In this document: positions 1 to 64,000 of the stretch, piece after piece
Layout: each line of letters opens with the position of its first letter
Numbering within the stretch: the stretch's first letter is position 1
Assembly: GCF_001660815.1 (NCBI RefSeq)
Contig: NZ_LYMI01000002.1
Location: 1 to 64,000, forward strand
Length of the DNA: 64,000 nt
Source of the DNA: Xanthomonas nasturtii
GTDB taxonomy: Bacteria > Pseudomonadota > Gammaproteobacteria > Xanthomonadales > Xanthomonadaceae
Reading direction: 5' to 3'
The notes under the pieces: generated by a model
Told to the model about the DNA's origin: nothing
What the model saw: the letters and a program-made list of their open reading frames with translations, nothing else
Database searches by the model: none
Program-made: the position numbers and the translations under genes

Positions 1-143
1 ACGTACAACACTGCGCACCACACCTCATATAAATCCACACGGCGTGGCTTGGTGCGCTTGCGCGCTTGTTCCAGGATCGGCAGCACGTGTGCGAACTGCT
101 CCCGGCTCATGTCACTCGGATAGGTCTTTTGGCGCATCCGCAT
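1..143 (-). mobile_element. IS5-family transposase, N-terminal fragment cut by window edge
   Basis: The minus strand has an open frame from ATG at 143 (a second in-frame ATG at 137) to the window edge. It contains TYPSDMSREQF, then a Lys/Arg-rich stretch, then VDLYEVWCAVLY. From memory this is the conserved N-terminal region of IS5-family (IS427-type) transposases common in Xanthomonas. Only about 47 residues are visible, so intactness cannot be judged. No terminal inverted repeat was identified on the right side. Hairpin repeats begin about 45 bases away. Confidence 0.75.
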
Positions 144-189
144 AGTCTGCACTGATCTGCGAAGATCGTGAACAGGTTCTTAGGTTTGG

Positions 190-324
190 CTGCAGGGCCC
201 TTGCCCGCCCACTATCGCAGGACACTCCGTGAATCCGTCCCTGGAGGCTCTGGCGCGGCATCCATGCCGCTCAAGGTCCCGCGATAGTGAGCGGGCAAGG
301 ACCAGTCGAGATGGTCGGTGTGCA
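190..324 (+). repeat. Cruciform-type dispersed repeat, copy A
   Basis: About 135 bp with long complementary arms. The left arm holds TTGCCCGCCCACTATCGC and the right arm holds GCGATAGTGAGCGGGCAA. Between them is an inner hairpin, GCGGCAT-CC-ATGCCGC. A conserved tail, ACCAGTCGAGATGGTCGG, follows. Eight further copies in this window share the architecture. No protein-coding role is apparent. Confidence 0.85.
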
Positions 325-482
325 CAGGTTTCGACAAGCGATCAGAAACAGGCGACGGTGTGTCTTCGCTCTTCAACGAAACCATCAGCAAACGGTCTGC
401 TGCGCTGATTCGTTCTTCAATGAAGGCACCAACCAACTGTCTGGTGCGATGTCCTCACCGCGCAATCAACGACTTTGCGTTT

Positions 483-618
483 GCTGCAGGGCCCTTGCCC
501 GCCCACCATCGCAGGACACGCCGTGAATCCGTCCCTGGAAGCTCTGGCGCGGCATCCATGCCGCTCAAGGTCCCGCGACGGTGAGCGGACAAGGACCAGT
601 CAAGATGGTCGGTGTGCA
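483..618 (+). repeat. Cruciform-type dispersed repeat, copy B
   Basis: Same element as at 190-324, in the same orientation. The arms read CACCATCGC and GCGACGGTG, so stem bases differ from copy A on both sides. The spacer between copies A and B (about 325-482) contains GTGTCTTCGCTCTTCAAC and CTGTCTGGTGCG, which recur between the copies near 18.5 kb. The repeated unit may therefore be larger than one hairpin. A further fragment (GCTGCAGGGCCCT) lies near 683-697. Confidence 0.85.
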
Positions 619-719
619 GAGTTTTCAATAAAACAGCCAAGCAACTGTCTGGTGAAGGCAACGCGCCCTCGATGCTGCGCGTTTGCTGCAGGGCCCTGCC
701 TACGCCTAAGCCACTATCC

Positions 720-1280
720 CTAGGCAAATCCCGCGCGCACCGCAGGCGTGCACAGCCGCCATGCCACTGCTGCGTGTACGCAGCCGATTGCCACTGCGCC
801 CAGGCCGGTGAGGACCAACGCCATCTGCCGGGTTGCCTGCAAACGTGCCTGCATCTGTGGCCATTCCGGGCTGTGCAGCACATCGGCGGGTAATAGCGTC
901 TGCACGCCGTCGAACAACGGTCCGATCAATGCCAGCCCGCCGAAATTGAGCAGGCCGGTCACCAGCAGCACGATCACGAAACCGACCCTTGCCCATTCGC
1001 GCCGCTGCAGCAGCGCCCAGCTCAACCACGCGAAGGCGACCGACAGCACCACGCCGGCGACGGATAACGACAGTGCATGGTCGATCAGCCATTGCCAGGA
1101 GTGTGGCAGCGTGATGCCTTCGGGCAGTCCTAACGAGCCTGCATCCGGGGTCAGCGCGATCAGCGCGATCTGCACCAGATTGGCCAGCGCGCTGACCACG
1201 CCCAACAACAACGACACCCACGCCAACGGGGTGACGAAGCCGCCGCGCTGCCGTGCCGACGCTGGCTGCACCGTTCTCAT
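720..1280 (-). CDS. Four-TM inner-membrane protein, function unknown
   Basis: 186 residues from ATG at 1280. Hydrophobic segments lie at about 18-43, 67-91, 97-120 and 152-174, so this is probably a small inner-membrane protein with both ends in the cytoplasm. The ATG overlaps the TGA of the gene upstream on the same strand (ATGA, 1277-1280), which implies translational coupling and a shared role with that protein. No catalytic motif or known domain was recognised. The gene ends near the hairpin-repeat cluster at the window start. Confidence 0.75.
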   Translation of the reverse strand: MRTVQPASARQRGGFVTPLAWVSLLLGVVSALANLVQIALIALTPDAGSLGLPEGITLPHSWQWLIDHALSLSVAGVVLSVAFAWLSWALLQRREWARVGFVIVLLVTGLLNFGGLALIGPLFDGVQTLLPADVLHSPEWPQMQARLQATRQMALVLTGLGAVAIGCVHAAVAWRLCTPAVRAGFA

Positions 1281-1993
1281 TGCAGCGATGCGATGTGCGC
1301 CGCCACCATTGCCTGGCCGGGGGGATCCAGCGCAGGCTGCAGTTGCGCGTACCAGCCGGGTACGGCGTCGGCTGGCAGGCACTCGCGCAATAGCGGCGTG
1401 CTGCGCTCGAGAAACGCTTCGAGAAACGGCAGCCCGCGGACGTACAGAAAATGGCTGTCGGTGATCGACATGCCGGCATAGGCTTCGCGTAACCATTCCA
1501 GGTGCGGCAATGCGTGCGCACCGTGGCCGGCGCGGGTCAGTGCGGTGAGGAAGCTGGTGCGTGCGGTGGCAGGCGAGGTCGATCGCTCCTGCGCGTTGAG
1601 ATCGTCGAAGGTCAGCAGCCACTGCTCGCCCTGGGCGATCTCGTTGCACATCACCGAGGTGGTTGCCAGCTGCAGCGCGTTGTGTGCGGTGGGCTCCAGC
1701 GCGTACAGCGCCAGCCAGTGCGGGTAGGCCTCGCGGTAGCGGTCCAGCGCGCTCAACGACAGGGCGCACAGACGCTGCGCGTCCGCACCCAGGTGCAGCT
1801 GCGCCTGCGCAGCGTTGTAGGCACCAACGTGGTCGCCGCGCTGAAACGCAGTCAATGCCGGCTGCAATGCGGGGTCGATCTCGGCCGCCGCCTCCGATGC
1901 GTGTTCGGCAGCGACAGGCTCTGCAGCAGGTTCTGTGCGCGGCGTTTTTGCCGCAGCGGTCTTGCGTCCAAACAAACGGTCCCACAGGCCCAT
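1277..1993 (-). CDS. TPR-like hypothetical protein coupled to a membrane protein
   Basis: 238 residues starting MGLWDRLFGRK at 1993. This opening, a short amphipathic/basic N-terminus followed by an Ala/Glu/Pro-rich linker, is common in small envelope-associated proteins. From about residue 45 onward the protein is alpha-helical. It has repeating hydrophobic patterns (AFQRGDHVGAYNAAQAQL, LSALDRYREAYPHWLALY) that look like degenerate tetratricopeptide helices. It is translationally coupled to the four-TM protein at 720-1280. A longer frame upstream to 2083 exists but lacks coding character. Function unknown. Confidence 0.7.
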   Translation of the reverse strand: MGLWDRLFGRKTAAAKTPRTEPAAEPVAAEHASEAAAEIDPALQPALTAFQRGDHVGAYNAAQAQLHLGADAQRLCALSLSALDRYREAYPHWLALYALEPTAHNALQLATTSVMCNEIAQGEQWLLTFDDLNAQERSTSPATARTSFLTALTRAGHGAHALPHLEWLREAYAGMSITDSHFLYVRGLPFLEAFLERSTPLLRECLPADAVPGWYAQLQPALDPPGQAMVAAHIASLQ

Positions 1994-2549
1994 CGTGTCT
2001 ACCTTCCCTGCGCCAATGGTGAGTGGAAGCGCCGCCCTGCCGGCGGCGCACCGGTCACGCGGCGGACCAGTCAAGCGGCGCACGCGATGCGCCAGCGCGT
2101 TACCGATCCTGCGCCAAGCTTAGAGCCACTTGTGTAGCGACAGGTGAGTGCGAAGCAACCGGACGGGTACGTGGGGTTGTGTGCGCATTGCGGCCGGGCG
2201 TGCGCAACCGCGGCGGTCGATGGTGGGATCGGGAAAAGTTTGCGCACGTGGCCAGGGCTGGTCGTCGCTGCTACGCGTCCGGGGCACTGTGAGCGCTTTG
2301 GAGCGGCACGCCTAGATGCGTAGAAAGGCATCAGCGTGGCATCTGCCGACTTTATGCAAACCCGCCATACCCATGTCTCGACGTCGGGGCTGCTGCTGCC
2401 AGCTGCCGTGAGGGCAGCATGAGCGCCCGCGCCGCATGTGGCGGTCAAGGCAGAAGACGGAGTCACCTTCTGCCTCCAATACGCGCAAACGGAGTTCTAC
2501 GCGCGCGGTCAATATCCATTTCAAGACAGCACGCGCAGTTGTCAGCCGT
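1994..2549. other. Intergenic region, no convincing gene
   Basis: 556 bp between the start of a minus-strand gene and the end of the next minus-strand gene. Short open frames here have no recognisable motifs or plausible start signals. A small hairpin (GCTGCC-GTGAG-GGCAGC) occurs near 2401-2420. The promoter of the TPR-like gene must lie in the left part, but no clear -35/-10 pair was picked out. Confidence 0.5.
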
Positions 2550-4919
2550 TTACGGCTTCACCTGCTCGTTGAACAGCTTGAAGATGCGCTTGTACTCGTC
2601 CAGCCACGAATCGGCACGCGTGAAGCCGTGGCGTTCCAGCGGATATGGCGCCACCTGCCAATTGTCCTTGTGCAGTTCCATCAGCTTCTGGGTCATGTCC
2701 ACCGAGTCCTTGAAGAACACGTTGTCGTCGATCATGCCGTGCGCGATCAGCAGATGGTCGCGCAAGCCATCGGCGTAGTTGATCGGCGAGGAGGTCTTGT
2801 AGGCCTCCGGGTCGAGCTCGGGCGTGTTGAGGATGTTGGAGGTGTATTCGTGGTTGTACTGCATCCAGTCAGCGACCGGGCGCAGCGCCGCACCGGCCTT
2901 GAAGGTGCCGGGACTGCGGAACAGCGCCATGTAGGTCATGAAACCGCCGTACGAACCGCCATAGATGCCGGCGCGTGCGCGATCGCCCTGTTTGGTGGCG
3001 ACCAGCCAGTCCAGGCCGTCCAGATAATCTTCCAGCTCCGGGTGGCCCATGTTGCGGTAGATCGCGGTGCGCCAATCGCGGCCGTAGCCTTCGGAGGCGC
3101 GGTAGTCCAGATCCAGCACGATGTAGCCCTGCTGCACCAGCAGGTTGTGGAACATCTGCTCGCGGAAATACGGCGTGTAGCGCTCGGACACATTCTGCAG
3201 ATACCCGGCGCCGTGCACGAACATCACGATCGGATACTGCTTGCCCGGCTCGGGCGTCTTAGGCCCGTAATACTTGCCCCAGACCGTGCCGGCGCCGTGT
3301 TTGGACGGTACCTGCACGTACTGTGGCGCAATCCACGGCTGCGCCTTGAATGCAGGTGTGCGGGTGTCGGTGAGCACGGTGGCCTGGCCACCGGTGGCCG
3401 GCACCACGGCAAGTTGCGTCGGCAGATAGCTACCCGAGTAACTCACCAGCAACTGCTGCCCGTTCGGCGACAGGCTGAAGTCTTCCACGCCGTTCAACGC
3501 AGTGACTTCGGTGAGCTGATCGTTGCGCAGGTCGAGCTTGCAGACTTCGTAATCGCCCGGCCATTTCTGGTTGCACAGGAAGAACATGCCGCTGCCATCG
3601 GCGTTGGGCACCGGCCTCGACACTTCCCACTTGCCGCGCGTGCGCTGGCGCGGGTTGCCGTTGCCTTCCACGGTGTACAGCTGCGAATAGCCGGATTCTT
3701 CCGACAGCAGCCACAGCGTGCGGTTGTCCGGCAGCCAACCGAAATCGTTGAAGTCCCAGTTGATCCAGGCGCTATCGCTCAGGCGGTGACGCGGTTGCAG
3801 CATGGCGTTGTCCAGGTCCACGCTGGCGATCCAGCGGTCCTTGTTGTCCACCGCACGGATTTCCACCGCCACGTTGCGGCCATCGTCGCTCCAGTGCACC
3901 GCAGGGCCGCTGCCGTCGCCATCGCTTTCCACGCGCACCGCGCGGTTGCCCTTGAGTGCATCGCCCTTTGCCGCCTTGCGCAATGCGGCCAGCGGGTCGG
4001 TAGCGATGCCGGGGAGTGGATCGAACGACAGCGACTTGGCCGTGCCCGCACTGACATCCACCAGCCACAGTGCGTGCGCCACCGGTGCGTTGCGGCCAAC
4101 GCGGGTGCGCGTTTCCTGGAATTCTTCGTAACCGGATTCGGTCACGTATCTGGGCATCTTGCCGGCCTGGCCTTCTTCGGCATTCCTGGCCTGGGTCACC
4201 ACCAGCAGATGTCGACCGTTCGGCGACAACGCACTGTCGACGATCTCCACCTCATCGCCCAGATACACCGGTGCTGCCGCACGCGTGGCATCGGCGCGGC
4301 GCCAGGCGTCTTCCTGCATGCGCAGTGCGTCGCGTTGCTCGCGGTCGCGGCGCAAGGTGGCCAGCGTGGCCAGTTGCTGCTCGCGCAGCACATCGGCCTT
4401 GGGGGCGGCGTTGGGGTCGCGCTCGGCCTTGACCACCGCCACCTGCGCGGTGCCGCCATCGGCGCGCCAGTGGTACCAGTTGTTGCCCGCGCGCCAGATC
4501 GCACCGCCGTCGCTGGCGAACTGCGGACGCGATTCGGTCTCGTTGCTGCGGGTCAGCTGGGTCAGCGCACCGGAGCGCAGATCGCGCAGGAAAATGTCGC
4601 CGTTACGCGCGAACAGCATGCGCTGACGGGTTGCGTCGTAACTGGGGTTTGCCGCATCCAGGCCGGCGCGGGCGGTGTCGGCCACACGTGCGGCGGTGCC
4701 GCCGCCGGTGTTCTGGCGATAGGTGTCGCGCACCGGGCTGCCATCGCGCTTGAGCAGGTATTGCACCTGTTTGCCGTCCCATTGCCACCAGGCCTGGTCC
4801 ACCGAGGGCCCGATCCAGTCCGGGTCGGCCATCGCCTGTTCGATGGTGAGCGGGGCGGCAGACTGCGCATGCGCAGTGGCGGCCAGCAGCAGAAGGGTCA
4901 ACGGCAACAATCTGGGCAT
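2550..4919 (-). CDS. Secreted S9-family dipeptidyl/acylaminoacyl peptidase
   Basis: 789 residues from ATG at 4919. That start gives a clean signal peptide (MPRLLPLTLLLLAATAHAQ); starting further upstream would bury it. Residues to about 540 form the beta-propeller-type N-terminal domain. The alpha/beta-hydrolase domain follows, with nucleophile Ser656 in YGGSYGGF, an Asp near 730 in GMIDDN and a His near 763 in ERHGFT. The order and spacing match prolyl oligopeptidase family S9 (subfamily S9B/C). It probably trims N-terminal dipeptides or short peptides in the periplasm. It is monocistronic, with divergent promoters shared with the pigment ligase. Confidence 0.9.
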   Translation of the reverse strand: MPRLLPLTLLLLAATAHAQSAAPLTIEQAMADPDWIGPSVDQAWWQWDGKQVQYLLKRDGSPVRDTYRQNTGGGTAARVADTARAGLDAANPSYDATRQRMLFARNGDIFLRDLRSGALTQLTRSNETESRPQFASDGGAIWRAGNNWYHWRADGGTAQVAVVKAERDPNAAPKADVLREQQLATLATLRRDREQRDALRMQEDAWRRADATRAAAPVYLGDEVEIVDSALSPNGRHLLVVTQARNAEEGQAGKMPRYVTESGYEEFQETRTRVGRNAPVAHALWLVDVSAGTAKSLSFDPLPGIATDPLAALRKAAKGDALKGNRAVRVESDGDGSGPAVHWSDDGRNVAVEIRAVDNKDRWIASVDLDNAMLQPRHRLSDSAWINWDFNDFGWLPDNRTLWLLSEESGYSQLYTVEGNGNPRQRTRGKWEVSRPVPNADGSGMFFLCNQKWPGDYEVCKLDLRNDQLTEVTALNGVEDFSLSPNGQQLLVSYSGSYLPTQLAVVPATGGQATVLTDTRTPAFKAQPWIAPQYVQVPSKHGAGTVWGKYYGPKTPEPGKQYPIVMFVHGAGYLQNVSERYTPYFREQMFHNLLVQQGYIVLDLDYRASEGYGRDWRTAIYRNMGHPELEDYLDGLDWLVATKQGDRARAGIYGGSYGGFMTYMALFRSPGTFKAGAALRPVADWMQYNHEYTSNILNTPELDPEAYKTSSPINYADGLRDHLLIAHGMIDDNVFFKDSVDMTQKLMELHKDNWQVAPYPLERHGFTRADSWLDEYKRIFKLFNEQVKP

Positions 4920-5499
4920 CGGGCACGGCTGGACGCAAAGGAGAGCGCGCAAGCCTAGCAGTTCGCCTCCACCGCGGGCTTGGGCCACAGGTCATGCGTG
5001 CCTGGCGACGTGCAGCGCAAGGCAGAACCACTCGTTCGAGCTGAGCGGGCGCAGGCATTCGTACGCTGCGCACGGCGCGGCCGCTGGTGACACAGACGTG
5101 CGCGGCATCAGGCAGGCGAGGTGCGACAGCGAAAGAATGAAGATCCCAACGTCACTGTGCCGGCGATGCCAAACGCACACGCGTGCTGCTGCAAGCACAC
5201 AGGTGCAAGCGAGGAACGGCTTGCCGTAAAGCCTGAAACGCAACGCTTGCAGCGATTCAGCACGCTCGCCGTCCGCATTGGAAGAAAACCGGCACCGTGC
5301 AACCGCACGGGAAAGATCGTCAACAAGCGCGCTGGTGATTGCCCGCCCGCAGCGGCGCCTGCCGAACTGCCAATAGCGCTCGCCTGCGGCAACCCACGCC
5401 CCGTATCGATCGACCCTGCATGCCGCAGAAGGAACCTCCCGACTTGCCAGCAGCGCAGGTGGCGGCCAAGCTAGCGCGCTTTTGCGACTGTCGGTTTCC
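4920..5499. other. Divergent intergenic region before the pigment cluster
   Basis: 580 bp between the divergently read S9 peptidase and xanA2. It must carry both promoters. Open frames here have no recognisable protein features. A convincing sigma-70 promoter or operator could not be identified by eye. Confidence 0.5.
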
Positions 5500-6843
5500 A
5501 TGTCCAGCCTGCCTGCTCCCGCTATTTTCCACCCGATGGCCGTTGGTGCGCCCGACCGGCCACTGGCCTGGCGCGCTGGGCAGTCGGTCGATCTGGCCAC
5601 CTTCATTGCGCACGTGCACGGCCTGGCGCAGCAACTGCCCGAGGGCAGCCATGCGGTGAATCTGTGCGAGGACCGCTACCGTTTCATGGTGGCGTTCTAC
5701 GCATGCGCGTTGCGCGGGCAGGTGTCGCTGCTGCCGTCTTCGCGCGCACAGGCGGTGGTGGGCGAAGTGCAGGCGCGTCACGCCGATGCGTATTGCTTAG
5801 GGGATCTGGCACTGGAGCTGGCGCCACCGCGGTATTGGCAGCTGCCGGCCGAGTTGCCGCAGGCCGACGGCCCGATTCCGCAGCTGGCCGACGATGCGCT
5901 GGTGGCGATCGGGTTCACCTCCGGCAGCACCGGCAGCCCGCAACCCAATCCCAAGACCTGGGGCAGTTTCCTGACCAGTACGCGCCAGGATCTGGTTGCG
6001 CTGCAAAGCCTGTGGGCGCACACCGATGCAGTGCCGCACGTGGTTGCCACGGTGCCGCCGCAGCACATGTACGGCATGGAGCTGTCGGTGCTGCTGCCGA
6101 TGGTGACCACGCTGGCGGTGCATGCCGGGCGACCGTTCTTCCCGGACGATGTGGCGCGTGCGCTGGCCGATATTCCCGCACCGCGTGTGTTGGTGACCAC
6201 GCCGGTGCACCTGCGCGCGTTGGTCGAATCCGGCGTGGCGCTGCCGCCGCTGGTCGGCATCGTGTCGGCCACCGCGCCGCTGGCGCAGGAGATCGCCGCT
6301 GCGGCCGAAGCGCGTTTTGGCGGTGAAGTACGCGAGATGTTCGGCTCCACCGAAACCTGCGTGTTCGCCGTGCGTCGCACTGCGCTGGAAGCGGCGTGGA
6401 CGCCATTGCCCGGCGTGCGCCTGGAAACCCAGGCCGCCGGCACGCTGGTGCATGCGCCGCATCTGGCCACGCCCGTGCTGCTGGCCGACATGATGGACGT
6501 GGCCGACGACGGCCGTTTCCAGGTGCGCGGCCGTCAGGCCGATTTGCTGGAAATTGCCGGCAAACGGGCATCGTTGGCCGACCTCACCCGGCGCCTGCTC
6601 GCCATCCCCGGCGTGCTCGACGGCACCATCGTGCAGCTGGCGCCGGACGCCGGTCAGGCGGTCGGCCGCATCGCCGCGCTGGTGGTGGCCCCCACCCTGG
6701 ACGAAGCCCAGGTGCTGGCCGCCCTGCGCGTCAGCGTGGACCCGGTGTTCCTGCCGCGCCGCCTGCGCAAACTCCCCGCGCTGCCGCGCAACGAAACCGG
6801 CAAACTGCCGCGCGATGTGGTGCTGGGATTGCTCAACGGCTGA
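5500..6843 (+). CDS. xanA2: 3-hydroxybenzoate:ACP ligase (AMP-forming), xanthomonadin starter activation
   Basis: 447 residues from ATG at 5500. The adenylate-forming signature P-loop TSGSTGSPQPNPK lies near residue 140, GSTETCV near 280 and DLLEIAGKR near 350, with the final PRNETGKLPR motif carrying the catalytic Lys. At about 450 residues it is shorter than typical acyl-CoA synthetases, as in ligases of aryl polyene clusters. Established knowledge: XanA2 loads 3-hydroxybenzoate, made by XanB2, onto the acyl carrier protein XanC. All three genes lie within 5.3 kb here. The ligase is read away from the S9 peptidase and toward a decayed gene and xanB2. Confidence 0.88.
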   Translation: MSSLPAPAIFHPMAVGAPDRPLAWRAGQSVDLATFIAHVHGLAQQLPEGSHAVNLCEDRYRFMVAFYACALRGQVSLLPSSRAQAVVGEVQARHADAYCLGDLALELAPPRYWQLPAELPQADGPIPQLADDALVAIGFTSGSTGSPQPNPKTWGSFLTSTRQDLVALQSLWAHTDAVPHVVATVPPQHMYGMELSVLLPMVTTLAVHAGRPFFPDDVARALADIPAPRVLVTTPVHLRALVESGVALPPLVGIVSATAPLAQEIAAAAEARFGGEVREMFGSTETCVFAVRRTALEAAWTPLPGVRLETQAAGTLVHAPHLATPVLLADMMDVADDGRFQVRGRQADLLEIAGKRASLADLTRRLLAIPGVLDGTIVQLAPDAGQAVGRIAALVVAPTLDEAQVLAALRVSVDPVFLPRRLRKLPALPRNETGKLPRDVVLGLLNG

Positions 6844-6878
6844 GCGATACTTAGCGGACATCAAGGAGCTGGCGTCAC

Positions 6879-7890
6879 ATGCGCAAGGGATTTGCAAACA
6901 CGTTGCTGATGACTGCTACGGTTTTATTGGTGGTCCTGGCGATGTATCTGATATGGACGCGTCCGCCGCCTGCCGAGCGCGGTAGTGCTGTGGCACCAGT
7001 ACCAGTCACGTCCATCGCCAGGCAGGCAGCGGAGCCTGGTGCGGTTGTCACGTCTGCTCCATTACCGCCTGTTGATACGCCCCTTCGTCAAGTGTTTGAC
7101 GAGCTCAGTCGGCGAGCAAAAGCAGGTGATTCGGCCGCCGCGTGCAGGCTAGCAGCCGAGCTCGAACGGTGTGACGGAATCCAGGAGCGGCTGGCCGGCT
7201 ATGACGACCAGGTATGGCGCTTACAACGCGCCGAAGAGAAAAATGATGTCGAAGTTGCTGACCGGGAAGGCCGAGCGGCGTGGAAGAGAATGCTGGACAG
7301 CATGGCCCCCTGGAATAGTGCAGGCAGCAGAACGTTGTGATGGCGTTCGACAAGTCACTGCAGCAGAGCGGGTCGCGTTGTAGCGGCAGAGCGCGCTTTC
7401 CGGAAATTCCGGCGCCTTAGCGCATTACGTTGTGGGCAACGCATTCCGGCGGCGAGAGATGTTGGAGGTGCTGCCGGAATTGCAGCGCTATCGGAAAGAA
7501 GCAGAATCCCTGGCGCTTGAGGCATCTGCGCAAGAAGACTTACAAACATCGCTTGTACTTGCAGCGGCCTATTCGCCACGTCGTGATACTGGAGAGAATC
7601 TCTTCCTCGCTCAAGTGGTCAAAACGGATTTGGCAAGTTCACTGGCGCTTTATCGGCGCGGCATTCAGTTGCTACCCGCAACGGCGACGCCACGGTCGCG
7701 TGAGATGATCGAGGCCAACTTGGCCTGGCTGCAGCGGCAAGCAACGCCAGCAGATCTAGCGAGAGCCGATGTGCTTGGCCAACAATGGGCGATGACCTGG
7801 GCTGCAAACCCACCCGCCGGCTTAGCCAAGGTGACAGTGAACGAAAACGGCACCGTCACTGCTATAGACCCTGCCCAATGCGCTCAATGA
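6879..7890 (+). pseudogene. Decayed hypothetical gene with frameshift and internal stop
   Basis: The frame opens at ATG 6879 with a membrane anchor (TVLLVVLAMYLIW) and a Pro-rich linker. It continues through LAAELERCDGIQERLAGY and then ends at 7340 in a nonsense tail. From about 7310 (C5 run at 7306-7310) the coding signal continues one frame over as AAERCDGV...AAERVAL. It meets TAG at 7381-7383 and resumes as ALSGNSGALAHYVVGNAF to TGA at 7890. The two lesions look like one extra base and a Trp-to-stop change. The original product would be a roughly 335-residue anchored periplasmic protein of unknown function. It is inserted between two pigment genes and ends two bases before the xanB2 stop. 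Confidence 0.75.
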
Positions 7891-7891
7891 C

Positions 7892-8899
7892 TTACCCATG
7901 CACCCCATCGATTTCCACCGCCAGCTCATCGCGGCAGATCACCGCGTGCAGCAACAGCCGCGGAATTGCGTCGCCGAAGCGGGCGTCCAGTGCCTGCGCG
8001 ACCTTGGGCAGGTCCTCGTGTTCGCGCACATAGACTTTCAGGCGGGTGCCGGCGCCGAACTGCGCGGGCAACGCGGGCGCATGCTGACGCGCGGCGCCAA
8101 GCAGCGCATCGAAGTTGGCGAAGGTTTCTTCCAGCTGCGCCAGCAACTGGCCGGTGTGCATCGATGCGTGGCCCACCACCGCGGCCGTGCCTGACAGCAG
8201 CAACGGCATATCGCTGCCGGCCGGCGGCAACATGGCGCGCGCAAAACTCGGCGACTGCGGGCCGTATTGGCGCGGGTAGTGGTAAGCGCTGACCTGGCGC
8301 GGGTTTTCCAGCGGCGTGCCGGCATCGGCAGCGGCCAGCCAGTAGATCTGGATGATGCGCTCGGCATCGCAACGGCCCACCGCAGTAGCGGCAGGCAGCT
8401 GTGCGGTATCGAACGCGCCCAGCCCGCGTGCACGGCCCACGCAGAACTGGCGGTAACGTTCGCGGTCGCCGCTGCCCAGGGTGATGGCGTCCAGGTAATT
8501 CCAGATCCGCAGCAGCCGCGGCGTCTGGCTGCCGCTGACGAAGGCGGTGATCTGCGCATACGCCTTGGCGGCAGCGTCTTCGATGTCGACATCCTGCTCG
8601 TCGATTTCGATCACGCCGAACTGCAGGTGCCCGTCGCTGGACCAGGCGATGTTGCCCTCACGGCCGCTGCGCACCGGCGCATCGGTGCGCCACACTTCCA
8701 GTACGCTGGCCTGATACGGCTGCAACGGCACGCGCAAATAGCGTGGGTCGTGCAGGCGCGGCGCCGCATCGCCAAAGCCGAACACGGCCAGCACCTGCGG
8801 GTCGGCCAGCAGCACGGCCGGGTCGGTCTGGTCGACATAGTCGACCTGCAGGCGGGGATGGCGCATGACGTGCGTGGTCTGGGCCTGGGAAGCGGTCAT
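7892..8899 (-). CDS. xanB2: Chorismatase producing 3- and 4-hydroxybenzoate
   Basis: 335 residues from ATG at 8899, the usual size for this enzyme. The sequence matches the FkbO/Hyg5-type chorismatase family, which has a RidA-like fold. It contains the conserved stretches FGFGDAAPR, EGNIAWSSDGHLQFGV, LLRIWNYLDAI, RYRQFCVGRARG and VYVREHEDLP. Established knowledge: XanB2 hydrolyses chorismate to 3-hydroxybenzoate (xanthomonadin starter) and 4-hydroxybenzoate (ubiquinone precursor). Its start overlaps the stop of the upstream halogenase-like gene (ATGA at 8896-8899), so the two are coupled. Confidence 0.92.
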   Translation of the reverse strand: MTASQAQTTHVMRHPRLQVDYVDQTDPAVLLADPQVLAVFGFGDAAPRLHDPRYLRVPLQPYQASVLEVWRTDAPVRSGREGNIAWSSDGHLQFGVIEIDEQDVDIEDAAAKAYAQITAFVSGSQTPRLLRIWNYLDAITLGSGDRERYRQFCVGRARGLGAFDTAQLPAATAVGRCDAERIIQIYWLAAADAGTPLENPRQVSAYHYPRQYGPQSPSFARAMLPPAGSDMPLLLSGTAAVVGHASMHTGQLLAQLEETFANFDALLGAARQHAPALPAQFGAGTRLKVYVREHEDLPKVAQALDARFGDAIPRLLLHAVICRDELAVEIDGVHG

Positions 8900-10281
8900 T
8901 GAGCGTCTCGTTGTTGCGTGTCGCGTTGCAAGGTGTCGCCGTCGAAGCCGAGCTTGGCCTGGCGCCGGCGGTGGCGCCAGGAGTGCCAGGCGCGCGGCAT
9001 CATCGACAAGGTGGTGAGCGCGTACAGCGCACGAAAGGCGCGCAGGCGGATGCGCACCTTGGGGCTGTCGAACACATCGCCGGCCAACATCGCCACCACC
9101 GCCTGTTCCACCTGCCAGGTGTTCTGCGGCTGCGCGAACAGGGCGCGCATGGTGGGCGAGGTGAAGCGATAGATGAACCACTTGAATTCATCCACGCCGC
9201 GGGTCAGTTCGCGTTGCAACGCGCGCTGCAGTTTCGCCTCCGCTTGCGGCGTGCGCAGCGCGGCATCCACCATCGCCGCGCCGCGCTCGGCGCCATGCAT
9301 GGCCAGAAACACGCCGGAGGAAAACATCGGGTCGACGAAGGTGTAGGCATCGCCCAGCATCAACCAGCGCGGCCCGGCCATGCGCGTGCACTCGTAGGCG
9401 TAATTGCCGGTGGCATGCACCGGTGCCACGCGCTCTGCGCCAAGCATGCGTGCGTTGAGCTCCGGATTGAGCGCCAGCGTGCGCATCAAGAAGCCCTCGC
9501 TGTCGCCCTTGCGGGTCTTCATGTACTCCGGGTAGCAGACCGCACCCACGCTCATGATGTCGTCGGGCAGCGGGATCAGCCACATCCAGCCGTGTGCATG
9601 CCGGTAGATGCTGATGTTGCCGGCATCCTCGCCGGGGCGCCGCGTCACGCCACGGAAGTGGCTGAACAACGCGGCGGATTGATGCTTGGGGTTGGCGCGC
9701 TTGAGCTTGAGCCGGGTGCCCAGAAAGGTGTCGCGGCCGCTGGCATCGAGCAGATAGCGCGGGCGGAACTGCTGCATGCCGCCATCCGCCGTGCGTGCCT
9801 GCAACACCGGTTGTTCGCCATCGAAGGCCACCTGTTCCACGCTGACCTGTTCGCGCGCATCCACGCCCACCGCACGCGCACGCTTGAACAACACCTGGTC
9901 GAATTGCGCACGCGGCACCTGGAAGGCGAAATCGGCCTTGGCATCGAGCGCGTGCGAAAAACGAAAGGTGTTGTAGCCGCCGCTGTCGTTCGGGAAATCC
10001 GCGCCGCGCTTGAGCACGCCGATGGCGCGCACCTCTTCGAGCACACCCAGGCGCTCGAGGATCGGCATGTTCATCGGCAGCAGCGATTCGCCGATATGAA
10101 AGCGCGGGTGCTGCTCCTTTTCGAGCAGGGTGACGGCCCAGCCGAGCTCGGCAAGCACGATGGCGGCCGCGCAGCCGGCCGGCCCGCCGCCGATGATGAG
10201 CACATCCGGACACTCCGGTCCGGGAGCCGGCCCGGCTGCCGGCATGGCGGCCGGGGTGGGGCGAACAGCGGTGGAAATCAT
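8896..10281 (-). CDS. FAD-dependent halogenase-like oxidoreductase, pigment cluster
   Basis: 461 residues. The FAD-binding motif IIGGGPAGCAAAIVLAELG lies at about 29-47, followed by FHIGESLLP, typical of phenolic flavin halogenases. A WMWLIP motif (WxWxIP) and FVDPMFSSGVFLA are also present. WxWxIP is the hallmark that separates flavin-dependent halogenases from monooxygenases. Xanthomonadins are brominated on the aryl head and chain, so this is a reasonable candidate brominase. Related clusters also use such proteins for hydroxylation, so the reaction is inferred. It is coupled to xanB2. A basic C-terminal tail (SWRHRRRQAK) may contact the membrane. It is read divergently from xanC across a 268-bp gap. 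Confidence 0.8.
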   Translation of the reverse strand: MISTAVRPTPAAMPAAGPAPGPECPDVLIIGGGPAGCAAAIVLAELGWAVTLLEKEQHPRFHIGESLLPMNMPILERLGVLEEVRAIGVLKRGADFPNDSGGYNTFRFSHALDAKADFAFQVPRAQFDQVLFKRARAVGVDAREQVSVEQVAFDGEQPVLQARTADGGMQQFRPRYLLDASGRDTFLGTRLKLKRANPKHQSAALFSHFRGVTRRPGEDAGNISIYRHAHGWMWLIPLPDDIMSVGAVCYPEYMKTRKGDSEGFLMRTLALNPELNARMLGAERVAPVHATGNYAYECTRMAGPRWLMLGDAYTFVDPMFSSGVFLAMHGAERGAAMVDAALRTPQAEAKLQRALQRELTRGVDEFKWFIYRFTSPTMRALFAQPQNTWQVEQAVVAMLAGDVFDSPKVRIRLRAFRALYALTTLSMMPRAWHSWRHRRRQAKLGFDGDTLQRDTQQRDAQ

Positions 10282-10549
10282 CCTGGAACGAACCTGCAGC
10301 GGGCGAGCGTCATGCAGTCATGATAGCCTGACCGGCAGCCCGGACAGCTGTGCGGGCCATTGATCCATTTGAACAACGACCGACAACGCGCGCAGCTACC
10401 GGCCAGACCGGCGCTGCAGGCGCCCGGAACGCCAGCGACGGCAACGTACACTGCGGTTCGGCGCAACGCCCATCTTATGCCGATGCGCGCGCGATGCCGG
10501 TTGCTCGTTCTCACTCTTGTTGCCCGACCCTGACCTGTGGAAACCCTGG

Positions 10550-10819
10550 ATGTCTTCGCAAACCGCTGCCGAACGTGAACTGGCCGAACTCCTGGTCGAA
10601 AGCCTGAACCTGGAAGACGTCCAACCCGCCGACATCGATCCGGAGGCGCCGCTGTTCAACACCGGGCTGGGGCTGGATTCGATCGATGCGCTGGAACTGG
10701 CGCTGGCGATCAGCAAGCGCTACGGCTTCCAGCTGCGCTCGGACAACGACGAGAACCGTCGCATCTTCGCGTCGCTGCGCGCACTGTCGGCGCATGTCGA
10801 AGCCAACAAGACCGTCTGA
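10550..10819 (+). CDS. xanC: Acyl carrier protein of xanthomonadin synthesis
   Basis: 89 residues from ATG at 10550; a TTG-started extension to 10517 is less likely. The phosphopantetheine attachment motif GLGLDSIDALEL places the attachment serine at Ser44. Length, acidity and helix pattern are those of a discrete ACP. Established knowledge: XanC is the carrier to which 3-hydroxybenzoate is ligated and on which the polyene is built by the type II polyketide enzymes encoded nearby. It begins the forward run of pigment genes. Confidence 0.92.
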   Translation: MSSQTAAERELAELLVESLNLEDVQPADIDPEAPLFNTGLGLDSIDALELALAISKRYGFQLRSDNDENRRIFASLRALSAHVEANKTV

Positions 10820-10856
10820 TCTGCCAACTGCAGAACCCGCCGACGCGCCCGCATGG

Positions 10857-11540
10857 GTGCTGGGGCTGGGCGTACTGCTGGCGGTGGCGTATTCGCCGCT
10901 GGCGCATTGGGCCAATGCCAGTCATCGCCCGGAGTTGGCCGTCATTGCCGGCGGCTTGCTGGTGCTGATGGTGTTGATCGAACCGATGGTGGCGCGCCGG
11001 GCCTGGGCCTGGGCGCTGGCACTGCTGACGTTTGCCGGACTGGGAGCGCTGTGGCAGTCGCCGTACGCGATGCTGGTGCTGGCCGCACCGCCGGTAGTGT
11101 TCACCGGCTGGATCGCCTGGTTCTTCGGGCGCAGCCTGCGGCACGGGCGCACGCCATTGATCACGCGCATTGTCGAAGGGCTGTATCGCCAGGCCGGCAT
11201 GCCGATCACGCCGGAGCAATACCGCTACACGCGCCGCCTTACGCTGGCCTGGGCGCTGCTGCTGTGCGGCCTGACCCTGGTCAACCTGGTGCTGGGCCTG
11301 TGCGCCGAACCCAGCGGCGTGCTGGCGCAGCTGGGTTACGCCTCGCCGCTGCCGATCAGCGACGCGCGCGCCTCGTTATTCGCCAACCTGCTCGCCTACG
11401 GTGTGGTGGGCGGCTTCTTCATTGGGGAATATCTAGTGCGCGGCCGCTGGTTTCCACAGCGCCCCTATCGTAATCTGCCAGACTTCTTGCGCCAGATGGC
11501 GCGGCTCGGGCCGGACTTCTGGCGCGATCTGCTGCGCTGA
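10857..11540 (+). CDS. COG4648-type membrane protein of aryl polyene clusters
   Basis: About 227 residues, mostly hydrophobic, with at least five membrane segments (for example AVIAGGLLVLMVLIEPMVA, MLVLAAPPVVFTGWIAWFFG and LAWALLLCGLTLVNLVLGL). The start is uncertain. No ATG is in phase; GTG at 10857 sits just before the first segment, and the frame stays open back into the ACP gene. Such a membrane protein is conserved in aryl polyene clusters next to the ACP, where it may scaffold acyl intermediates at the membrane. It has no known catalytic motif. Confidence 0.75.
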   Translation: MLGLGVLLAVAYSPLAHWANASHRPELAVIAGGLLVLMVLIEPMVARRAWAWALALLTFAGLGALWQSPYAMLVLAAPPVVFTGWIAWFFGRSLRHGRTPLITRIVEGLYRQAGMPITPEQYRYTRRLTLAWALLLCGLTLVNLVLGLCAEPSGVLAQLGYASPLPISDARASLFANLLAYGVVGGFFIGEYLVRGRWFPQRPYRNLPDFLRQMARLGPDFWRDLLR

Positions 11541-11593
11541 GAGCGTGGCCAGGGGCAGCGACGTACGTGCATATTTTCGGGGACAAGACAAAG

Positions 11594-12343
11594 ATGCCGT
11601 TGGCAAGGATGCCGTCGCGCCTGGCGTGGGCTGTGTTCAACCTGTTGCAATTGGCGTTCACGCTGGCCTTTACCGCCGGCGGCATCGTCTATGCCCTGGT
11701 GCTGCTGGCGATCACGCGCGATGCCGACCGGTTGCTGCGCATGGGCGCCTGGATGTGGGCGCCGGTGCTGTTCCGCGGCGCGGGCGCCACGGTGATCGTG
11801 GAAGGGCGCGAGCGGGTCGATTGGTCCAAGAACTATCTGTTCGTGAGCAACCACCAGTCGATCATCGACATCTGCGCGCTGTTCTACGCGCTGCCGGTGC
11901 CGCTGCGCTTCTTGCTCAAGGAAGAAATGCTCAAGGTGCCGTTCGTGAACTGGTATGCGCGCGCCACCGGCATGCTGTTTCTGGACCGCGACAGCCGCCG
12001 GGCCGGGGCGCTGGTGCGCCGTCAGGCCGCCGCGCTGCTGCGCGAGGGCAAACAGTTGTGTCTGTTTCCGGAAGGCACGCGCAGCCGCACCGGCGCATTA
12101 TTGCCATTCAAGGCCGGGCTACTGCAGGCCGCTATCGATGCTGGCGTGCAGGTGGTTCCGGTGGCGCTGGACGGCTGCGGCAAGGTGTTGCCGGTCGATG
12201 GTGTGTTCAGGGTGCGCCCGGGCATCATTCGCGTACGGATCGGTGCGCCGATCGCGGTGACCGGGCCGGATGCGCCGGATCGCCAACAACTGACCGAGCA
12301 GGCACACAAGGCCGTGGCTGCAATGCTTCAACCCAGAATCTGA
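11594..12343 (+). CDS. PlsC-type 1-acylglycerol-3-phosphate acyltransferase-like protein
   Basis: 249 residues from ATG at 11594 (an in-phase GTG at 11567 is an alternative). There is an N-terminal membrane segment (about 10-40), then the acyltransferase blocks. NHQSIID carries the HX4D catalytic pair (H87, D92), and FPEGTRS (158-164) is the phosphate-binding motif. In family terms it transfers an acyl group to glycerophosphate or a similar acceptor at the cytoplasmic face. In this cluster the acyl group may be the aryl polyene, giving the lipid-linked pigment. That substrate is an inference. Confidence 0.85.
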   Translation: MPLARMPSRLAWAVFNLLQLAFTLAFTAGGIVYALVLLAITRDADRLLRMGAWMWAPVLFRGAGATVIVEGRERVDWSKNYLFVSNHQSIIDICALFYALPVPLRFLLKEEMLKVPFVNWYARATGMLFLDRDSRRAGALVRRQAAALLREGKQLCLFPEGTRSRTGALLPFKAGLLQAAIDAGVQVVPVALDGCGKVLPVDGVFRVRPGIIRVRIGAPIAVTGPDAPDRQQLTEQAHKAVAAMLQPRI

Positions 12344-12354
12344 GTTCTGCGCTT

Positions 12355-12642
12355 ATGGATTTCGTTGTGCCGCATGATCATCCCTGCCTGCCCGGGCACT
12401 TCCCGGGTCGCCCCGTGGTGCCTGGCGTGGTCGTGCTCGACCATGTGCTGCAGGCAGTGGAAGCGCTGCATGGCCCGCGCGCTGCGGCACGGCTGCCGCA
12501 GGTGAAGTTCGTGCAGCCCTTGCTGCCCGGCCAGACCGCCTCGGTCGTGCTGGAAGGCGATGGCCCGCGCTGGCGCTTCCGCGTGCAGCGTGAGGAGGCA
12601 CTGCTGGTCAGCGGCGAACTGGTGGCGGAGGCAGCGGCATGA
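12355..12642 (+). CDS. Hotdog-fold 3-hydroxyacyl-ACP dehydratase
   Basis: 95 residues from ATG at 12355. The motif CLPGHFPGRPVVPGVVVLDH is that of FabA/FabZ-like dehydratases, with His15 as the probable catalytic His. It is a minimal single-hotdog protein, probably acting as a dimer or with the second dehydratase at 16893-17333. It removes water from the 3-hydroxy intermediate to build the conjugated polyene. It overlaps the next start (ATGA at 12639-12642). Confidence 0.85.
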   Translation: MDFVVPHDHPCLPGHFPGRPVVPGVVVLDHVLQAVEALHGPRAAARLPQVKFVQPLLPGQTASVVLEGDGPRWRFRVQREEALLVSGELVAEAAA

Positions 12643-13613
12643 GCAAGCACTGGAAGCAGCGTCCGGAAGGTGGCGGGCGCTTTGCGTTGTGGCTGATCCG
12701 CGGCATCGCACGGCACGCCGGGCGTGCGGTGGGGCGCGCGCTGCTGTATCCGATCACGCTGTACTTCCTGCTGGTGCGTGCGCCCGAGCGCGCCGCTTCG
12801 CGTGCCTATCTGGCGCGGGTGCTGGGGCGGAAGGCAACGCTGCGCGACGTGGCGCGGCATATCCACACCTTCGCCTCCACCATCCTGGATCGCGTCTACA
12901 TGCTGTGCGGGCAGATGCAGCGCTTCCGCGTCGACATCACCGGGCTGGATCAGCTGCACACGCAGATGGATCGCGGCCGCGGCGTGCTGATCTTCGGTTC
13001 GCACCTGGGCAGCTTCGATGCGCTGCGCGTGCTGGCCACCGAGCGCCCCGACGTGCAGGTCAAGGTGGTGCTGGACAAGGCGCACAACCGCGCCATGACC
13101 GAGCTGCTGGGTGCGCTCAACCCGCAGCTGGCCGCCAACATCATCGACGCCGGCATGGATGCGACGTCGATCGTCATGGCGATCAAGGAAGCCACCGATG
13201 CCGGTGCGCTGGTGGCGCTGCTGATCGATCGCCCGCGCGAAGGCGACCCGGCGTTGCCGGCGATGTTCCTCGGCCGCAACGCGATGTTCCCGACCTCGCC
13301 ATGGCTGATCGCCGCTGCGCTCAAGGTGCCGGTGGTGCTGGCATTCGGCCTGTATCGCGGCGGCAATCATTACGAGCTGGCCTTCGAGACCTTCAGCGAA
13401 GGCCTGGACGTGCCGCGTCGTCAGCGCGCGCCGGTGCTGGCGGTACTCATGCGCGATTACGCCGCCAGGCTGGAACATTACACCCGCTACGCGCCGTACA
13501 ACTGGTTCAACTTCTACGATTTCTGGAACACCCACCATGCCGATGTGCCGCACCCTGCCGTGGATGCTGATACTGCTGTTCAGCGCCGCACCGCTATGCG
13601 CCGCACCGCCTGA
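12639..13613 (+). CDS. LpxL/HtrB-like lysophospholipid acyltransferase
   Basis: 324 residues. One N-terminal membrane helix (about 33-47) is followed by the acyltransferase motif SHLGSFD (H122, D127) and the downstream IDRPREGDP and MFPTSPWLIAAALKVPVV blocks of the lauroyl/myristoyl-acyltransferase family. It is a second acyltransferase besides the PlsC-type one, in line with aryl polyene clusters that carry two. Inferred role: transfer of the polyene or a fatty acyl chain onto the lipid or sugar carrier. It overlaps the dehydratase by 4 bases and the LolA-like gene by 77 bases. Confidence 0.85.
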   Translation: MSKHWKQRPEGGGRFALWLIRGIARHAGRAVGRALLYPITLYFLLVRAPERAASRAYLARVLGRKATLRDVARHIHTFASTILDRVYMLCGQMQRFRVDITGLDQLHTQMDRGRGVLIFGSHLGSFDALRVLATERPDVQVKVVLDKAHNRAMTELLGALNPQLAANIIDAGMDATSIVMAIKEATDAGALVALLIDRPREGDPALPAMFLGRNAMFPTSPWLIAAALKVPVVLAFGLYRGGNHYELAFETFSEGLDVPRRQRAPVLAVLMRDYAARLEHYTRYAPYNWFNFYDFWNTHHADVPHPAVDADTAVQRRTAMRRTA

Positions 13614-14184
13614 GACGCTGGACGTCGGCCAGGTGCTGCAGCGCCTGGCACGCCCCGCACCGGTCAGTACCGAGTTCGTCGAACTGCGTGGCTCGGCCCT
13701 GCTGAAGACACCGTTGCGCGTGCAGGGTCACTACCGGCGCCCGGATGCGCAGACGCTGGTGCGCGAGGTCAGCGCGCCGTATCGCGAGACCACCACGTTG
13801 CAAGGCGACGAAGGCGTGCTGGAACGCGAAGGCAAAACGCCGCGACGTTTTTCGTTGAGCCGCGTGCCCGAGCTGGCCGGTTTGAAATCCGGCTTCGGCG
13901 CGCTGCTGGCCGGCGACCGCGCGCTGCTGGAGCAGCAGTACCGTGTCAGCGGGCAGGGCCAGCCGCAGGCCTGGCAGTTGACGCTGCAGCCCAAGGACGC
14001 CGCCGTGGCCAAGCAGGTGCGCGAACTGCGTCTGTACGGGCGCAACGATGAGCTGCGGTGTATCGAAAGCGTGCCGGCCAAGGGCGACGTGCAGCGCACG
14101 CTGCTGGCTGGTGCGGCGCGCGAAGCGGCCAGCGTCACCGATGCCGGCGCGCTGACCACGCTGTGCCACGGTTCGGGCGCGTGA
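13537..14184 (+). CDS. LolA-like outer-membrane lipoprotein carrier protein
   Basis: 215 residues with a signal peptide (MLILLFSAAPLCAA, cleaved near residue 23). The body (TEFVELRGSALLKTPLRVQGHYRRPD, then QAWQLTLQPKD) resembles the beta-sheet LolA/LolB-like fold found in aryl polyene clusters. It is expected in the periplasm, carrying the lipid-linked pigment between inner and outer membrane together with the MMPL exporter. It starts inside the preceding gene, which suggests co-expression. Confidence 0.8.
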   Translation: MPMCRTLPWMLILLFSAAPLCAAPPETLDVGQVLQRLARPAPVSTEFVELRGSALLKTPLRVQGHYRRPDAQTLVREVSAPYRETTTLQGDEGVLEREGKTPRRFSLSRVPELAGLKSGFGALLAGDRALLEQQYRVSGQGQPQAWQLTLQPKDAAVAKQVRELRLYGRNDELRCIESVPAKGDVQRTLLAGAAREAASVTDAGALTTLCHGSGA

Positions 14185-14319
14185 CCGCGCGCGGGAGGGT
14201 TGCGCCGCTCGTCTGCAGAAAGGTCACAACCTCCGCATCCTGCAGGCGCGTGCTGCCGATGACGATGCATGCCGCGAATGCAGCCGTCGGGCGTTGCGCT
14301 GGCGCAGTGAGGCTTCCGC

Positions 14320-14550
14320 ATGGCGTTTTTTAAGTTGAACGCAAACCGCCGCATCGGCCTGGCGCTGCTGTGGCTGGCATTGCTGGCAGCGGCCGGGTTG
14401 TGGCTGAGCGAGACGCTCAAGGTCACCGGCGATCTGCGTAAATTCATGCCCGCCCGCAGAAAAAACAAAGCGCCGTTGCAGCCCGATGCCGCGCGCGCGG
14501 CCGGTGGACGTTCGGCCGCTGCAGCAGGACATCCACACCATGGCGTTTGA
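14320..14550 (+). pseudogene. Orphan duplicated 5' end of the MMPL exporter gene
   Basis: The frame MAFFKLNANRRIGLALLW...RKFMPA is followed by an unrelated tail and a TGA at 14548-14550. Its first 45 codons nearly duplicate the true exporter start at 14540. The identical DNA is 14335-14455 versus 14552-14672 (121 bp, 217 bp apart). The exporter ATG (14540) lies inside the last codons of this frame. If translated, it would give a 76-residue peptide with one membrane helix. It is more likely the leftover of a tandem duplication, and it may hold the original ribosome-binding context. Confidence 0.8.
14335..14455 (+). repeat. 121-bp direct repeat, first copy
   Basis: Perfect identity with 14552-14672, beginning TTGAACGCAAACCGCC and ending AAATTCATGCCCGCCC. 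It encodes the first membrane helix of the MMPL exporter. The offset of 217 bp is not a multiple of three, so the two copies are read in different frames. Confidence 0.95.
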
Positions 14551-16906
14551 GTTGAACGCAAACCGCCGCATCGGCCTGGCGCTGCTGTGGCTGGCATTGC
14601 TGGCAGCGGCCGGGTTGTGGCTGAGCGAGACGCTCAAGGTCACCGGCGATCTGCGTAAATTCATGCCCGCCCCGCGCACGCCGGCGCAGAAATTGCTGAT
14701 CGAAGAACTCGGCGAAGGCCCCGGTTCGCGGCTGCTGCTGATGGCGTTGTCCAACAGCGATCCGGCGGTGCTTGCCGAGCAGTCGCAGCAACTGCAGCAG
14801 GCGCTGTCCGCACAGCCGGAGCTGTTCGAGCTGGTCGGCAACGGCGGCAATGCCGGGTTGGAGGCGATTCCGCAGCGTTTGCTGCCGTATCGCTATCTGC
14901 TCAGCGACAGCTTCGACACCACTGCGCTGGATGCCTCAACGCTGGAAGCGGCGTTGCAGGCGCGCGTGCAGGATCTGGGCTCGCCGGCAGCCGCGATGGT
15001 GGAGCCGTTGCTGCCACGCGACCCCACCCTGGAAATCCTGCACCTGGCCGAAACCCTTCAGCCCGCCGCTGCACCGCAGACGCGCAACGAGGTCTGGTTC
15101 GATCGTGCCGGCACTTCTGCACTGCTGATCGTGCAGACGCGCGCGGCCGGGTTCGATCCGACCGGGCAGCAGTTGGCTTACGACGCGGTGCAGGCGGCGT
15201 TTGCCAAGATCAGCAAGGGCACTGCCACGCGGCTGACGCTGACGGGGCCGGGTGCGTTCGCGGTGGAAATTACCGCGCGCACGCAAGGCGAGGCGCAGTG
15301 GATCGGCACGCTGGATACAGTGGGTTTGGTCTTGTTGCTGCTGGTCGCATATCGCAGCTGGAAGATTCCGGTACTCGGCGTGTTGCCGTTGGCCAGTGCC
15401 GGCCTCGCCGGCCTGGGCGCGGTGGCGTTGCTGTTCGACGGCGTGCACGGCATCACCGTGGCGTTCGGGTTCACGCTGATCGGCGTGGTGCAGGACTATC
15501 CGATCCATTTGTTCAGTCATCAGCGCCCCGGCCTGGATCCGCGCGCGAACGCGCGGCATCTGTGGCCGACGCTGGCCACCGGCGTGGTGTCCACCTGCAT
15601 TGCCTATGTGACCTTCCTGTTCTCCGGGGTGGATGGCTTGCGGCAGTTGGCGGTGTTCACCATCGCTGGCCTTGCCACCGCTGCGATCACCACGCGCTGG
15701 TTGCTGCCGTCGTTGATCGACCCGGCGCCGCGCGACTACGCCGACTCGCGCGTGCTGGCCATGCTGTGGCGTGGCATCGCGCGGCTGCCGCGCCCGCGTG
15801 TGAGCCTGGCAGTGATCGCGCTGATCGGCATTGCGGTGATCGCGTTTGCGCCGGGGCAGTTCTGGCAAAACGATCTGTCGAAGCTGACCCCGGTGCCCCC
15901 CAAGGCATTGGCCCAGGACACCCAGTTGCGTCAGGAACTGGGCGCCCCCGATGTGCGTTACGTGCTGGCGCTGCCGGCCGCGAACGATGAGGCCGCGTTG
16001 CAGGCCAGCGAGCAGTTGCGCCCGCGCCTGGATGCGCTGGTGCGCGATGGTGCGCTGATCGGTTACGACATGGCGGCACGCTATCTGCCCAGCGCCAAGA
16101 CCCAGCGTGTGCGGCAGGCCGCATTGCCCGACGCCGCGCAGGCGCGCGCATTGACCGAGCGCGCCGTCGCCACCACGCCGTTCCGCAGCGATGCGTTTGC
16201 GCCGTTCCTGCAGGATCTGGACGCGGCCAAGCGCGTGGCACCGCTATTGCCGAAGGATCTGGCCGGCTCGCCGCTGGCCACGTCGGTGGGCGGGTTGCTG
16301 CTGGGCCGCGGCGATCGCAGCACGGCATTGGTCTCGTTGACCGGTCTGCGCGACCCGGCCGTGGTGGCCGCCGCCGTGCAGGGCAGCGGCGCGCAACTGC
16401 TGGATCTGAAGGACGCTTCCGAATCGCTGGTGGCTGCCTACCGTGGACGCGTGCTCGGCGCGCTGGTGCTGGCCGCAGTGTTGCTGGCAGTGACCGTGGC
16501 GATCGCGCTGCGCAGCCCGCGCCGCATCGTGCGCGTGTTGCTGCCGATGGCGCTGACCACGGTGCTGATCCTGGCGATCCTGCGCGGCGCAGGGGTGGAG
16601 CTCAATCTGTTCCATCTGATCGCGCTGATCCTGGCTGCCGGCCTGGGCCTGGATTACGCATTGTTCTTCGACCATGCCGGCGACGATCACGCCGATCAGT
16701 TGCGCACGCTGCATGCGCTGATCGTGTGCAGCCTGATGACGTTGCTGGTGTTCGCGTTGTTGGCCGCCTCCAGCATTCCGGTGTTGCGCGCAATCGGCAG
16801 TACGGTGGCGCTGGGCGTGTTGTTCAATTTCATTCTGGCCTTGCTGGTGTCGCGCGAACCGGCGCTGGAACGCAGTGCACACGGAGAGCCGCATGCAGGG
16901 GCGTGA
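14540..16906 (+). CDS. MMPL/RND-family exporter of the pigment cluster
   Basis: 788 residues from ATG at 14540. There is one N-terminal helix (about 10-30), a large periplasmic domain and a block of five helices near 255-420 (LDTVGLVLLLLVAYRSWKIP, TVAFGFTLIGVVQDYPIHLF). A second helix follows, then a second periplasmic domain and a final five-helix block near 640-780 containing GLGLDYALFFDH. This two-fold layout is that of MMPL exporters. It probably moves the lipid-linked aryl polyene across the inner membrane with the LolA-like protein. The 5' end is disturbed by the duplication at 14335-14672, so its translation signals may have changed. Confidence 0.88.
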   Translation: MAFELNANRRIGLALLWLALLAAAGLWLSETLKVTGDLRKFMPAPRTPAQKLLIEELGEGPGSRLLLMALSNSDPAVLAEQSQQLQQALSAQPELFELVGNGGNAGLEAIPQRLLPYRYLLSDSFDTTALDASTLEAALQARVQDLGSPAAAMVEPLLPRDPTLEILHLAETLQPAAAPQTRNEVWFDRAGTSALLIVQTRAAGFDPTGQQLAYDAVQAAFAKISKGTATRLTLTGPGAFAVEITARTQGEAQWIGTLDTVGLVLLLLVAYRSWKIPVLGVLPLASAGLAGLGAVALLFDGVHGITVAFGFTLIGVVQDYPIHLFSHQRPGLDPRANARHLWPTLATGVVSTCIAYVTFLFSGVDGLRQLAVFTIAGLATAAITTRWLLPSLIDPAPRDYADSRVLAMLWRGIARLPRPRVSLAVIALIGIAVIAFAPGQFWQNDLSKLTPVPPKALAQDTQLRQELGAPDVRYVLALPAANDEAALQASEQLRPRLDALVRDGALIGYDMAARYLPSAKTQRVRQAALPDAAQARALTERAVATTPFRSDAFAPFLQDLDAAKRVAPLLPKDLAGSPLATSVGGLLLGRGDRSTALVSLTGLRDPAVVAAAVQGSGAQLLDLKDASESLVAAYRGRVLGALVLAAVLLAVTVAIALRSPRRIVRVLLPMALTTVLILAILRGAGVELNLFHLIALILAAGLGLDYALFFDHAGDDHADQLRTLHALIVCSLMTLLVFALLAASSIPVLRAIGSTVALGVLFNFILALLVSREPALERSAHGEPHAGA
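14552..14672 (+). repeat. 121-bp direct repeat, second copy
   Basis: Second copy of the repeat at 14335-14455. This one is joined in frame to the full-length exporter. Confidence 0.95.
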
Positions 16907-17333
16907 CGCGATTGCCACATTGATTCCGCACCAAGGCAGCATGTGCCTGTGGGAAGAGGTCGTGGAGTGGGATGCGCAGCGCATCGTGGTGCGCAGTCAC
17001 GCGCATCGCAGCGACACCCATCCATTGCGTTCCAACGGCCGCTTGCGTGCGCTGCATCTGTGCGAATACGGCGCGCAGGCCATGGCCGTGCATGGTGGCC
17101 TGCTGGGCCGTGCATCCGGCAAGCCGGTACGCCCGGGCATGCTGGTGGCGCTGCGTGGCGTTGAGCTGCACGTGACGTATCTGGACACGCTGCCGGATGC
17201 GATCGACTGCGAAGCGCAAGTGCTGATGCAGGGCGAGGACAGCCAGCAATACAGTTTTCGATTGACCCACGGCGAGCAATTGCTTGCCGAAGGACGGGCG
17301 ACGGTGATGTTGGGCGCTGCGCAGGCCCTGTAG
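16893..17333 (+). CDS. ApeP-like hotdog 3-hydroxyacyl-ACP dehydratase
   Basis: 146 residues from ATG at 16893, preceded by GGAGAG at 16883-16888; GTG at 16875 is an alternative start. LIPHQGSMCLWEEVVEWD resembles the PH-x-xPM-LL motif of FabA/FabZ-type enzymes, with His13 probably catalytic. It overlaps the end of the exporter by 14 bases. It is the second dehydratase in the cluster; aryl polyene pathways are known to use two. Its stop codon lies inside the hairpin at 17330-17397. Confidence 0.82.
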   Translation: MQGRDAIATLIPHQGSMCLWEEVVEWDAQRIVVRSHAHRSDTHPLRSNGRLRALHLCEYGAQAMAVHGGLLGRASGKPVRPGMLVALRGVELHVTYLDTLPDAIDCEAQVLMQGEDSQQYSFRLTHGEQLLAEGRATVMLGAAQAL

Positions 17334-17397
17334 GAGCGCGCTTGCGCGCGATGAAGCATCACCGCTAACGTCTCATCGCGCGCGCGTGCGCTCCTAC
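17330..17397. terminator. Long stem-loop after the dehydratase gene
   Basis: Arms 17330-17354 and 17373-17397 are complementary at 22 of 25 positions (GTAGGAGCGCGCTTGCGCGC... with ...GCGTGCGCTCCTAC) around an 18-base loop. There is no T-run, so it is more likely a REP-like or RNA-stabilising structure than a simple terminator. GTAGGAGCGC-type hairpins are frequent in Xanthomonas intergenic DNA, from memory. Confidence 0.65.
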
Positions 17398-17500
17398 CGG
17401 ATGTGGGCGATCGATGCGGGCGACCTATTCCTGTGCCTGCTGCCAGTCGTTAGGATGAGGCTCTTTCCGCCGTCTTTTACGCGGCTTTATCGGAACTGTC

Positions 17501-18238
17501 ATGAGCACATCCATTCCGCAGCGTCGTGCACTAGTGACCGGTGGCAGCGGTGATCTTGGCGGTGCGATCTGCCGCCAACTGGCCGCGCAGGGCCGGCATG
17601 TCATCGTGCATGCCAATCGCAACCTTGCGCGCGCAGAAGCCGTGGTGGCTGCCATCGTGGCCGATGGCGGCAGCGCACAGGCGGTCGCCTTCGATGTGGC
17701 CGATGCGCAGGCCAGTTTGGCGGCGCTGGAGACCTTGCTGGATGGCGGTCCGATCCAGATCGTGGTCAACAACGCAGGCATCCACGACGACGCGCCGATG
17801 GCGGGCATGACTGTGGAGCAGTGGCACCGCGTCATCGATGTGTCGCTGCACGGGTTCTTCCACGTCACCCAGCCGTTGCTGCTGCCGATGGCGCGCACGC
17901 GTTGGGGCCGCATCGTCAGCGTGTCGTCGGTGGCCGCGGTACTCGGCAATCGCGGGCAGACCAACTACGCCGCCGCCAAGGCCGCGTTGCATGGCGCCAG
18001 CAAGTCGCTGTCGCGCGAAATGGCCAGCCGCGGCATCGCAGTGAATGTGGTTGCGCCCGGCGTGATCGAAAGCGAGATGGTCGGCGACAGTTTCGCGCCG
18101 GAGGTGATCAAGCAGTTGGTACCGGCCGGCCGCGTCGGCAAGCCCGATGAAGTGGCCGCACTGGTCGCGTTCCTGTGCTCGGAGGCGGCTAGCTACATCA
18201 ATGGGCAGGTCATCGGCATCAATGGTGGGATGGGCTGA
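17501..18238 (+). CDS. 3-oxoacyl-ACP reductase (FabG-like, SDR)
   Basis: 245 residues. The NADPH motif is TGGSGDLG (13-20), NNAG lies at 90-93, the active-site Ser is near 142, and the YAAAK catalytic pair is Tyr156/Lys160. The Asn usual in the helix before the active site appears as Ser (IDVSLHG). It reduces the beta-keto group of each extension round in polyene assembly. It ends the forward run of pigment genes and is followed by a cluster of hairpin repeats. Confidence 0.9.
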   Translation: MSTSIPQRRALVTGGSGDLGGAICRQLAAQGRHVIVHANRNLARAEAVVAAIVADGGSAQAVAFDVADAQASLAALETLLDGGPIQIVVNNAGIHDDAPMAGMTVEQWHRVIDVSLHGFFHVTQPLLLPMARTRWGRIVSVSSVAAVLGNRGQTNYAAAKAALHGASKSLSREMASRGIAVNVVAPGVIESEMVGDSFAPEVIKQLVPAGRVGKPDEVAALVAFLCSEAASYINGQVIGINGGMG

Positions 18239-18356
18239 GAGCGGCCACCAAAACTACTGCGCAGTCGCCAGGTGGGCGTGGCCTGCCTTGTGGCTTCTAT
18301 CAGCACGCGACCAGGCTGGCAGGTGAGGGCACCGCGCCCTCGACGTCTTTGAGTTT

Positions 18357-18492
18357 GCTGCAGGGCCCTTGCCCGCTCACCCTCGCGGGACACGCTGCAA
18401 GTACGTCCGTGTAAGCTCTGGCGCGGCATCCATGCCGCTCAAGGTCCCGCGACGGTGAGCAGGCAAGGACCAGTCGAGAAGGTCGGTGCGCA
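18357..18492 (+). repeat. Cruciform-type dispersed repeat, copy D
   Basis: Same family as at 190-324 in forward orientation. The outer arms differ (CTCACCCTCGCGGGAC with GTCCCGCGACGGTGAG), while the inner GCGGCAT-CC-ATGCCGC hairpin is kept. It is one of three copies in the 760-bp gap between convergent pigment genes. Confidence 0.85.
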
Positions 18493-18600
18493 GAGTTTTC
18501 AACAAGCGATCAGCAAATCGGTGCGCACAGTTTCAACAGCGATGATCAAGCCGCGCGACGCGGTGTCTTCGCTCTTCAACACAACTACCAGCGAACTATC

Positions 18601-18705
18601 TGGTGCGGTGTCCTTACCGATTGCGGGACCGTTGGCGGCATGGATGCCGCCAACGAGCCCCCATGGACGGGTTAACGGCGTGTCCCGCGAGCGGTGAGGG
18701 CACCG
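18601..18705 (-). repeat. Cruciform-type dispersed repeat, copy E (inverted)
   Basis: Reverse-orientation member of the family. Read on the minus strand it gives GCGGGACACGCCGTTAACCC, then an extended inner hairpin (TTGGCGGCAT-CC-ATGCCGCCAA) and GGTCCCGC. It is nearly identical to the copy at 40255-40364. Confidence 0.82.
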
Positions 18706-18727
18706 CACGCTCGACGCTGCGCGTGCG

Positions 18728-18861
18728 CTGCAGATCCTTGCTCGCCCATCATCGCGGGACACGCTGCACGTATGTCCCTGTCGCTCTTCCGGGGGCATCG
18801 ATGCCGCGTCAGGCCGCGCCGCGGTGGGCGAGCAAGGACCAGTCGAGAGTGTCGGTATGCA
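18728..18861 (+). repeat. Cruciform-type dispersed repeat, copy F (divergent)
   Basis: Forward copy with arms TCCTTGCTCGCCCATCATCGC and GCGGTGGGCGAGCAAGGA. The centre differs (GGGGGCATCGATGCCGC), and the ACCAGTCGAG tail is present. The outer pairing is kept although both arms differ from copies A and B. Confidence 0.8.
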
Positions 18862-18998
18862 GGGCGGCGAGCAAACCATACCGGCTTGGCCGCCGGCCTT
18901 CGCTTCTCTTCATGACCAGAGCGCGCCCACGTGCAGCACGTGCCGGTCAAGAACACGCGTTTCTGGAAAACGCGCCAGGGCTGGCGCGTTCGACAAAC

Positions 18999-20621
18999 TC
19001 ACGCCGCGTCGGCGTACCAGGTGGCGGTAAGGATCGGATCGCCAGTGGCATTTGCGGTCAGTGCGTCCAGGCCGTGGTCGGGCAGGTCGGGATGGCGTTG
19101 GCGTGCCTGTTGCAGGATCTCGCGTGCCAGCACCGCCATCTGCGCCACGTTGCCGTGGATGCGTGCGACAAACGCGTCGTCGTCGAGCGCGTCGTTCAAG
19201 GCGCCGTTGAGTTCGTTGAACCAGCCGATCAGGTATTGATCCAGCAGCCGCCCGTGACCGGTGGCGACGCCCTGGGCAGTATTGCGCGCGCCCCAGTCGT
19301 GCAGCACCTGCTGCATGGCCAAATTCATGTCGCGCGCAGACAGAAGATCGTTCTTCATGCGCGACAGCAGACTGAGGTCGGCGATGCGCCCGCTGCAGAA
19401 CAGCGGCGCCAGCAACGACCAGTAATAGGTGTAATCCCAGATCACCTTGACCGGCATGACCTGCTCGTCGCCGAACAGCGCGTACTGGTCCTGATACAGG
19501 GTCAGGGTGTTTTCGTAGAACGAAAAATACAGCTGCTGGTACAACTCCACATACGGGCTGAGCGATTTGCCGGCGCGGTCGCGGCCGATCAATTCGCAAA
19601 TGTAGGTATTGGAGATGGCGATGAAGTCGCTGCCGGGCGAATAGAACGGGTCCAGGAACACGCCCGCTTCGCCGGTCAGTGCCCAGCGCTGCGGCGAGAA
19701 CACCTGCTTGCAGCCATAAGAGAAGTTGCGCAGGAACAGAAAGTCCTGCAGCCGGTAGTCGGCCTGGTCGAGCGTGGCGGCGACCTGCGGCTGATGCGTG
19801 CGCAGCCAGGCCATCGCCTTCTCGTGGGTGTTCATGCCTTCCAGTGGGTGCATCTGCGCATCGCAGACGATGCCCAGCGAATGCGCACCCGAAGACAGCG
19901 GAATCAGCCAGAACCAATAACCCGGCCCGCACATGTGGTTGGTCGAACGCCAGCGGTCCGGCGGGGTGCAGCGCTGCAGCCAACTGCTGTCCTGCGACCA
20001 GCCATTGGGATCAATCAGGCCTTCCACGCGCCACCACACCGCATTGGCGTTGTGGTCGTTGTCCTGCGCCAGGCCGAGCTTGCGCTTGAGCAGGCCGGCG
20101 CGGCCGCTGGCATCCACTACCCAGCGCGCGCTCAGCGTGCCGGGCGTGCCATCGCGTTCGAAGCGCACCGCATGGTCGGTGTCGTCTTCGGACAACGCAA
20201 TGTCCTTGACGCTGCAACTGTCGACGAAGGTGATGCCTTGCGCGCGCGCGCGCTCGCCGAGGAAATTTTCGAAGCGGCCGCGGTCGATCTGCCAGGACGG
20301 CGTGGGCAGGATCTTGCTCACGCCCAGCTCGGTGCAGCGGTCGATGTCGTCGCGTTTGTCGGAGAAGAAAAAGCGGAACCCGAACTTGCGGATCTGCTCG
20401 GTCTCCAGGTGCTCGCGCAGGCCCAGCACGTCGGCAAAATAATGCGCGCCGATTTCCACCGTGGATTCGCCGACCTTGAATGCGGCCTCGCGGACCGGAT
20501 GCGCGCGCCGTTCCAGCACGGTGATGGCAAGCTCAGGATCGCGTTGCTTCAACTGCAGCGCCAGGCTCAGGCCGGCCAGGCCACCCCCGGTGATCACGAC
20601 ATCGGTGCGCTGTGCATTCAT
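18999..20621 (-). CDS. Tryptophan-halogenase-like flavoprotein, pigment cluster
   Basis: 540 residues from ATG at 20621. The FAD motif ITGGGLAGLSLALQLK lies near 10-25. FKVGESTVEIGAHYF follows near 50, with WFWLIP (WxWxIP) and FLDPFYSPGSDFIA further on. These are signatures of the flavin-dependent halogenase superfamily. It is a second candidate for bromination of xanthomonadin or for another late oxidation. Its start overlaps the stop of the upstream glycosyltransferase (ATGA at 20618-20621). It ends beside the hairpin-repeat cluster. Confidence 0.82.
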   Translation of the reverse strand: MNAQRTDVVITGGGLAGLSLALQLKQRDPELAITVLERRAHPVREAAFKVGESTVEIGAHYFADVLGLREHLETEQIRKFGFRFFFSDKRDDIDRCTELGVSKILPTPSWQIDRGRFENFLGERARAQGITFVDSCSVKDIALSEDDTDHAVRFERDGTPGTLSARWVVDASGRAGLLKRKLGLAQDNDHNANAVWWRVEGLIDPNGWSQDSSWLQRCTPPDRWRSTNHMCGPGYWFWLIPLSSGAHSLGIVCDAQMHPLEGMNTHEKAMAWLRTHQPQVAATLDQADYRLQDFLFLRNFSYGCKQVFSPQRWALTGEAGVFLDPFYSPGSDFIAISNTYICELIGRDRAGKSLSPYVELYQQLYFSFYENTLTLYQDQYALFGDEQVMPVKVIWDYTYYWSLLAPLFCSGRIADLSLLSRMKNDLLSARDMNLAMQQVLHDWGARNTAQGVATGHGRLLDQYLIGWFNELNGALNDALDDDAFVARIHGNVAQMAVLAREILQQARQRHPDLPDHGLDALTANATGDPILTATWYADAA

Positions 20622-21439
20622 GGGGACTGGTTGCTCTTGGTGACCGCAGGGACAGTAGCAAATTCGCCGTCGGCATCGTCAATGATCACCGGGTTGGCGC
20701 GCACGCGGCGGTACTCGCGCCAGATATGCCCGTAGTTCCAGGCCTGGACGACGACATGCGACGTGATTTCCCACAGATCGCGCACCAGCCGGAAATGGCT
20801 CTTGCGGAAGGTGCCTGGCGAGGTGCCGGCGTAGCGGGTTTCGATCGGCACCGCGACCACGCGCGCGCCAGCCTGGCGTGCGGCCGAGATCAGCAGTTGC
20901 GCTTCGAACACGAAGCCTTCGCCGGGCACGTCGGGCAGGGTGAACACCGATGCCGGATACAGCCGCTGGCCGCTCTGGCTGTCCACCAGCTGGAAGCCGC
21001 AGGCCCAGGCGATGCCCCAGTCGCCGAAGTCGTTGCCGATGCGGCGGATGGTGGGCTGGGTGGCGCGCTTGCGCATGCGCGCACCCACGATCACGCAGCC
21101 GGGGTAACGGTTGGCGGCGGCCAGCAGGCGCGGGAAATCGGCCGCCTTGTGCTGGCCATCGCCGTCCATGGTCATCACCGCGCGCATGCCAAGCCGCTGC
21201 GCTTCGGCAAACCCGCTGCGCAAGGCCGCCCCCTTGCCCATGCGCTGCGGGTGGCGGATCAGCGTGACCGGCATGCCGGCGATGCACTCGGCGGTGCCGT
21301 CGTCGGAGCCGTCGTCGATCACGATCACGTTGGAGCAATAGGTCAGCGCGTCGGTCACCACTTCGCGGATGCGCAGCGCCTCGTTCAATGCCGGCACCAG
21401 GATGGCGGTGTCGTCGCGGCTGAGCGGTTGCCGGCTCAT
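20618..21439 (-). CDS. Family 2 glycosyltransferase, pigment cluster
   Basis: 273 residues. ILVPALNEALRIREVV opens a GT-A fold. VIDDGSDDGT and TMDGDGQH provide the nucleotide-sugar and metal-binding aspartates, with GEGFVFEAQLL as acceptor-side motif. No membrane helices are evident, so it should act at the cytoplasmic face. It resembles dolichol-phosphate-mannose-synthase-type enzymes. In this cluster it probably adds a sugar to the pigment or its lipid anchor. Both ends overlap neighbours by 4 bases. Confidence 0.85.
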   Translation of the reverse strand: MSRQPLSRDDTAILVPALNEALRIREVVTDALTYCSNVIVIDDGSDDGTAECIAGMPVTLIRHPQRMGKGAALRSGFAEAQRLGMRAVMTMDGDGQHKAADFPRLLAAANRYPGCVIVGARMRKRATQPTIRRIGNDFGDWGIAWACGFQLVDSQSGQRLYPASVFTLPDVPGEGFVFEAQLLISAARQAGARVVAVPIETRYAGTSPGTFRKSHFRLVRDLWEITSHVVVQAWNYGHIWREYRRVRANPVIIDDADGEFATVPAVTKSNQSP

Positions 21440-22209
21440 CGCCGGATCTCCACGTGCAGCACCCGGTCCGGGCCGGCATACAGCGCCACGCGCTCGCCAC
21501 TGCCGGCCAGCAGGTCGAACAGCGGCAGCATCGGCGCCATCGCATTGCTGGCCACATGGCGTGCCAGCGCGCCAGCGCCGGGCGAGGGCGTGCCGTCGTC
21601 CAGATGCGCGTGCAGCTGCGGCTTGCCGGCCTGGCCGGGCGCGCCCAGCACCAGCGCGCCGCCGAGCAGGCCCTGGCTGGGGGCAACCCGCCCCAGCGGC
21701 CCGACCGAGCGCGCGTCGTAGCCGGCCAGCAGCACCGCGTCCATGCCTGCAGCGCGCTGGACCAGCGCTTCCAGCAGGCCCTGCGCGAAGCTGCCCAGGC
21801 TGGCGCTGATCGCGGTGGCCGGGGTCATCGCGCCGGCGCCGATGGTCCAGTAGCCGGCTGCGGCGTTGTGTACGGAGTTATGGAACTTGGTCGGCGAGAT
21901 CGCCGAGGGGTCGCTGGCCAGGGTGGTGCACATGTAGTCGGAGATGGCCAGGTCGCCGTAGGTGGAGGTAAAGATCGAGGGCAGGCTCGCCGGGTCGCGG
22001 CCAGCGGCGCGACAGGCGGCCAGCGCGGATTCCAGCGACACCGCCACCGTGTCCGGCGCGCGGCGGCGTTCGTTGGCGGCCAGCAATTGCGGTGCCGGGC
22101 GGGTGGGGGTTTCCAGCAGCGCGCCGCCGCGCGCAAAGGCGCTGGCGGCTTCCCAACTGGGCAACCCCTGGGTCCAGAAGCCGATGCCTTCGATGGTGGC
22201 GGTCAGCAT
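21436..22209 (-). CDS. Cys-less ketosynthase homologue, chain-length-factor-like
   Basis: 257 residues with thiolase-fold features (TSTYGDLAISDYM, FHNSVHNAAAGYW). At the position where a ketosynthase has its active-site Cys, the sequence reads AISASLGSF (133-141), so no catalytic Cys is present. It is also shorter than a full KS. Together with the intact KS beside it (stop/start overlap TGATG at 22207-22211), this suggests a heterodimer of KS and chain-length factor, as known for type II PKS and described for aryl polyene systems. The role is inferred from the missing Cys and pairing. Confidence 0.78.
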   Translation of the reverse strand: MLTATIEGIGFWTQGLPSWEAASAFARGGALLETPTRPAPQLLAANERRRAPDTVAVSLESALAACRAAGRDPASLPSIFTSTYGDLAISDYMCTTLASDPSAISPTKFHNSVHNAAAGYWTIGAGAMTPATAISASLGSFAQGLLEALVQRAAGMDAVLLAGYDARSVGPLGRVAPSQGLLGGALVLGAPGQAGKPQLHAHLDDGTPSPGAGALARHVASNAMAPMLPLFDLLAGSGERVALYAGPDRVLHVEIRR

Positions 22210-23435
22210 CAGCGGGCCCGCCCGAACAGCAGCGAACAGTTATTGCCGCCGAAACCGAAGGAGTTGTTCATGGCGTAGTCGATCCGGGCATGGGCGTTGT
22301 CGAAGCGGATCTGCGGGCCGCAGGCCGGGTCGGGCACGGCGCTGTTGAGCGTGCCGGGCAGCACGTCGTCGCGCAGTGCGAGCAGTGCGATCACCGATTC
22401 GACGATGCCGGCCGCGCCCAGGGTGTGGCCGGTCCAGGCCTTGGTCGAGCTGGCGTGCAAGGTGGCGGGGAAGATCGCGGCCACCGCGGCCGCTTCCACG
22501 CTGTCGTTGGCCGGCGTGGCGGTGCCGTGCAGATTCAGGTAGCCCACCGCAGCCGGCTCCAGGCCGGCACGGTCGAGCGCCCCGCGCATCGCCAGCTGCG
22601 CGCCCAGCCCCTGCGGATGCGGCGCCGACATATGGTGCGCGTCGCTGGATTCACCATAGCCGTACAGCCACAGCGGTGCGTCGGGTGCGGCGGCAGGGCG
22701 TTCGAGCAGCGCAAAGCCGCCCGCCTCGCCCAGGCTCAGGCCGACCCGGCGTGCATCGAAGGGCTGGCACATCTCCGGCGCCACCACCTGCAGCGCGTTG
22801 AAGCCGAACAGCACGCTGCCGCACAAGGTGTCCACGCCGCCGACCAGTGCCGCGTCGATCACCCCGGCATCCATCAGCCGCGCCGCCTGCGCAAACACCT
22901 TGGCGCTGGACGAACACGCCGTGGCCACGGTCACGCACGGGCCACGCAAGCCGGTGGCGTGCTGCACGAAGTCGCCCAGCGAATGCGGGGTGTGCACGAT
23001 CGGGCGATTCAGATCCTCGGGGAAGCGCGCACCGTCGGCGTCGTCGACCAGCCGCGTATACGCCTCTTCGCTGGCGCCGATGCTGGAGGTGGATGTCCCG
23101 ATGATCACCGCCACGCGCTCGGCGCCATAGCGCTGCGCTGCCGCCTGCACGGCCTGCGCCATGCCGTCCTGCTGCAGGGCCAGCCAGGCCAGGCGGTTGT
23201 TGCGGCAATCCCAGTCTTGCAGCGCGGCGGGCAGCGCCACTGCTTCCACGCCGTCGACGCGGCCGACCCAGCAGGGCAGCAGCGGTTGCGGGCCGAAATC
23301 GTTGCGACGCAGGCCGCTGCGGCGATCCGTCAGCGCGGCGGCCTGGGCGGCAAGCCCGGCGCCGAGCGCGGTGGTGGAAGTGAACGCGGTGACGGCGACC
23401 GGGGCCATCTGGGACGAATGCTGCGCTTGGCTCAC
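22209..23435 (-). CDS. Beta-ketoacyl-ACP synthase (type II PKS ketosynthase)
   Basis: 408 residues. Catalytic triad residues are Cys174 in ATACSSS, His303 in HGTATPAND and His337 in GHTLGAAG; NNSFGFGGNN closes the C-terminus. It is full length for FabF-like enzymes. It extends the 3-hydroxybenzoyl-ACP starter with malonyl units. It is first in a four-gene minus-strand operon (KS, CLF-like, GT2, halogenase-like) in which every junction overlaps. The promoter should lie in the 190-bp gap shared with ycgL. Confidence 0.92.
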   Translation of the reverse strand: MSQAQHSSQMAPVAVTAFTSTTALGAGLAAQAAALTDRRSGLRRNDFGPQPLLPCWVGRVDGVEAVALPAALQDWDCRNNRLAWLALQQDGMAQAVQAAAQRYGAERVAVIIGTSTSSIGASEEAYTRLVDDADGARFPEDLNRPIVHTPHSLGDFVQHATGLRGPCVTVATACSSSAKVFAQAARLMDAGVIDAALVGGVDTLCGSVLFGFNALQVVAPEMCQPFDARRVGLSLGEAGGFALLERPAAAPDAPLWLYGYGESSDAHHMSAPHPQGLGAQLAMRGALDRAGLEPAAVGYLNLHGTATPANDSVEAAAVAAIFPATLHASSTKAWTGHTLGAAGIVESVIALLALRDDVLPGTLNSAVPDPACGPQIRFDNAHARIDYAMNNSFGFGGNNCSLLFGRAR

Positions 23436-23627
23436 GATGGTCTGGCTGGCAAAAAGTGCAGCCAGTATATCGATGGCGTGCGCCCGCCCCGTGGATGGCG
23501 CAACTGAACGTGGCGGTCATGTCGCTGACGCGGCTGGGATTTTTCGCGCAGGCCGCGCTTTCGCCGTCGCCGCAATTGCGACACAATCGATGCGACCCAC
23601 TTCTCGATCGAGCGCGACCACGCGCGC

Positions 23628-23888
23628 ATGCACGCCTACGTCTATAAAAGCCAACGCAAGCAGGACACCTTCGTCTATCTCGCCACGCGTGACGACTTCT
23701 CCGGTCTTCCTGCCGCCGTGCAGGCGCAGCTGGCGCCGTTTTCGTTCGTGCTGGAGGTGGCGTTGACGCCCGAGCGCAGGTTGGCGCAGGCCGATGTGGC
23801 CACGGTGCGCGAAGCGCTGGCCAAGCACGGCTTCTATCTGCAATTGCCCAAGACGCTCGTGCTCGCGGGCGAGTGCGACTATGACTGA
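23628..23888 (+). CDS. ycgL: YcgL-domain protein
   Basis: 86 residues. It begins [18 protein letters not shown] and contains [18 protein letters not shown] and the HGFYLQLP end typical of the YcgL family, small proteins of unknown biochemical role in gammaproteobacteria. Here it is the first gene of a run, because its end overlaps the start of the ankyrin gene by 8 bases (ATGACTGA). That pairing is not the usual ycgL-rnd context of enterobacteria. Confidence 0.88.
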
Positions 23889-26800
23889 GCCTGCGCGTGG
23901 CGCACGGATGCGCGCAGCAGCGCTGGCCGGGGCGGCCGGCGTGGTGCTGTGCCTGCTCGGTGGTCTTGGTGGCGTGGTTGCCGCGCTGAGCCTGTGGCTG
24001 GCGCAGCCGGCATTTGCGCTGGCGGTGTCGTGGGCACGCGGGACGCGCACAGTGCCAAGCCAGCCGCGCGCCATCGCGCAGGCGCTGCCGCCGTTGCTGG
24101 CGATCTGGGGCGTCGGCCTGCTGGCACTGGCCGCGCTGATCAGCTGGCCGCTGACCGCCCTGCGCGACAGCGGCAGCCTGGCCGCCGCGCTGGCATTGAG
24201 CGTGGCGGTCAGCGCCGCCTTGCTCGGGCTGTGGCGCACCTGGCCGCTGTGGGGCGAGGTGGAACGCGACGGCGGCGCGCTGGCGCCACGCTGGCACGCA
24301 TTGGCCACGCAGGAATTGCAGGCCTGGCGCGGCCTGCTGGCGGCCGCGCTGGTGCTGGCGATGTGCACCCTGGCCGTGGTGTTGGCGTGGCCGGGCTGGT
24401 TGTCCGGTGGCCTGCGCTGGGGCCTGGCGGTTGCCGCCGGCGTGCTGCTGCCGGCCGCCCATCTGCTGCTGCAACGCACCGCCGCGCCGATGCGCAGCGA
24501 TGCGCCGCCGGCGCGCCAGGCGGCCGATTTCTTCTCCGAAGCTGCGGCCGAACCGCGCCCGCTGGAGCCGGTGGCCCAGCATCAGCTGGTCCCCGAACTG
24601 TTCGAAGCCGCGCGCAGTGGCCGGGTGGACCGCGCGCTGCAATTGCTGGAGGCCGGTGCCGACCCGCAGGCGCTGCCGCTGCCGGAATGGCGCGACCAAC
24701 GCAGCCTGCCCGCGCTGGCCGCGGTGCTGCCGGACCTGCGCCTGCTGCGCGAGCTGATCGTGCGCCGCGTCGACGTCAACCAACCGCACCGCGGCATGAC
24801 CCCGTTGCTGGCCGCCACCCGCGACAGCTGGCACGGCCGCCCGGATGCGGTGATGACGCTGCTGGCCAACGGTGCGGACCCGCGCTCCAGCGACAACGAC
24901 GGCAATACCCCGCTGCATCATGCGGTGCGCAGTTCCGACCCGGGCGTGGCCGCGCTGCTGCGCGATGCCGCCGCCGAGCTCGATGCGCTCAACAACGAAG
25001 GCCACTCGCCGCTGGCGATGGCCTGCCAGGTCGGCAACTGGCGGCTGGCCAAGTTTCTGCTGGAGCGCGGCGCGCATTCCGAACCCGACGGTGGCGCACC
25101 GGTGCTTCTGGCTGCTGCCGGCACCGAGGAAGACGACCCGGCTGGCGTGCAGCTGCTGCTCAAGCACAAGGCACGCGTGGATGCGCGCGACAAGCAGCGC
25201 CGCAGCGCCCTGCACGAAGCCGCGCTGGCCGGCCACGGCGACATCGTCGAGGCGCTGCTGTCGGCCGGGGCCAATCTGGAAGCACGCGATCTGCTAGGCC
25301 GTACGCCGTGGCTGGACGCCGCGCGGCAGGCGCGTAGCGCGGTGCTCGAACGCCTGGTCGCGCGCAAGGCCGATGTGCTGGCCATCGACGGCGACGGCCG
25401 CAATGCCGTGATGCTGGCCTGCGCCGCCGACAACGTGTCGCCGGCATTGATCCGCCGGTTGCTGGATCTGCAGGTGCCGGCCGACAGCGTCGACGCGCAC
25501 GGCCGTCGCGCGGTGGATGTAGCCGCCGAAGCCGGGCGTTGGGCGATCGTGCAATTGCTCGATCCGGCCTACCCGTTGCCGGCCGCGGTCAGCGACGGGC
25601 ATGGCGACACGCCTGGCGTTGCCGTGCTGCCCGATCGCCCGCCGCTGGTGCTGCTGCGCGAAGGCCTGCAGTTCGGACAGCGCGACGGCCTGGTTGCGCT
25701 GGCGCGGCTGTGTGCCGCGGAAGAACTTGGCGGCCTGTTGCACGACGCGCATCTGGCCTTGAACGCCGAGGCGGTCGACTGGCTGCTGCGCCACGGCGCC
25801 GATGCCGAAGTGCGCGACGCCTGCGGCGATGTGCCGATGTTCGCGCTGCTCTCGCGCGGCGTGGAGGCGGTGCCGGCCATGCAGGCGCTGCTGCGGCATG
25901 GCGTCTCCCCGGCAGGCGCCGGTGGTCTGACCCGGCTGCTCAGCGCCTGCGTGCAGCACGATGCGGCATCGCGCGGGCTGGAACAGTTCGCGCTGGAGTT
26001 GCTCGAACGCGGCGCCGACCCGTTCGCGCCGTCGGCCGCCGGCGATCCGCCGTTGTCGCTGGCGGTGCGGCTGGGTTGGCTGCGTCTGCAGCAGTGGTTG
26101 CTGGAACACGGCGTGGACCGCGAGGCGCGCGACAGCCACGGCATGACCGCATTGCATCTGGCCACCGCGCTGGGCCGCGACGCGTCGCTGAAACTGCTGG
26201 TCAAGCAGGGCGCCTCGCCGGAAGCGCGCGCTGCCGACGGGCAGACCCCGCTCGGCGTGGCGCTGTCGATCGGCCGCCGCGATCTTTCCGACTGGCTGGA
26301 CTGGCGGATCTGGTCGCTGCCAGGCCGCACGCTGCGCGAAGCGGATGTGCCGGCGGCAGCGATGACCGGCGACACCGATGCGGTGCGGCGCCTGATCGAC
26401 CTCGGCCTGCCGGTGGACGCCGTCGACGCCCAGGGCTGCACCGCACTGCTGCGTGCCGCCGGTGGCGGCCATCTTGGCGTGGTGGCGCATCTGCTCGGCC
26501 GCGGCGCCGATCCGCAACGCGCGGCCAACAGCGGCGCCACGCCGTTGTCGGCGGCGGTGAGCATGCGCCAGACCGAGATCGTCGCTGCCTTGCTGCAGGC
26601 CGGCGCGCAGATCGAACACCGCCTGCCGGGCGGGGTCACCGTGCTGATGCTGGCCTGTGCGCTGGGGCTGCCGGACATCGTGGCGCGCCTGCTCACCGCC
26701 GCGGCCGACGTGCATGCCACCGACAATCAGGGGCTGGCGCCGCTGCATTGCGCCGCGTTGTACGGTTTCACCGCGCGCGACAAGAGCCGCCTGCTGGCCT

Positions 26801-27201
26801 TGCTGGACACCTTGCTGCTGGCCGGTGCCGACCCGGAATCCCTGGCCGGTGGCCGGGTCAGCCCGTTGCTGCTGTTGCTGGGCGCGCGCGCCGAACCGGG
26901 CACCGCCTGCGACGAGCAGGTCGTGCTGGCCGGGGTCGAACGCCTGCTCGACGAAGATGTCTCGCTGGATGTGGCCGACCAACGCGGCTTCGGCCCGCTG
27001 CATCTGGCCGCATTGCACGGGCTGCCATTGCTGGTGCAGCGCCTGCTGCGCGCCGGCGCCGATGCCGACCGGCGCGACGCGCTCAACCGCACCCCGCGCG
27101 AGATCGCCATCATGCGCGGCTTCATCGATGTAGCCGGCCAGTTCGAACCCGCGCTGCCAGGCGTCTCCTCGATGGCGCGCTTCCTGCGCGAAGGCCGCTG
27201 A
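23881..27201 (+). CDS. Giant membrane-anchored ankyrin-repeat protein
   Basis: 1106 residues from ATG at 23881. Residues about 10-210 hold roughly five or six membrane segments (for example [20 protein letters not shown] and [17 protein letters not shown]). From about 235 to 1090 there are many ankyrin repeats, recognisable by G-TPL--A and LL--GAD signatures ([44 protein letters not shown]). It probably forms a long cytoplasmic binding surface anchored in the inner membrane. The partner is unknown. Such protein-protein scaffolds are rare at this length in bacteria. A small tyrosine phosphatase gene follows at once. Confidence 0.88.
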
Positions 27202-27227
27202 GCTCGCGCGGCGGGCAACCGCTGCGG

Positions 27228-27557
27228 GTGTTGTTCGTGTGCAGCCGCAACCGCCTGCGCAGCCCCACCGCCGAGCGCGTGTTCGCCGACTGGCCCGGCG
27301 TGCAGGCGCAATCGGCCGGGCTGGCCGCCGATGCCGACGTCCAGGTCACCCCGGAGTTGCTGCAGGAAGCCGAAGTGGTGCTGGTGATGGAAGCTCGCCA
27401 TCTGCAACTGCTGCGCAAACGCTTCGCCGCACATTTGCGCCATTGCCGGGTGATCTGCCTGCAGATTCCCGACGACTATGCGTACATGGACCCGGCACTG
27501 GTACGCCGCCTGGAACACACGGTGCCACCGTTGCTGCGCTTGCAAGCGCAGTCGTAA
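27228..27557 (+). CDS. Low-molecular-weight tyrosine-phosphatase-like protein (COG4551 type)
   Basis: About 109 residues from GTG at 27228; no ATG is available, and TTG at 27231 is an alternative. The CX5R(S/T) phosphatase loop is present as CSRNRLRS near residues 5-12, with PTAERVFADWPG after it and IPDDYAYMDPALV near the end. This matches a short predicted tyrosine phosphatase family. It lies 26 bases after the ankyrin gene and 63 bases before the GH15 gene, so it may belong to the same transcript. Confidence 0.8.
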   Translation: MLFVCSRNRLRSPTAERVFADWPGVQAQSAGLAADADVQVTPELLQEAEVVLVMEARHLQLLRKRFAAHLRHCRVICLQIPDDYAYMDPALVRRLEHTVPPLLRLQAQS

Positions 27558-27620
27558 CCTGATCCCGACACCGCGCATGCAAGACTGCGCGTTCTTTCGC
27601 CGGAAGGAAGCGCCCACACG

Positions 27621-29420
27621 ATGAGCGTGCGTATCGAGGACCACGCCATGCTGGGCAATTGCCACAGCGCGGCCCTGGTCGACCACCGCGGCACCATCGA
27701 CTGGCTGTGTCTGCCACGTTTCGATTCCGATGCGGTCTTCGCATCGCTGCTGGGCGACGAGCAACACGGGCAATGGGCGTTGTCGCCGGCTGCCGACTTC
27801 CGCACCGAGCGCGCCTACGAAGACGACAGTCTGGTGCTGCGCACGCGCATGAGCACCGACAGCGGCACGGTGGAGTTGGTCGACTTCATGGTGGCCAGCG
27901 AAGACACCGAGATCCATCAGCATCTGGTGCGCATCGTGCGCTGCGTGCAAGGCAGCGTGCCGATGCACATGCGCCTGACCTTCCGCTTCAACTACGGCCG
28001 CACGGTGCCGTGGGTGACGCGCATCGTCGATGGCATCCGCGCCATTGCCGGCCCCGATCAACTCGCACTGCGTTCGCCGCAAACCCTGCACGGCGAAGAC
28101 ATGGGCACCGAAACCGACTTCACCTTGCGCGAAGGGGAAAGTACCTGGTTTTTGCTCAGTCACGGCGCCTCGCATCTGGCCACGCCCCCGCTGATCGACC
28201 CCGAACAGGCATTGCAGCGCACCGCCGCGTTCTGGCATGGCTGGGCGCGCCGGTGCACCGACGTGGGTCCGTGGACCGAGCAGGTACGCCGCTCGCTGGT
28301 GGTGTTGAAAGGGCTGAGTTATCTGCCCACCGGCGGCATTGTCGCCGCGCCCACCGCCTCGCTGCCCGAGCATCTGGGCGGCACGCGCAACTGGGATTAC
28401 CGCTACTGCTGGCTGCGCGATTCTGTGTTCACGCTGATCGCCTTGCTGCAGGCCGGGTACCGCGACGAAGCGGTGGCATTCCGCGCTTGGGTCCAACGCA
28501 CCATCGCCGGCTCGCCCGATCAATTGCAGGCGCTGTACGGCATTGCCGGCGAACGCCGCTTGCAGGAATGGGAAGCGCACTGGCTGCCCGGCTATGAACA
28601 TTCCGGCCCGGTGCGCATCGGCAACGGTGCAGTGGATCAGTTTCAGCTCGACGTGTATGGCGAGTTGATCGGCGCCTTTCATTACGCACGCGAAAAAGGC
28701 GTGGGCCCGCCATCGGACGACGATGGCTCGTCTGCGTCGCTGCTGGAAAAGATTCTGGACACGCTGGAAACGCTGTGGCGCGAACCGGACGAAGGCATCT
28801 GGGAAATCCGCGACGAGCGCCGCCACTTCGTGCATTCCAAGGTGATGGCGTGGCTGGCCTTCGACTGCGGCGCACGCGACGGCATCACCAATGCGAATAC
28901 TGAAAAACGCGCTCACTGGGGCCGGCTTGCCGAAGAGATTCGTGCCGAAGTGCTGGAAAAAGGCGTGCACCCGGACGGCCACTTCGTGCAGAGCTACGGC
29001 TCCGATCGACTGGATGCCTCGCTGCTGCTGATCCCCATCGTCGGTTTCTTGCCGGCGGATGATCCGCGCATCGCCGCCACCGCCGATGCGATCGCGCGCG
29101 ACCTCACCATCGACGGCTTGGTCGAACGCTATCGTGCCGACGACAGCGCCGACGGCCTGCCGGCCGGCGAAGGCACCTTCCTGGCCTGCAGTTTCTGGCT
29201 GGTGGAAAACTATGCACTGATCGGCCGCACCGACCAGGCGCGTGCGCTGCTCGAACGTCTGCTCGGGCTGTGCAACGACGTGGGGCTGCTCGCCGAAGAA
29301 TACGACCCGCGCAGCAAGCGCATGCTCGGCAACTTCCCGCAAGGGTATTCCCACGTGGCCCTGGTCAATGCGGCATTGCGCCTGCATGGATGCATGGGCG
29401 AAAAGGAAACGCATCCATGA
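27621..29420 (+). CDS. GH15-family glucoamylase/trehalase-like enzyme
   Basis: 599 residues with no signal peptide. The N-terminal beta-sandwich (GNCHSAALVDHRGTIDWLCL) is followed by an (alpha/alpha)6 barrel with the family blocks GGTRNWDYRYCWLRDS and GEGTFLACSFWLVENYAL, the latter carrying the probable catalytic base Glu. Cytoplasmic GH15 proteins of this layout hydrolyse alpha-glucosidic bonds such as trehalose or maltodextrins; the substrate cannot be fixed here. Its stop overlaps the zwf start (ATGA at 29417-29420). This ties glucose release to the oxidative pentose phosphate entry enzyme. Confidence 0.87.
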   Translation: MSVRIEDHAMLGNCHSAALVDHRGTIDWLCLPRFDSDAVFASLLGDEQHGQWALSPAADFRTERAYEDDSLVLRTRMSTDSGTVELVDFMVASEDTEIHQHLVRIVRCVQGSVPMHMRLTFRFNYGRTVPWVTRIVDGIRAIAGPDQLALRSPQTLHGEDMGTETDFTLREGESTWFLLSHGASHLATPPLIDPEQALQRTAAFWHGWARRCTDVGPWTEQVRRSLVVLKGLSYLPTGGIVAAPTASLPEHLGGTRNWDYRYCWLRDSVFTLIALLQAGYRDEAVAFRAWVQRTIAGSPDQLQALYGIAGERRLQEWEAHWLPGYEHSGPVRIGNGAVDQFQLDVYGELIGAFHYAREKGVGPPSDDDGSSASLLEKILDTLETLWREPDEGIWEIRDERRHFVHSKVMAWLAFDCGARDGITNANTEKRAHWGRLAEEIRAEVLEKGVHPDGHFVQSYGSDRLDASLLLIPIVGFLPADDPRIAATADAIARDLTIDGLVERYRADDSADGLPAGEGTFLACSFWLVENYALIGRTDQARALLERLLGLCNDVGLLAEEYDPRSKRMLGNFPQGYSHVALVNAALRLHGCMGEKETHP

Positions 29421-31264
29421 GTGAGCAAGAAACCACCCCGCCGTGCATCATCGTGGTGTTCGGCGCGCGCGGCGATCTGACCAAGCGCCTGGTAATGCCG
29501 GCGCTGTACAACCTGCGCCGCGCCGGTGCGTTGGGCGAGCAATTCGCCATCGTCGGCATGGACCATGGCGACATCAGCGAGCGCGCCTGGCGCAGCACCA
29601 TGGGCCAATCGATGACGCAGCTGCTCAGCAGCCGCGATGCCGAATTCCAGACCGACGAATTCGATACCGACACCTGGGACTGGTTGCGCGAGCGCATGCA
29701 TTATCTGCGCGGTGATTTCACCGACCTGGATGCTTATCAAGCGCTGGATGGCGTGCTGGAAAAACTGCACAAGCGCTATGGCACCCAGGGCAATGTGCTG
29801 TTCTATCTGGCCACCGCTGCGCGTTTCTTCGAGCCGGTGCTGCTCAACCTGGGTGAAGCCGGTCTGGTCAAGCAGCGCCAAGGCGAGGGCTGGCGTCGCG
29901 TCATCGTGGAAAAACCCTTCGGCCACGATCTGCCCAGTGCCAAGCATCTCAATGCCACCGTCGCCAAGGTGCTGCACGAAGATCAGGTGTTCCGCATCGA
30001 TCATTTCCTGGGCAAGGAAACCGTGCAGAACATTCTTGCGTTCCGTTTTGCCAACGGCTTGTTCGAGCCGGTGTGGAACCGCGACCGTATCGACCATGTG
30101 CAGATTACCGCCGCCGAAACCATCGGCGTGGAAGGCCGCGGGCGTTTTTACGATCCCACCGGCTGCCTGCGCGACATGGTGCCGAACCATCTGTTCCAGT
30201 TGCTGGCGATGATTGCGATGGAGCCGCCGGCCGCGTTCACTACCGAAGCGATGCATCGTCGTCGCGCCGAGGTGATCGAGGCGGTGCGCCCGATCAAACC
30301 CGAAGATGTGGTGCGCGGGCAATACGCTTCCGGCGCGGTCAGCCGCGCCGCGGTGCCGGGCTATCGCGAAGAAGACACCGTTCCGGAAGATTCGGAAACC
30401 GAAACCTATGTGGCGATGAAGCTGCAGGTGGACACCTGGCGCTGGGCCGGCGTGCCGTTCTATCTGCGCACCGGCAAGCGCCTGCGCGAGCGCACCACCG
30501 AGATCGCGATCCGTTTCAAGCCGGCGCCGCTGGCCCCGTTCCGCAGTACCGAAGTGGGCGGCTACGGCCCCGACTGGCTGGTGCTGCACATCCAGCCGGA
30601 TGAAGGCATTTCGCTGCAGTTCGACGTCAAGCGCCCGGGCGCCCAGGTGGCGCTGGCCCCGGTACGCATGGACTTCCGCTACCGCGACTGGTTTCCCAAG
30701 GAATACACGGTGGGCTACGAACGCCTGCTGCAGGACTGCATGAAGGGCGAGGCCGGCCTGTTCCAGGACGCGGCCATGGTGGAAGGCGCGTGGCGCATCG
30801 TGCAACCGATCCTGGATGCGTGGAAACAACCGCCAAGCGACTTCCCCAACTATGCCGCCGGCAGCGCCGGCCCATCGGCCGCGGACGCACTGCTGGCCAT
30901 GAATGGCGGGCACGCCTGGCGCGCGCTCACCCCGGGCCGCAAGCCGCCACCGCGCCGGCCGCCGGAGGCACGCAGCAGCGCGACGACGCCGATCAAGAAA
31001 GCCACCAGGAAAACGGCGAAGAACACCACGAAGACGGCAAAACCTGTGCGCAAGGCGCCAGCCAAGCGCGCATCGGTCGCTGCAGCCAAACCGTCGCAAG
31101 ACGCGGCCGCGTCCTCGGGTAGTGCCGCAAAGAAAGCAGTGACCAAACGCGCAACCAGGAAGGTCGAAAAGGCCGCTGCAAAGGCTGTCGGCAAAACTGC
31201 GGCGGGCAAAAGCGCAGCGAAGAAGTCGGCCAGTAAAACCGTAGCGCGCAAACCGCGTAGCTGA
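29417..31264 (+). CDS. zwf: Glucose-6-phosphate dehydrogenase with Lys/Ala-rich C-terminal tail
   Basis: 615 residues. The NADP-binding start is VVFGARGDLTKRLVMPALYN, the active-site block is RIDHFLGKETVQN, and the core ends at about residue 505 (GGHAWRALTPGR), the usual length. About 110 further residues follow, made almost only of Lys, Ala, Arg, Ser and Thr (KKATRKTAKNTTKTAKP, KRATRKVEKAAAKAVGK). They resemble histone H1-like or AlgP-type tails. The enzyme oxidises glucose-6-phosphate to 6-phosphogluconolactone for the Entner-Doudoroff and pentose phosphate routes. The tail could bind nucleic acid or polyphosphate; that is inference. It is coupled to the GH15 gene. Confidence 0.92.
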   Translation: MSEQETTPPCIIVVFGARGDLTKRLVMPALYNLRRAGALGEQFAIVGMDHGDISERAWRSTMGQSMTQLLSSRDAEFQTDEFDTDTWDWLRERMHYLRGDFTDLDAYQALDGVLEKLHKRYGTQGNVLFYLATAARFFEPVLLNLGEAGLVKQRQGEGWRRVIVEKPFGHDLPSAKHLNATVAKVLHEDQVFRIDHFLGKETVQNILAFRFANGLFEPVWNRDRIDHVQITAAETIGVEGRGRFYDPTGCLRDMVPNHLFQLLAMIAMEPPAAFTTEAMHRRRAEVIEAVRPIKPEDVVRGQYASGAVSRAAVPGYREEDTVPEDSETETYVAMKLQVDTWRWAGVPFYLRTGKRLRERTTEIAIRFKPAPLAPFRSTEVGGYGPDWLVLHIQPDEGISLQFDVKRPGAQVALAPVRMDFRYRDWFPKEYTVGYERLLQDCMKGEAGLFQDAAMVEGAWRIVQPILDAWKQPPSDFPNYAAGSAGPSAADALLAMNGGHAWRALTPGRKPPPRRPPEARSSATTPIKKATRKTAKNTTKTAKPVRKAPAKRASVAAAKPSQDAAASSGSAAKKAVTKRATRKVEKAAAKAVGKTAAGKSAAKKSASKTVARKPRS

Positions 31265-31308
31265 GTGCTGCGATCAACACGCAGCCGCTGCGGTCGCATG
31301 AAACCCGT

Positions 31309-31326
31309 GTAGAAGCGCGCTTCTAC
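31309..31326. terminator. Perfect palindrome between convergent genes
   Basis: GTAGAAGCGCGCTTCTAC is a perfect 18-bp palindrome in the 69-bp gap between zwf and the antiporter gene, which read toward each other. It may act as a bidirectional termination or RNA-end structure. It has no T-run. Confidence 0.55.
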
Positions 31327-31333
31327 GAAAAGG

Positions 31334-33145
31334 CTAGCGATCCTGTGTAGTGGGCGCGGGCTCGCTGTCCACATCCGCCTTGACGTCGGCTTCGAACAGA
31401 TTCATCAGATCGGCGCGGGCATCGCGCGAGGTCTGGATCACCTTGGCTTCGTCGTCGTAGACCAGGTGCTGGCGGCGCAGCAGGTCTTCGTCGTGCTGGC
31501 GGAAGCGTTTGACGTGGTCCTGCGCCAGTGCTTCGCCCAGGCCGAGCGAGGTCAGCACGCGTTCGCCCAGTTCCAGGCTGGAGGCGAACACTTCGCGGAA
31601 CGGTTCAGCGCCCAGGTCCATCAGCTTCCAGGCGTGCTGACGATTGCGCGCGCGCGCCAGCACCGTGGCCTGTGGGTACAGGCGGCGGATCAGCCGCACC
31701 GTCTTGATATTGGTTTCCGGGTCGTCCACCGCGATCACGAACACCTTGATGCGATCAGCGCCGGCGGCGCGCAGCAGTTCTGGGCGGGTGGGGTCGCCGT
31801 AATACAGTTGGCTGCCGAAGCGGCGCAGGTCTTCCACCGTGTCGGGGTTATGTTCCAGCGCCACGAACGGCACATGCCGCGCGGTGAGCAAGCGCGCAAC
31901 CACCTGGCCGAAGCGGCCCATGCCGGCGACCAGCACCTTGGGGGTCTGCGCATCGATGGTGTCAAATGGCCGATCGGTTTTGGGCGCGCGCAGGCGCAGC
32001 GGCCCGTTGAGGATGCGTTGCATGCCCAGCAGCAACAACGGCGTCAGCGCCATCGATACGCCCACGATGGCCACCAGCCGATCGTGATTGGCCGGGTCCA
32101 GCAAGCCCACGCGGTCGGCTTCGTTGAATACCACGAAGGCGAATTCGCCGCCCAGCCATAGCACGCTGCCCAGCATCAGGCTACTGCGTAGCGGCAGCTT
32201 GGCCACGCTGCCGATGCCGACCAGCAGCGAGAACTTCACCGGCAGCAAGATCGCCACGCCTGCGGCGATCAAGCCCGGCTCGGCCACCACGCGGTTGAGG
32301 TCGATGCCCATGCCCACCGAAATGAAGAACAGGCCCAGCAGCAGCCCTTCGAATGGTTCGATCTGAGATTCCAGTTCGTGGCGGAATTGCGAATCGGCCA
32401 GCAGCACGCCGGCCAAAAACGCGCCCAGGCTGGCGCTCAATCCGGCCTCCTGCATGATCCACGCCGTGCCCAGCACGACCAGCAAGGCGCTGGCGGTGAA
32501 CACTTCCGGCATGCGCGTGCGCGCCACCATGTTGAACAGATGGCGCAGCACAAAGCGCCCGCAGAGAATCACCAGCGTCAATGCCGCGACCGCCTTGGCC
32601 ACGTCCTGCCATTCCAGCGTGGCGTTCTTGCTGCCGCCGAGCAACGGAATGGCCGCCAGCAATGGAATGGCGATCAGATCCTGAAACAGCAAAATGGCGA
32701 ACGCCAAGCGCCCGTAATCGCTGCCCAGCGCCTTGCGTTCGGACAGTAGCTGCAAGCCGACTGCGGTGGACGACAAAGCCAGCGCCACGCCCACGATCAG
32801 CGCGCTCTTCCAGCCCAGCTGGGCCGCCATCAGCAGGCCGCCCAGGATCACTGCGGTCACCAGCACCTGGGTGGCGCCAGCGCCGAATACCGAATGCCGC
32901 ATCACTTTCAAACGCGCCGGCGACAGTTCCAGGCCGATCACGAACAGCAGCATCACCACGCCGATCTCGGCCGCGCCGCTGATACGTTCGGCGTCCTGGA
33001 CCACGCCCACGCCGTCCGGGCCCAGCACCACGCCGGCAACCAGATAGGCCAGCACCGCGCCCAGGCCGAAGCGCTTGAACACCGGCACTGCCACGATGGC
33101 GGCCAGCATCAGCACCAACGCCAGTTCCAGACCACCGCTATGCAT
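31334..33145 (-). CDS. CPA2-family K+/H+ antiporter with RCK (TrkA-N) domain
   Basis: 603 residues from ATG at 33145, preceded by GGAGAG; a GTG at 33151 is less likely. About 12 membrane helices fill residues 8-385, including the GLELSPARLKVMR and LALSSTAVGLQLL blocks of KefB/KefC/YbaL-type antiporters. An NAD-binding RCK domain follows from about 398 (VLVAGMGRFGQVVARLL and a GDPTRPELL motif). The acidic tail is short. It exchanges K+ for H+ at the inner membrane. Glutathione gating as in KefB/C cannot be deduced. Confidence 0.88.
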   Translation of the reverse strand: MHSGGLELALVLMLAAIVAVPVFKRFGLGAVLAYLVAGVVLGPDGVGVVQDAERISGAAEIGVVMLLFVIGLELSPARLKVMRHSVFGAGATQVLVTAVILGGLLMAAQLGWKSALIVGVALALSSTAVGLQLLSERKALGSDYGRLAFAILLFQDLIAIPLLAAIPLLGGSKNATLEWQDVAKAVAALTLVILCGRFVLRHLFNMVARTRMPEVFTASALLVVLGTAWIMQEAGLSASLGAFLAGVLLADSQFRHELESQIEPFEGLLLGLFFISVGMGIDLNRVVAEPGLIAAGVAILLPVKFSLLVGIGSVAKLPLRSSLMLGSVLWLGGEFAFVVFNEADRVGLLDPANHDRLVAIVGVSMALTPLLLLGMQRILNGPLRLRAPKTDRPFDTIDAQTPKVLVAGMGRFGQVVARLLTARHVPFVALEHNPDTVEDLRRFGSQLYYGDPTRPELLRAAGADRIKVFVIAVDDPETNIKTVRLIRRLYPQATVLARARNRQHAWKLMDLGAEPFREVFASSLELGERVLTSLGLGEALAQDHVKRFRQHDEDLLRRQHLVYDDEAKVIQTSRDARADLMNLFEADVKADVDSEPAPTTQDR

Positions 33146-33691
33146 GTGCACTCTCCGTTGATGTGCGCATTATGCCGCGCGCGGTCGGCTACTGGCCTGG
33201 ATCGGCGTGCGCTGCGTGCAACTGTGTGGATTGGCGGTGTGCTCTGGTTCGGTGATGCAAGCCGGCAGCACCGCATCGCGGGCAGCAATTCGCCACGTCG
33301 TCCGCATGACTGAGCCGTATGGCGCCATGTCGTTCCGCATTGCACGCGTGCACGCAGCCGCCGTTGCAGGCAATGATCCACCGTCCTGGTCGGTCGCGCA
33401 CGGCCGGTAGTCGGGTGCAATGCAGTCGCTTGTCGACATGACAGGCCCTGCGTTGTGGCGTCCGCCTGGACGCCCGCTGAGCATCGCCTAAGCAGGGCAT
33501 TGACCAAGCCAGCTCAGGCGCGCAGACTGCGCCGCGCCGCCGCCCGGATCACCGGCCGGTATGCGCCTTCGGAGCCCTACCCATGTCCAGCGACAGTCAC
33601 CCTAGACCCGGGTCGATGACCCAGCTGGCGCGCGCCTGAGGCTCAGGTTCGCCGGCTGTCATCGACGACGGTCGTCACCAGGCGAACCACC
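33146..33691. other. Divergent intergenic region before mgtE
   Basis: 546 bp between the divergent antiporter and mgtE genes. No gene was recognised. A long leader before mgtE is plausible, and Mg2+-responsive leaders are known in other bacteria, but no M-box or other known riboswitch consensus was identified by eye. The inverted match GACCCGGGTC lies near 33606-33615. Confidence 0.45.
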
Positions 33692-35059
33692 ATGTACGAG
33701 CAAACCCTGCGCCTTGCCCAAGGCGTCGATGCACTGACCGCACCCCTGGCCGAGCGCAACGCGGCCGATGCGGTGGAATATCTCAACACCCTCGACCGCG
33801 ACGACGCAGCGCACGTGCTGGCCGCGTTGCCGTCTCCGCGTGCAGTGAAGCTGCTCGAACAACCCGAGCTGCGCGATGCCAGCGCGCTGGTGGCATTGCT
33901 GCCGGCCGAGCAGGCCGCCTCCTTGCTCGGGCAGATGGCCGACGACCGTGCCACCGACATCTTCCATGGCCTGGATGCCGAGCAGCGTCAGCCGCTGCTG
34001 TGGTTGCTCAGCGCCGAAGCGCGGCTGTCGATCCAGGCGTTGATGCGCTACCCGCCCAACACCGCCGGCGCGCTGATGACCACCGAGTTCGTGGCGGTAC
34101 CGGCCGACTGGACGGCGGGCCGCACCCTGCAGCACATCCGCGAGGTGGAGCGCAGCCGCGAGACCGTCTACGCCATCTATCTGCTCGACCCGCACAGCCG
34201 CGTGCTGACCCAGGTGGTCACCATGCGCCGGCTGATCACCGGGGCTGCGGATGCGCCGATCCTGGAGGTGGCGCAAGTCAATCCGCCGGTCACCGTGGAC
34301 CCGGCGCTGGACCAGGAAGAAGTGGCGCGGCTGATCCGCCGCCACGACCTGCTCGCCATTCCGGTGGTGGATGCGCGCGGCCATGTGCTCGGCATCGTCA
34401 CCGTGGACGATGTGCTGGATGCGTTGATCGCCGAATCCACCGAAGACGTGCACAAGTTCGGCGGCATGGAAGCGCTGGACAAGCCCTATATGCAGATTGG
34501 CTTCGGCCAGATGATCAAGAAGCGCGCCGGCTGGTTGAGCGTGTTGTTTCTGGGCGAAATGCTCACCGCCAGCGCGATGCAGCACTTCGAGGACGAGCTG
34601 TCCAAGGCGGTGGTGTTGACCCTGTTCATTCCGTTGATCATGAGCTCTGGCGGCAACTCCGGCTCGCAGGCCACATCCTTGCTGATCCGCTCGCTGGCGC
34701 TGCGCGAAATCCGCCTGCGCGACTGGTGGAAGGTGGCGCTGCGCGAGCTGCCCACCGGCCTCACCCTGGGCGCGATCCTGGGCGTGCTTGCGATCGTGCG
34801 CATCACCATCTGGCAGACCGCCGGCCTGTACGACTATGGCCCGCACTGGCAGATGGTGGCGCTGACCATCGGCGCGGCGTTGATCGGCATCGTCACATTC
34901 GGTTCGCTCTCCGGCTCGATGCTGCCATTCGTGCTGCAACGCTTCGGCTTTGATCCGGCCAGCGCCTCGGCGCCATTCGTGGCCACATTGGTGGATGTCA
35001 CCGGATTGGTCATTTATTTCAGTATCGCTGCGGCGATACTGAGCGGGACGTTGTTGTAG
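33692..35059 (+). CDS. mgtE: MgtE magnesium transporter
   Basis: 455 residues in the classic order. An N-terminal helical superhelix domain (1-130) with LPAEQAASLLGQM comes first, then a CBS pair (about 135-255) containing YPPNTAGALMTTEFVAVP and GIVTVDDVLDALI. A plug helix and five membrane helices follow (about 285-455) with SSGGNSGSQATSLLIRSLA, the pore signature. It is a Mg2+ channel/transporter gated by Mg2+ binding to the cytoplasmic domains. It is separated from the next gene by 32 bases. Confidence 0.93.
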   Translation: MYEQTLRLAQGVDALTAPLAERNAADAVEYLNTLDRDDAAHVLAALPSPRAVKLLEQPELRDASALVALLPAEQAASLLGQMADDRATDIFHGLDAEQRQPLLWLLSAEARLSIQALMRYPPNTAGALMTTEFVAVPADWTAGRTLQHIREVERSRETVYAIYLLDPHSRVLTQVVTMRRLITGAADAPILEVAQVNPPVTVDPALDQEEVARLIRRHDLLAIPVVDARGHVLGIVTVDDVLDALIAESTEDVHKFGGMEALDKPYMQIGFGQMIKKRAGWLSVLFLGEMLTASAMQHFEDELSKAVVLTLFIPLIMSSGGNSGSQATSLLIRSLALREIRLRDWWKVALRELPTGLTLGAILGVLAIVRITIWQTAGLYDYGPHWQMVALTIGAALIGIVTFGSLSGSMLPFVLQRFGFDPASASAPFVATLVDVTGLVIYFSIAAAILSGTLL

Positions 35060-35091
35060 AGTCTGGTTTCCTCCCAGACAAGGCGCTGGCG

Positions 35092-35745
35092 ATGCGAGGC
35101 AGAGTGCTGTGGTCCGTCGTGTGGGCTGGAATGTTATCGATCGTCATGCCGCTGCCAGGCTGGGCCGAACCGGCCCAGCCTGCAGGGTGCAGCTACGACC
35201 GTGCGGCGATGCTGGCGTTGGATGAAAACGCCTTCGATCAGGATCTGAAGGGCGGCTGGCGCACCATTGCCGACCGTCCCGGTTGCGCGCTGGCCGCGGC
35301 CGACCTGCTGCGCGACTACCGCCAGGCGCATGCGATTACCGGTGGCGTGGTGACCTGGCACGAAGGCCAGATGCGTGCAGAGGCCGGGCAATCGGCGCAG
35401 GCGATCGCCTTGTTCGAACAATCCTACAAGCCTGCCGATCAGGATGCTGCGGGGTGGAATCCGTACGTCGACGCAATGATCGCGTTCCTCAAACGCGACC
35501 GCGCCGGCGTGGAAGCCGCACGGGCGCGACTTGCATCGGTCCCGTATCCGAAGGACAAGGACATGCCGCCCTTGCAGGATGGCTACATGATCCTGCCGGC
35601 GACATCGGGCCGGCCCGAGATAAAGGCGCGCTGGCCGCCCAATCTGGATGTCGTCGATGGCCTGCTCAAGTGCTACGACGAATCTTATTCGGTGGCCTAT
35701 GGCGCCGAGCGTTGCAGCACGTCGACCTCGACATTGTCGAAGTAG
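35092..35745 (+). CDS. Secreted hypothetical protein
   Basis: 217 residues with a signal peptide (VVWAGMLSIVMPLPGWAEP, cut near residue 25) and two or three Cys in the mature part, so it is periplasmic. The middle (LLRDYRQAHAITGGVVTWHEGQM, then AQAIALFEQSYKPAD) looks like a pair of TPR-type helices. No enzyme motif was recognised. It is followed by two hairpins (35765-35783 and 35803-35819). Confidence 0.75.
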   Translation: MRGRVLWSVVWAGMLSIVMPLPGWAEPAQPAGCSYDRAAMLALDENAFDQDLKGGWRTIADRPGCALAAADLLRDYRQAHAITGGVVTWHEGQMRAEAGQSAQAIALFEQSYKPADQDAAGWNPYVDAMIAFLKRDRAGVEAARARLASVPYPKDKDMPPLQDGYMILPATSGRPEIKARWPPNLDVVDGLLKCYDESYSVAYGAERCSTSTSTLSK

Positions 35746-35764
35746 TCAGGCATCAACGGGCTTG

Positions 35765-35819
35765 CCGCAGCAACGCGCTGCGGAAGACATCACGCCGGCG
35801 CAGGCAGTGCTGCACTGCC
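35765..35819. terminator. Two stem-loops after the secreted protein gene
   Basis: CCGCAGC-AACGC-GCTGCGG at 35765-35783 and the near-perfect palindrome GGCAGTGC-T-GCACTGCC at 35803-35819 lie 20-75 bases after the stop. They probably mark the 3' end of the mgtE transcript. The remaining intergenic DNA to 36032 shows no gene. Confidence 0.5.
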
Positions 35820-36032
35820 CAACCAACACATCGCCAGCGCGAACGGTTATCAGCAAACCGCTCGAACGATTGTCGATGATGGCCATGCCGCAAGACGGCT
35901 GCGCCGCGTCCCTGATTGCAGGGCCTGCATGCACCCATCGGCCACCGCCACTCCGCGTTCGCCCCCCTTGCCCCATGCCCTCGCACGCCAGTGCGTGTAC
36001 CGTAGCGCGATGGCTTCCGCGTCCCCCGCACG

Positions 36033-38741
36033 ATGAGTACCTACCACCTGCAGCAGGTCTTTCGCCCCAGCACCGTGGCAGTGGTGGGTGGCAGCCCGCG
36101 TGAGCGCTCGGCCGGGCGCGCGGTGGTGCGCAATCTGCGCGCGGCCGGCTTCCCTGGCCAGATCGGTTGGGTGAGCCCGCGCTATACCGAAATCGATGGC
36201 GTGCGCACGGTGGCGCGGCTGACCGATCTGCCGTGGGTGCCGGATCTGGTGGTGATCACCGCGCCGGCGCGCATCGTGCCGCGCATCGTCTCCATCGCGG
36301 CGCGGCGCGGGGTGGCCGCGGCGATCATCCTCACCGCCGGCCTGGGGCACGGGCCCGGCTCGCCCGCTGCACGCATGGAGGCGGCTGCGCGGGCAAAAGG
36401 CATGCGCATCCTCGGCCCGCACTGTTTAGGTGTGATCGCGCCGCACGCGCGGCTCAATGCCAGCATCGCCGCGCATTGCCCGCAGGCCGGCGACCTGGCG
36501 TTGATTTCCGAATCCAGCGCCATTGCCGCCGCGCTGGTGGAGTGGGGCGTGGCACGTTCGGTCGGCTTTTCGGCGGTGGTGTCGCTGGGCGATACGCTGG
36601 ATGTGGATTTCGGCGACCTGCTCGATTATTTCGCCACCGACTACCGTACCCGCGCCATCTTGCTGTACGTCGAACGCATCGGCGATGCGCGCAAGTTCAT
36701 GTCGGCCGCGCGTGCGGCGGCGCGTGCCAAACCCGTCGTGGTGGTCAAATCGGGGCGCCAGTTCCGCATCAACCCCAATGCCGACACCCACGCGCAGGCG
36801 CTGGCCGGTTCGGATGCGGTGTATGGCGCCGCGTTCGCACGTGCCGGCCTGTTGCGGGTGGGCGCGCTGGACGAGTTGTTCGCCGCCGCCGAAACCCTGG
36901 GCCGGCTCGGCAGCTTCCCCGGCCGGCGGCTGGCGATCCTGAGCAATGGCGGCGGGGTGGGGCAGCTGGCGGTGGACCAGCTGGTGCTGCGCGGCGGCAC
37001 CCTGGCCGAGTTGTCGCCCAAGACGCTGGAGCGGCTGGATCAGTCGCTCCCCGAAGGCTGGTCGCGCAGCAATCCGGTGGACATCATTGTGGATGCCGAT
37101 GGCGCGCGCTACGCCGCGGCGATCGAAGCGCTGCTGGACGATGCGGAAAACGACGCGCTGCTGGTGGTCAACGTGCCCACTGCGTTTACTTCCTCTGCCG
37201 ATGCGGCCAAGGCGCTGACCCGGGCGCTGGACCAACGCAATCGCTATCAGCGCGACAAGCCGGTGTTTGCGGTGTGGCTGGGCCAGGACGATGCGGCCAT
37301 CGCCGCGCTCAACGCCGCGCGCGTGCCCACCTATGCCACCGAATCGGATGCGGTGCGCGGCTTCACCCACCTGGTGCGCTATCGCGAGGCGCAGGCGGCG
37401 CTGATGGAAACCCCGCCCAGCCTGCCGGAAGACTTCGTGGTGGATGCCGGCATCGCGCGCACCGTGGTCGATGAGGCACTGGCGGCCGGGCGGCGCTGGC
37501 TGGACCCGGTGGCCACCAACCGGCTGCTGGCCGCCTACGGCATCCCGATCGTGCCGCTGCAGGTGGCCGCCACCGCCAACGAAGCCGCATTGCTGGCCGA
37601 CCCGTTACTGGCAGTCGGCCGCACGGTGACATTGAAAGTGCTGTCCAGCGAGATCGCGCACAAGTCCGACGTGGATGGCGTGCGGTTCAACCTGTCCAGC
37701 GTGGCAGCGGTGCGCGAGGCGGCCACCGGCATCCTGGCGCGTGCCCGCGCCGCGCACCCCAATGCGCTGATCGAAGGGGTGATCGTGCAGCCCACCGTGC
37801 TGCGGCCCAAGGCGCGCGAGCTGATCGCCGGCATTGCCGACGACCCGGTGTTCGGCCCTGCGATCGTGTTCGGCCGCGGCGGCACTGCTGTGGAAGTGAT
37901 CAACGACCGTGAGCTGGCCTTGCCGCCGCTGGACCTGCGCCTGGCCCACGAGCTGATCGGCCGCACCCGCGTCTCGCGCATCCTCAAGGCGTATCGCGAC
38001 GTGCCGGCCGCCGACGAGCGCGCGGTGGCGCTGGTGCTGGTCAAGCTGGCGCAGCTGGCGGCCGACATCCCGGAAATCACCGAGCTGGACATCAACCCGC
38101 TGCTGGCCGACCGCGATGGCGTGATTGCGCTGGACGCGCGCGTGGCGGTGGCGCCGGCGCGCAAGCTGCACAAGGGCCGCGGCCATCCGCGCTTTGCGAT
38201 CTTTCCGTACCCGAAGGAATGGGAGCGCCAGATCGGCCTGGGCGATGGCACCCACGCGCTGGTGCGCCCGGTGCGCCCGGAAGACGATGCGCTGTTCCGT
38301 GCCTTCTTCGCGCGCGTTACCGACGAAGACCTGCGGCTGCGCTTCTTCCAGTCGGTCAAGCATTTCAGCCACGAATTCATCGCCCGCCTGACCCAGCTCG
38401 ATTACGCGCGTTCGATCGCGCTGGTGGCCATCGACCCCAAGACCGGCGACATGCTCGGCGCGGTGCGTCTGCATGCCGATGCCGATTACGAAGGCGGCGA
38501 GTACGGCATCCTGATCCGCTCCGACCTCAAGGGCCACGGCATCGGCTGGCAGTTGATGCGCATCATGATCGAGTACGCGCGCTGGCTGGGTCTCAAACAG
38601 ATCGAAGGCCAGGTGCTGCGCGAGAACCGCACCATGCTGGCGATGTGCCAGAGCCTGGGCTTCGGCGTGCGCCCGGATCCGGACGATGCGACCCTGATGG
38701 CGGTGACACTCCCTATAATGGGCGAGCCGCGCCCGGCCTGA
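36033..38741 (+). CDS. pat: Pat-type protein lysine acetyltransferase (ACS-like plus GNAT)
   Basis: 902 residues. Residues 1-710 resemble NDP-forming acyl-CoA synthetases: a CoA-binding start (STVAVVGGSPRERSAGRAVV), a flavodoxin-like domain and an ATP-grasp part near 480-710. Residues about 735-895 are a GNAT acetyltransferase with the acetyl-CoA loop DLKGHGIGWQL. This is the architecture of Pat/PatZ (YfiQ), which acetylates and silences acetyl-CoA synthetase and other metabolic enzymes. The synthetase part looks degenerate: GPHCLG in place of GPNCLG and ISESSA in place of ISQSG. A His (253) in THAQALAG remains. Confidence 0.88.
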   Translation: MSTYHLQQVFRPSTVAVVGGSPRERSAGRAVVRNLRAAGFPGQIGWVSPRYTEIDGVRTVARLTDLPWVPDLVVITAPARIVPRIVSIAARRGVAAAIILTAGLGHGPGSPAARMEAAARAKGMRILGPHCLGVIAPHARLNASIAAHCPQAGDLALISESSAIAAALVEWGVARSVGFSAVVSLGDTLDVDFGDLLDYFATDYRTRAILLYVERIGDARKFMSAARAAARAKPVVVVKSGRQFRINPNADTHAQALAGSDAVYGAAFARAGLLRVGALDELFAAAETLGRLGSFPGRRLAILSNGGGVGQLAVDQLVLRGGTLAELSPKTLERLDQSLPEGWSRSNPVDIIVDADGARYAAAIEALLDDAENDALLVVNVPTAFTSSADAAKALTRALDQRNRYQRDKPVFAVWLGQDDAAIAALNAARVPTYATESDAVRGFTHLVRYREAQAALMETPPSLPEDFVVDAGIARTVVDEALAAGRRWLDPVATNRLLAAYGIPIVPLQVAATANEAALLADPLLAVGRTVTLKVLSSEIAHKSDVDGVRFNLSSVAAVREAATGILARARAAHPNALIEGVIVQPTVLRPKARELIAGIADDPVFGPAIVFGRGGTAVEVINDRELALPPLDLRLAHELIGRTRVSRILKAYRDVPAADERAVALVLVKLAQLAADIPEITELDINPLLADRDGVIALDARVAVAPARKLHKGRGHPRFAIFPYPKEWERQIGLGDGTHALVRPVRPEDDALFRAFFARVTDEDLRLRFFQSVKHFSHEFIARLTQLDYARSIALVAIDPKTGDMLGAVRLHADADYEGGEYGILIRSDLKGHGIGWQLMRIMIEYARWLGLKQIEGQVLRENRTMLAMCQSLGFGVRPDPDDATLMAVTLPIMGEPRPA
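38714..38719 (+). promoter_or_regulatory. Possible -10 element for the DUF475 gene
   Basis: A perfect TATAAT lies inside the last codons of pat, about 130 bases before the next start. The spacing-matched upstream hexamer (ACCCTG near 38691) is a poor -35, so activity is uncertain. Confidence 0.35.
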
Positions 38742-38846
38742 CGTTGCGTCACGCCGCGGTCCCCATCCTCCACCACACGCCGGATCTGCCGGGCCTTGCC
38801 CTGGCCCGTTGCTCCGGCTGTCGTCTCGGCCCGCCTGGGAGTGTCA

Positions 38847-39887
38847 ATGTTTCGCGATTTCAGAATGTCGTTCTTGGTTACAGCCGTCTGCCTGGGCGTT
38901 GCTGCCTGGTGGGGCCACACCACCTCCATGGGCCTGTGGCAGGCGCTGTGGCTATGCCTGGTGCTGAGCGTGCTGGAAGTGTCATTGTCGTTCGACAACG
39001 CGGTGGTCAATGCCGGTGTGCTCAAGCACATGAACGCGTTCTGGCAAAAGCTGTTCCTCACCGTGGGCATCCTGATCGCGGTGTTCGGCATGCGCCTGGT
39101 GTTCCCGATCGTGATCGTCTCGGTCGCCACCGGCATGGGCCTGGTGCCGGTGATGCAGATGGCGCTGAAGGAGCCGGAGCGCTACAGCCAGGTGCTGACC
39201 GACAACTACCCGTCCATCGCCGCCTTCGGCGGCATGTTCCTGCTGCTGGTGTTCCTGAACTTCCTGTTCGACCAGGAGCGCAAGCTGCATTGGCTGGGCC
39301 CGGTGGAGCGGCTGGTCGGCAAGCTGGGCAAGGCCGATGCGATGTCGGTGATCGTGGCGGTGACGGTCCTGCTGTGCACCAAGCTGTTCCTGCCCGAGGT
39401 CATCTTCCAGAGCGTGCTGTTCGCCGGGCTGGGCGGCATCCTGCTGTATCTGCTGGTCGGCAGCGTGGATGCGCTGTTCGAGTCCGAAGAGAGCGAAGAC
39501 GGCATGGGCCCGGCCAAGCGTTCGGGCATCGCCGCGTTCTTGTATCTGGAAGTGCTGGACGCCTCGTTCTCGTTCGACGGTGTGATCGGTGCGTTCGCCA
39601 TCACCCGCGACGTGGTGATCATCATGCTGGGCCTGGCGATCGGCGCGATGTTCGTGCGCTCGATGACGGTCTACCTGGTGCACAAGGGCACCCTGGACGA
39701 GTTCGTGTTCCTGGAGCACGGTGCCCATTACGCCATCGGCGTACTGGCGATCATCATGCTGGTGGGCACCGTCTACCACGTGCCGGAAGTGCTGACCGGC
39801 CTGATCGGGGTGGCCTTCATCGCCGCCTCGGTGTGGTCGTCGATCCGCTACCGCAAGCGCCACCACGTCGGCCCGACCGAGATCTGA
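38847..39887 (+). CDS. DUF475/TerC-like integral membrane protein
   Basis: 346 residues from ATG at 38847, with GGGAG at 38838-38842 upstream. About nine hydrophobic segments are seen. Two repeated motifs, SLSFDNAVVNAGVL (near 47) and LDASFSFDGVIGAFAIT (near 235), place acidic residues in helices as in TerC/DUF475 proteins, which are proposed metal-ion exporters. The large cytoplasmic loop holds an acidic stretch (ESEESEDG). Transport of Mn2+ or another metal is an inference from the TerC relationship. Confidence 0.85.
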   Translation: MFRDFRMSFLVTAVCLGVAAWWGHTTSMGLWQALWLCLVLSVLEVSLSFDNAVVNAGVLKHMNAFWQKLFLTVGILIAVFGMRLVFPIVIVSVATGMGLVPVMQMALKEPERYSQVLTDNYPSIAAFGGMFLLLVFLNFLFDQERKLHWLGPVERLVGKLGKADAMSVIVAVTVLLCTKLFLPEVIFQSVLFAGLGGILLYLLVGSVDALFESEESEDGMGPAKRSGIAAFLYLEVLDASFSFDGVIGAFAITRDVVIIMLGLAIGAMFVRSMTVYLVHKGTLDEFVFLEHGAHYAIGVLAIIMLVGTVYHVPEVLTGLIGVAFIAASVWSSIRYRKRHHVGPTEI

Positions 39888-40009
39888 GGCCGCTACGCCC
39901 TCGATCAGACTTGAAGATCGCCAAGCGATCACGATAGGCACGATGCAGGCGTCGCTATCTGATTGCTCATGACGGACAGATCGGGCAGAGAGCGGATCGT
40001 CTGTGCCGT

Positions 40010-40147
40010 TGCTGCAGGGCCCTTGCCCGCCCACCATCGCAGGACACGCCGTGAATCCGTCCATGGAGGCTCTGGCGCGGCATCCATGCCGCTCAAGGTC
40101 CTACGACGGTGAGCGGGCAAGGACCAGTCGAGATGGTCGGTGCGCAC
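40010..40147 (+). repeat. Cruciform-type dispersed repeat, copy G
   Basis: Almost identical to the copy at 483-618, forward orientation, with the GGACCAGTCGAGATGGTCGG tail. First of three copies between the DUF475 gene and the nrd promoter. Confidence 0.85.
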
Positions 40148-40254
40148 GGTAGGAGCCGTGATTGATGCGCATTGTTCGATCATGACGCGCCGGCTCAACA
40201 CCGGATGCGCAACGCGCTACAAACAGCGTTCACGCGACCACCGACCACCTGTCT

Positions 40255-40364
40255 GGTGCGGTGTCCTTACCGATTGTGGGACCGTTGGCGGCATGGATGC
40301 CGCCACCGAGCCCCCACGGACGGGTTAACGGCGTGTCCCGCGAGCGGTGAGGGCATCGCGCCCG
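40255..40364 (-). repeat. Cruciform-type dispersed repeat, copy H (inverted)
   Basis: Nearly identical to the inverted copy at 18601-18705, including the flank CTGTCTGGTGCGGTGTCC. The order forward-inverted-forward is the same in both clusters, so a multi-copy block may have spread as a unit. Confidence 0.83.
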
Positions 40365-40383
40365 CGACCGAGGCTGCGCCTTC

Positions 40384-40518
40384 TGCTGGGCCCTTGCCGG
40401 CCCACCATCGCGGGACACGCTGCAAGTACGTCCCTGTAGCTCTGGCACGGCATCCATGCCGCTCAAGGTCCCGCGACAGTGGGCAGGCGAAGACTGGTTG
40501 AGATGGTCGGCGTGCATG
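40384..40518 (+). repeat. Cruciform-type dispersed repeat, copy I
   Basis: Forward copy with GCCCTTGCCGGCCCACCATCGC and GCGACAGTGGGCAGGC arms and the inner GCGGCAT hairpin slightly altered (CACGGCATCCATGCCG). About 200 bases upstream of the nrd promoter. Confidence 0.82.
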
Positions 40519-40713
40519 GTTCAACGAGCAACCGGCAAGACCAACTGTGACCGGCTTCAGTATCGCTGCCTGTCACAGCCACCCCGACCGGACCCAACCA
40601 GTCAGCAAAAACGCTCGCTCAGGCCTTGACTGCGCACCCGGATTGGGCAGTCCGCGAGGCCGAATCGACCGTTCGTCAGACAGCGCTTTGCGCCACAAGG
40701 GTTTGCGGGTTTT

Positions 40714-40760
40714 TCCCACATTATGTGTTGACCCCTCACCGGGACCCCACTATCTTGGGG
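40714..40760 (+). promoter_or_regulatory. nrd promoter with two NrdR-like boxes
   Basis: TTGACC at 40728-40733 and TATCTT at 40751-40756 are spaced by 17 bp, a good sigma-70 promoter. Two 16-bp palindrome-like sites overlap it: 40714-40729 around CACATTATGTG, and 40745-40760 (CCCCACTATCTTGGGG). Their centres are 31 bp apart. Paired boxes at about three helical turns are the known arrangement for the NrdR repressor of ribonucleotide reductase genes. Box identity is inferred from position and symmetry. Confidence 0.72.
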
Positions 40761-40763
40761 CAG

Positions 40764-41121
40764 TCGGTGGTTGGTCGCACAAGGCGGCCGGACCAGTGGG
40801 AGCACGTATCGCGGCGGGGCCGCGGTCGAGGGCCTCCTTGCAGCGGTCGCACTTAGAGACTACAAGCCATCCGGGCCTCGGCCTGGACGCGGCGGCGTGG
40901 TCTTGTTGCGCCGCGGTTGTTTCGCCACCGACCACCTCGCGACAGCACACCGCGCGGTGGCGGCCGTGGAATCTCTGGTAAGGAGATGGCTGGTGATGGC
41001 GATGCGCCGCAGACTTCCGTCTTGCGTGCCGCTCGCCCCGCACCGTCATCGCTGTCCAGGGAGTCCGGATCCGGTCGCAGCCCGTCCCGAACGGGTTCGT
41101 GTGCCTACGCATGGAGGACGC
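40764..41121 (+). other. Long 5' leader of nrdA
   Basis: About 358 bases between the predicted transcription start and the nrdA ATG. The frame of nrdA stays open backward here, but the composition lacks protein character and a strong ribosome site (GGAGG at 41113-41117) stands before 41122. The leader is GC-rich with several possible stems. No known riboswitch was recognised. Confidence 0.5.
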
Positions 41122-43620
41122 ATGACCACCAACGACACCCTTGCCGCGATCGCCGCCGGTACCGCAACACCCACCAGCGCTCCCGCCAGTGTCAGCGCGC
41201 CCGGTTGCGGCGCGCCGGAATTGACCGACCCGTCGGATGTTGTGCCGCCCCCCCGCCAAGCCATTGCAATGCACGCACAGACCATCGAAGAACAAAACGT
41301 CTCCACCTGGATCACCAAGGAAGCGGGCAATCGCAAGATTCCGTTCGAGCCGGAGCGCCTGGAGCGCGCCATCGACCAGATCCACGCCGAATTCCCGCTG
41401 CTGGACGTGGCCGACTACAAGCGCTCGGTGTTCGGCTTTGTCGAACGCAAGGACAGCGTCAACGCCGACGACCTGGTCGACCACCTGATCCGCGAGGCCG
41501 AAGCCCGCGTCGATCTGACCACCCCGGAGTGGGAGCACTTCGCTGCGCGTCTGTACCTGCGCCGCCTGTACAAGCGCGCCAGCCGCAACCGGTTCTACGA
41601 CGCCAGCCAGAAGTACGGTTCGTTCGTGGGCCTGCAGGAAAGCCTGGCCGACCGCAATGTCTATTCCAACGACATCCTGCGCCGCTATTCCAAGGACGAG
41701 CTGATCGAAGCCGGCAAGATGATCGAGCCCGAGCGCGACAAGCTGTTCGCCTATAACGGCCTGTATCTGCTGGCCACCCGTTACCTGGCCACCGACAACT
41801 CGCGCGGCGTGTTCGAGCTGCCGCAGGAGCGTTGGCTGACGATCGCGCTGTACCTGATGCAGGACGAGATCGGCACCGGCAAGGGCAGCCGCGAGCGACG
41901 CATGCAGCTGGTGGGCGAGGCCTACTGGGCGCTGTCCAACCTGTACATGACGGTGGCAACGCCGACGCTGGCCAATGCCGGCAAGGTCGGCGGCCAGCTG
42001 TCGAGCTGCTTCATCGACACCGTCGACGACAGCCTGCAGGGCATCTACGACTCCAACACCGACGTGGCGCGCGTGTCCAAGCACGGCGGCGGCGTGGGCG
42101 CGTACCTGGGCTATGTGCGTTCGTCGGGTTCGGCGATCCGCGGCGTGTCCAATTCGTCCGGCGGCGTGGTGCCGTGGATCAAGCAGCTCAACAACACCGC
42201 CGTGTCGGTGGACCAGCTGGGCCAGCGCAAGGGCGCCATTGCCGTCTACCTGGACATCTTCCACCGCGATATCGAATCGTTCCTGGATCTGCGCCTGAAC
42301 AACGGCGACCAGCGTCTGCGCGCGCACGACGTGTTCACCTCGGTGTGCATCCCCGACCTGTTCATGGAAGCGGTCGAGCGTCGCGGCGACTGGTACCTGT
42401 TCGACCCGCATGAAGTGAAGCGCATCAAGGGCTGGTACCTGCAGGACTTCTTTGATGAGAAGAAGGGCGATGCCAACAGCAGCTTCCGTCGCAAGTACGA
42501 AGAAGTGGTGGCCGACGAGCGCATCACGCGCAAGACGGTCAAGGCGATCGAAATCTTCAAGCGCATCATGGTCAGCCAGCTGGAAACCGGCAACCCGTTC
42601 ATGTTCTATCGCGATGAAGTCAATCGCAAGAACCCGAACAAGCACGAGGGCATGGTCTATTCGTCCAACCTGTGCACCGAGATCCTGCAGAACATGAGCC
42701 CCACGCGGATGATGCAGGAGATCATCAGCGGCAATCAGATCGTCACCACCAAGAAGGCGGGCGACTTCGTCGTGTGCAACCTGTCCTCGATCAACCTGGG
42801 CCGCGCGATCATCGCGCAGGACGACCAGGCCGATCTGCTGGGCGCCGACGTGCTGGAGCGCTTGATCCCGATCCAGGTGCGCATGCTCGACAACGTGATC
42901 GATCTCAATCAGCTCCCCGTACCGCAGGCCACCATCACCAATCAGAAGTACCGCGCGATTGGCCTTGGCACCTTCGGCTGGCACCATTTGCTGGCGCAAA
43001 AGAGCATCCACTGGAATGCCAAGGAAGCCGAGGACTACAGCGACGAGCTGTACGAGCGCATCAACTACCTGACCGTCCAGGCGAGCATGCAGCTGGCCAA
43101 GGAAAAGGGCACCTACAGCGTGTTTCGCGGCAGCGACTGGCACACCGGCGAGTACTTCCGTGCGCGCGACTACAATAGCCCGCAGTGGCTGGAGCTATCG
43201 GCGCAGGTGGCGGTCAACGGCGTGCGCAATGCCTGGATGCTGGCAGTTGCGCCGAACATGAGCACCGCGCAGATCGCCGGCTCCACCGCCTCGATCGATC
43301 CGATCTACAGCGCGTTCTATTACGAGGAAAAGAAGGACTTCCGTCGTCCGGTCGCCGCTCCCGGCCTGTCGCTGGAAACCTGGCCGTACTACGAAAAGGG
43401 CGCCTACCATGTCGACCAGTTCGCCAGCGTGCGCCAGAACGCGCGTCGCCAGCGCCACATCGACCAGTCGATCAGCTTCAACTTCTACGTGCCCAGCACC
43501 ATCCGTGCGAGCACGCTGCTGGATCTGCACATGACCGCCTGGCGCGAAGGTTTGAAGACCACGTACTACGTGCGCTCCAACGATATCGATATCAGCGAGT
43601 GCGAGTGGTGCAGTAGCTAA
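41122..43620 (+). CDS. nrdA: Class Ia ribonucleoside-diphosphate reductase, alpha subunit
   Basis: 832 residues from ATG at 41122, placed by the GGAGG site and protein character. An N-terminal ATP-cone-like region (about 60-150: ITKEAGNRKIPFEPERLERA) is followed by the catalytic barrel. The conserved redox and radical cysteines are visible in GGQLSSCF, SSNLCTEI and DFVVCNLSS. The C-terminal tail ends CEWCSS, giving a CxxC pair for re-reduction by thioredoxin or glutaredoxin. It makes dNDPs with NrdB. The promoter carries NrdR-like boxes. Confidence 0.95.
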   Translation: MTTNDTLAAIAAGTATPTSAPASVSAPGCGAPELTDPSDVVPPPRQAIAMHAQTIEEQNVSTWITKEAGNRKIPFEPERLERAIDQIHAEFPLLDVADYKRSVFGFVERKDSVNADDLVDHLIREAEARVDLTTPEWEHFAARLYLRRLYKRASRNRFYDASQKYGSFVGLQESLADRNVYSNDILRRYSKDELIEAGKMIEPERDKLFAYNGLYLLATRYLATDNSRGVFELPQERWLTIALYLMQDEIGTGKGSRERRMQLVGEAYWALSNLYMTVATPTLANAGKVGGQLSSCFIDTVDDSLQGIYDSNTDVARVSKHGGGVGAYLGYVRSSGSAIRGVSNSSGGVVPWIKQLNNTAVSVDQLGQRKGAIAVYLDIFHRDIESFLDLRLNNGDQRLRAHDVFTSVCIPDLFMEAVERRGDWYLFDPHEVKRIKGWYLQDFFDEKKGDANSSFRRKYEEVVADERITRKTVKAIEIFKRIMVSQLETGNPFMFYRDEVNRKNPNKHEGMVYSSNLCTEILQNMSPTRMMQEIISGNQIVTTKKAGDFVVCNLSSINLGRAIIAQDDQADLLGADVLERLIPIQVRMLDNVIDLNQLPVPQATITNQKYRAIGLGTFGWHHLLAQKSIHWNAKEAEDYSDELYERINYLTVQASMQLAKEKGTYSVFRGSDWHTGEYFRARDYNSPQWLELSAQVAVNGVRNAWMLAVAPNMSTAQIAGSTASIDPIYSAFYYEEKKDFRRPVAAPGLSLETWPYYEKGAYHVDQFASVRQNARRQRHIDQSISFNFYVPSTIRASTLLDLHMTAWREGLKTTYYVRSNDIDISECEWCSS

Positions 43621-43640
43621 AGCGCATTCGCGCTTTCGCT

Positions 43641-43667
43641 TCCACAGTTCGCGTTGCGAACTGTGGA
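43641..43667. terminator. Perfect stem-loop between nrdA and nrdB
   Basis: TCCACAGTTCGC-GTT-GCGAACTGTGGA forms a perfect 12-bp stem 21 bases after the nrdA stop. It has no T-run. It may limit read-through or protect the nrdA 3' end, giving different levels of the two subunits. Confidence 0.65.
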
Positions 43668-43706
43668 CCCTGCTTCATCAGCTCCCACACCCCGCACCTT
43701 TGGCGC

Positions 43707-43725
43707 GCCCCCTGACTCAGGGGGC
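43707..43725. terminator. Second GC-rich stem-loop in the nrdA-nrdB gap
   Basis: GCCCCCTGA-C-TCAGGGGGC with TTTCC after it, 75 bases before nrdB. It is a weak terminator or attenuator candidate. Confidence 0.5.
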
Positions 43726-43799
43726 TTTCCTCCAGAACGATTGCTGCCGCCGTCCCCGCGTCACGCGGGCGACTGCCCGGAACACGAGTAGAGACCCAC

Positions 43800-44843
43800 A
43801 TGTCCGCAACACCGCTTGAGCGCATCAAGATCTTGGAGCCGCGTCACCCGAACCGCTCCACCGCCATCATCAATGGCGAAACCTCCGGCATCCTCAACTG
43901 GAACGACATCCCGTACCCGTCCTTCTATCGGGCCTACAAGGAGCTGTCGACCAACTTCTGGATCCCTGACGAGGTGGACATGAAGGGCGACGCGCGCCAG
44001 TACAACGAGCTGTCGGCGCGCGAAAAGAATGCCTACGATTCGATCATCGGTTTGCTGGCCACGCTGGATTCGCCGCAGACGCGCTTCATCTACAACGTCG
44101 CCGAATACATCACCGACCCGGCTGCGCATGCCAATGCCGCGATCATCGGCCAGCAGGAAGTGATCCATAACGAGAGCTACAGCTACGTGCTGGCCTCGAT
44201 CACCGGCCTGGCTGACCAGAACCGCGTGTTCGAGCTTGCGCGCACGCACCCGACCATCATCAAGCGTAACGCGCCGATCATGGGCGCCTACGACGATTTC
44301 CTGCGCGACAAGACGGCTGAAACGCTGATCCGCGCGCTGATCCAGTCCTCGATCCTGGAAGGCATCAACTTCTATTCCGGCTTTGCGTATTTCTACAATC
44401 TGGTCCGCCAGAACCGCATGACCGGCACCGGCAAGATCATCAGCTTCATCAACCGCGACGAGCTGGCCCACTCCAAGTTCATCAGCGAGCTGATTCGCGC
44501 CATCATCGGCGAGAACCAGGCGCTGCAGGGCGATGAGCTCACCGATTACGTGCACAAGGCCTTCGAGCACGCGATCGATCTGGAAACGGTGTGGACCGCC
44601 GAAGTGCTGGACGGCATCGACGGCATCGATGTGGACGAGATGATCCGCTACGTGAAGTACCGCGCCAACAAGATGGCCGGCATGCTCGGCATCGAGAAGC
44701 TGTACGAAGGCGCCAACGACAACGTGATGCCGTGGATCAAGGCCTACGCCGACAACTTCACCGAGACCAAGACCGACTTCTTCGAGATGCGCAATGCCTC
44801 GTACAAGAAGACCAATTCGGATAACGGCTTCGACGATCTGTAA
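43800..44843 (+). CDS. nrdB: Ribonucleoside-diphosphate reductase, beta subunit
   Basis: 347 residues. Metal ligands appear as LATLDSPQT (Asp), EVIHNESY (Glu, His) and INRDELAHSKF (Glu, His). The radical Tyr is present four residues after the first His (HNESY), so this is a Tyr-type and not a Phe-type (class Ic) subunit. The C-terminal tail NSDNGFDDL matches the peptide that docks on NrdA. It provides the diferric-tyrosyl radical. It is followed 41 bases later by the AT-richer DUF3800 gene. Confidence 0.94.
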   Translation: MSATPLERIKILEPRHPNRSTAIINGETSGILNWNDIPYPSFYRAYKELSTNFWIPDEVDMKGDARQYNELSAREKNAYDSIIGLLATLDSPQTRFIYNVAEYITDPAAHANAAIIGQQEVIHNESYSYVLASITGLADQNRVFELARTHPTIIKRNAPIMGAYDDFLRDKTAETLIRALIQSSILEGINFYSGFAYFYNLVRQNRMTGTGKIISFINRDELAHSKFISELIRAIIGENQALQGDELTDYVHKAFEHAIDLETVWTAEVLDGIDGIDVDEMIRYVKYRANKMAGMLGIEKLYEGANDNVMPWIKAYADNFTETKTDFFEMRNASYKKTNSDNGFDDL

Positions 44844-44884
44844 GAATTTCTGCCGCTCATATCTCCAATTACCTGCGAGCTCAT

Positions 44885-45583
44885 ATGAGATTTGAGGTGT
44901 ACTGCGATGAGGCGAATCCAGACGTCCTAACGTCTGCTAGTCCGCGTGCGCGTTACCTCATGATCGGAAGCCTTTGGCTTCCACAGGAAGTTCGTAATGA
45001 GCTTAAATCGCGAATTGGCGACCTTCGAAAACGACATGAAGCCTGGGGCGAGATCAAGTGGAGCAAGGTTGCGCCTAATCGCCGCGACTTCTACGTAGAG
45101 CTGGTTGACATCTTCTTCGCATATGGCGAGAACCTTCGTTTTCGATGTATTGCGGTTGATCGGACACAAATTGATCTTTCGTTACATGACGATGATGCGG
45201 AGCTGGGGTTTTACAAGTTCTACTACCAGCTTCTTCATCACTGGATTCTTGATTTTAATGATTATCGAATCTTTTGTGACGCGAAGAGTAATCGCGATTC
45301 GAAGCGCCTACCTGTCCTCGCCCAGTGTCTGTCTCGTGCAAACTTGAGCTCGAATATTGAGAGTGTTCAGTCCTTACCGTCTAACGAAGTAGTTCTGATC
45401 CAGATGTGTGATTTGTTGCTGGGAGCGGCTAGTAGCAAGATCAACTCTACCCTTACGCCTAACACTGCGAAGTTCACCGTCGTTAGCCGTATTGAAAGCG
45501 CATTGGGTCGCGAACTTGGTTCAACCAGCAAAGGCGAGGAGAAATTCAACATCTTCAAGATTCGACTTAACGGAGGGTGGTGA
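44885..45583 (+). CDS. DUF3800-type protein, first gene of an insert in the nrd operon
   Basis: 232 residues. It opens with FEVYCDEANPD, the D-E motif near the N-terminus that marks DUF3800 proteins, followed by YLMIGSLWLP and EIKWSKV. A later acidic motif is YRIFCDAKSNRDSKRL, and VVLIQMCDLLLGA precedes the C-terminus. The family is predicted to have an RNase H-like nuclease fold and often lies among defence or mobile genes; its activity is not established. Base composition is visibly richer in A and T than nrdB before it and the flavodoxin after it, pointing to acquisition. It overlaps the next start by one base (TGATG). Confidence 0.8.
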   Translation: MRFEVYCDEANPDVLTSASPRARYLMIGSLWLPQEVRNELKSRIGDLRKRHEAWGEIKWSKVAPNRRDFYVELVDIFFAYGENLRFRCIAVDRTQIDLSLHDDDAELGFYKFYYQLLHHWILDFNDYRIFCDAKSNRDSKRLPVLAQCLSRANLSSNIESVQSLPSNEVVLIQMCDLLLGAASSKINSTLTPNTAKFTVVSRIESALGRELGSTSKGEEKFNIFKIRLNGGW

Positions 45584-46053
45584 TGTCGTTGCCTCCGTTG
45601 GTCAAGTACGAAACTTCTGCCGAGTACCGACAACACTACGAACGCGTCTACTGCCGCGGCAATATACAGACACCAGACGAGATCCGAGTCTACTTCGATG
45701 CAAGAAAATTTGGCCATGCGTTCTACGAGAGTGCAGGGCGAGATGGACAGAAGGATACTTTTTCAGAAGTAAGGGCGCAGCGAATCGACTGGATTCAGGC
45801 GACCCTTACACATCCGGATGCCAATCTATTTCAAGGCTGGGATAAAACTGCCGGACAGGTTGACCCCACCCGCCGAGTGGCGGTGGTCTATGAAGATTTT
45901 GTGGTCGTGATTGCACTGTCGCTCAAGCAAGATTCGTTACTAAAGGCCAACTTCATCACGTGCTACCAAGCAGATAGCAGCATAGGAAAGATTCGAAGTT
46001 CGCCGACTTGGTCTCGCGAAGAATGCGTTCGCTCGCTTACGAAAACCAAATAG
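45583..46053 (+). CDS. Unknown protein paired with DUF3800, possible small-nuclease fold
   Basis: 156 residues from ATG at 45583, with GGAGGG at 45572-45577; the start shares a base with the upstream stop, so the pair is coupled. The middle (ARKFGHAFYESA, then EVRAQRIDWIQATLTHPDA, then RRVAVVYEDFVVVIAL and NFITCYQAD) resembles the His-helix-strand pattern of phage-borne barnase/EndoU/RelE-type nucleases. This is a weak resemblance by eye only. Composition is AT-rich like its partner. If the fold is right, the pair could be a toxin-like or defence module. Confidence 0.6.
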   Translation: MSLPPLVKYETSAEYRQHYERVYCRGNIQTPDEIRVYFDARKFGHAFYESAGRDGQKDTFSEVRAQRIDWIQATLTHPDANLFQGWDKTAGQVDPTRRVAVVYEDFVVVIALSLKQDSLLKANFITCYQADSSIGKIRSSPTWSREECVRSLTKTK

Positions 46054-46065
46054 CAGGCGAAAAAA

Positions 46066-46097
46066 GGCCGCTGATTCGCTACGCGGGTTCAGCGGCC
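46066..46097. terminator. Stem-loop ending the inserted gene pair
   Basis: GGCCGCTGA and TCAGCGGCC form a 9-bp stem 13 bases after the stop of the 156-residue protein, preceded by an A-run (46060-46065). It is a plausible terminator for the insert and for a minus-strand transcript. Confidence 0.6.
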
Positions 46098-46279
46098 GAG
46101 ACCTCGATAGGTTCAAAGCCGATGGGCAGTGAACTCGAGGCGGAGCTTAGCTCAGCCACCGTTAGAGTCAAGTGCGCTTGGCGCAGCGGCAAACCCCCAA
46201 GAAGCCCGAGAAGCTAATGGAATTTGCAACCCGTTGTTTTTAATAAGAAATATTCCTGAACCCATTAATCATTAAGCAA

Positions 46280-46762
46280 ATGCACATCCTGCTCGCCCAC
46301 ACCTCGCTCAGCGGCAACACACGCGATGTCGCGCGTGCGATCCGCGCGCGCTGCGAGGAACTGGGCCATGCGGTGACCTGGATCGATGCCGACATCCAGA
46401 CGTTGGCGCAGGCTTGCCCGGACGGCGCGGAGCGCGATCTCTACATCCTGGGTAGCTGGAGCATCAACGCCGGGCGCACGCCGCCGGAGATGAAGCGCTT
46501 CATCGAAGAGCTCGTCAATGCAGTCGGCAAGCCGGAACGCCTGGCGGTGTTCGGCACCGGCGAGACGCAGTGGGGCGAGGAGAACTACTGCGGTGCGGCC
46601 CGGCGCATTGCCGCATTCTTCGGTACGCGCTACCCGCGGCTGGAGATCGAACAAATGCCCCACGGCGAACGCGACGCCACCAAGATCCAACGCTGGACCG
46701 ACCACATTCTTGCCTGTAGTGAGACATTCCCCCATGCAAACCCTCCACGCCTCCACGCCTGA
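46280..46762 (+). CDS. Flavodoxin, probable ribonucleotide reductase partner
   Basis: 160 residues. The FMN phosphate loop is TSLSGNTRDVA (8-18), with GSWSINAGRTP near 58 and FGTGETQWGEENYCGAARR near 91 as the two isoalloxazine loops. This is a short-chain flavodoxin. Its position after nrdAB and overlapping a thioredoxin gene suggests it supplies electrons for diferric-cofactor repair, as NrdI or YfaE-like proteins do elsewhere. That role is inferred from context. An AT-rich stretch at 46210-46275 may be its own promoter, now separated from nrdB by the insert. Confidence 0.85.
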   Translation: MHILLAHTSLSGNTRDVARAIRARCEELGHAVTWIDADIQTLAQACPDGAERDLYILGSWSINAGRTPPEMKRFIEELVNAVGKPERLAVFGTGETQWGEENYCGAARRIAAFFGTRYPRLEIEQMPHGERDATKIQRWTDHILACSETFPHANPPRLHA

Positions 46763-47060
46763 CGACTACGCCGCCGCCCTGGCCGCGCATCCGCGCTTGC
46801 TGGTCGACTATTACAAAGACAATTGTCCGGGCTGCAAGATGCTCGACATGTCGCTGACCAAGTTCGCCGCGAGCGAAGACGCCGCGGGCGTCGCACTCCT
46901 CAAGGTGAAGCTGGAAGTGGTTGGCGAGGAGTTCTTCCGTGGCCTGGGCTTGCGGCAGACGCCGACCCTGGCGTTGTTCAAGGACGGCGCCGAGGTGGCG
47001 CGTCTGCCTGGCTTCCAGTCGCCGGCGCAGGTGGAAGCGGCGGTTCGTAGCGGGCTGTGA
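46734..47060 (+). CDS. Thioredoxin-like protein with CPGC active site
   Basis: 108 residues from ATG at 46734, starting inside the flavodoxin gene. DYYKDNCPGCKMLD carries the redox pair (C35 and C38 region), and RQTPTLALF holds the cis-Pro loop. CPGC differs from the usual thioredoxin CGPC and resembles glutaredoxin-like variants. It probably reduces the NrdA C-terminal CxxC. There is no signal peptide, so it is cytoplasmic. Confidence 0.87.
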   Translation: MQTLHASTPDDYAAALAAHPRLLVDYYKDNCPGCKMLDMSLTKFAASEDAAGVALLKVKLEVVGEEFFRGLGLRQTPTLALFKDGAEVARLPGFQSPAQVEAAVRSGL

Positions 47061-47088
47061 GCATGCCGGATGTCCATCGCAGCCAGCA

Positions 47089-47541
47089 ATGCGCACGACC
47101 GTCACCATCGTCGCCTGGAGCTTCCTGCTGGCGGGGCTGGGTCTGTTGACCGGTGCGGCGCTATTGCCAAATCAGGCGCGCTGGATCCTATTGCGGTTGG
47201 GTGTGGCATTTGGTGGCGTGGGCGGAGGCATCCTCGGCTATCGCGTGTGGCATGCGCGCCGCGCCGCGTGGTTGCGCCGGCATGGCACGGTGGTGGAAGC
47301 GAGCTTCGTTGAGGTCGAGCTCAATACCTCGCTGGAGGTCAACGGCAAGCATCCGTTTCGCATTCTTGCCCAACGCCACGACCGCACGCACAACACGCTA
47401 ACCGAGTATCGCAGCGAAAATCTGTGGACCGATCCGCAGCCGTTCCTGAGTGATGGGCAGGCGCTGCGCGTGTTCGTCGACCCGCAGCGCGCAGCGCGCT
47501 ACTCCATGGACCTGAGCTTCCTGCCGACGCTGCACAGCTGA
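47089..47541 (+). CDS. DUF3592-like membrane protein
   Basis: 150 residues with two N-terminal helices (VAWSFLLAGLGLLTGAALL and LGVAFGGVGGGILGYRVWHA). A soluble beta-rich part follows, containing GTVVEASFVEVELNTSLEV and HPFRILAQ and ending with ALRVFVDPQRAARYSMDLSFLP. This is the pattern of DUF3592 proteins, whose role is unknown. It lies 28 bases after the thioredoxin gene. Confidence 0.72.
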   Translation: MRTTVTIVAWSFLLAGLGLLTGAALLPNQARWILLRLGVAFGGVGGGILGYRVWHARRAAWLRRHGTVVEASFVEVELNTSLEVNGKHPFRILAQRHDRTHNTLTEYRSENLWTDPQPFLSDGQALRVFVDPQRAARYSMDLSFLPTLHS

Positions 47542-47579
47542 TCGGGCCGCCTTTTCTTTCTTCTTTCGGTACCGCCATC

Positions 47580-47983
47580 ATGACCAGCGCCACATCCGTG
47601 CCACCGATCGAAGCCCGCATGGCCGAGATCGTGTGCCCAACCACACCAACCACATGGGCACGCTGTTCGGGGGACAGGCGTTGGCGTGGATGGACAAGGC
47701 CGCGTTTCTGGCGGCGTCGCGTTATGCGCGGCGTGCGGTAGTCACTGCGCGCTCGGATCAGGTGGATTTCAAGTTGCCGATCCGGCAGGGCCAGATGGTG
47801 GAAACCGTCGCGCGCGTGGTGTCGGTGGGGCGCAGCTCGATCAAGGTGGAAGTGGAACTGATCGCCGAGGACCTGCTCAGCGGCGCACGCGAGCTGTGCA
47901 CGCGCGGGCACTTCGTGATGATCGCGCTGGATGCTGACGGCAAGCCGACGGCGGTGCCGCCGCTGCCAGCCGTCGCCGGCTGA
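47580..47983 (+). pseudogene. Hotdog acyl-CoA thioesterase with 5' frameshift
   Basis: ATG at 47580 opens MTSATSVPPIEARMAEIV, the expected N-terminus of a YciA-type acyl-CoA thioesterase. At about 47631-47636 the frame breaks (GTGTGCCCAACCAC). The remainder, PNHTNHMGTLFGGQALAWMD onward to 47983, is read in another frame. One base appears missing. GTG at 47633 could still start a 116-residue protein that keeps the catalytic region, so partial function is possible. A sequencing error would give the same picture. Confidence 0.72.
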
Positions 47984-48004
47984 CTGCGCTTCGGCTGGCT
48001 GCGC

Positions 48005-48520
48005 TTATTCCTCGACCTCGCGGTCTTCGCGCTTGGTCTCTTCCATCGCTTCGGGCTCCAGCTCTTCGGCGCTGCGATTGAGCTTGACGAATACGCCCCA
48101 GGCGATCAGCAGCAACGCTGCGCATGAGCCGACCGCGGCCGCATACGGCAGCTTGGCCGGGTCGTCGTGCATCAGCTCGAAGATCGACACCAACGTCTCG
48201 ATGGCCAGCGCGATCACGATCACCACGAAAAAGCGCGACAGGTAGCGGCGCACGCGCGTGGGCCCGCTGACCTTGACGTCGCGCAGGATCTCTTCTTCGA
48301 AGATGGTCTGGCCCAGCTCCAGCGTCACCAGTGCCACGGTAAGCAGGCCGATGGCCTCCAGCACCACGTTGAAGCGGTCGCGTACCACCATGTCGCCGCC
48401 CGGCGTAAAGCCATGCCACAACTCCAACCCGGCCATCGCCACCAGACCCACCGCGCACAGCACGAAGAACGCCAGGATCACGAAATGACCGGCACGGAAC
48501 AGGTGGCTAAGCAGTTTCAT
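48005..48520 (-). CDS. Four-TM membrane protein (phosphate-starvation PsiE-like size)
   Basis: 171 residues from ATG at 48520. Four hydrophobic segments are seen at about 10-32, 55-75, 92-113 and 124-142, then a charged tail rich in Glu (ELEPEAMEETKREDREVEE). The motif ELGQTIFEEEI follows the second helix. Size and layout resemble PsiE-type proteins, but this is only a general resemblance. It converges with the thioesterase gene. Confidence 0.7.
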   Translation of the reverse strand: MKLLSHLFRAGHFVILAFFVLCAVGLVAMAGLELWHGFTPGGDMVVRDRFNVVLEAIGLLTVALVTLELGQTIFEEEILRDVKVSGPTRVRRYLSRFFVVIVIALAIETLVSIFELMHDDPAKLPYAAAVGSCAALLLIAWGVFVKLNRSAEELEPEAMEETKREDREVEE

Positions 48521-48599
48521 GATGATGACGGCGATGGAGGGATGCAGAGCATCGTGTGCGTGGCGTCGCGGCGGTGCGAAGGCTACGCCAGGCACACGC

Positions 48600-48985
48600 G
48601 GCCTCATCCGGCGCGTTGCGCCACCTTCTCCGGCGTGCGGGAGAAGAAGTCTGCGGGGAGCAACGGCGGAGTGGTCAGGGGTTGCTGCGGCGGTGCGCAG
48701 GCTACGCCAAGCAGCGCGGCCTCATCCTGCGCTTTGCGCCACCTTCTTCCGCATGCGGAAGAAGGGATCTACCGGAGCTAGGCGGTGGAGTGGCAAGAAG
48801 GTCGACGCGGCGGCGCAAAGGCCACGGCGAGCAAATGCGCCCTCATCTGGCGCTTCGCACCACCTTCTCCCGCACGCGGGAGACGGATCTGCCGGGGCCA
48901 AGTGGCGTAGGAGTACGCAGGCCGTTCTGCCAGTCATGCAGCGGTAGCGATCACTCCCTTCTCCCGCTTGCGGGGGAAGGTGCCC
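48600..48985. repeat. Array of degenerate hairpin repeats, period near 120 bp
   Basis: Four related units begin near 48600, 48719, 48840 and 48955. Each contains a version of CCTCATCCGGCGC..GCGCCACC followed by TTCTCC-gcatgc-GGAGAA. The last unit keeps only the second hairpin. Spacers between units differ in sequence but not in length. The array fills the gap between two minus-strand genes. The short frames within it are not convincing genes. Confidence 0.75.
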
Positions 48986-49042
48986 GAAGGGCGGATGGGG
49001 GCGAGGCATGCGTCGCATGCGCACAGTCGCCCGCCATCCCCA

Positions 49043-49981
49043 TCAGCTCTGCCGCAACACCTGATACGCCTGCAGATGCACATGCGCCGCCATCAACAAT
49101 GGTGCATTGCGGCCGGTTTCGCGTACGCGCTTGAGCATGTCGCCGACGATCTGCGCCGCTTCCACGTCCTGGCCTGCTTCCAGGTCGCGCAGCATCGAGG
49201 CCTTGAGCGGGGAGTCCACCTGCAGCAGGGTCTGCAGCGCCTTGGCGCGCGCAGCTTCCGGGATCGACTGCCCGGCCGCGTCGGCCGCCCACAGGCATTC
49301 GTTGTACAGGCCGTTGATCAAGGCCCGCCCATCGTCGGTGGCGACGATCGCCCCGACCGGCGCGCGCATCAGGCAGGTGGCCGCCGCCAGCGCGGTGAGG
49401 AAGCTGTATTTGATCCACTGCTCCTGCGCAATCTGCGCGCTGGCTACATGGTCGATGCCGGCCTGCGTGCACGCCGCGGCAAACGCCTGCACGCGCGCCG
49501 AATCCGCGCTGCCATCGCGCTCGCCGAATGTCAGCGATGCCGGCTTGCCCAGATGCAGGATCTCGCCGTGCTCGCCCTTGGTGGCGCTGATGAAGCACAG
49601 CCCGCCCAGCACCCGTGCCGCGCCGAAACGCTCGTCCAGTGCTGCGTAATGGCGCAGGCCGTTGAGGATCGGCAACACCGTGGTGTGCGCGCCCACCGCA
49701 GGCGCAATCGCCTCGATCGCGCTGTCCAGGTCATAGGCCTTGCAGCTGAGGATCACCAGATCGAACGGTTGCTGCGCCACCAACGCCGGCAAGTCCTGCG
49801 TGGTGACATGCGCCACCGGCACCTGTGCATCGCCGAGTGGGCTGCGGATGCGCAGGCCTTCGGCCTGCAGCTGCGCCGCGCGTGCATCGCGCACCAGGAA
49901 GGTGACATCGACACCGGCCTGCGCCAGGCGCCCGCCGAAATAACCGCCGGTGCCACCGGCACCGAGGATGAGGATATGCAT
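49043..49981 (-). CDS. panE: 2-dehydropantoate 2-reductase
   Basis: 312 residues from ATG at 49981. The Rossmann motif ILGAGGTGGYFGGRLA (4-19) binds NADPH. VILSCKAYDLDSAI and LPILNGLRHY follow, and the C-terminal helical domain holds EQWIKYSFLTALAAATCL with the conserved Lys. It reduces ketopantoate to pantoate for CoA synthesis. Similar proteins are sometimes mis-assigned, so the ketopantoate specificity is inferred. The gene stands alone between a repeat array and a DUF3800 gene. Confidence 0.85.
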   Translation of the reverse strand: MHILILGAGGTGGYFGGRLAQAGVDVTFLVRDARAAQLQAEGLRIRSPLGDAQVPVAHVTTQDLPALVAQQPFDLVILSCKAYDLDSAIEAIAPAVGAHTTVLPILNGLRHYAALDERFGAARVLGGLCFISATKGEHGEILHLGKPASLTFGERDGSADSARVQAFAAACTQAGIDHVASAQIAQEQWIKYSFLTALAAATCLMRAPVGAIVATDDGRALINGLYNECLWAADAAGQSIPEAARAKALQTLLQVDSPLKASMLRDLEAGQDVEAAQIVGDMLKRVRETGRNAPLLMAAHVHLQAYQVLRQS

Positions 49982-50099
49982 CAAAATCTCCGTTCAGCTT
50001 GATGGTTGGAGCGTGTCGGGGCAGGGTGTTAAGCTGGCGACCGGATCGGGGATTCTCGGTCGGCATCAGGCTCTGGCAGAATCGCCGGGGCCTTTTGTT

Positions 50100-50849
50100 T
50101 TATGGGAAGCACTTCAATCCGTAGCCGAGGTAACGGCCAGTCGCATCCTTGTCCAGCTTCTGCTCGATGACATCCCACGCGCGATTGGGTTGGTCGGGGC
50201 GCAACTGCCGCATACCGATTGGACGCGCGACCAGATCAGCCAGTTGAAGTCCGATCGCGTTGCTTTTCTTGTCGCAGATCACCGGATCGAATGGCATTTC
50301 GACACCAGAAAAATTGTCGCCGCCACAGATGCGGCGAAATGCCAATTCCAGATCCTGATCCTCGTTATGTCCACGTGCCTCGCACAGAACGTGCGTGGTC
50401 AATGCTGCCCCGCGTTGCGCGACCTGGCCCTGTTTGCCGAGCTTGTAGTACATCCGCTCAAGGCAGAAACGCATCGAGATTTCGTAAGGATTTTCCCCGC
50501 GCTGGCGATCCTGAAGGCGACGCTTGTCGATAACAGCAGAAAAAATGGTCATCGGTGCGGACGCCAACGCATCTGTCAGGGCATCGATAAACGCCTGTTT
50601 CTTCTGGCGATCACGCAACACCGAAAACGCGCCGATATCGCGGCGTATCTCGCGTTCGTGCAGCACCACGGCATCGTGGCCGAACGTCGCGAACTTGATT
50701 CGTTGAATGGCCGGTACCACTGCAGCCATGTAATCGCGTTTGCTGATCAAGCAGCACGACAGCACGAACAGCGGGAAGGCCGGGTCAATGGTGGCCATCC
50801 CGTGATCGCCGCTTTCATCCACAAACACGATGTAGTCGCTGAACTGCAC
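50100..50849 (-). CDS. Second DUF3800-domain protein
   Basis: 249 residues from GTG at 50849, two bases after the ABC permease stop. It opens FSDYIVFVDESGDHGMATID, the classic DUF3800 DESG motif. VVLHEREIRRDIGAF follows near 70, TTHVLCEARGHNEDQDLE near 170 and GLQLADLVARPIG near 220. These acidic and His positions fit the predicted RNase H-like metal site of the family; activity is unproven. It differs strongly from the DUF3800 protein at 44885-45583. Close spacing puts it at the end of the ABC exporter transcript. Confidence 0.82.
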   Translation of the reverse strand: MQFSDYIVFVDESGDHGMATIDPAFPLFVLSCCLISKRDYMAAVVPAIQRIKFATFGHDAVVLHEREIRRDIGAFSVLRDRQKKQAFIDALTDALASAPMTIFSAVIDKRRLQDRQRGENPYEISMRFCLERMYYKLGKQGQVAQRGAALTTHVLCEARGHNEDQDLELAFRRICGGDNFSGVEMPFDPVICDKKSNAIGLQLADLVARPIGMRQLRPDQPNRAWDVIEQKLDKDATGRYLGYGLKCFP

Positions 50850-50851
50850 TC

Positions 50852-51664
50852 TCAGCTCCGCAACCCCACACCACGCCGCAGCAGCCACAGCGCCAGTGCG
50901 CTGAGCACGGCGACAAAGCCCAGCATCAGTGCGTAGGCGACCCAGATCGGTACGTCCGAGCTGCCGAGCAGGCCGTAGCGGAAGGCGTTGACCATGTAGA
51001 AGATCGGGTTGGCATGGGTGGCCGCCTCGGCCCAGCCGGGTAGCAGTTTGACCGAATAGAACACGCCGCCCAGGTAGGTCAGCGGGGTCAGGATGAAGGT
51101 GGGCACGATTGCCACGTCGTCGAACTTCTTGGCATAGACCGCGTTGACGAAGCCGGCCAGCGAAAAGATGATCGCGCCCAGCAGCACGGTGGTCAGCGTG
51201 ACGAACGGATGCGGGATACGCACCGGGGTGAAGAACATCGCGATGATCAGCACGATTGCCCCGACCATCACCCCGCGCAACACCGCGCCGGAGACATAGC
51301 CCCACAGGATCACCCAGTTGGGCATCGGGCTGACCAGCAGCTCTTCCACATGGCGGCCGAACTTGGCGCCGAAGAAGCTGGAGGAAATGTTGCCGTAGCT
51401 GTTCTGGATCACGCTCATCATCACCAGGCCCGGCACGATGAACTGCATGTAGCTGTAGCCGCCCATGTCGCCGACGCGCGAGCCGATCAGCCCGCCGAAG
51501 ATCAGGAAGTACAGCGTCATGGTGATGGCCGGCGGCACCAGGGTCTGGCCCCAGATGCGCAGGATGCGCTGCACTTCGCGGCGCACGATGGTGCCCAGCG
51601 CAATCCAGTTGCGTTGGCGGGGTGTGGCGGGCGTGGCGGACATCGACGGCTCCGAAGGACTCAT
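50852..51664 (-). CDS. ABC-2 type transporter permease (YadH-like)
   Basis: 270 residues with six hydrophobic segments, the first at about 44-62 (PAITMTLYFLIFGGLIG). The ABC-2 signature region is LLVSPMPNWVILWGYVSGAVLRG, and LTYLGGVFYSVKLLPGW precedes the last helices. It pairs with the ATPase upstream, whose stop it overlaps (ATGA at 51661-51664). The YadGH-type exporter substrate is unknown. Confidence 0.88.
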   Translation of the reverse strand: MSPSEPSMSATPATPRQRNWIALGTIVRREVQRILRIWGQTLVPPAITMTLYFLIFGGLIGSRVGDMGGYSYMQFIVPGLVMMSVIQNSYGNISSSFFGAKFGRHVEELLVSPMPNWVILWGYVSGAVLRGVMVGAIVLIIAMFFTPVRIPHPFVTLTTVLLGAIIFSLAGFVNAVYAKKFDDVAIVPTFILTPLTYLGGVFYSVKLLPGWAEAATHANPIFYMVNAFRYGLLGSSDVPIWVAYALMLGFVAVLSALALWLLRRGVGLRS

Positions 51665-52656
51665 GGGTGACCTGCCGGGCGCGCGGGCGCCGCTGCCGCA
51701 GGGGCCGGGTCGGCAAGGGTCTCGCCGGGCCCGGTCAGGCGAACGAACAATTCTTCCAGCCGGTTGCTCTTGGTGCGCATCGAGCGCACCCGGATGCCGG
51801 CATCGCCCAGTGCGGCGAACACGCGGTTGAGGTCCATGGCGCGCGGCATGTCCAGATCCAGCGTATGGCCGTCGATGGCGGTGAGCGTGGTGCCTTCGAT
51901 CGCCGGCAGCTGCGCGGGCAGGTCACCGTCGATATCGAACAGGAAACCTTCCACGTCGAGCTTGGCCAGCAGCTCGCGCATCGGCCCCTGGGTGACGATC
52001 TGGCCGTGGTTGATGATGGCCAGGTTGCGGCACAGGTGCTCGGCTTCTTCCAGGTAATGGGTGGTCAGGATGATGGTGGTGCCGGCGGCGTTGATGTCCT
52101 TGAGTACGCGCCACATGTCGCGGCGGATCTCGATGTCCACGCCAGCGGTGGGTTCGTCCAGGATCAGCAGGCGCGGCTGGGTCATCATGGCGCGGGCGAT
52201 CATCAGCCGGCGCTTCATGCCGCCGGAGAGCGTGCGGCTCATGACCTGGGCCTTTTCCCACAGGTGCGCGCGGCGCAGTTCCACTTCGGCCAGCGCCTCG
52301 GCCTCGCGCCGCGGCATGCCGTAGAAACCGGCGTAGTTGACCAGGATGTCGAAGGGTTTTTCGAACAGGTTGAAGTTGATTTCCTGCGGCACCAGGCCGA
52401 TCAGGCGCATCGCCTCGCTGCGATGGGTGACCAGGTCGGTACCGAACACCTCCACCTGCCCGCCGGACAGGTTCACCAGCGAGCTGATGATGCCGATCAG
52501 GGTGGATTTGCCGGCGCCATTGGGGCCGAGCAGGGCGAAGAAATCGCCCGGAACCACGTCCAGCGACACGCCCTTGAGCGCCTGGGTGCCGTTGTCGTAG
52601 GTCTTGCGCAGGTCGCACACGCGCAGGGCGGGCGCCATGGGAGAGGGTGAATTCAA
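51661..52656 (-). CDS. ABC transporter ATP-binding protein (YadG-like)
   Basis: 331 residues. The TTG start at 52656 is preceded by AAGGA at good spacing; an ATG at 52638 lacks a ribosome site. Walker A is GPNGAGKST, the signature is SGGMKRR, Walker B is LLILDEP, and the switch His is in LTTHYLEEAEH. A C-terminal domain after about 225 ends in a Pro/Ala-rich tail. It powers the adjacent permease. Confidence 0.9.
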   Translation of the reverse strand: MNSPSPMAPALRVCDLRKTYDNGTQALKGVSLDVVPGDFFALLGPNGAGKSTLIGIISSLVNLSGGQVEVFGTDLVTHRSEAMRLIGLVPQEINFNLFEKPFDILVNYAGFYGMPRREAEALAEVELRRAHLWEKAQVMSRTLSGGMKRRLMIARAMMTQPRLLILDEPTAGVDIEIRRDMWRVLKDINAAGTTIILTTHYLEEAEHLCRNLAIINHGQIVTQGPMRELLAKLDVEGFLFDIDGDLPAQLPAIEGTTLTAIDGHTLDLDMPRAMDLNRVFAALGDAGIRVRSMRTKSNRLEELFVRLTGPGETLADPAPAAAAPARPAGHP

Positions 52657-52757
52657 GATGGTCCTTCGCGCCAGGGTGCCGGCGCAGCGAGTTGCAGCCC
52701 GTTATTATAGAAGCCCGTGGGGGTTTGCCCCGATCACAGACTGTCCCAAATACGTTC

Positions 52758-53519
52758 GTGCCCGTTCAATTCCCCCTCAAGCTTGTCGACCGGCGCATGA
52801 TTGCGCCCACCGTGGCCCACTGCCAGTTCGTGCGTGACGACGGGCAGCCGCTGGATTTCCAGCCCGGCCAGTTCATCCAGATCCATTTCGATTACGCCGA
52901 TGGCACGCCGACCAAGCGCAGCTATTCGCTGGCGACCATCCACGACCACGCGCTGGGGCCGGGCGAGGCGGTGGAGATCGCGGTGAGCTTCGTGCCCGGC
53001 GGCTCGGCCACGGCGCTGTTCGAAGGCCTGGAGATCGGCGACCAGCTGCTGGCCAGCGGGCCCTACGGCCGCCTCCGCCTGCAGCCGGGCGACCACAACC
53101 AGCGCTATGTGCTGATCGCCACCGGCACCGGGGTCACCCCGTACCGGTCGATGCTGCCGTTGCTGGCCGAGGCGATCGCCACCCGTGGCGTGCAGGTGGT
53201 CCTGCTGCAGGGCGCGCGCACGCCGGCCGAGCTGCTGTACGGCGAGGATTTCCGCGCGTTTGCCGAGGCGCATCCGCAGTTCCGCTACGTGCCGTGTTTC
53301 TCACGCGAGTTGCCCGCCCAACCGCATGCCGATGTGCGGCATGGCTATGTGCAGCAGCATCTGGCCGCGTTCGCACCCGATGCCGCGCACGATATCGCCT
53401 ACCTGTGCGGCAACCCGGACATGGTGGACACCTGCCTGGAGGCGCTGAAGGTGGCCGGGCTGCCCAGTGCGCAGATCCGTCGCGAGAAGTACGTCAGCTC
53501 CACGCCGCCCAAGGTCTGA
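52758..53519 (+). CDS. Ferredoxin/flavodoxin-NADP+ reductase
   Basis: 253 residues from GTG at 52758. The FAD-binding motif is KRSYSLATIH (near 52), the pyridine-nucleotide part starts ATGTGVTPYRSM (near 120), and CGNPDMVD near 215 and REKYVSS at the end match bacterial FPR enzymes. It shuttles electrons between NADPH and ferredoxin or flavodoxin. It is read divergently from the ABC exporter; the 101-bp gap contains an AT-rich TTATTATA at 52700-52707 that could be part of a promoter. Confidence 0.87.
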   Translation: MPVQFPLKLVDRRMIAPTVAHCQFVRDDGQPLDFQPGQFIQIHFDYADGTPTKRSYSLATIHDHALGPGEAVEIAVSFVPGGSATALFEGLEIGDQLLASGPYGRLRLQPGDHNQRYVLIATGTGVTPYRSMLPLLAEAIATRGVQVVLLQGARTPAELLYGEDFRAFAEAHPQFRYVPCFSRELPAQPHADVRHGYVQQHLAAFAPDAAHDIAYLCGNPDMVDTCLEALKVAGLPSAQIRREKYVSSTPPKV

Positions 53520-53603
53520 GGCGGCATGCAGGCGGCGCGCCCGCGGCCTGCCCCTGCCTGTGCGCTGTGACGACAGGCGGCGCGGCGCCGCCTTGCTGCG
53601 GCG

Positions 53604-54620
53604 CTAGGCCATTGCGGCCCGAAGCGCCGGCGGGCGCTGCAGCTCCACCGTGACATGCACCAGTTCTTCGTGGATCTGCAGTGCGTTGCGCACCAGCTGC
53701 GCGTCGATATCGGCTGCGGTGACCAGGCTGACGACGCAGGCATATCGCTCGCTGCCGACGCGCCAGACATGCAGATCGGCGATGTCGATCGCATGGGGAA
53801 GCTCGGCGATGACCTGCTTCACTTCTGCCACCACCGGTGCGTCCATTTCCGCATCCAGCAATACGCTGCCGGTGCTGCGCAGCAGGCCCCAGGCCCAGAC
53901 GGTGACCAGCACCGCACCCACAATGCCCATGATGGGATCCAGCCAGGTCACGCCCCAGTGCATGCCGGCCACCAGCGCCACAATCGCAAGCACCGAGGTC
54001 GCCGCGTCGGCCACCATGTGCAGATATGCGGCACGCAGATTGAGATCGCTGTGCGCATCGTGGTGATGACCATGACCATGATGTCCGTGCGTGTGCGCAT
54101 GGCCATGACTGTCATGCGCGTGCGCGTGGCCGTGCGGATGACCATGCGCGTGGCCATGCCCATGCGAATCGCGCAGCCACCATGCGCAGATCAGGTTCAC
54201 CAGCAGGCCGATCACCGCAATCACGGTGGCTTCCTGATACTGGATGGCTTTGGGCGTCAACAGCCGTTCCACCGACTGGAACGCCATCAGCCCGGCCACG
54301 CCCAGCAGCAGGATCGCGCTGGTGTAACCGCCCAGTACCTCGACCTTCCAGGTGCCGAAGCTGAAACGCACATCGCCGGCATGCTGCCGTGCGAAGCGAT
54401 AGGCGAACAACGCCAGCCCCAGCGCCAGCGCGTGCGAACTCATGTGCCAGCCGTCGGCGAGCAGGGCCATGGAGTTGAGCGTCCAACCGCCCACGATCTC
54501 CACCACCATCATGATCACGGTCAGGATCACCGCCTTGCGGGTGCTGCGTTCGGCGAGCGGGTTGGCGCTGGCAAAGGTGTGCGACTGCGTGCAATGCGGC
54601 GCGGGGTGCGTGATCGACAT
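53604..54620 (-). CDS. dmeF: CDF-family Ni/Co efflux protein with His-rich loop
   Basis: 338 residues with six membrane helices. Metal-site residues are seen in LLADGWHMSSHALA and YLHMVADAATSVLA (HxxxD in helices 2 and 5). Between helices 4 and 5 lies a long His/Gly loop (about 153-190) with over 20 His. This is the DmeF pattern of CDF exporters for Co2+ and Ni2+. A cytoplasmic C-terminal domain completes it. It is read divergently from an RcnR-type repressor, with two operators in the gap. Confidence 0.88.
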   Translation of the reverse strand: MSITHPAPHCTQSHTFASANPLAERSTRKAVILTVIMMVVEIVGGWTLNSMALLADGWHMSSHALALGLALFAYRFARQHAGDVRFSFGTWKVEVLGGYTSAILLLGVAGLMAFQSVERLLTPKAIQYQEATVIAVIGLLVNLICAWWLRDSHGHGHAHGHPHGHAHAHDSHGHAHTHGHHGHGHHHDAHSDLNLRAAYLHMVADAATSVLAIVALVAGMHWGVTWLDPIMGIVGAVLVTVWAWGLLRSTGSVLLDAEMDAPVVAEVKQVIAELPHAIDIADLHVWRVGSERYACVVSLVTAADIDAQLVRNALQIHEELVHVTVELQRPPALRAAMA

Positions 54621-54641
54621 CGGCGGTGGCTCTGGCTAAGG

Positions 54642-54679
54642 TACCCCCACAGGGTATCCCAAATACCCCTGGGGGGTAT
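54642..54679. promoter_or_regulatory. Paired G-tract operators of the RcnR-type repressor
   Basis: TACCCCCACAGGGTA at 54642-54656 and ATACCCCTGGGGGGTAT at 54663-54679 lie in the 65-bp gap between dmeF and its repressor. G/C-tract flanked by TA-rich inverted repeats is the known operator form for RcnR/FrmR/CsoR proteins. Two sites fit shared control of both divergent promoters. Confidence 0.8.
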
Positions 54680-54685
54680 AGTTCG

Positions 54686-54958
54686 ATGGCACATCTGAAT
54701 CAGGACAAATCCAAACTGCTTGCGCGCGTGCGCAGGATCCGCGGGCAGGTGGAAGGGCTGGAAAAAGCCTTGGCGCAGGACGTGGAGTGCACCGCGTTGC
54801 TGACCCAGGTGGCTGCGTTCCGCGGCGCGGCGCAGGGCTTGATGGTCGAGCTGCTCAGCGCGCATCTGAAGCATCACGTTGCCGCGCCGGAGGCACTGGG
54901 CGAGCGCGAGCTGGCGGTGGATGACATCACAGCCATCCTCAAGACCTATCTCAAGTAA
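54686..54958 (+). CDS. RcnR/FrmR-family Ni/Co-responsive repressor
   Basis: 90 residues from ATG at 54686. The all-helical DUF156 fold is evident from KLLARVRRIRGQVEGLEKAL. The metal-ligand set of RcnR is complete: His3, Cys35, His60 and His64. FrmR proteins lack His3 and His64, so metal sensing (Ni2+/Co2+) is favoured over formaldehyde sensing. It probably represses dmeF and itself through the operators at 54642-54679. It matches the DmeR role known in rhizobia, though there dmeR and dmeF are co-directional. Confidence 0.87.
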   Translation: MAHLNQDKSKLLARVRRIRGQVEGLEKALAQDVECTALLTQVAAFRGAAQGLMVELLSAHLKHHVAAPEALGERELAVDDITAILKTYLK

Positions 54959-55215
54959 GCGCGACCACCGCAACGAGCGGGCGTAGTCAGGTGTGCGTGG
55001 TCTTCGCCTGGTACGGCATGCGCGGGCCGTCTCACGCATGCAACCGCGTGAGCCAACGCGGGTGACAAACCGCATCGCACGCATCACGCCAGCAAAGACG
55101 GTGCGCGCGATGCGGACAGGCGCGTCGCGCGCTGGAGTGCCTGCATCAAGGTGGAGTGCCGATGACGCAGACCGCGCATGGCCGATTGCAGTGCGCGGCC
55201 CGGTGCCATGCACGC

Positions 55216-56073
55216 TCAGCGCGCCGTCGGCTCCAGTGTCAGCAGCACCACATCGTTGCTGCGCATCGGCAGGCTGATCTCGACCAGGCCATCGGCGCCC
55301 AAGCGCACGCGACGATCCTGTTGGGGCACATCGCGCGTGGCCTGTTGCAGCGGCGTCAACTGACGCGGCGCCAACTCCTTGGGCATGCCCATGTCGATGT
55401 ACAGCGACAGCGGGTCGTTGCGCCGGTAGCCGGTCTTGCGCACCTGCAGCTGGTAGGTGCCAGCCGGCACATGCGTCACGCGCATGCGCAGCGGTGCGCT
55501 GTCGGTGGCTGGCGCCTGCTCGGTATTAAACGACGTATTGCTCACCGCCTGCACCGGCTGCTGCCAATCCCACACCAGCGCAGCCAGACGCTTGCCGTCC
55601 ACTGCGGCCAATGCATGCGCATCGGCGAGCGGAATCTCGCGGCCCTTGAGCGCGTTCAAGTATTTGTAGGCGAACCAAGCCGGCTTGCGAATGCCTTCGC
55701 GGTTCATCAGCCCGAACCCGCCATGGAACGGCGTAGGCGGCGGGCCGGGTTCTTCGAACAGATCGGTATAGGTCCAGTAACTCATGCCCTGCACCAGGCC
55801 TTTGACCTGCTTGAGCTTGGTCAGGATGTAGGATGCGTTGATGTAGCTGTCGTGCACGTAATCGCGTGGCGTGTAGCTGCTGCTCCACTCGGTGAGGTAC
55901 AGCGGCAGATCCGGGAATGGCGAGGCCTGGATCTGTGCATGGACGCGGCGCACATCGCCAACAATGGCATCCGGCGATGCAGACAATTTGACGTCCTGCT
56001 TGCCGTTTTCATCCAGAAAGCCGCCGTCCACGCCGTAGGTATGCGTGGTCACGAAATCGATCGGCAGCTTGCA
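55216..56073 (-). pseudogene. Truncated GH39 beta-xylosidase
   Basis: The minus strand encodes the C-terminal part of a GH39 glycosidase. KLPIDFVTTHTYGVDGG comes first, then LYLTEWSSSY with the nucleophile Glu, and GMSYWTYTDLFEEPGPP. A beta-sandwich end (VPAGTYQLQVRKTGYRRND) follows. The catalytic domain's first half, including the acid/base Glu, is missing: homology stops at about 56073, and the frame upstream is unrelated Cys/Arg-rich sequence. The intact enzyme would release xylose from plant xylan. It is a 5' truncation by deletion or rearrangement. Confidence 0.8.
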
Positions 56074-56550
56074 AAAAATCCGAACGCATTGCCGCTTCCG
56101 CTGAAGGTCGAGCAGGCAGCGTAACGCAGTGCGGCAGAGCACTGCAGACCAGACGAAGTGACATGGAACGGCTGACAGACGGGCTGCGCACTTGCCAGGC
56201 GGGTCCCGCCGTTGCTGCGAACCCTGACGTAACACGCGTACGCTGCGGTTCCTGTGCGCCGTCTGCAGCCACTGACGACCGCTCGCGACGTGTTGTTAGC
56301 CGCTCCTGGACCAGGCAACGGAGACGTACGCAGATGTGTCCGCTCGAATGTGTAAAGGATGCTTGACAGAAGGACTCGGCAAGCGCATCTTGCCTGTCAA
56401 GCGCACTTGACAGGCGAATGCGATGCGGCAGCGGCGTAAGCAAATGGAATGCGGGCATGGCTGCGCAGCAAAACGTGCTGTGCACACCGTCGCCGGACGT
56501 ATGCGCAGTGAGTACGCCGTGCATGCACCCGTTGCGCCGAGGCCGTGCAA
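56074..56550. other. Intergenic region upstream of membrane protein/XRE pair
   Basis: 477 bp after the truncation point of the xylosidase remnant. No gene was recognised. It contains a perfect 9-bp-arm palindrome, CCTGTCAAG-CGCA-CTTGACAGG (56393-56414), and another CTTGACAG at 56372-56379. Both are possible operator half-sites for the XRE regulator downstream. Confidence 0.5.
56393..56414. promoter_or_regulatory. 22-bp palindrome, candidate operator
   Basis: CCTGTCAAGCGCACTTGACAGG has perfect 9-bp arms around CGCA. It lies 137 bases before the membrane protein gene. A direct repeat of the CTTGACAG half lies 14 bases upstream. The regulator that binds it is unknown; the XRE protein at 57135-57335 is the nearest candidate. 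Confidence 0.5.
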
Positions 56551-57138
56551 ATGAACCGCTGCAAGCGCAACGCGCTGCTGGTGTTCTTGCTGGGCCTGGT
56601 CTTGCTCGGCATCGGGCTGCTGGGGGTGTGGCAGGTGCTGCCCTTGAACAATTACATCGCCGGGCTTAGCGCCGGTATCGGTGGCTCGTGCATGCTGCTG
56701 TCGCTGCCGATGTGGCTGGCGCGCAGCGACATGCGCGACAGCACCCGCCCTGCCTTGGCACAGCGCTATTACCGTGAATTCGGCGTACCGATGCTGGTGT
56801 ACGTGGCGGTGATGCTGTTTTGGCGTTACCTGCTTGCGCACGTGGCCCCGAACTGGGCGCGGGTGCTGATTGCCTTGCTGCCGGCATTGCTGGTGGTGCT
56901 GGTGATTCGCGCGGTGGCGCGTTACGTGCGCGATTGGGACGAGATGCAACGGCGTATCGAGCTGGAAGCGATCGCCATTGCCGCCGGCCTGGTCAGCGGT
57001 GCGTACATGACCGCCGGATTTCTGCAGGCCGCCGAGCTGATCGACATCCCGGCAAGCGCGGCGATGCTGTGGGTGTTCCCGCTGCTGTGCGCCATCTATG
57101 GCATCACCAAAAGCATCCATGCGCGTCGTTTTGCATGA
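56551..57138 (+). CDS. Six-TM membrane protein coupled to an XRE regulator
   Basis: 195 residues from ATG at 56551. Hydrophobic segments lie at about 10-28, 34-54, 76-92, 99-120, 143-160 and 168-186, separated by short charged loops (RAVARYVRDWDEMQRRIELE). No catalytic motif is seen. The stop overlaps the XRE start (ATGA at 57135-57138). Membrane protein/XRE pairs of this kind are frequent in bacteria, with the regulator thought to control the pair; the membrane partner's job is unknown. Confidence 0.75.
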   Translation: MNRCKRNALLVFLLGLVLLGIGLLGVWQVLPLNNYIAGLSAGIGGSCMLLSLPMWLARSDMRDSTRPALAQRYYREFGVPMLVYVAVMLFWRYLLAHVAPNWARVLIALLPALLVVLVIRAVARYVRDWDEMQRRIELEAIAIAAGLVSGAYMTAGFLQAAELIDIPASAAMLWVFPLLCAIYGITKSIHARRFA

Positions 57139-57335
57139 ATAGCCGCGTGCGCGAATTGCGCGAGGCCAGTGGCTGGTCGCAAGGGGAGCTGGCCGAGCGG
57201 TTGGGCGTGTCGCGGCAGACCATCAATGCGTTGGAAACCGGAAAATACGATCCCAGCTTGCCGTTGGCGTTTCGGATCGCACGGTTGTTCGGGGAATCGA
57301 TCGAGCACGTTTTTCTTTACGAAGACGGGCATTAG
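57135..57335 (+). CDS. Small XRE-family transcriptional regulator
   Basis: 66 residues from ATG at 57135. The helix-turn-helix is GWSQGELAERLGVSRQTINALETGKYDPSL in conventional spacing (about 13-42), followed by LAFRIARLFGESIEHVF. It is a single-domain DNA-binding protein. Its TAG stop (57333-57335) is made from the TA target site plus the first G of the MITE-like element downstream. Confidence 0.87.
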   Translation: MNSRVRELREASGWSQGELAERLGVSRQTINALETGKYDPSLPLAFRIARLFGESIEHVFLYEDGH

Positions 57336-57544
57336 AGCGTGTTATGCACCTTGAGATGAGATGCGTTGGCGGTCAGCGGCGCGCGCTCCGTGCCGCTGAC
57401 CGCCAACCCTCCGGGAAGCGCCCTGTGGCGCGCCGATACCGCGTTGCGCGCCTTGCCCAGGCGGGCAGCCTGGGCCGCAGCGCACGCCTTGCCTCGACGC
57501 GCCACAGGACGCTTCGCACTCATCTCAAAGTACATAACACGCTC
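57335..57544. mobile_element. 210-bp MITE-like element with nested inverted repeats
   Basis: Terminal inverted repeats read GAGCGTGTTATGCACCTTGAGATGAG on the left, with the right end matching at all but two or three positions. TA flanks both ends (57333-57334 and 57545-57546), as expected for a target duplication. Inside are two more inverted repeats: GTTGGCGGTCAGCGGC (57365-57380) pairs perfectly with 57392-57407, and AAGCGCCCTGTGGCGCG (57416-57432) pairs with 57498-57514. There is no gene. It is probably a non-autonomous element mobilised by a transposase elsewhere. Confidence 0.8.
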
Positions 57545-57607
57545 TAGTTGCAGCGGTCACGTATGGCCGCATGCAATGTCAGGGGACAGGGAATACCAGG
57601 AGATAGG

Positions 57608-59209
57608 ATGACGATGCTCAAGCAATCCACAGTGGTGGTGGCAGTGCTGGTCGCGATGCTGGCTGCCGGATGCCAGCGCGCCGCAGCGCCCGCCACGGAG
57701 AGGGACGTTGCCGGAAAAACTGCCGCCGCAACCCCGGGCAACACCGCGCAGCAGCCCGCTGCGACAACGCCGCCCGGCAGCGCCGCGGGCAATCGCTACG
57801 GCGCGCTTCAGTTCACGCCGTGCACGTTGAGCTCTGGCGGCGCCGCCGGCAATATCGAAGCGCAGTGCGCCAGTCTGCGCGTGCCGGAAAATCCGGCCGC
57901 GCCGAGCGGGCGCAGCATCGCCTTGAAGATCGCCTGGCTGGAAAGCGATGCCGGCGCCGGCAGCACGCCGGACCCGGTGTTCTTCATTGCCGGTGGGCCG
58001 GGGCAGTCGGCAACCGAGGTCGCGGCCATCGTGGACATGGGGCTGCATGAGGTGGGCAAGCAGCGCGACATTTTTCTGGTCGATCAGCGCGGTACCGGTG
58101 GCTCGCATCCGCTGGAATGTCGCGATGCGGCCGGCAAGCCGCTGGACCTGGAAAACAGCAGCGCGGCCAGCGCCGAGCAACTGACCGACCATGCGCGCAG
58201 GTGCGCCGAGGGTTTGCGCAACGATGCCGACCCGCGCTACTTCACCACCAGCGAAGCCATCGGCGATCTGGACGCGGTACGCGCCGCATTGGGCGTGCAA
58301 ACGTTGAACCTGATCGGTGCCTCGTACGGCACGCGTGTGGCGCAGCACTATGCCGCGCGCTATCCGCAGCACACCCGCACCGTGGTGATCGATGGTGTGG
58401 CGCCGAACGATCTGGTGATCGGCGGCGAGTTCGCACGCACCTTCGAAGATGCGATCGCGCTGCAGTCGGCGCAATGCCGTCAACAACCTGCCTGCGCCAA
58501 GCGCTTTCCGGTGGATACCGCCACGCAGTTGCGCCAGGTGGTCGAGCGGTTGCGGCAGGCACCGGTGGCCGTGGAGTATCGCGACCCGCGCACAGGCGCC
58601 GTGCGCCATGAGCAGGTCACTGCCGACACCGTCGTGGGGCTGGCGTTCGGATTCTCGTATGCGCCGGAAACCGCCTCGCTGTTGCCGCTGGTGCTGGACG
58701 AAGCCGCCGCAGGCCGTTATGCCTCGTTGATGGCGTTGGCGCAGATGAGCGCATCGGGCATGTCCGATCAGATGAATCGCCTGATGCAATGGTCGGTGTT
58801 GTGCAGCGAAGATGCCGGGCGTTATCACGCACCCGCACAGAAGGACACCACCTTGCTGGGCAACGAGGTGGCCGAGATGTTCTTCGCACCGTGCAAGGTG
58901 TGGCCATCAAAGCCGGCACCGGCGGCTGCGAGCGCGCCGTTCCGCTCGACGCTGCCGGTGTTGCTGCTCTCCGGGCAGCTCGATCCGGTGACACCGCCAC
59001 GCTACGCCGAACGGGTGCTGCAAGGCCTGCCCAATGGCCGCCACGTGATTGCGCCCGGGCAGGGGCATGGCGTGTTCCGGCTGGGTTGCATGCCCAAGGT
59101 GCTGAGCCAGTTTCTGCAGACCGCCGACGCCAAGGCGCTGGATACCAGCTGCGTGGCCAGCCTCAACACCGTGCCTGCCTTTACCTCGTTCAACGGATGG
59201 GAACCATGA
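57608..59209 (+). CDS. Alpha/beta-hydrolase lipoprotein (TAP-like peptidase)
   Basis: 533 residues from ATG at 57608, with AGGAG just upstream. The lipobox LAAGC places the lipidated Cys at 22, and an Ala/Pro-rich linker follows. The hydrolase core has FFIAGGPGQSA, the nucleophile elbow GASYGTRVA, LLSGQLDPVTPP (Asp) and GQGHGVFRLGC (His). The late part fits the TAP-like C-terminal domain of tripeptidyl aminopeptidases. It should be anchored in the envelope. A 12-codon frame links it to the ABC genes downstream. Confidence 0.87.
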   Translation: MTMLKQSTVVVAVLVAMLAAGCQRAAAPATERDVAGKTAAATPGNTAQQPAATTPPGSAAGNRYGALQFTPCTLSSGGAAGNIEAQCASLRVPENPAAPSGRSIALKIAWLESDAGAGSTPDPVFFIAGGPGQSATEVAAIVDMGLHEVGKQRDIFLVDQRGTGGSHPLECRDAAGKPLDLENSSAASAEQLTDHARRCAEGLRNDADPRYFTTSEAIGDLDAVRAALGVQTLNLIGASYGTRVAQHYAARYPQHTRTVVIDGVAPNDLVIGGEFARTFEDAIALQSAQCRQQPACAKRFPVDTATQLRQVVERLRQAPVAVEYRDPRTGAVRHEQVTADTVVGLAFGFSYAPETASLLPLVLDEAAAGRYASLMALAQMSASGMSDQMNRLMQWSVLCSEDAGRYHAPAQKDTTLLGNEVAEMFFAPCKVWPSKPAPAAASAPFRSTLPVLLLSGQLDPVTPPRYAERVLQGLPNGRHVIAPGQGHGVFRLGCMPKVLSQFLQTADAKALDTSCVASLNTVPAFTSFNGWEP

Positions 59210-59244
59210 GCCGCATCGACCACGCCACGGAGGCGCTCGCATGA
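59206..59244 (+). CDS. 12-residue linking frame between hydrolase and ABC ATPase
   Basis: ATG at 59206 overlaps the hydrolase TGA, and the frame (MSRIDHATEALA) ends in a TGA that overlaps the ATPase ATG (59241-59244). It contains CGGAGG, the ribosome site for the ATPase. It may relay translation between the two genes and need not make a functional peptide. Confidence 0.4.
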   Translation: MSRIDHATEALA

Positions 59245-59987
59245 TCGTCGTCGATACCCTGCACAAGTCGTTCAAGACCAAGACCGGGCTGGTGAAAGCC
59301 GTCGATGGGGTCAGTTTCAGCGCTGGCGATGGCCAGATCACCGGGCTGCTCGGTCCCAACGGCGCCGGCAAGACCACCACCTTGCGCATGCTTTACACGC
59401 TGATGTCGCCCGACCAGGGCAGCGTCACTGTCGACGGCGTGGATGTCGCCCGCGACCCGGTGACGGTGCGCCGCGCGCTCGGCGTGTTGCCGGATGCGCG
59501 CGGGGTCTACAAGCGGCTGACCGCACGCGAAAACATCGCCTACTTCGGTGAGTTGCATGGCCTGTCGCGCACGCAGATCGCGCAGCGCACGGGTTTGCTG
59601 TCCAAGGCGTTGGACATGGACGACATTCTGGACCGTCAGACCGAAGGCTTCAGCCAGGGCCAGCGCACCAAGACCGCCATTGCGCGGGCGTTGGTGCACG
59701 ACCCGCGCAATGTGATTCTGGACGAGCCCACCAACGGCCTGGATGTGATGACCACCCGCGCCATGCGCGGCTTCCTGCAGCAGCTGCGCGCGGAGGGACG
59801 TTGCGTGATCTTTTCCAGCCACATCATGCAGGAGGTGGCGGCGCTGTGCGATCGCATCGTCATCATCGCCAAGGGCACGGTGGTGGCATCCGGCAGCGCC
59901 GACGAACTGCGCGCCGCCACCGGCGAAGACAACCTGGAAGACGCCTTCGTCAAGGCGATCGGCTCGGACGAGGGGCTGCACGCATGA
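59241..59987 (+). CDS. ABC transporter ATPase (NatA-like)
   Basis: 248 residues. Walker A is GPNGAGKTT (near 38), the signature is FSQGQRTK, Walker B is NVILDEP, and the switch is FSSHIMQE. The FSQGQ form of the signature and a short C-terminus are typical of NatA/antibiotic-type ABC-2 ATPases. It is read with the permease after it (ATGA overlap) and probably with the lipoprotein hydrolase before it. NatAB systems export Na+, but the substrate here is unknown. Confidence 0.88.
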   Translation: MIVVDTLHKSFKTKTGLVKAVDGVSFSAGDGQITGLLGPNGAGKTTTLRMLYTLMSPDQGSVTVDGVDVARDPVTVRRALGVLPDARGVYKRLTARENIAYFGELHGLSRTQIAQRTGLLSKALDMDDILDRQTEGFSQGQRTKTAIARALVHDPRNVILDEPTNGLDVMTTRAMRGFLQQLRAEGRCVIFSSHIMQEVAALCDRIVIIAKGTVVASGSADELRAATGEDNLEDAFVKAIGSDEGLHA

Positions 59988-61177
59988 GCACCACATCGTT
60001 GTTGTCCACGCTGTGGACCGTGCTGCGCAAGGAACTGCGCGACATCTCACGCGACCGCCGCACCCTGGCATTGGCGTTGCTGTTGTCGCCGTTGCTGTAC
60101 CCGATCCTGATCCTGGGCATGGGCGCCCTGAGCGAAAGCCGGGTGCGCACGCAGATCGACAAGCCGCTGGACATCCCCACGCTCGGTCGCGCCAACGCAC
60201 CGAATCTGGTGCGGTTTCTGGCTGCGCAAGGGCTCAACGCGGTGGACGCGCCCGCCGATCTGACCGCGGCGATTCGCAACCAGGATGTCGACGTGGCGCT
60301 GCGCATCAGCGACAGCTATGCGCAGGATTGGCGCGAAGGCCGGCCGGCGCTGGTGGAAGTCATCAAGGACAGCACGCGGCGCGAGGCCGACGTGCCGAGC
60401 ATGCGCCTGCAGGCCGCGCTCAGCGGTTATAGCCAGCAGGTCGGTGCTTTGCGGTTGCTGGCGCGCGGTATCGATGCGCAGGTGAGCCGGCCATTGGAAA
60501 TCGCTGCGCAGGACCTGGCCACCGCCGAAGCCAAGCGCGGCCAGATGATGGCGATGCTGTTGCCGGTGCTGCTGGTGATCACCTCATTTTTGGGCGGCGC
60601 CTCGTTGATTCTGGATGCCACCGCCGGCGAGCGCGAGCGCCAATCGCTTGAGCCCTTGCTTGCCACGCCCGCCCCACGCAGCGCGATCGTCAGCGGCAAG
60701 ATCGCGGCGGCCTGCGTGATCGGCATGGTGTCGCTAGTGCTCACGTTGTTGGCATTCAAACTGAGTGCGCAGCTATCCACCTCGAATCTGGGGCGCCAGC
60801 TCAATGTCGGTTTCGTGCCGATGCTGCAGATGCTCTTCATCCTGGTGCCGATGTTGTTCGTCGGCACCTCGCTGCTGACCTATCTGGCCGCCGCCGCCAA
60901 GAGCATGAAGGAAGCGCAGGCGCATATGACCTGGCTGTTGCTGCTGCCGATGCTGCCCGGTTACGCGCTGATGGCGTATCCGCTGAAAACGCAGCTATGG
61001 CATTTCGCGGTGCCGTTTCTGGCGCAGAACCAGATGCTGTTGAAGGTGATCCGCCACGAGACCATCAACGCGCAGACCTGGGCGGTGTATCTGCTGGCGG
61101 GTTTCGGTGTTGCGGCGTTGTTGTGGTATGCAGCACTGCGCCGTTATCACCAGGAGCGTCTTGCGATTTCAGGATGA
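59984..61177 (+). CDS. ABC-2 permease (NatB-like)
   Basis: 397 residues from ATG at 59984. The first helix lies at about 30-48, then comes a large extracytoplasmic domain (about 50-180), then five helices from about 185 (MMAMLLPVLLVITSFLGGASL). ATAGERERQSLEPLLATPAPR in the loop is the hallmark of NatB-like ABC-2 permeases. It forms the exporter with the ATPase. Confidence 0.88.
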   Translation: MSTTSLLSTLWTVLRKELRDISRDRRTLALALLLSPLLYPILILGMGALSESRVRTQIDKPLDIPTLGRANAPNLVRFLAAQGLNAVDAPADLTAAIRNQDVDVALRISDSYAQDWREGRPALVEVIKDSTRREADVPSMRLQAALSGYSQQVGALRLLARGIDAQVSRPLEIAAQDLATAEAKRGQMMAMLLPVLLVITSFLGGASLILDATAGERERQSLEPLLATPAPRSAIVSGKIAAACVIGMVSLVLTLLAFKLSAQLSTSNLGRQLNVGFVPMLQMLFILVPMLFVGTSLLTYLAAAAKSMKEAQAHMTWLLLLPMLPGYALMAYPLKTQLWHFAVPFLAQNQMLLKVIRHETINAQTWAVYLLAGFGVAALLWYAALRRYHQERLAISG

Positions 61178-61269
61178 TGTTGGTTGCCCTACGCCTTGTT
61201 TTAAAACTTGCCCCGGCCTAGTGGTCCGGCGTATAGAGGCTCACGTGACCGAGCCAGCTACGGATCACC

Positions 61270-62442
61270 ATGACCTCGACACCCCAACGAATTCCCACAG
61301 GACCGATGATGGACACGACAGCAGGAACTATCGGCGGCGGCGCACGCGTCCTCGTGGTCGGCGCAAGCTTCGCCGGGCTCTCGACTGCCTACTGGATGGA
61401 TCGGATCGGCTACACCGTCACGGTGATCGAAGTCGCCAAGGGGCTGAAGAAGGGCGGTTCGCCCGTCGACGTGCGCGAAGGAACGGTCGATATCGTCCGC
61501 CGCATGGGGCTTCTCGATGAGATACGCGCCTTGAGCCTGCCGCCGAAGCGAACGGAGTTCCGCAACGCGCAAGACCAGGTCGTCGCGACGATGGAAGGCC
61601 AGCATGCGCTGCCGCAGGCAGAAGACTATGAGATCGAACGGGATGTCCTTCTGGAACTGCTATCGGGCAAGATCAAGGGTCGGGTCGAATGCATCTTTGG
61701 CGACAGTATCGCGGCGATCGAGCAGTCCTGCGACGACGTCGAGGTGACATTCTCGGGCGGGAACCGAGGACGGTTCGAGCTGGTGTTCGGTTGCGACGGC
61801 AGTCATTCATCGCTTCGAAAGATGATCTTCGGGCCAGAGAAGGAGTTTGCCCTGTTCCTGCAGAACTACTTCGCGATCGCCATCGTCGACACCTTGCTGA
61901 TTCCGCAGGACACCACGCAGATTTACAACGTGCCAAGCAAGACGATGATGCTCAACGCCTACAACGGGAAGACCGATGTCTGCTTCTGCTTCTATTCCGA
62001 GAAGGAATTCGACTACGACTATCGTGATGCCGAACAGCAGCGCCGCATCATTCGGGAGCATTTCGAGACCGAAGGCTGGCGCGCCCCCGAGATGATCGCA
62101 GAGGCGTTGCGTTCGCCCAATTTCTATTTCGACAAGTTCAGCCAGATAAGGATGTCTAGCTGGAGCAAGGGACGGGTTGCATTGGTCGGCGACGCCGCGT
62201 ATTGCGCAACGCCTGCTGCCGGCATGGGCGGATCGTTGGCGATTGTCGGGGCCGCAGCCCTTGCCGATGCCTTCATGGAACACGAGGGACGGCACGAAGA
62301 TGCTTTCCGCGACTACGACGCGCGCCTGCGTCCATTCATCGACGAGGTCCAGAAACAGGCGATCGACTTCGGGCTCGAGATGATTGCCCCCAGAACGCAG
62401 GAAGCGATAGACCAACGGAATGCGCAGTTCGCGGCGGGTTAG
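61270..62442 (+). CDS. TetX-like FAD-dependent monooxygenase
   Basis: 390 residues; ATG at 61270 (in-phase ATGs at 61306 and 61309 are possible). The FAD Rossmann motif is VLVVGASFAGLSTAYWMDRIG (about 27-47), the middle motif FGCDGSHSSLRK, and the third VALVGDAAYCATPAAGMGGS. This is the group A flavoprotein monooxygenase family, close to tetracycline-destructase and aromatic hydroxylase members. The substrate is unknown. Its codon choice and lower GC differ from neighbours. It stands alone and ends at a strong terminator, so recent acquisition is possible. Confidence 0.83.
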   Translation: MTSTPQRIPTGPMMDTTAGTIGGGARVLVVGASFAGLSTAYWMDRIGYTVTVIEVAKGLKKGGSPVDVREGTVDIVRRMGLLDEIRALSLPPKRTEFRNAQDQVVATMEGQHALPQAEDYEIERDVLLELLSGKIKGRVECIFGDSIAAIEQSCDDVEVTFSGGNRGRFELVFGCDGSHSSLRKMIFGPEKEFALFLQNYFAIAIVDTLLIPQDTTQIYNVPSKTMMLNAYNGKTDVCFCFYSEKEFDYDYRDAEQQRRIIREHFETEGWRAPEMIAEALRSPNFYFDKFSQIRMSSWSKGRVALVGDAAYCATPAAGMGGSLAIVGAAALADAFMEHEGRHEDAFRDYDARLRPFIDEVQKQAIDFGLEMIAPRTQEAIDQRNAQFAAG

Positions 62443-62565
62443 AGCGTCTGCGACCAGCATGCTTGAGCGTGTATGCGAAGCTGCGGCTTGCAACCCGCCA
62501 CACGCGCACATGCACCAGTCGCCCCCGCGCGCTACGACGCAGCGCAGCGCAGCATAGCCACGACG

Positions 62566-62591
62566 AAAAGCCCGCATCGCTGCGGGCTTTT
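62566..62591. terminator. Bidirectional rho-independent terminator
   Basis: AAAAGCCCGCA-TCGC-TGCGGGCTTTT has a perfect 11-bp stem (including A-T pairs) with a T-run on each strand. It lies between the convergent monooxygenase and TonB-domain genes. Confidence 0.9.
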
Positions 62592-62621
62592 GCTGTTTCT
62601 ATGCTATCAACGCTCCAGGCA

Positions 62622-63632
62622 TCAACCGCCTGGATTGAACGACAGCGTACGCCGTGTCGTCACAGGTGCGGCAACCGGTTCGAAACGCCAACGCTTCACC
62701 GCGTTGAGCGCTTCGCGATCGAACACGCGCGGCGGGTTGGCGCGCAGCACGCGCGAGGCGGTGATTGAGCCGTCGGTACCGACCGTGAGTTCCACCAGCA
62801 CTTCGCCGGAGGTGCCGGCGCGCAGGGCTTCAGGGGGATAACGCGGCGCCGGGGTGCTGATCGGGCGCAGCGACTGTGCGGCCGGTGCAGCGGCCGTCGC
62901 TGCCGCTGGTGCCGGACGCGGTGCTGCCGGCGCCGGCGTTTCGGCCTGACGGCGTGCAGCGGCTTGGCGCTCGGCTTCGGCGGTCTGCTGGCGGGCAGCT
63001 TCCTGCTGGGCGGCAATCTGCTGGGCAGCGGCGGCTTCGCGGGTCTGCTGCTCGGCCAGGCGCTTCTGCTCGGCGGCCTGCTTGGCCTTGTCCTCGACCA
63101 GCTTCTTGGCCTGCTCGGCATCCTGCTCGGAGCGGCTGGCGGCGGTCTTCATGCCGGTTTCCAGACCGGCCTTCAGACGCGGCAATGCCGGCGCCTTGGG
63201 GTCGACTTTTTCGATCAACGCAATCAACCGCTGCGCTTCCGGGAATTCTTCGCGGCTGATGCCTTGTTCGGCGGCGATCAGCGTGTATGGCAGCAGGTCG
63301 GTCAGCGCGCTGTTGACGGTGGCGTCCTGCGGCTGCTTCTCACGCAAGGCCAGGTAGTACTCCACCGCGTTATCGCCGGCCGGGGCGTACATGCGGTTGT
63401 CCTGCAGCGCCTTGGTGGCCGATGCGCGCAACTGGTCGGCAGCCATCGACTGCACCTGCGGCGAGACCGCCGTGGCCGGCGTCGGTGCGGTGGCCGTTGC
63501 GGCCGGCGTTGCGCCGGTGGCTGGCGTGGTGCTGGCGGCCTTGTCTTCCTGCTTGGAGCAGGCGGCCAGGCTCACCAGCAAAATGACCGGCGCGATCCGG
63601 CGTGCCATACGGCCCTGTGTCAGATCCAACAT
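62622..63632 (-). CDS. TonB C-terminal-domain lipoprotein with coiled coil
   Basis: 336 residues from ATG at 63632, after AGGGGGA. The lipobox LVSLAAC gives a lipidated Cys near residue 25. A Thr/Ala/Pro linker follows, a helical part, then a long Gln/Ala/Glu coiled coil (about 170-235), a Pro-rich stretch and a TonB-type C-terminal domain. That domain holds PRYPPEALRAGTSGEVLVEL and ALNAVKRWRFEPV. It lacks the N-terminal membrane helix of true TonB. The lipid anchor and TonB fold suggest an envelope linker that may contact receptors or peptidoglycan. Confidence 0.83.
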   Translation of the reverse strand: MLDLTQGRMARRIAPVILLVSLAACSKQEDKAASTTPATGATPAATATAPTPATAVSPQVQSMAADQLRASATKALQDNRMYAPAGDNAVEYYLALREKQPQDATVNSALTDLLPYTLIAAEQGISREEFPEAQRLIALIEKVDPKAPALPRLKAGLETGMKTAASRSEQDAEQAKKLVEDKAKQAAEQKRLAEQQTREAAAAQQIAAQQEAARQQTAEAERQAAARRQAETPAPAAPRPAPAAATAAAPAAQSLRPISTPAPRYPPEALRAGTSGEVLVELTVGTDGSITASRVLRANPPRVFDREALNAVKRWRFEPVAAPVTTRRTLSFNPGG

Positions 63633-63771
63633 GCGTCCCCCTTACCCCGAGTGCGAAAGATAACGTTGCTGCGGCGAGCGCCGGCCATTGTTCCCGCAAT
63701 GGACGGCAATGCCGCAATCTAGCATTGCCGGGGCGGTCTAAGCCAAGGGTTGCGCGGCGAACCGGCGAAAT

Positions 63772-64000
63772 TCATCCCGCCGGGGTCGCCATGGCTGCGG
63801 CGGCCGGCACGCGTGCCGCCGGTTCGGGCGGCGGCGGGGCGGGGCAGTAATGGCGCAGGAAGTCCGCGTGCGCGGGCAGCCGCCCCAGTGCCGTTTCCAC
63901 CCGGGTGCGGATGTTGTCCAGGAAATGACGAAGCTCGGCATCGCCCATCAGGTCGGCGACCGGGTGGTGCTGCTGCGGCACGATGCCCTGGCCCAGCATC
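63772..64000 (-). CDS. C-terminus of a tryptophan-halogenase-like protein, cut by window edge
   Basis: About 76 residues are visible: MLGQGIVPQQHHPVADLMGD, then RRVETALGRLPAHADFLRHY-like sequence and a Pro/Ala-rich tail ending at TGA 63772-63774. The GQGI-P--YHP-AD pattern and P-H--F---YC are typical of the C-terminus of tryptophan-halogenase-family flavoproteins, from memory. The gene continues to the right, beyond the window. Such genes often sit near TonB-dependent receptor loci. Confidence 0.7.
   Translation of the reverse strand, partial: MLGQGIVPQQHHPVADLMGDAELRHFLDNIRTRVETALGRLPAHADFLRHYCPAPPPPEPAARVPAAAAMATPAG

Follow-up and report, generated by a model that had tools for sequence, protein, structure and literature searches.

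The window, a 64,000-nt stretch of Xanthomonas nasturtii DNA (contig NZ_LYMI01000002.1, positions 1 to 64,000), carries two overlapping open reading frames, here called genes A and B, together with a short RNA gene on the opposite strand (Table 1). A sequence-only reading of this DNA had described a two-gene DUF3800 pair, coupled by TGATG, forming an AT-richer insert between nrdB and the flavodoxin and thioredoxin genes, and each of these points was borne out. Both frames are present at that place and overlap by TGATG, and the pair, 1169 nt long, has a GC content of 49.4% (window mean 65.5%), a value as low being reached by 2 of 629 sliding windows of 1169 nt, pair-covering ones included. Gene A matches DUF3800 (PF12686) with an E value of 1.8e-8 and 35.7 bits (gathering score 21). 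The PADLOC models M04A and M04B match genes A and B with E values of 3.2e-73 and 7.5e-66, and the pair is thus the catalogued candidate defence system PDC-M04, where PDC presumably stands for phage defence candidate; the name PDC-M04 was not found in the literature searched.

Table 1 Features of the module in the window (positions count from its first letter)
Feature	Position	Strand	Basis
Gene A, DUF3800 protein, 232 aa, PADLOC PDC-M04A	44885-45583	+	RNase HII-like fold predicted
Gene B, 156 aa, PADLOC PDC-M04B	45583-46053	+	RelE/BECR-like fold predicted, weakly
Class I RNA, 74 nt, convergent with the genes	46137-46064	-	R1 match of 93.5 bits, covariation in relatives
Promoter-like site: TTGACT (46171-46166), 16-nt spacer, TAAGCT (46149-46144)	46171-46144	-	sequence
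H3 hairpin and U-run, intrinsic-terminator-like 3' end of the RNA	46060-46097	-	sequence

Gene pair, convergent RNA and insertion site

Protein A models as RNase HII-like, within the RNase HII/RNase H fold, and its acidic residues D8, E9, D132 and D176, candidates for an active site, are invariant in 78 sequences. Protein B models weakly as RelE/BECR-like, so that the barnase/RelE-like pattern suspected earlier in this partner holds, if faintly; F43, H45, R64, W70 and T126 are its invariant residues. By sequence, B from the window had no Pfam match, and PBECR2 matched 4 of 10 B homologues with 14.4-19.4 bits, below its gathering score of 27.1, so that neither the window protein nor the matching homologues reach the score for a BECR/RelE-like RNase; the best B family member in the Pfam search had an E value of 8.3e-5. 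No MazF-like toxin appears among the VIA rows for B, an absence that is uninformative.

Downstream of the pair lies a third part of the module, missed by the earlier reading: an RNA, which we call class I, that consists of an H1 hairpin, a probable GGY/RCC pseudoknot and a terminator-like H3 hairpin. It is the single genome-wide match to our covariance model R1 at E ≤ 1. The promoter-like site before it has 8 of 12 consensus bases, and sites with at least 9 of 12 occur at 65% of 102 loci, compared with 6.6% of mononucleotide shuffles; the RNA is presumably transcribed. The stem-loop assigned earlier to the end of the operon does exist (46066-46097), but its T-run (46065-46060) lies on the minus strand, and it therefore looks like the terminator of the convergent transcript rather than of the operon. 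An integron attC site, considered by eye, was dropped once the T-run had been placed on the minus strand.

Across the genus, nrdB and flavodoxin flanks were present in 35 of 35 genomes searched, 6 of which have the pair. An earlier proposal to look for empty sites among Xanthomonas genomes thus found its answer in 29 of 35 congeners that lack the pair and have nrdB and flavodoxin with other cargo or none: 20 have a gap of 85-593 nt (no ORF longer than 89 aa in those listed) and nine have other cargo, namely a 278-aa protein (five), a 325-331-aa protein (two) and two singletons. A Luteimonas genome also has the pair at this site, and in one of the six genus copies (G029) the B frame is broken.

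The nrdB-flavodoxin gap (44841-46279) is itself a variable cargo site, and 15 of the 35 genomes of the genus have cargo there, of five kinds. The 278-aa protein stands alone in the gap in five species (L009, L010, L014, L015 and L016), and its L009 copy is ImmA/IrrE-like by Pfam (PF06114, E 1.8e-13); L011, L012, L008 and L013 have proteins of 331, 325, 243 and 237 aa, respectively, those of L011, L008 and L013 having no Pfam match at E 0.01. In the other 14 cargo-bearing genomes the flavodoxin is 88-95% identical to that of the window, compared with 58-63% in the 20 cargo-free ones; the presence of cargo is thus tied to one of two flavodoxin alleles.

Recurrence of the pair and conservation of the RNA

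A DUF3800-based scan of 84,980 species genomes, from which the best 80 of 241 relatives were kept and to which 19 loci in viral contigs were added, placed B directly after A in 94 of the 99 loci. B is present with a short or broken frame at L054 and L114; at L078 and L110 (contig ends) and L148 (partial A) it does not directly follow A and there is no RNA match; and L073 and L122 are broken pairs in which the RNA is present. An HsdS-like gene lies within 3 kb upstream of 34 of the 94 loci and an HsdR-like gene within 3.5 kb downstream of 40, as found by BLAST with a few representatives; 33 of the 94 have both flanks and the remaining contexts are mixed. The module therefore recurs at unrelated sites, as the sequence-only reading had proposed to check, 33 times between HsdS-like and HsdR-like genes. 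That reading had also suggested a toxin-antitoxin or anti-phage module tied to dNTP supply: recurrence, the listing in a library of known and candidate defence systems and the absence from 29 of 35 congeners support the first part, and the tie to dNTP supply is not supported, since nrdB lies upstream in only four Xanthomonas and one Luteimonas of the 94 loci.

R1 was built from 52 loci, which match it by construction, so that independent tests weigh more. It matches 91 of 91 A+B loci tested (84 of 84 among L051-L138 and all 7 tested from the L139-L149 group; L145-L147, outside the R1 run, look like L144). Independently, the RNA occurs in exactly the 6 of 35 genus genomes that have the pair. 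Among 369 genomes of the same taxonomic class, B was found in 8 and the RNA in 10, with the RNA in 6 of 6 genomes that have a strong B match, one of which (G140) has a B fragment only and no A found; two weak B matches belong to the class II subtype described below. Three genomes of this set have the RNA and otherwise only faint traces of the genes, seen by BLAST in L153, at E 0.01 in L158 and by eye in L154. A further RNA-only locus, L159 (29.7 bits), is likely a chance match, lying by eye within a coding frame, and is not counted as a member; L167, at 28 bits only, was also left out. In 297 genomes of the family there were five RNA matches, of which two are with the pair in this genus, one is of the Luteimonas type with the pair, one has gene remnants and one is weak.

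The RNA outdoes the proteins in conservation, being 96-97% identical where B is 68-72% identical. In 80 distinct rows, an alignment fitted to the structure that includes five weak second matches, 96.5% of pair cells are standard compared with 89.0% in shuffles, 10 pairs show double changes, and covariation is 0.219 against 0.090, with 0 of 500 shuffles as high; slid controls drop to 24-41% paired. The same picture emerges from the free alignment A6 (95.6% paired; covariation 0.251 versus 0.104). Helix 2 is the weakest (82% paired), since a second RNA form has a shorter loop. The GGY before H3 would pair with the RCC in the H3 loop as an H-type pseudoknot; these pairs are kept in all ungapped rows, one of the three covarying (pair 39-54: CG 46, UA 27, UG 3, broken 0, gapped 4) and two never varying. 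The class I RNA thus has a covarying and probably pseudoknotted structure. Rfam 15 gave no family match to it for the window and 24 further loci (14 of these at the gathering threshold only).

The RNA is on the sense strand at each of the seven distant viral loci tested (L139-L149 group), and is therefore more than an antisense RNA or the terminator of the operon. Antisense control of B as a general mechanism was rejected on this ground and because many loci have the RNA wholly past the B stop. Loss asymmetry was set aside as evidence for an antitoxin, as target size alone accounts for it.

A second class, phage P1 and orphan RNAs in viruses

A further DUF3800 subtype, class II, is represented by L048 and L049 (35% and 27% identical to A) and by L168-L181 (34-47% identical to L048). 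This subtype also has a B gene, and in all nine of the 17 loci at hand that were read by eye there is a convergent two-hairpin RNA of different sequence, with paired changes in L048 and L181. At L184, which matches another M04B model, a clear RNA was not seen by eye; A was not found at L183, and a scan with the B of L048 gave no confirmed locus. At L179 a class II pair that has its own RNA is accompanied, at a distance of a few hundred bases, by a sub-threshold DUF3800-I RNA (4495-4632, 29.5 bits).

Phage P1 is a class II member in which the RNA follows rlfB. Its rlfA matches DUF3800 (PF12686) with an E value of 1.2e-15, and RlfB matches with E values of 3.1e-4 for the class I B model and 1.7e-48 for a mixed model that contains a near-identical copy. 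Near-identical copies occur in 121 of 5426 E. coli genomes, with 122 plasmid and 4 chromosomal places. In the P1 gene table rlfA follows repL; rlfA-rlfB carries the annotation of a possible association with lytic replication, and the record has no RNA there. A passage of PMC10695390 gives the two genes as non-essential by CRISPRi, and a passage of PMC3710099 notes an RNase H fold for RlfA.

An RNA-first scan of viral contigs found 10 class I stretches, 4 of them without the pair, and at least 120 class II stretches, 100 of the 120 among the matches listed being without the pair; a reversed-arm control pattern gave one match, and no viral match came from a pattern for the second form of class I. 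All four class I orphans are complete RNAs (60-89 bits), and no remnant of A or B turned up at E 0.01; the corresponding class II search, made with models, covered only frames of at least 50 aa. DUF3800 was found in 3 of 3 pair-bearing records checked and in none of the 24 orphan records checked (of 107 at hand). A tRNA lies within 500 nt of 25 of 87 distinct class II orphans, on the same strand in all 25, compared with 12.6% for random positions.

The orphan records checked include the complete genomes of phi3T (class II), Lacusarx and MetMV (both class I-like). The phi3T orphan, found by BLAST with L190, is one base off the class II pattern, and the Lacusarx and MetMV RNAs keep the pseudoknot half and have a changed H1. 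MetMV is a Methanosarcina virus, with its RNA at L320 1340-1432. A DUF3800-VIII RNA of Rfam adjoins the class II orphan in phi3T (L318 1099-1164) and in the IMG/VR contig L236 (799-865), and no DUF3800 gene was found in either record. The T4 stable RNAs rnaC and rnaD (L316 1409-1672, in a tRNA cluster) were tried and match neither the class II pattern nor R1 nor the Rfam DUF3800 RNAs.

Proposed mechanism and comparison with known systems

Computation thus shows three parts, their linkage, RNA structure, predicted folds, mobility and orphan RNAs in phages. The RNA, R, adjoins two nuclease-like genes, has its own promoter-like site and occurs in phages without the genes, and a restraint is therefore its best explanation; by analogy, it would act like ToxI and the phage mimic of ToxI. 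Our preferred reading, which we consider probable, is an RNA-restrained dual-nuclease module countered by phages that carry orphan RNAs. The module would comprise two nucleases, A (RNase HII-like) and B (a BECR/RelE-like ribonuclease), together with the structured R, which may bind A, B or an A-B complex and so hold nuclease activity in check. A phage that halts host transcription or removes R would release this activity, which might cut RNA, possibly tRNA or mRNA, and abort the infection; phages could respond by making R from an orphan gene.

R could instead be an effector that an active nuclease complex requires as cofactor or scaffold, rather than an inhibitor, and the phage orphans would then be decoys titrating A or B, or phage RNAs sensed by the system. 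The RNA at every pair tested with R1 suits this alternative, as does a part of PMC10910872 that ties another DUF3800 protein to Cas12a2 and DUF3800 to putative ncRNAs, so termed there without a tested function given. We nevertheless judge it unlikely, because the RNA, conserved over its length in 52 sequences, has no variable guide segment and because an activator made all the time would never let the system switch off. Somewhat less likely still is an addiction module, in which toxin and antitoxin serve to stabilise prophages, plasmids and restriction-modification operons without sensing phages directly; the embedding of the pair in type I restriction-modification operons (33 of 94 loci) and in phage P1 would follow from it, but orphan RNAs in many gene-less phages better fit a conflict with phages, with the caveat that superinfection of lysogens would also explain orphans. 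That pair and RNA are housekeeping genes or decaying, neutral cargo of a recombination-prone intergenic site, as the varying cargo and the broken B frame in one of six copies might suggest, is very improbable given covariation and conservation across loci of many phyla.

Returning to the restraint model, we tentatively raise the broader possibility, which we hold with less assurance than the mechanism itself, of a widespread, undescribed RNA-restrained dual-nuclease immunity in many phyla, with phages widely carrying the orphan RNA as counter-defence. If so, phi3T would carry two kinds of orphan RNA in a row as counter-defence, and the Rfam DUF3800 RNAs would be a set of restraining RNAs and their phage mimics. 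Under the restraint model a two-gene candidate becomes a three-part system with a testable switch, a possible role emerges for P1 rlfA-rlfB and for orphan DUF3800-type RNAs in phages including phi3T, and RNA-based counter-defence could be tested with E. coli K-12 and B. subtilis laboratory phages.

Among known systems, PDC-M04 of PADLOC is the same in its proteins, both of which match its models strongly, and differs in that the library consists of protein models; no RNA family was found for the pair. P1 rlfA-rlfB shares the class II arrangement, with the RNA after rlfB. The Rfam DUF3800 RNAs, which range from I to XI, are likewise ncRNAs named for DUF3800 genes, and DUF3800-VIII adjoins class II orphans; our scans met I, VIII and IX, and none matches the RNA of the window or of 33 further loci of classes I and II (14 of these at the gathering threshold only). 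Type III toxin-antitoxin systems (ToxIN, CptIN) also join a nuclease to a small RNA, here probably pseudoknotted. In those systems a tandem-repeat RNA precedes the toxin gene and is co-transcribed with it; at the pair there are instead two proteins with other predicted folds and a single-copy 74-nt RNA that has a promoter-like site of its own and lies downstream and convergent. Passages of PMC3475682 describe how a phage escaped a type III system through RNA mimicry: one wild-type repeat failed to neutralise the toxin, and expanded or recombined copies allowed the escape.
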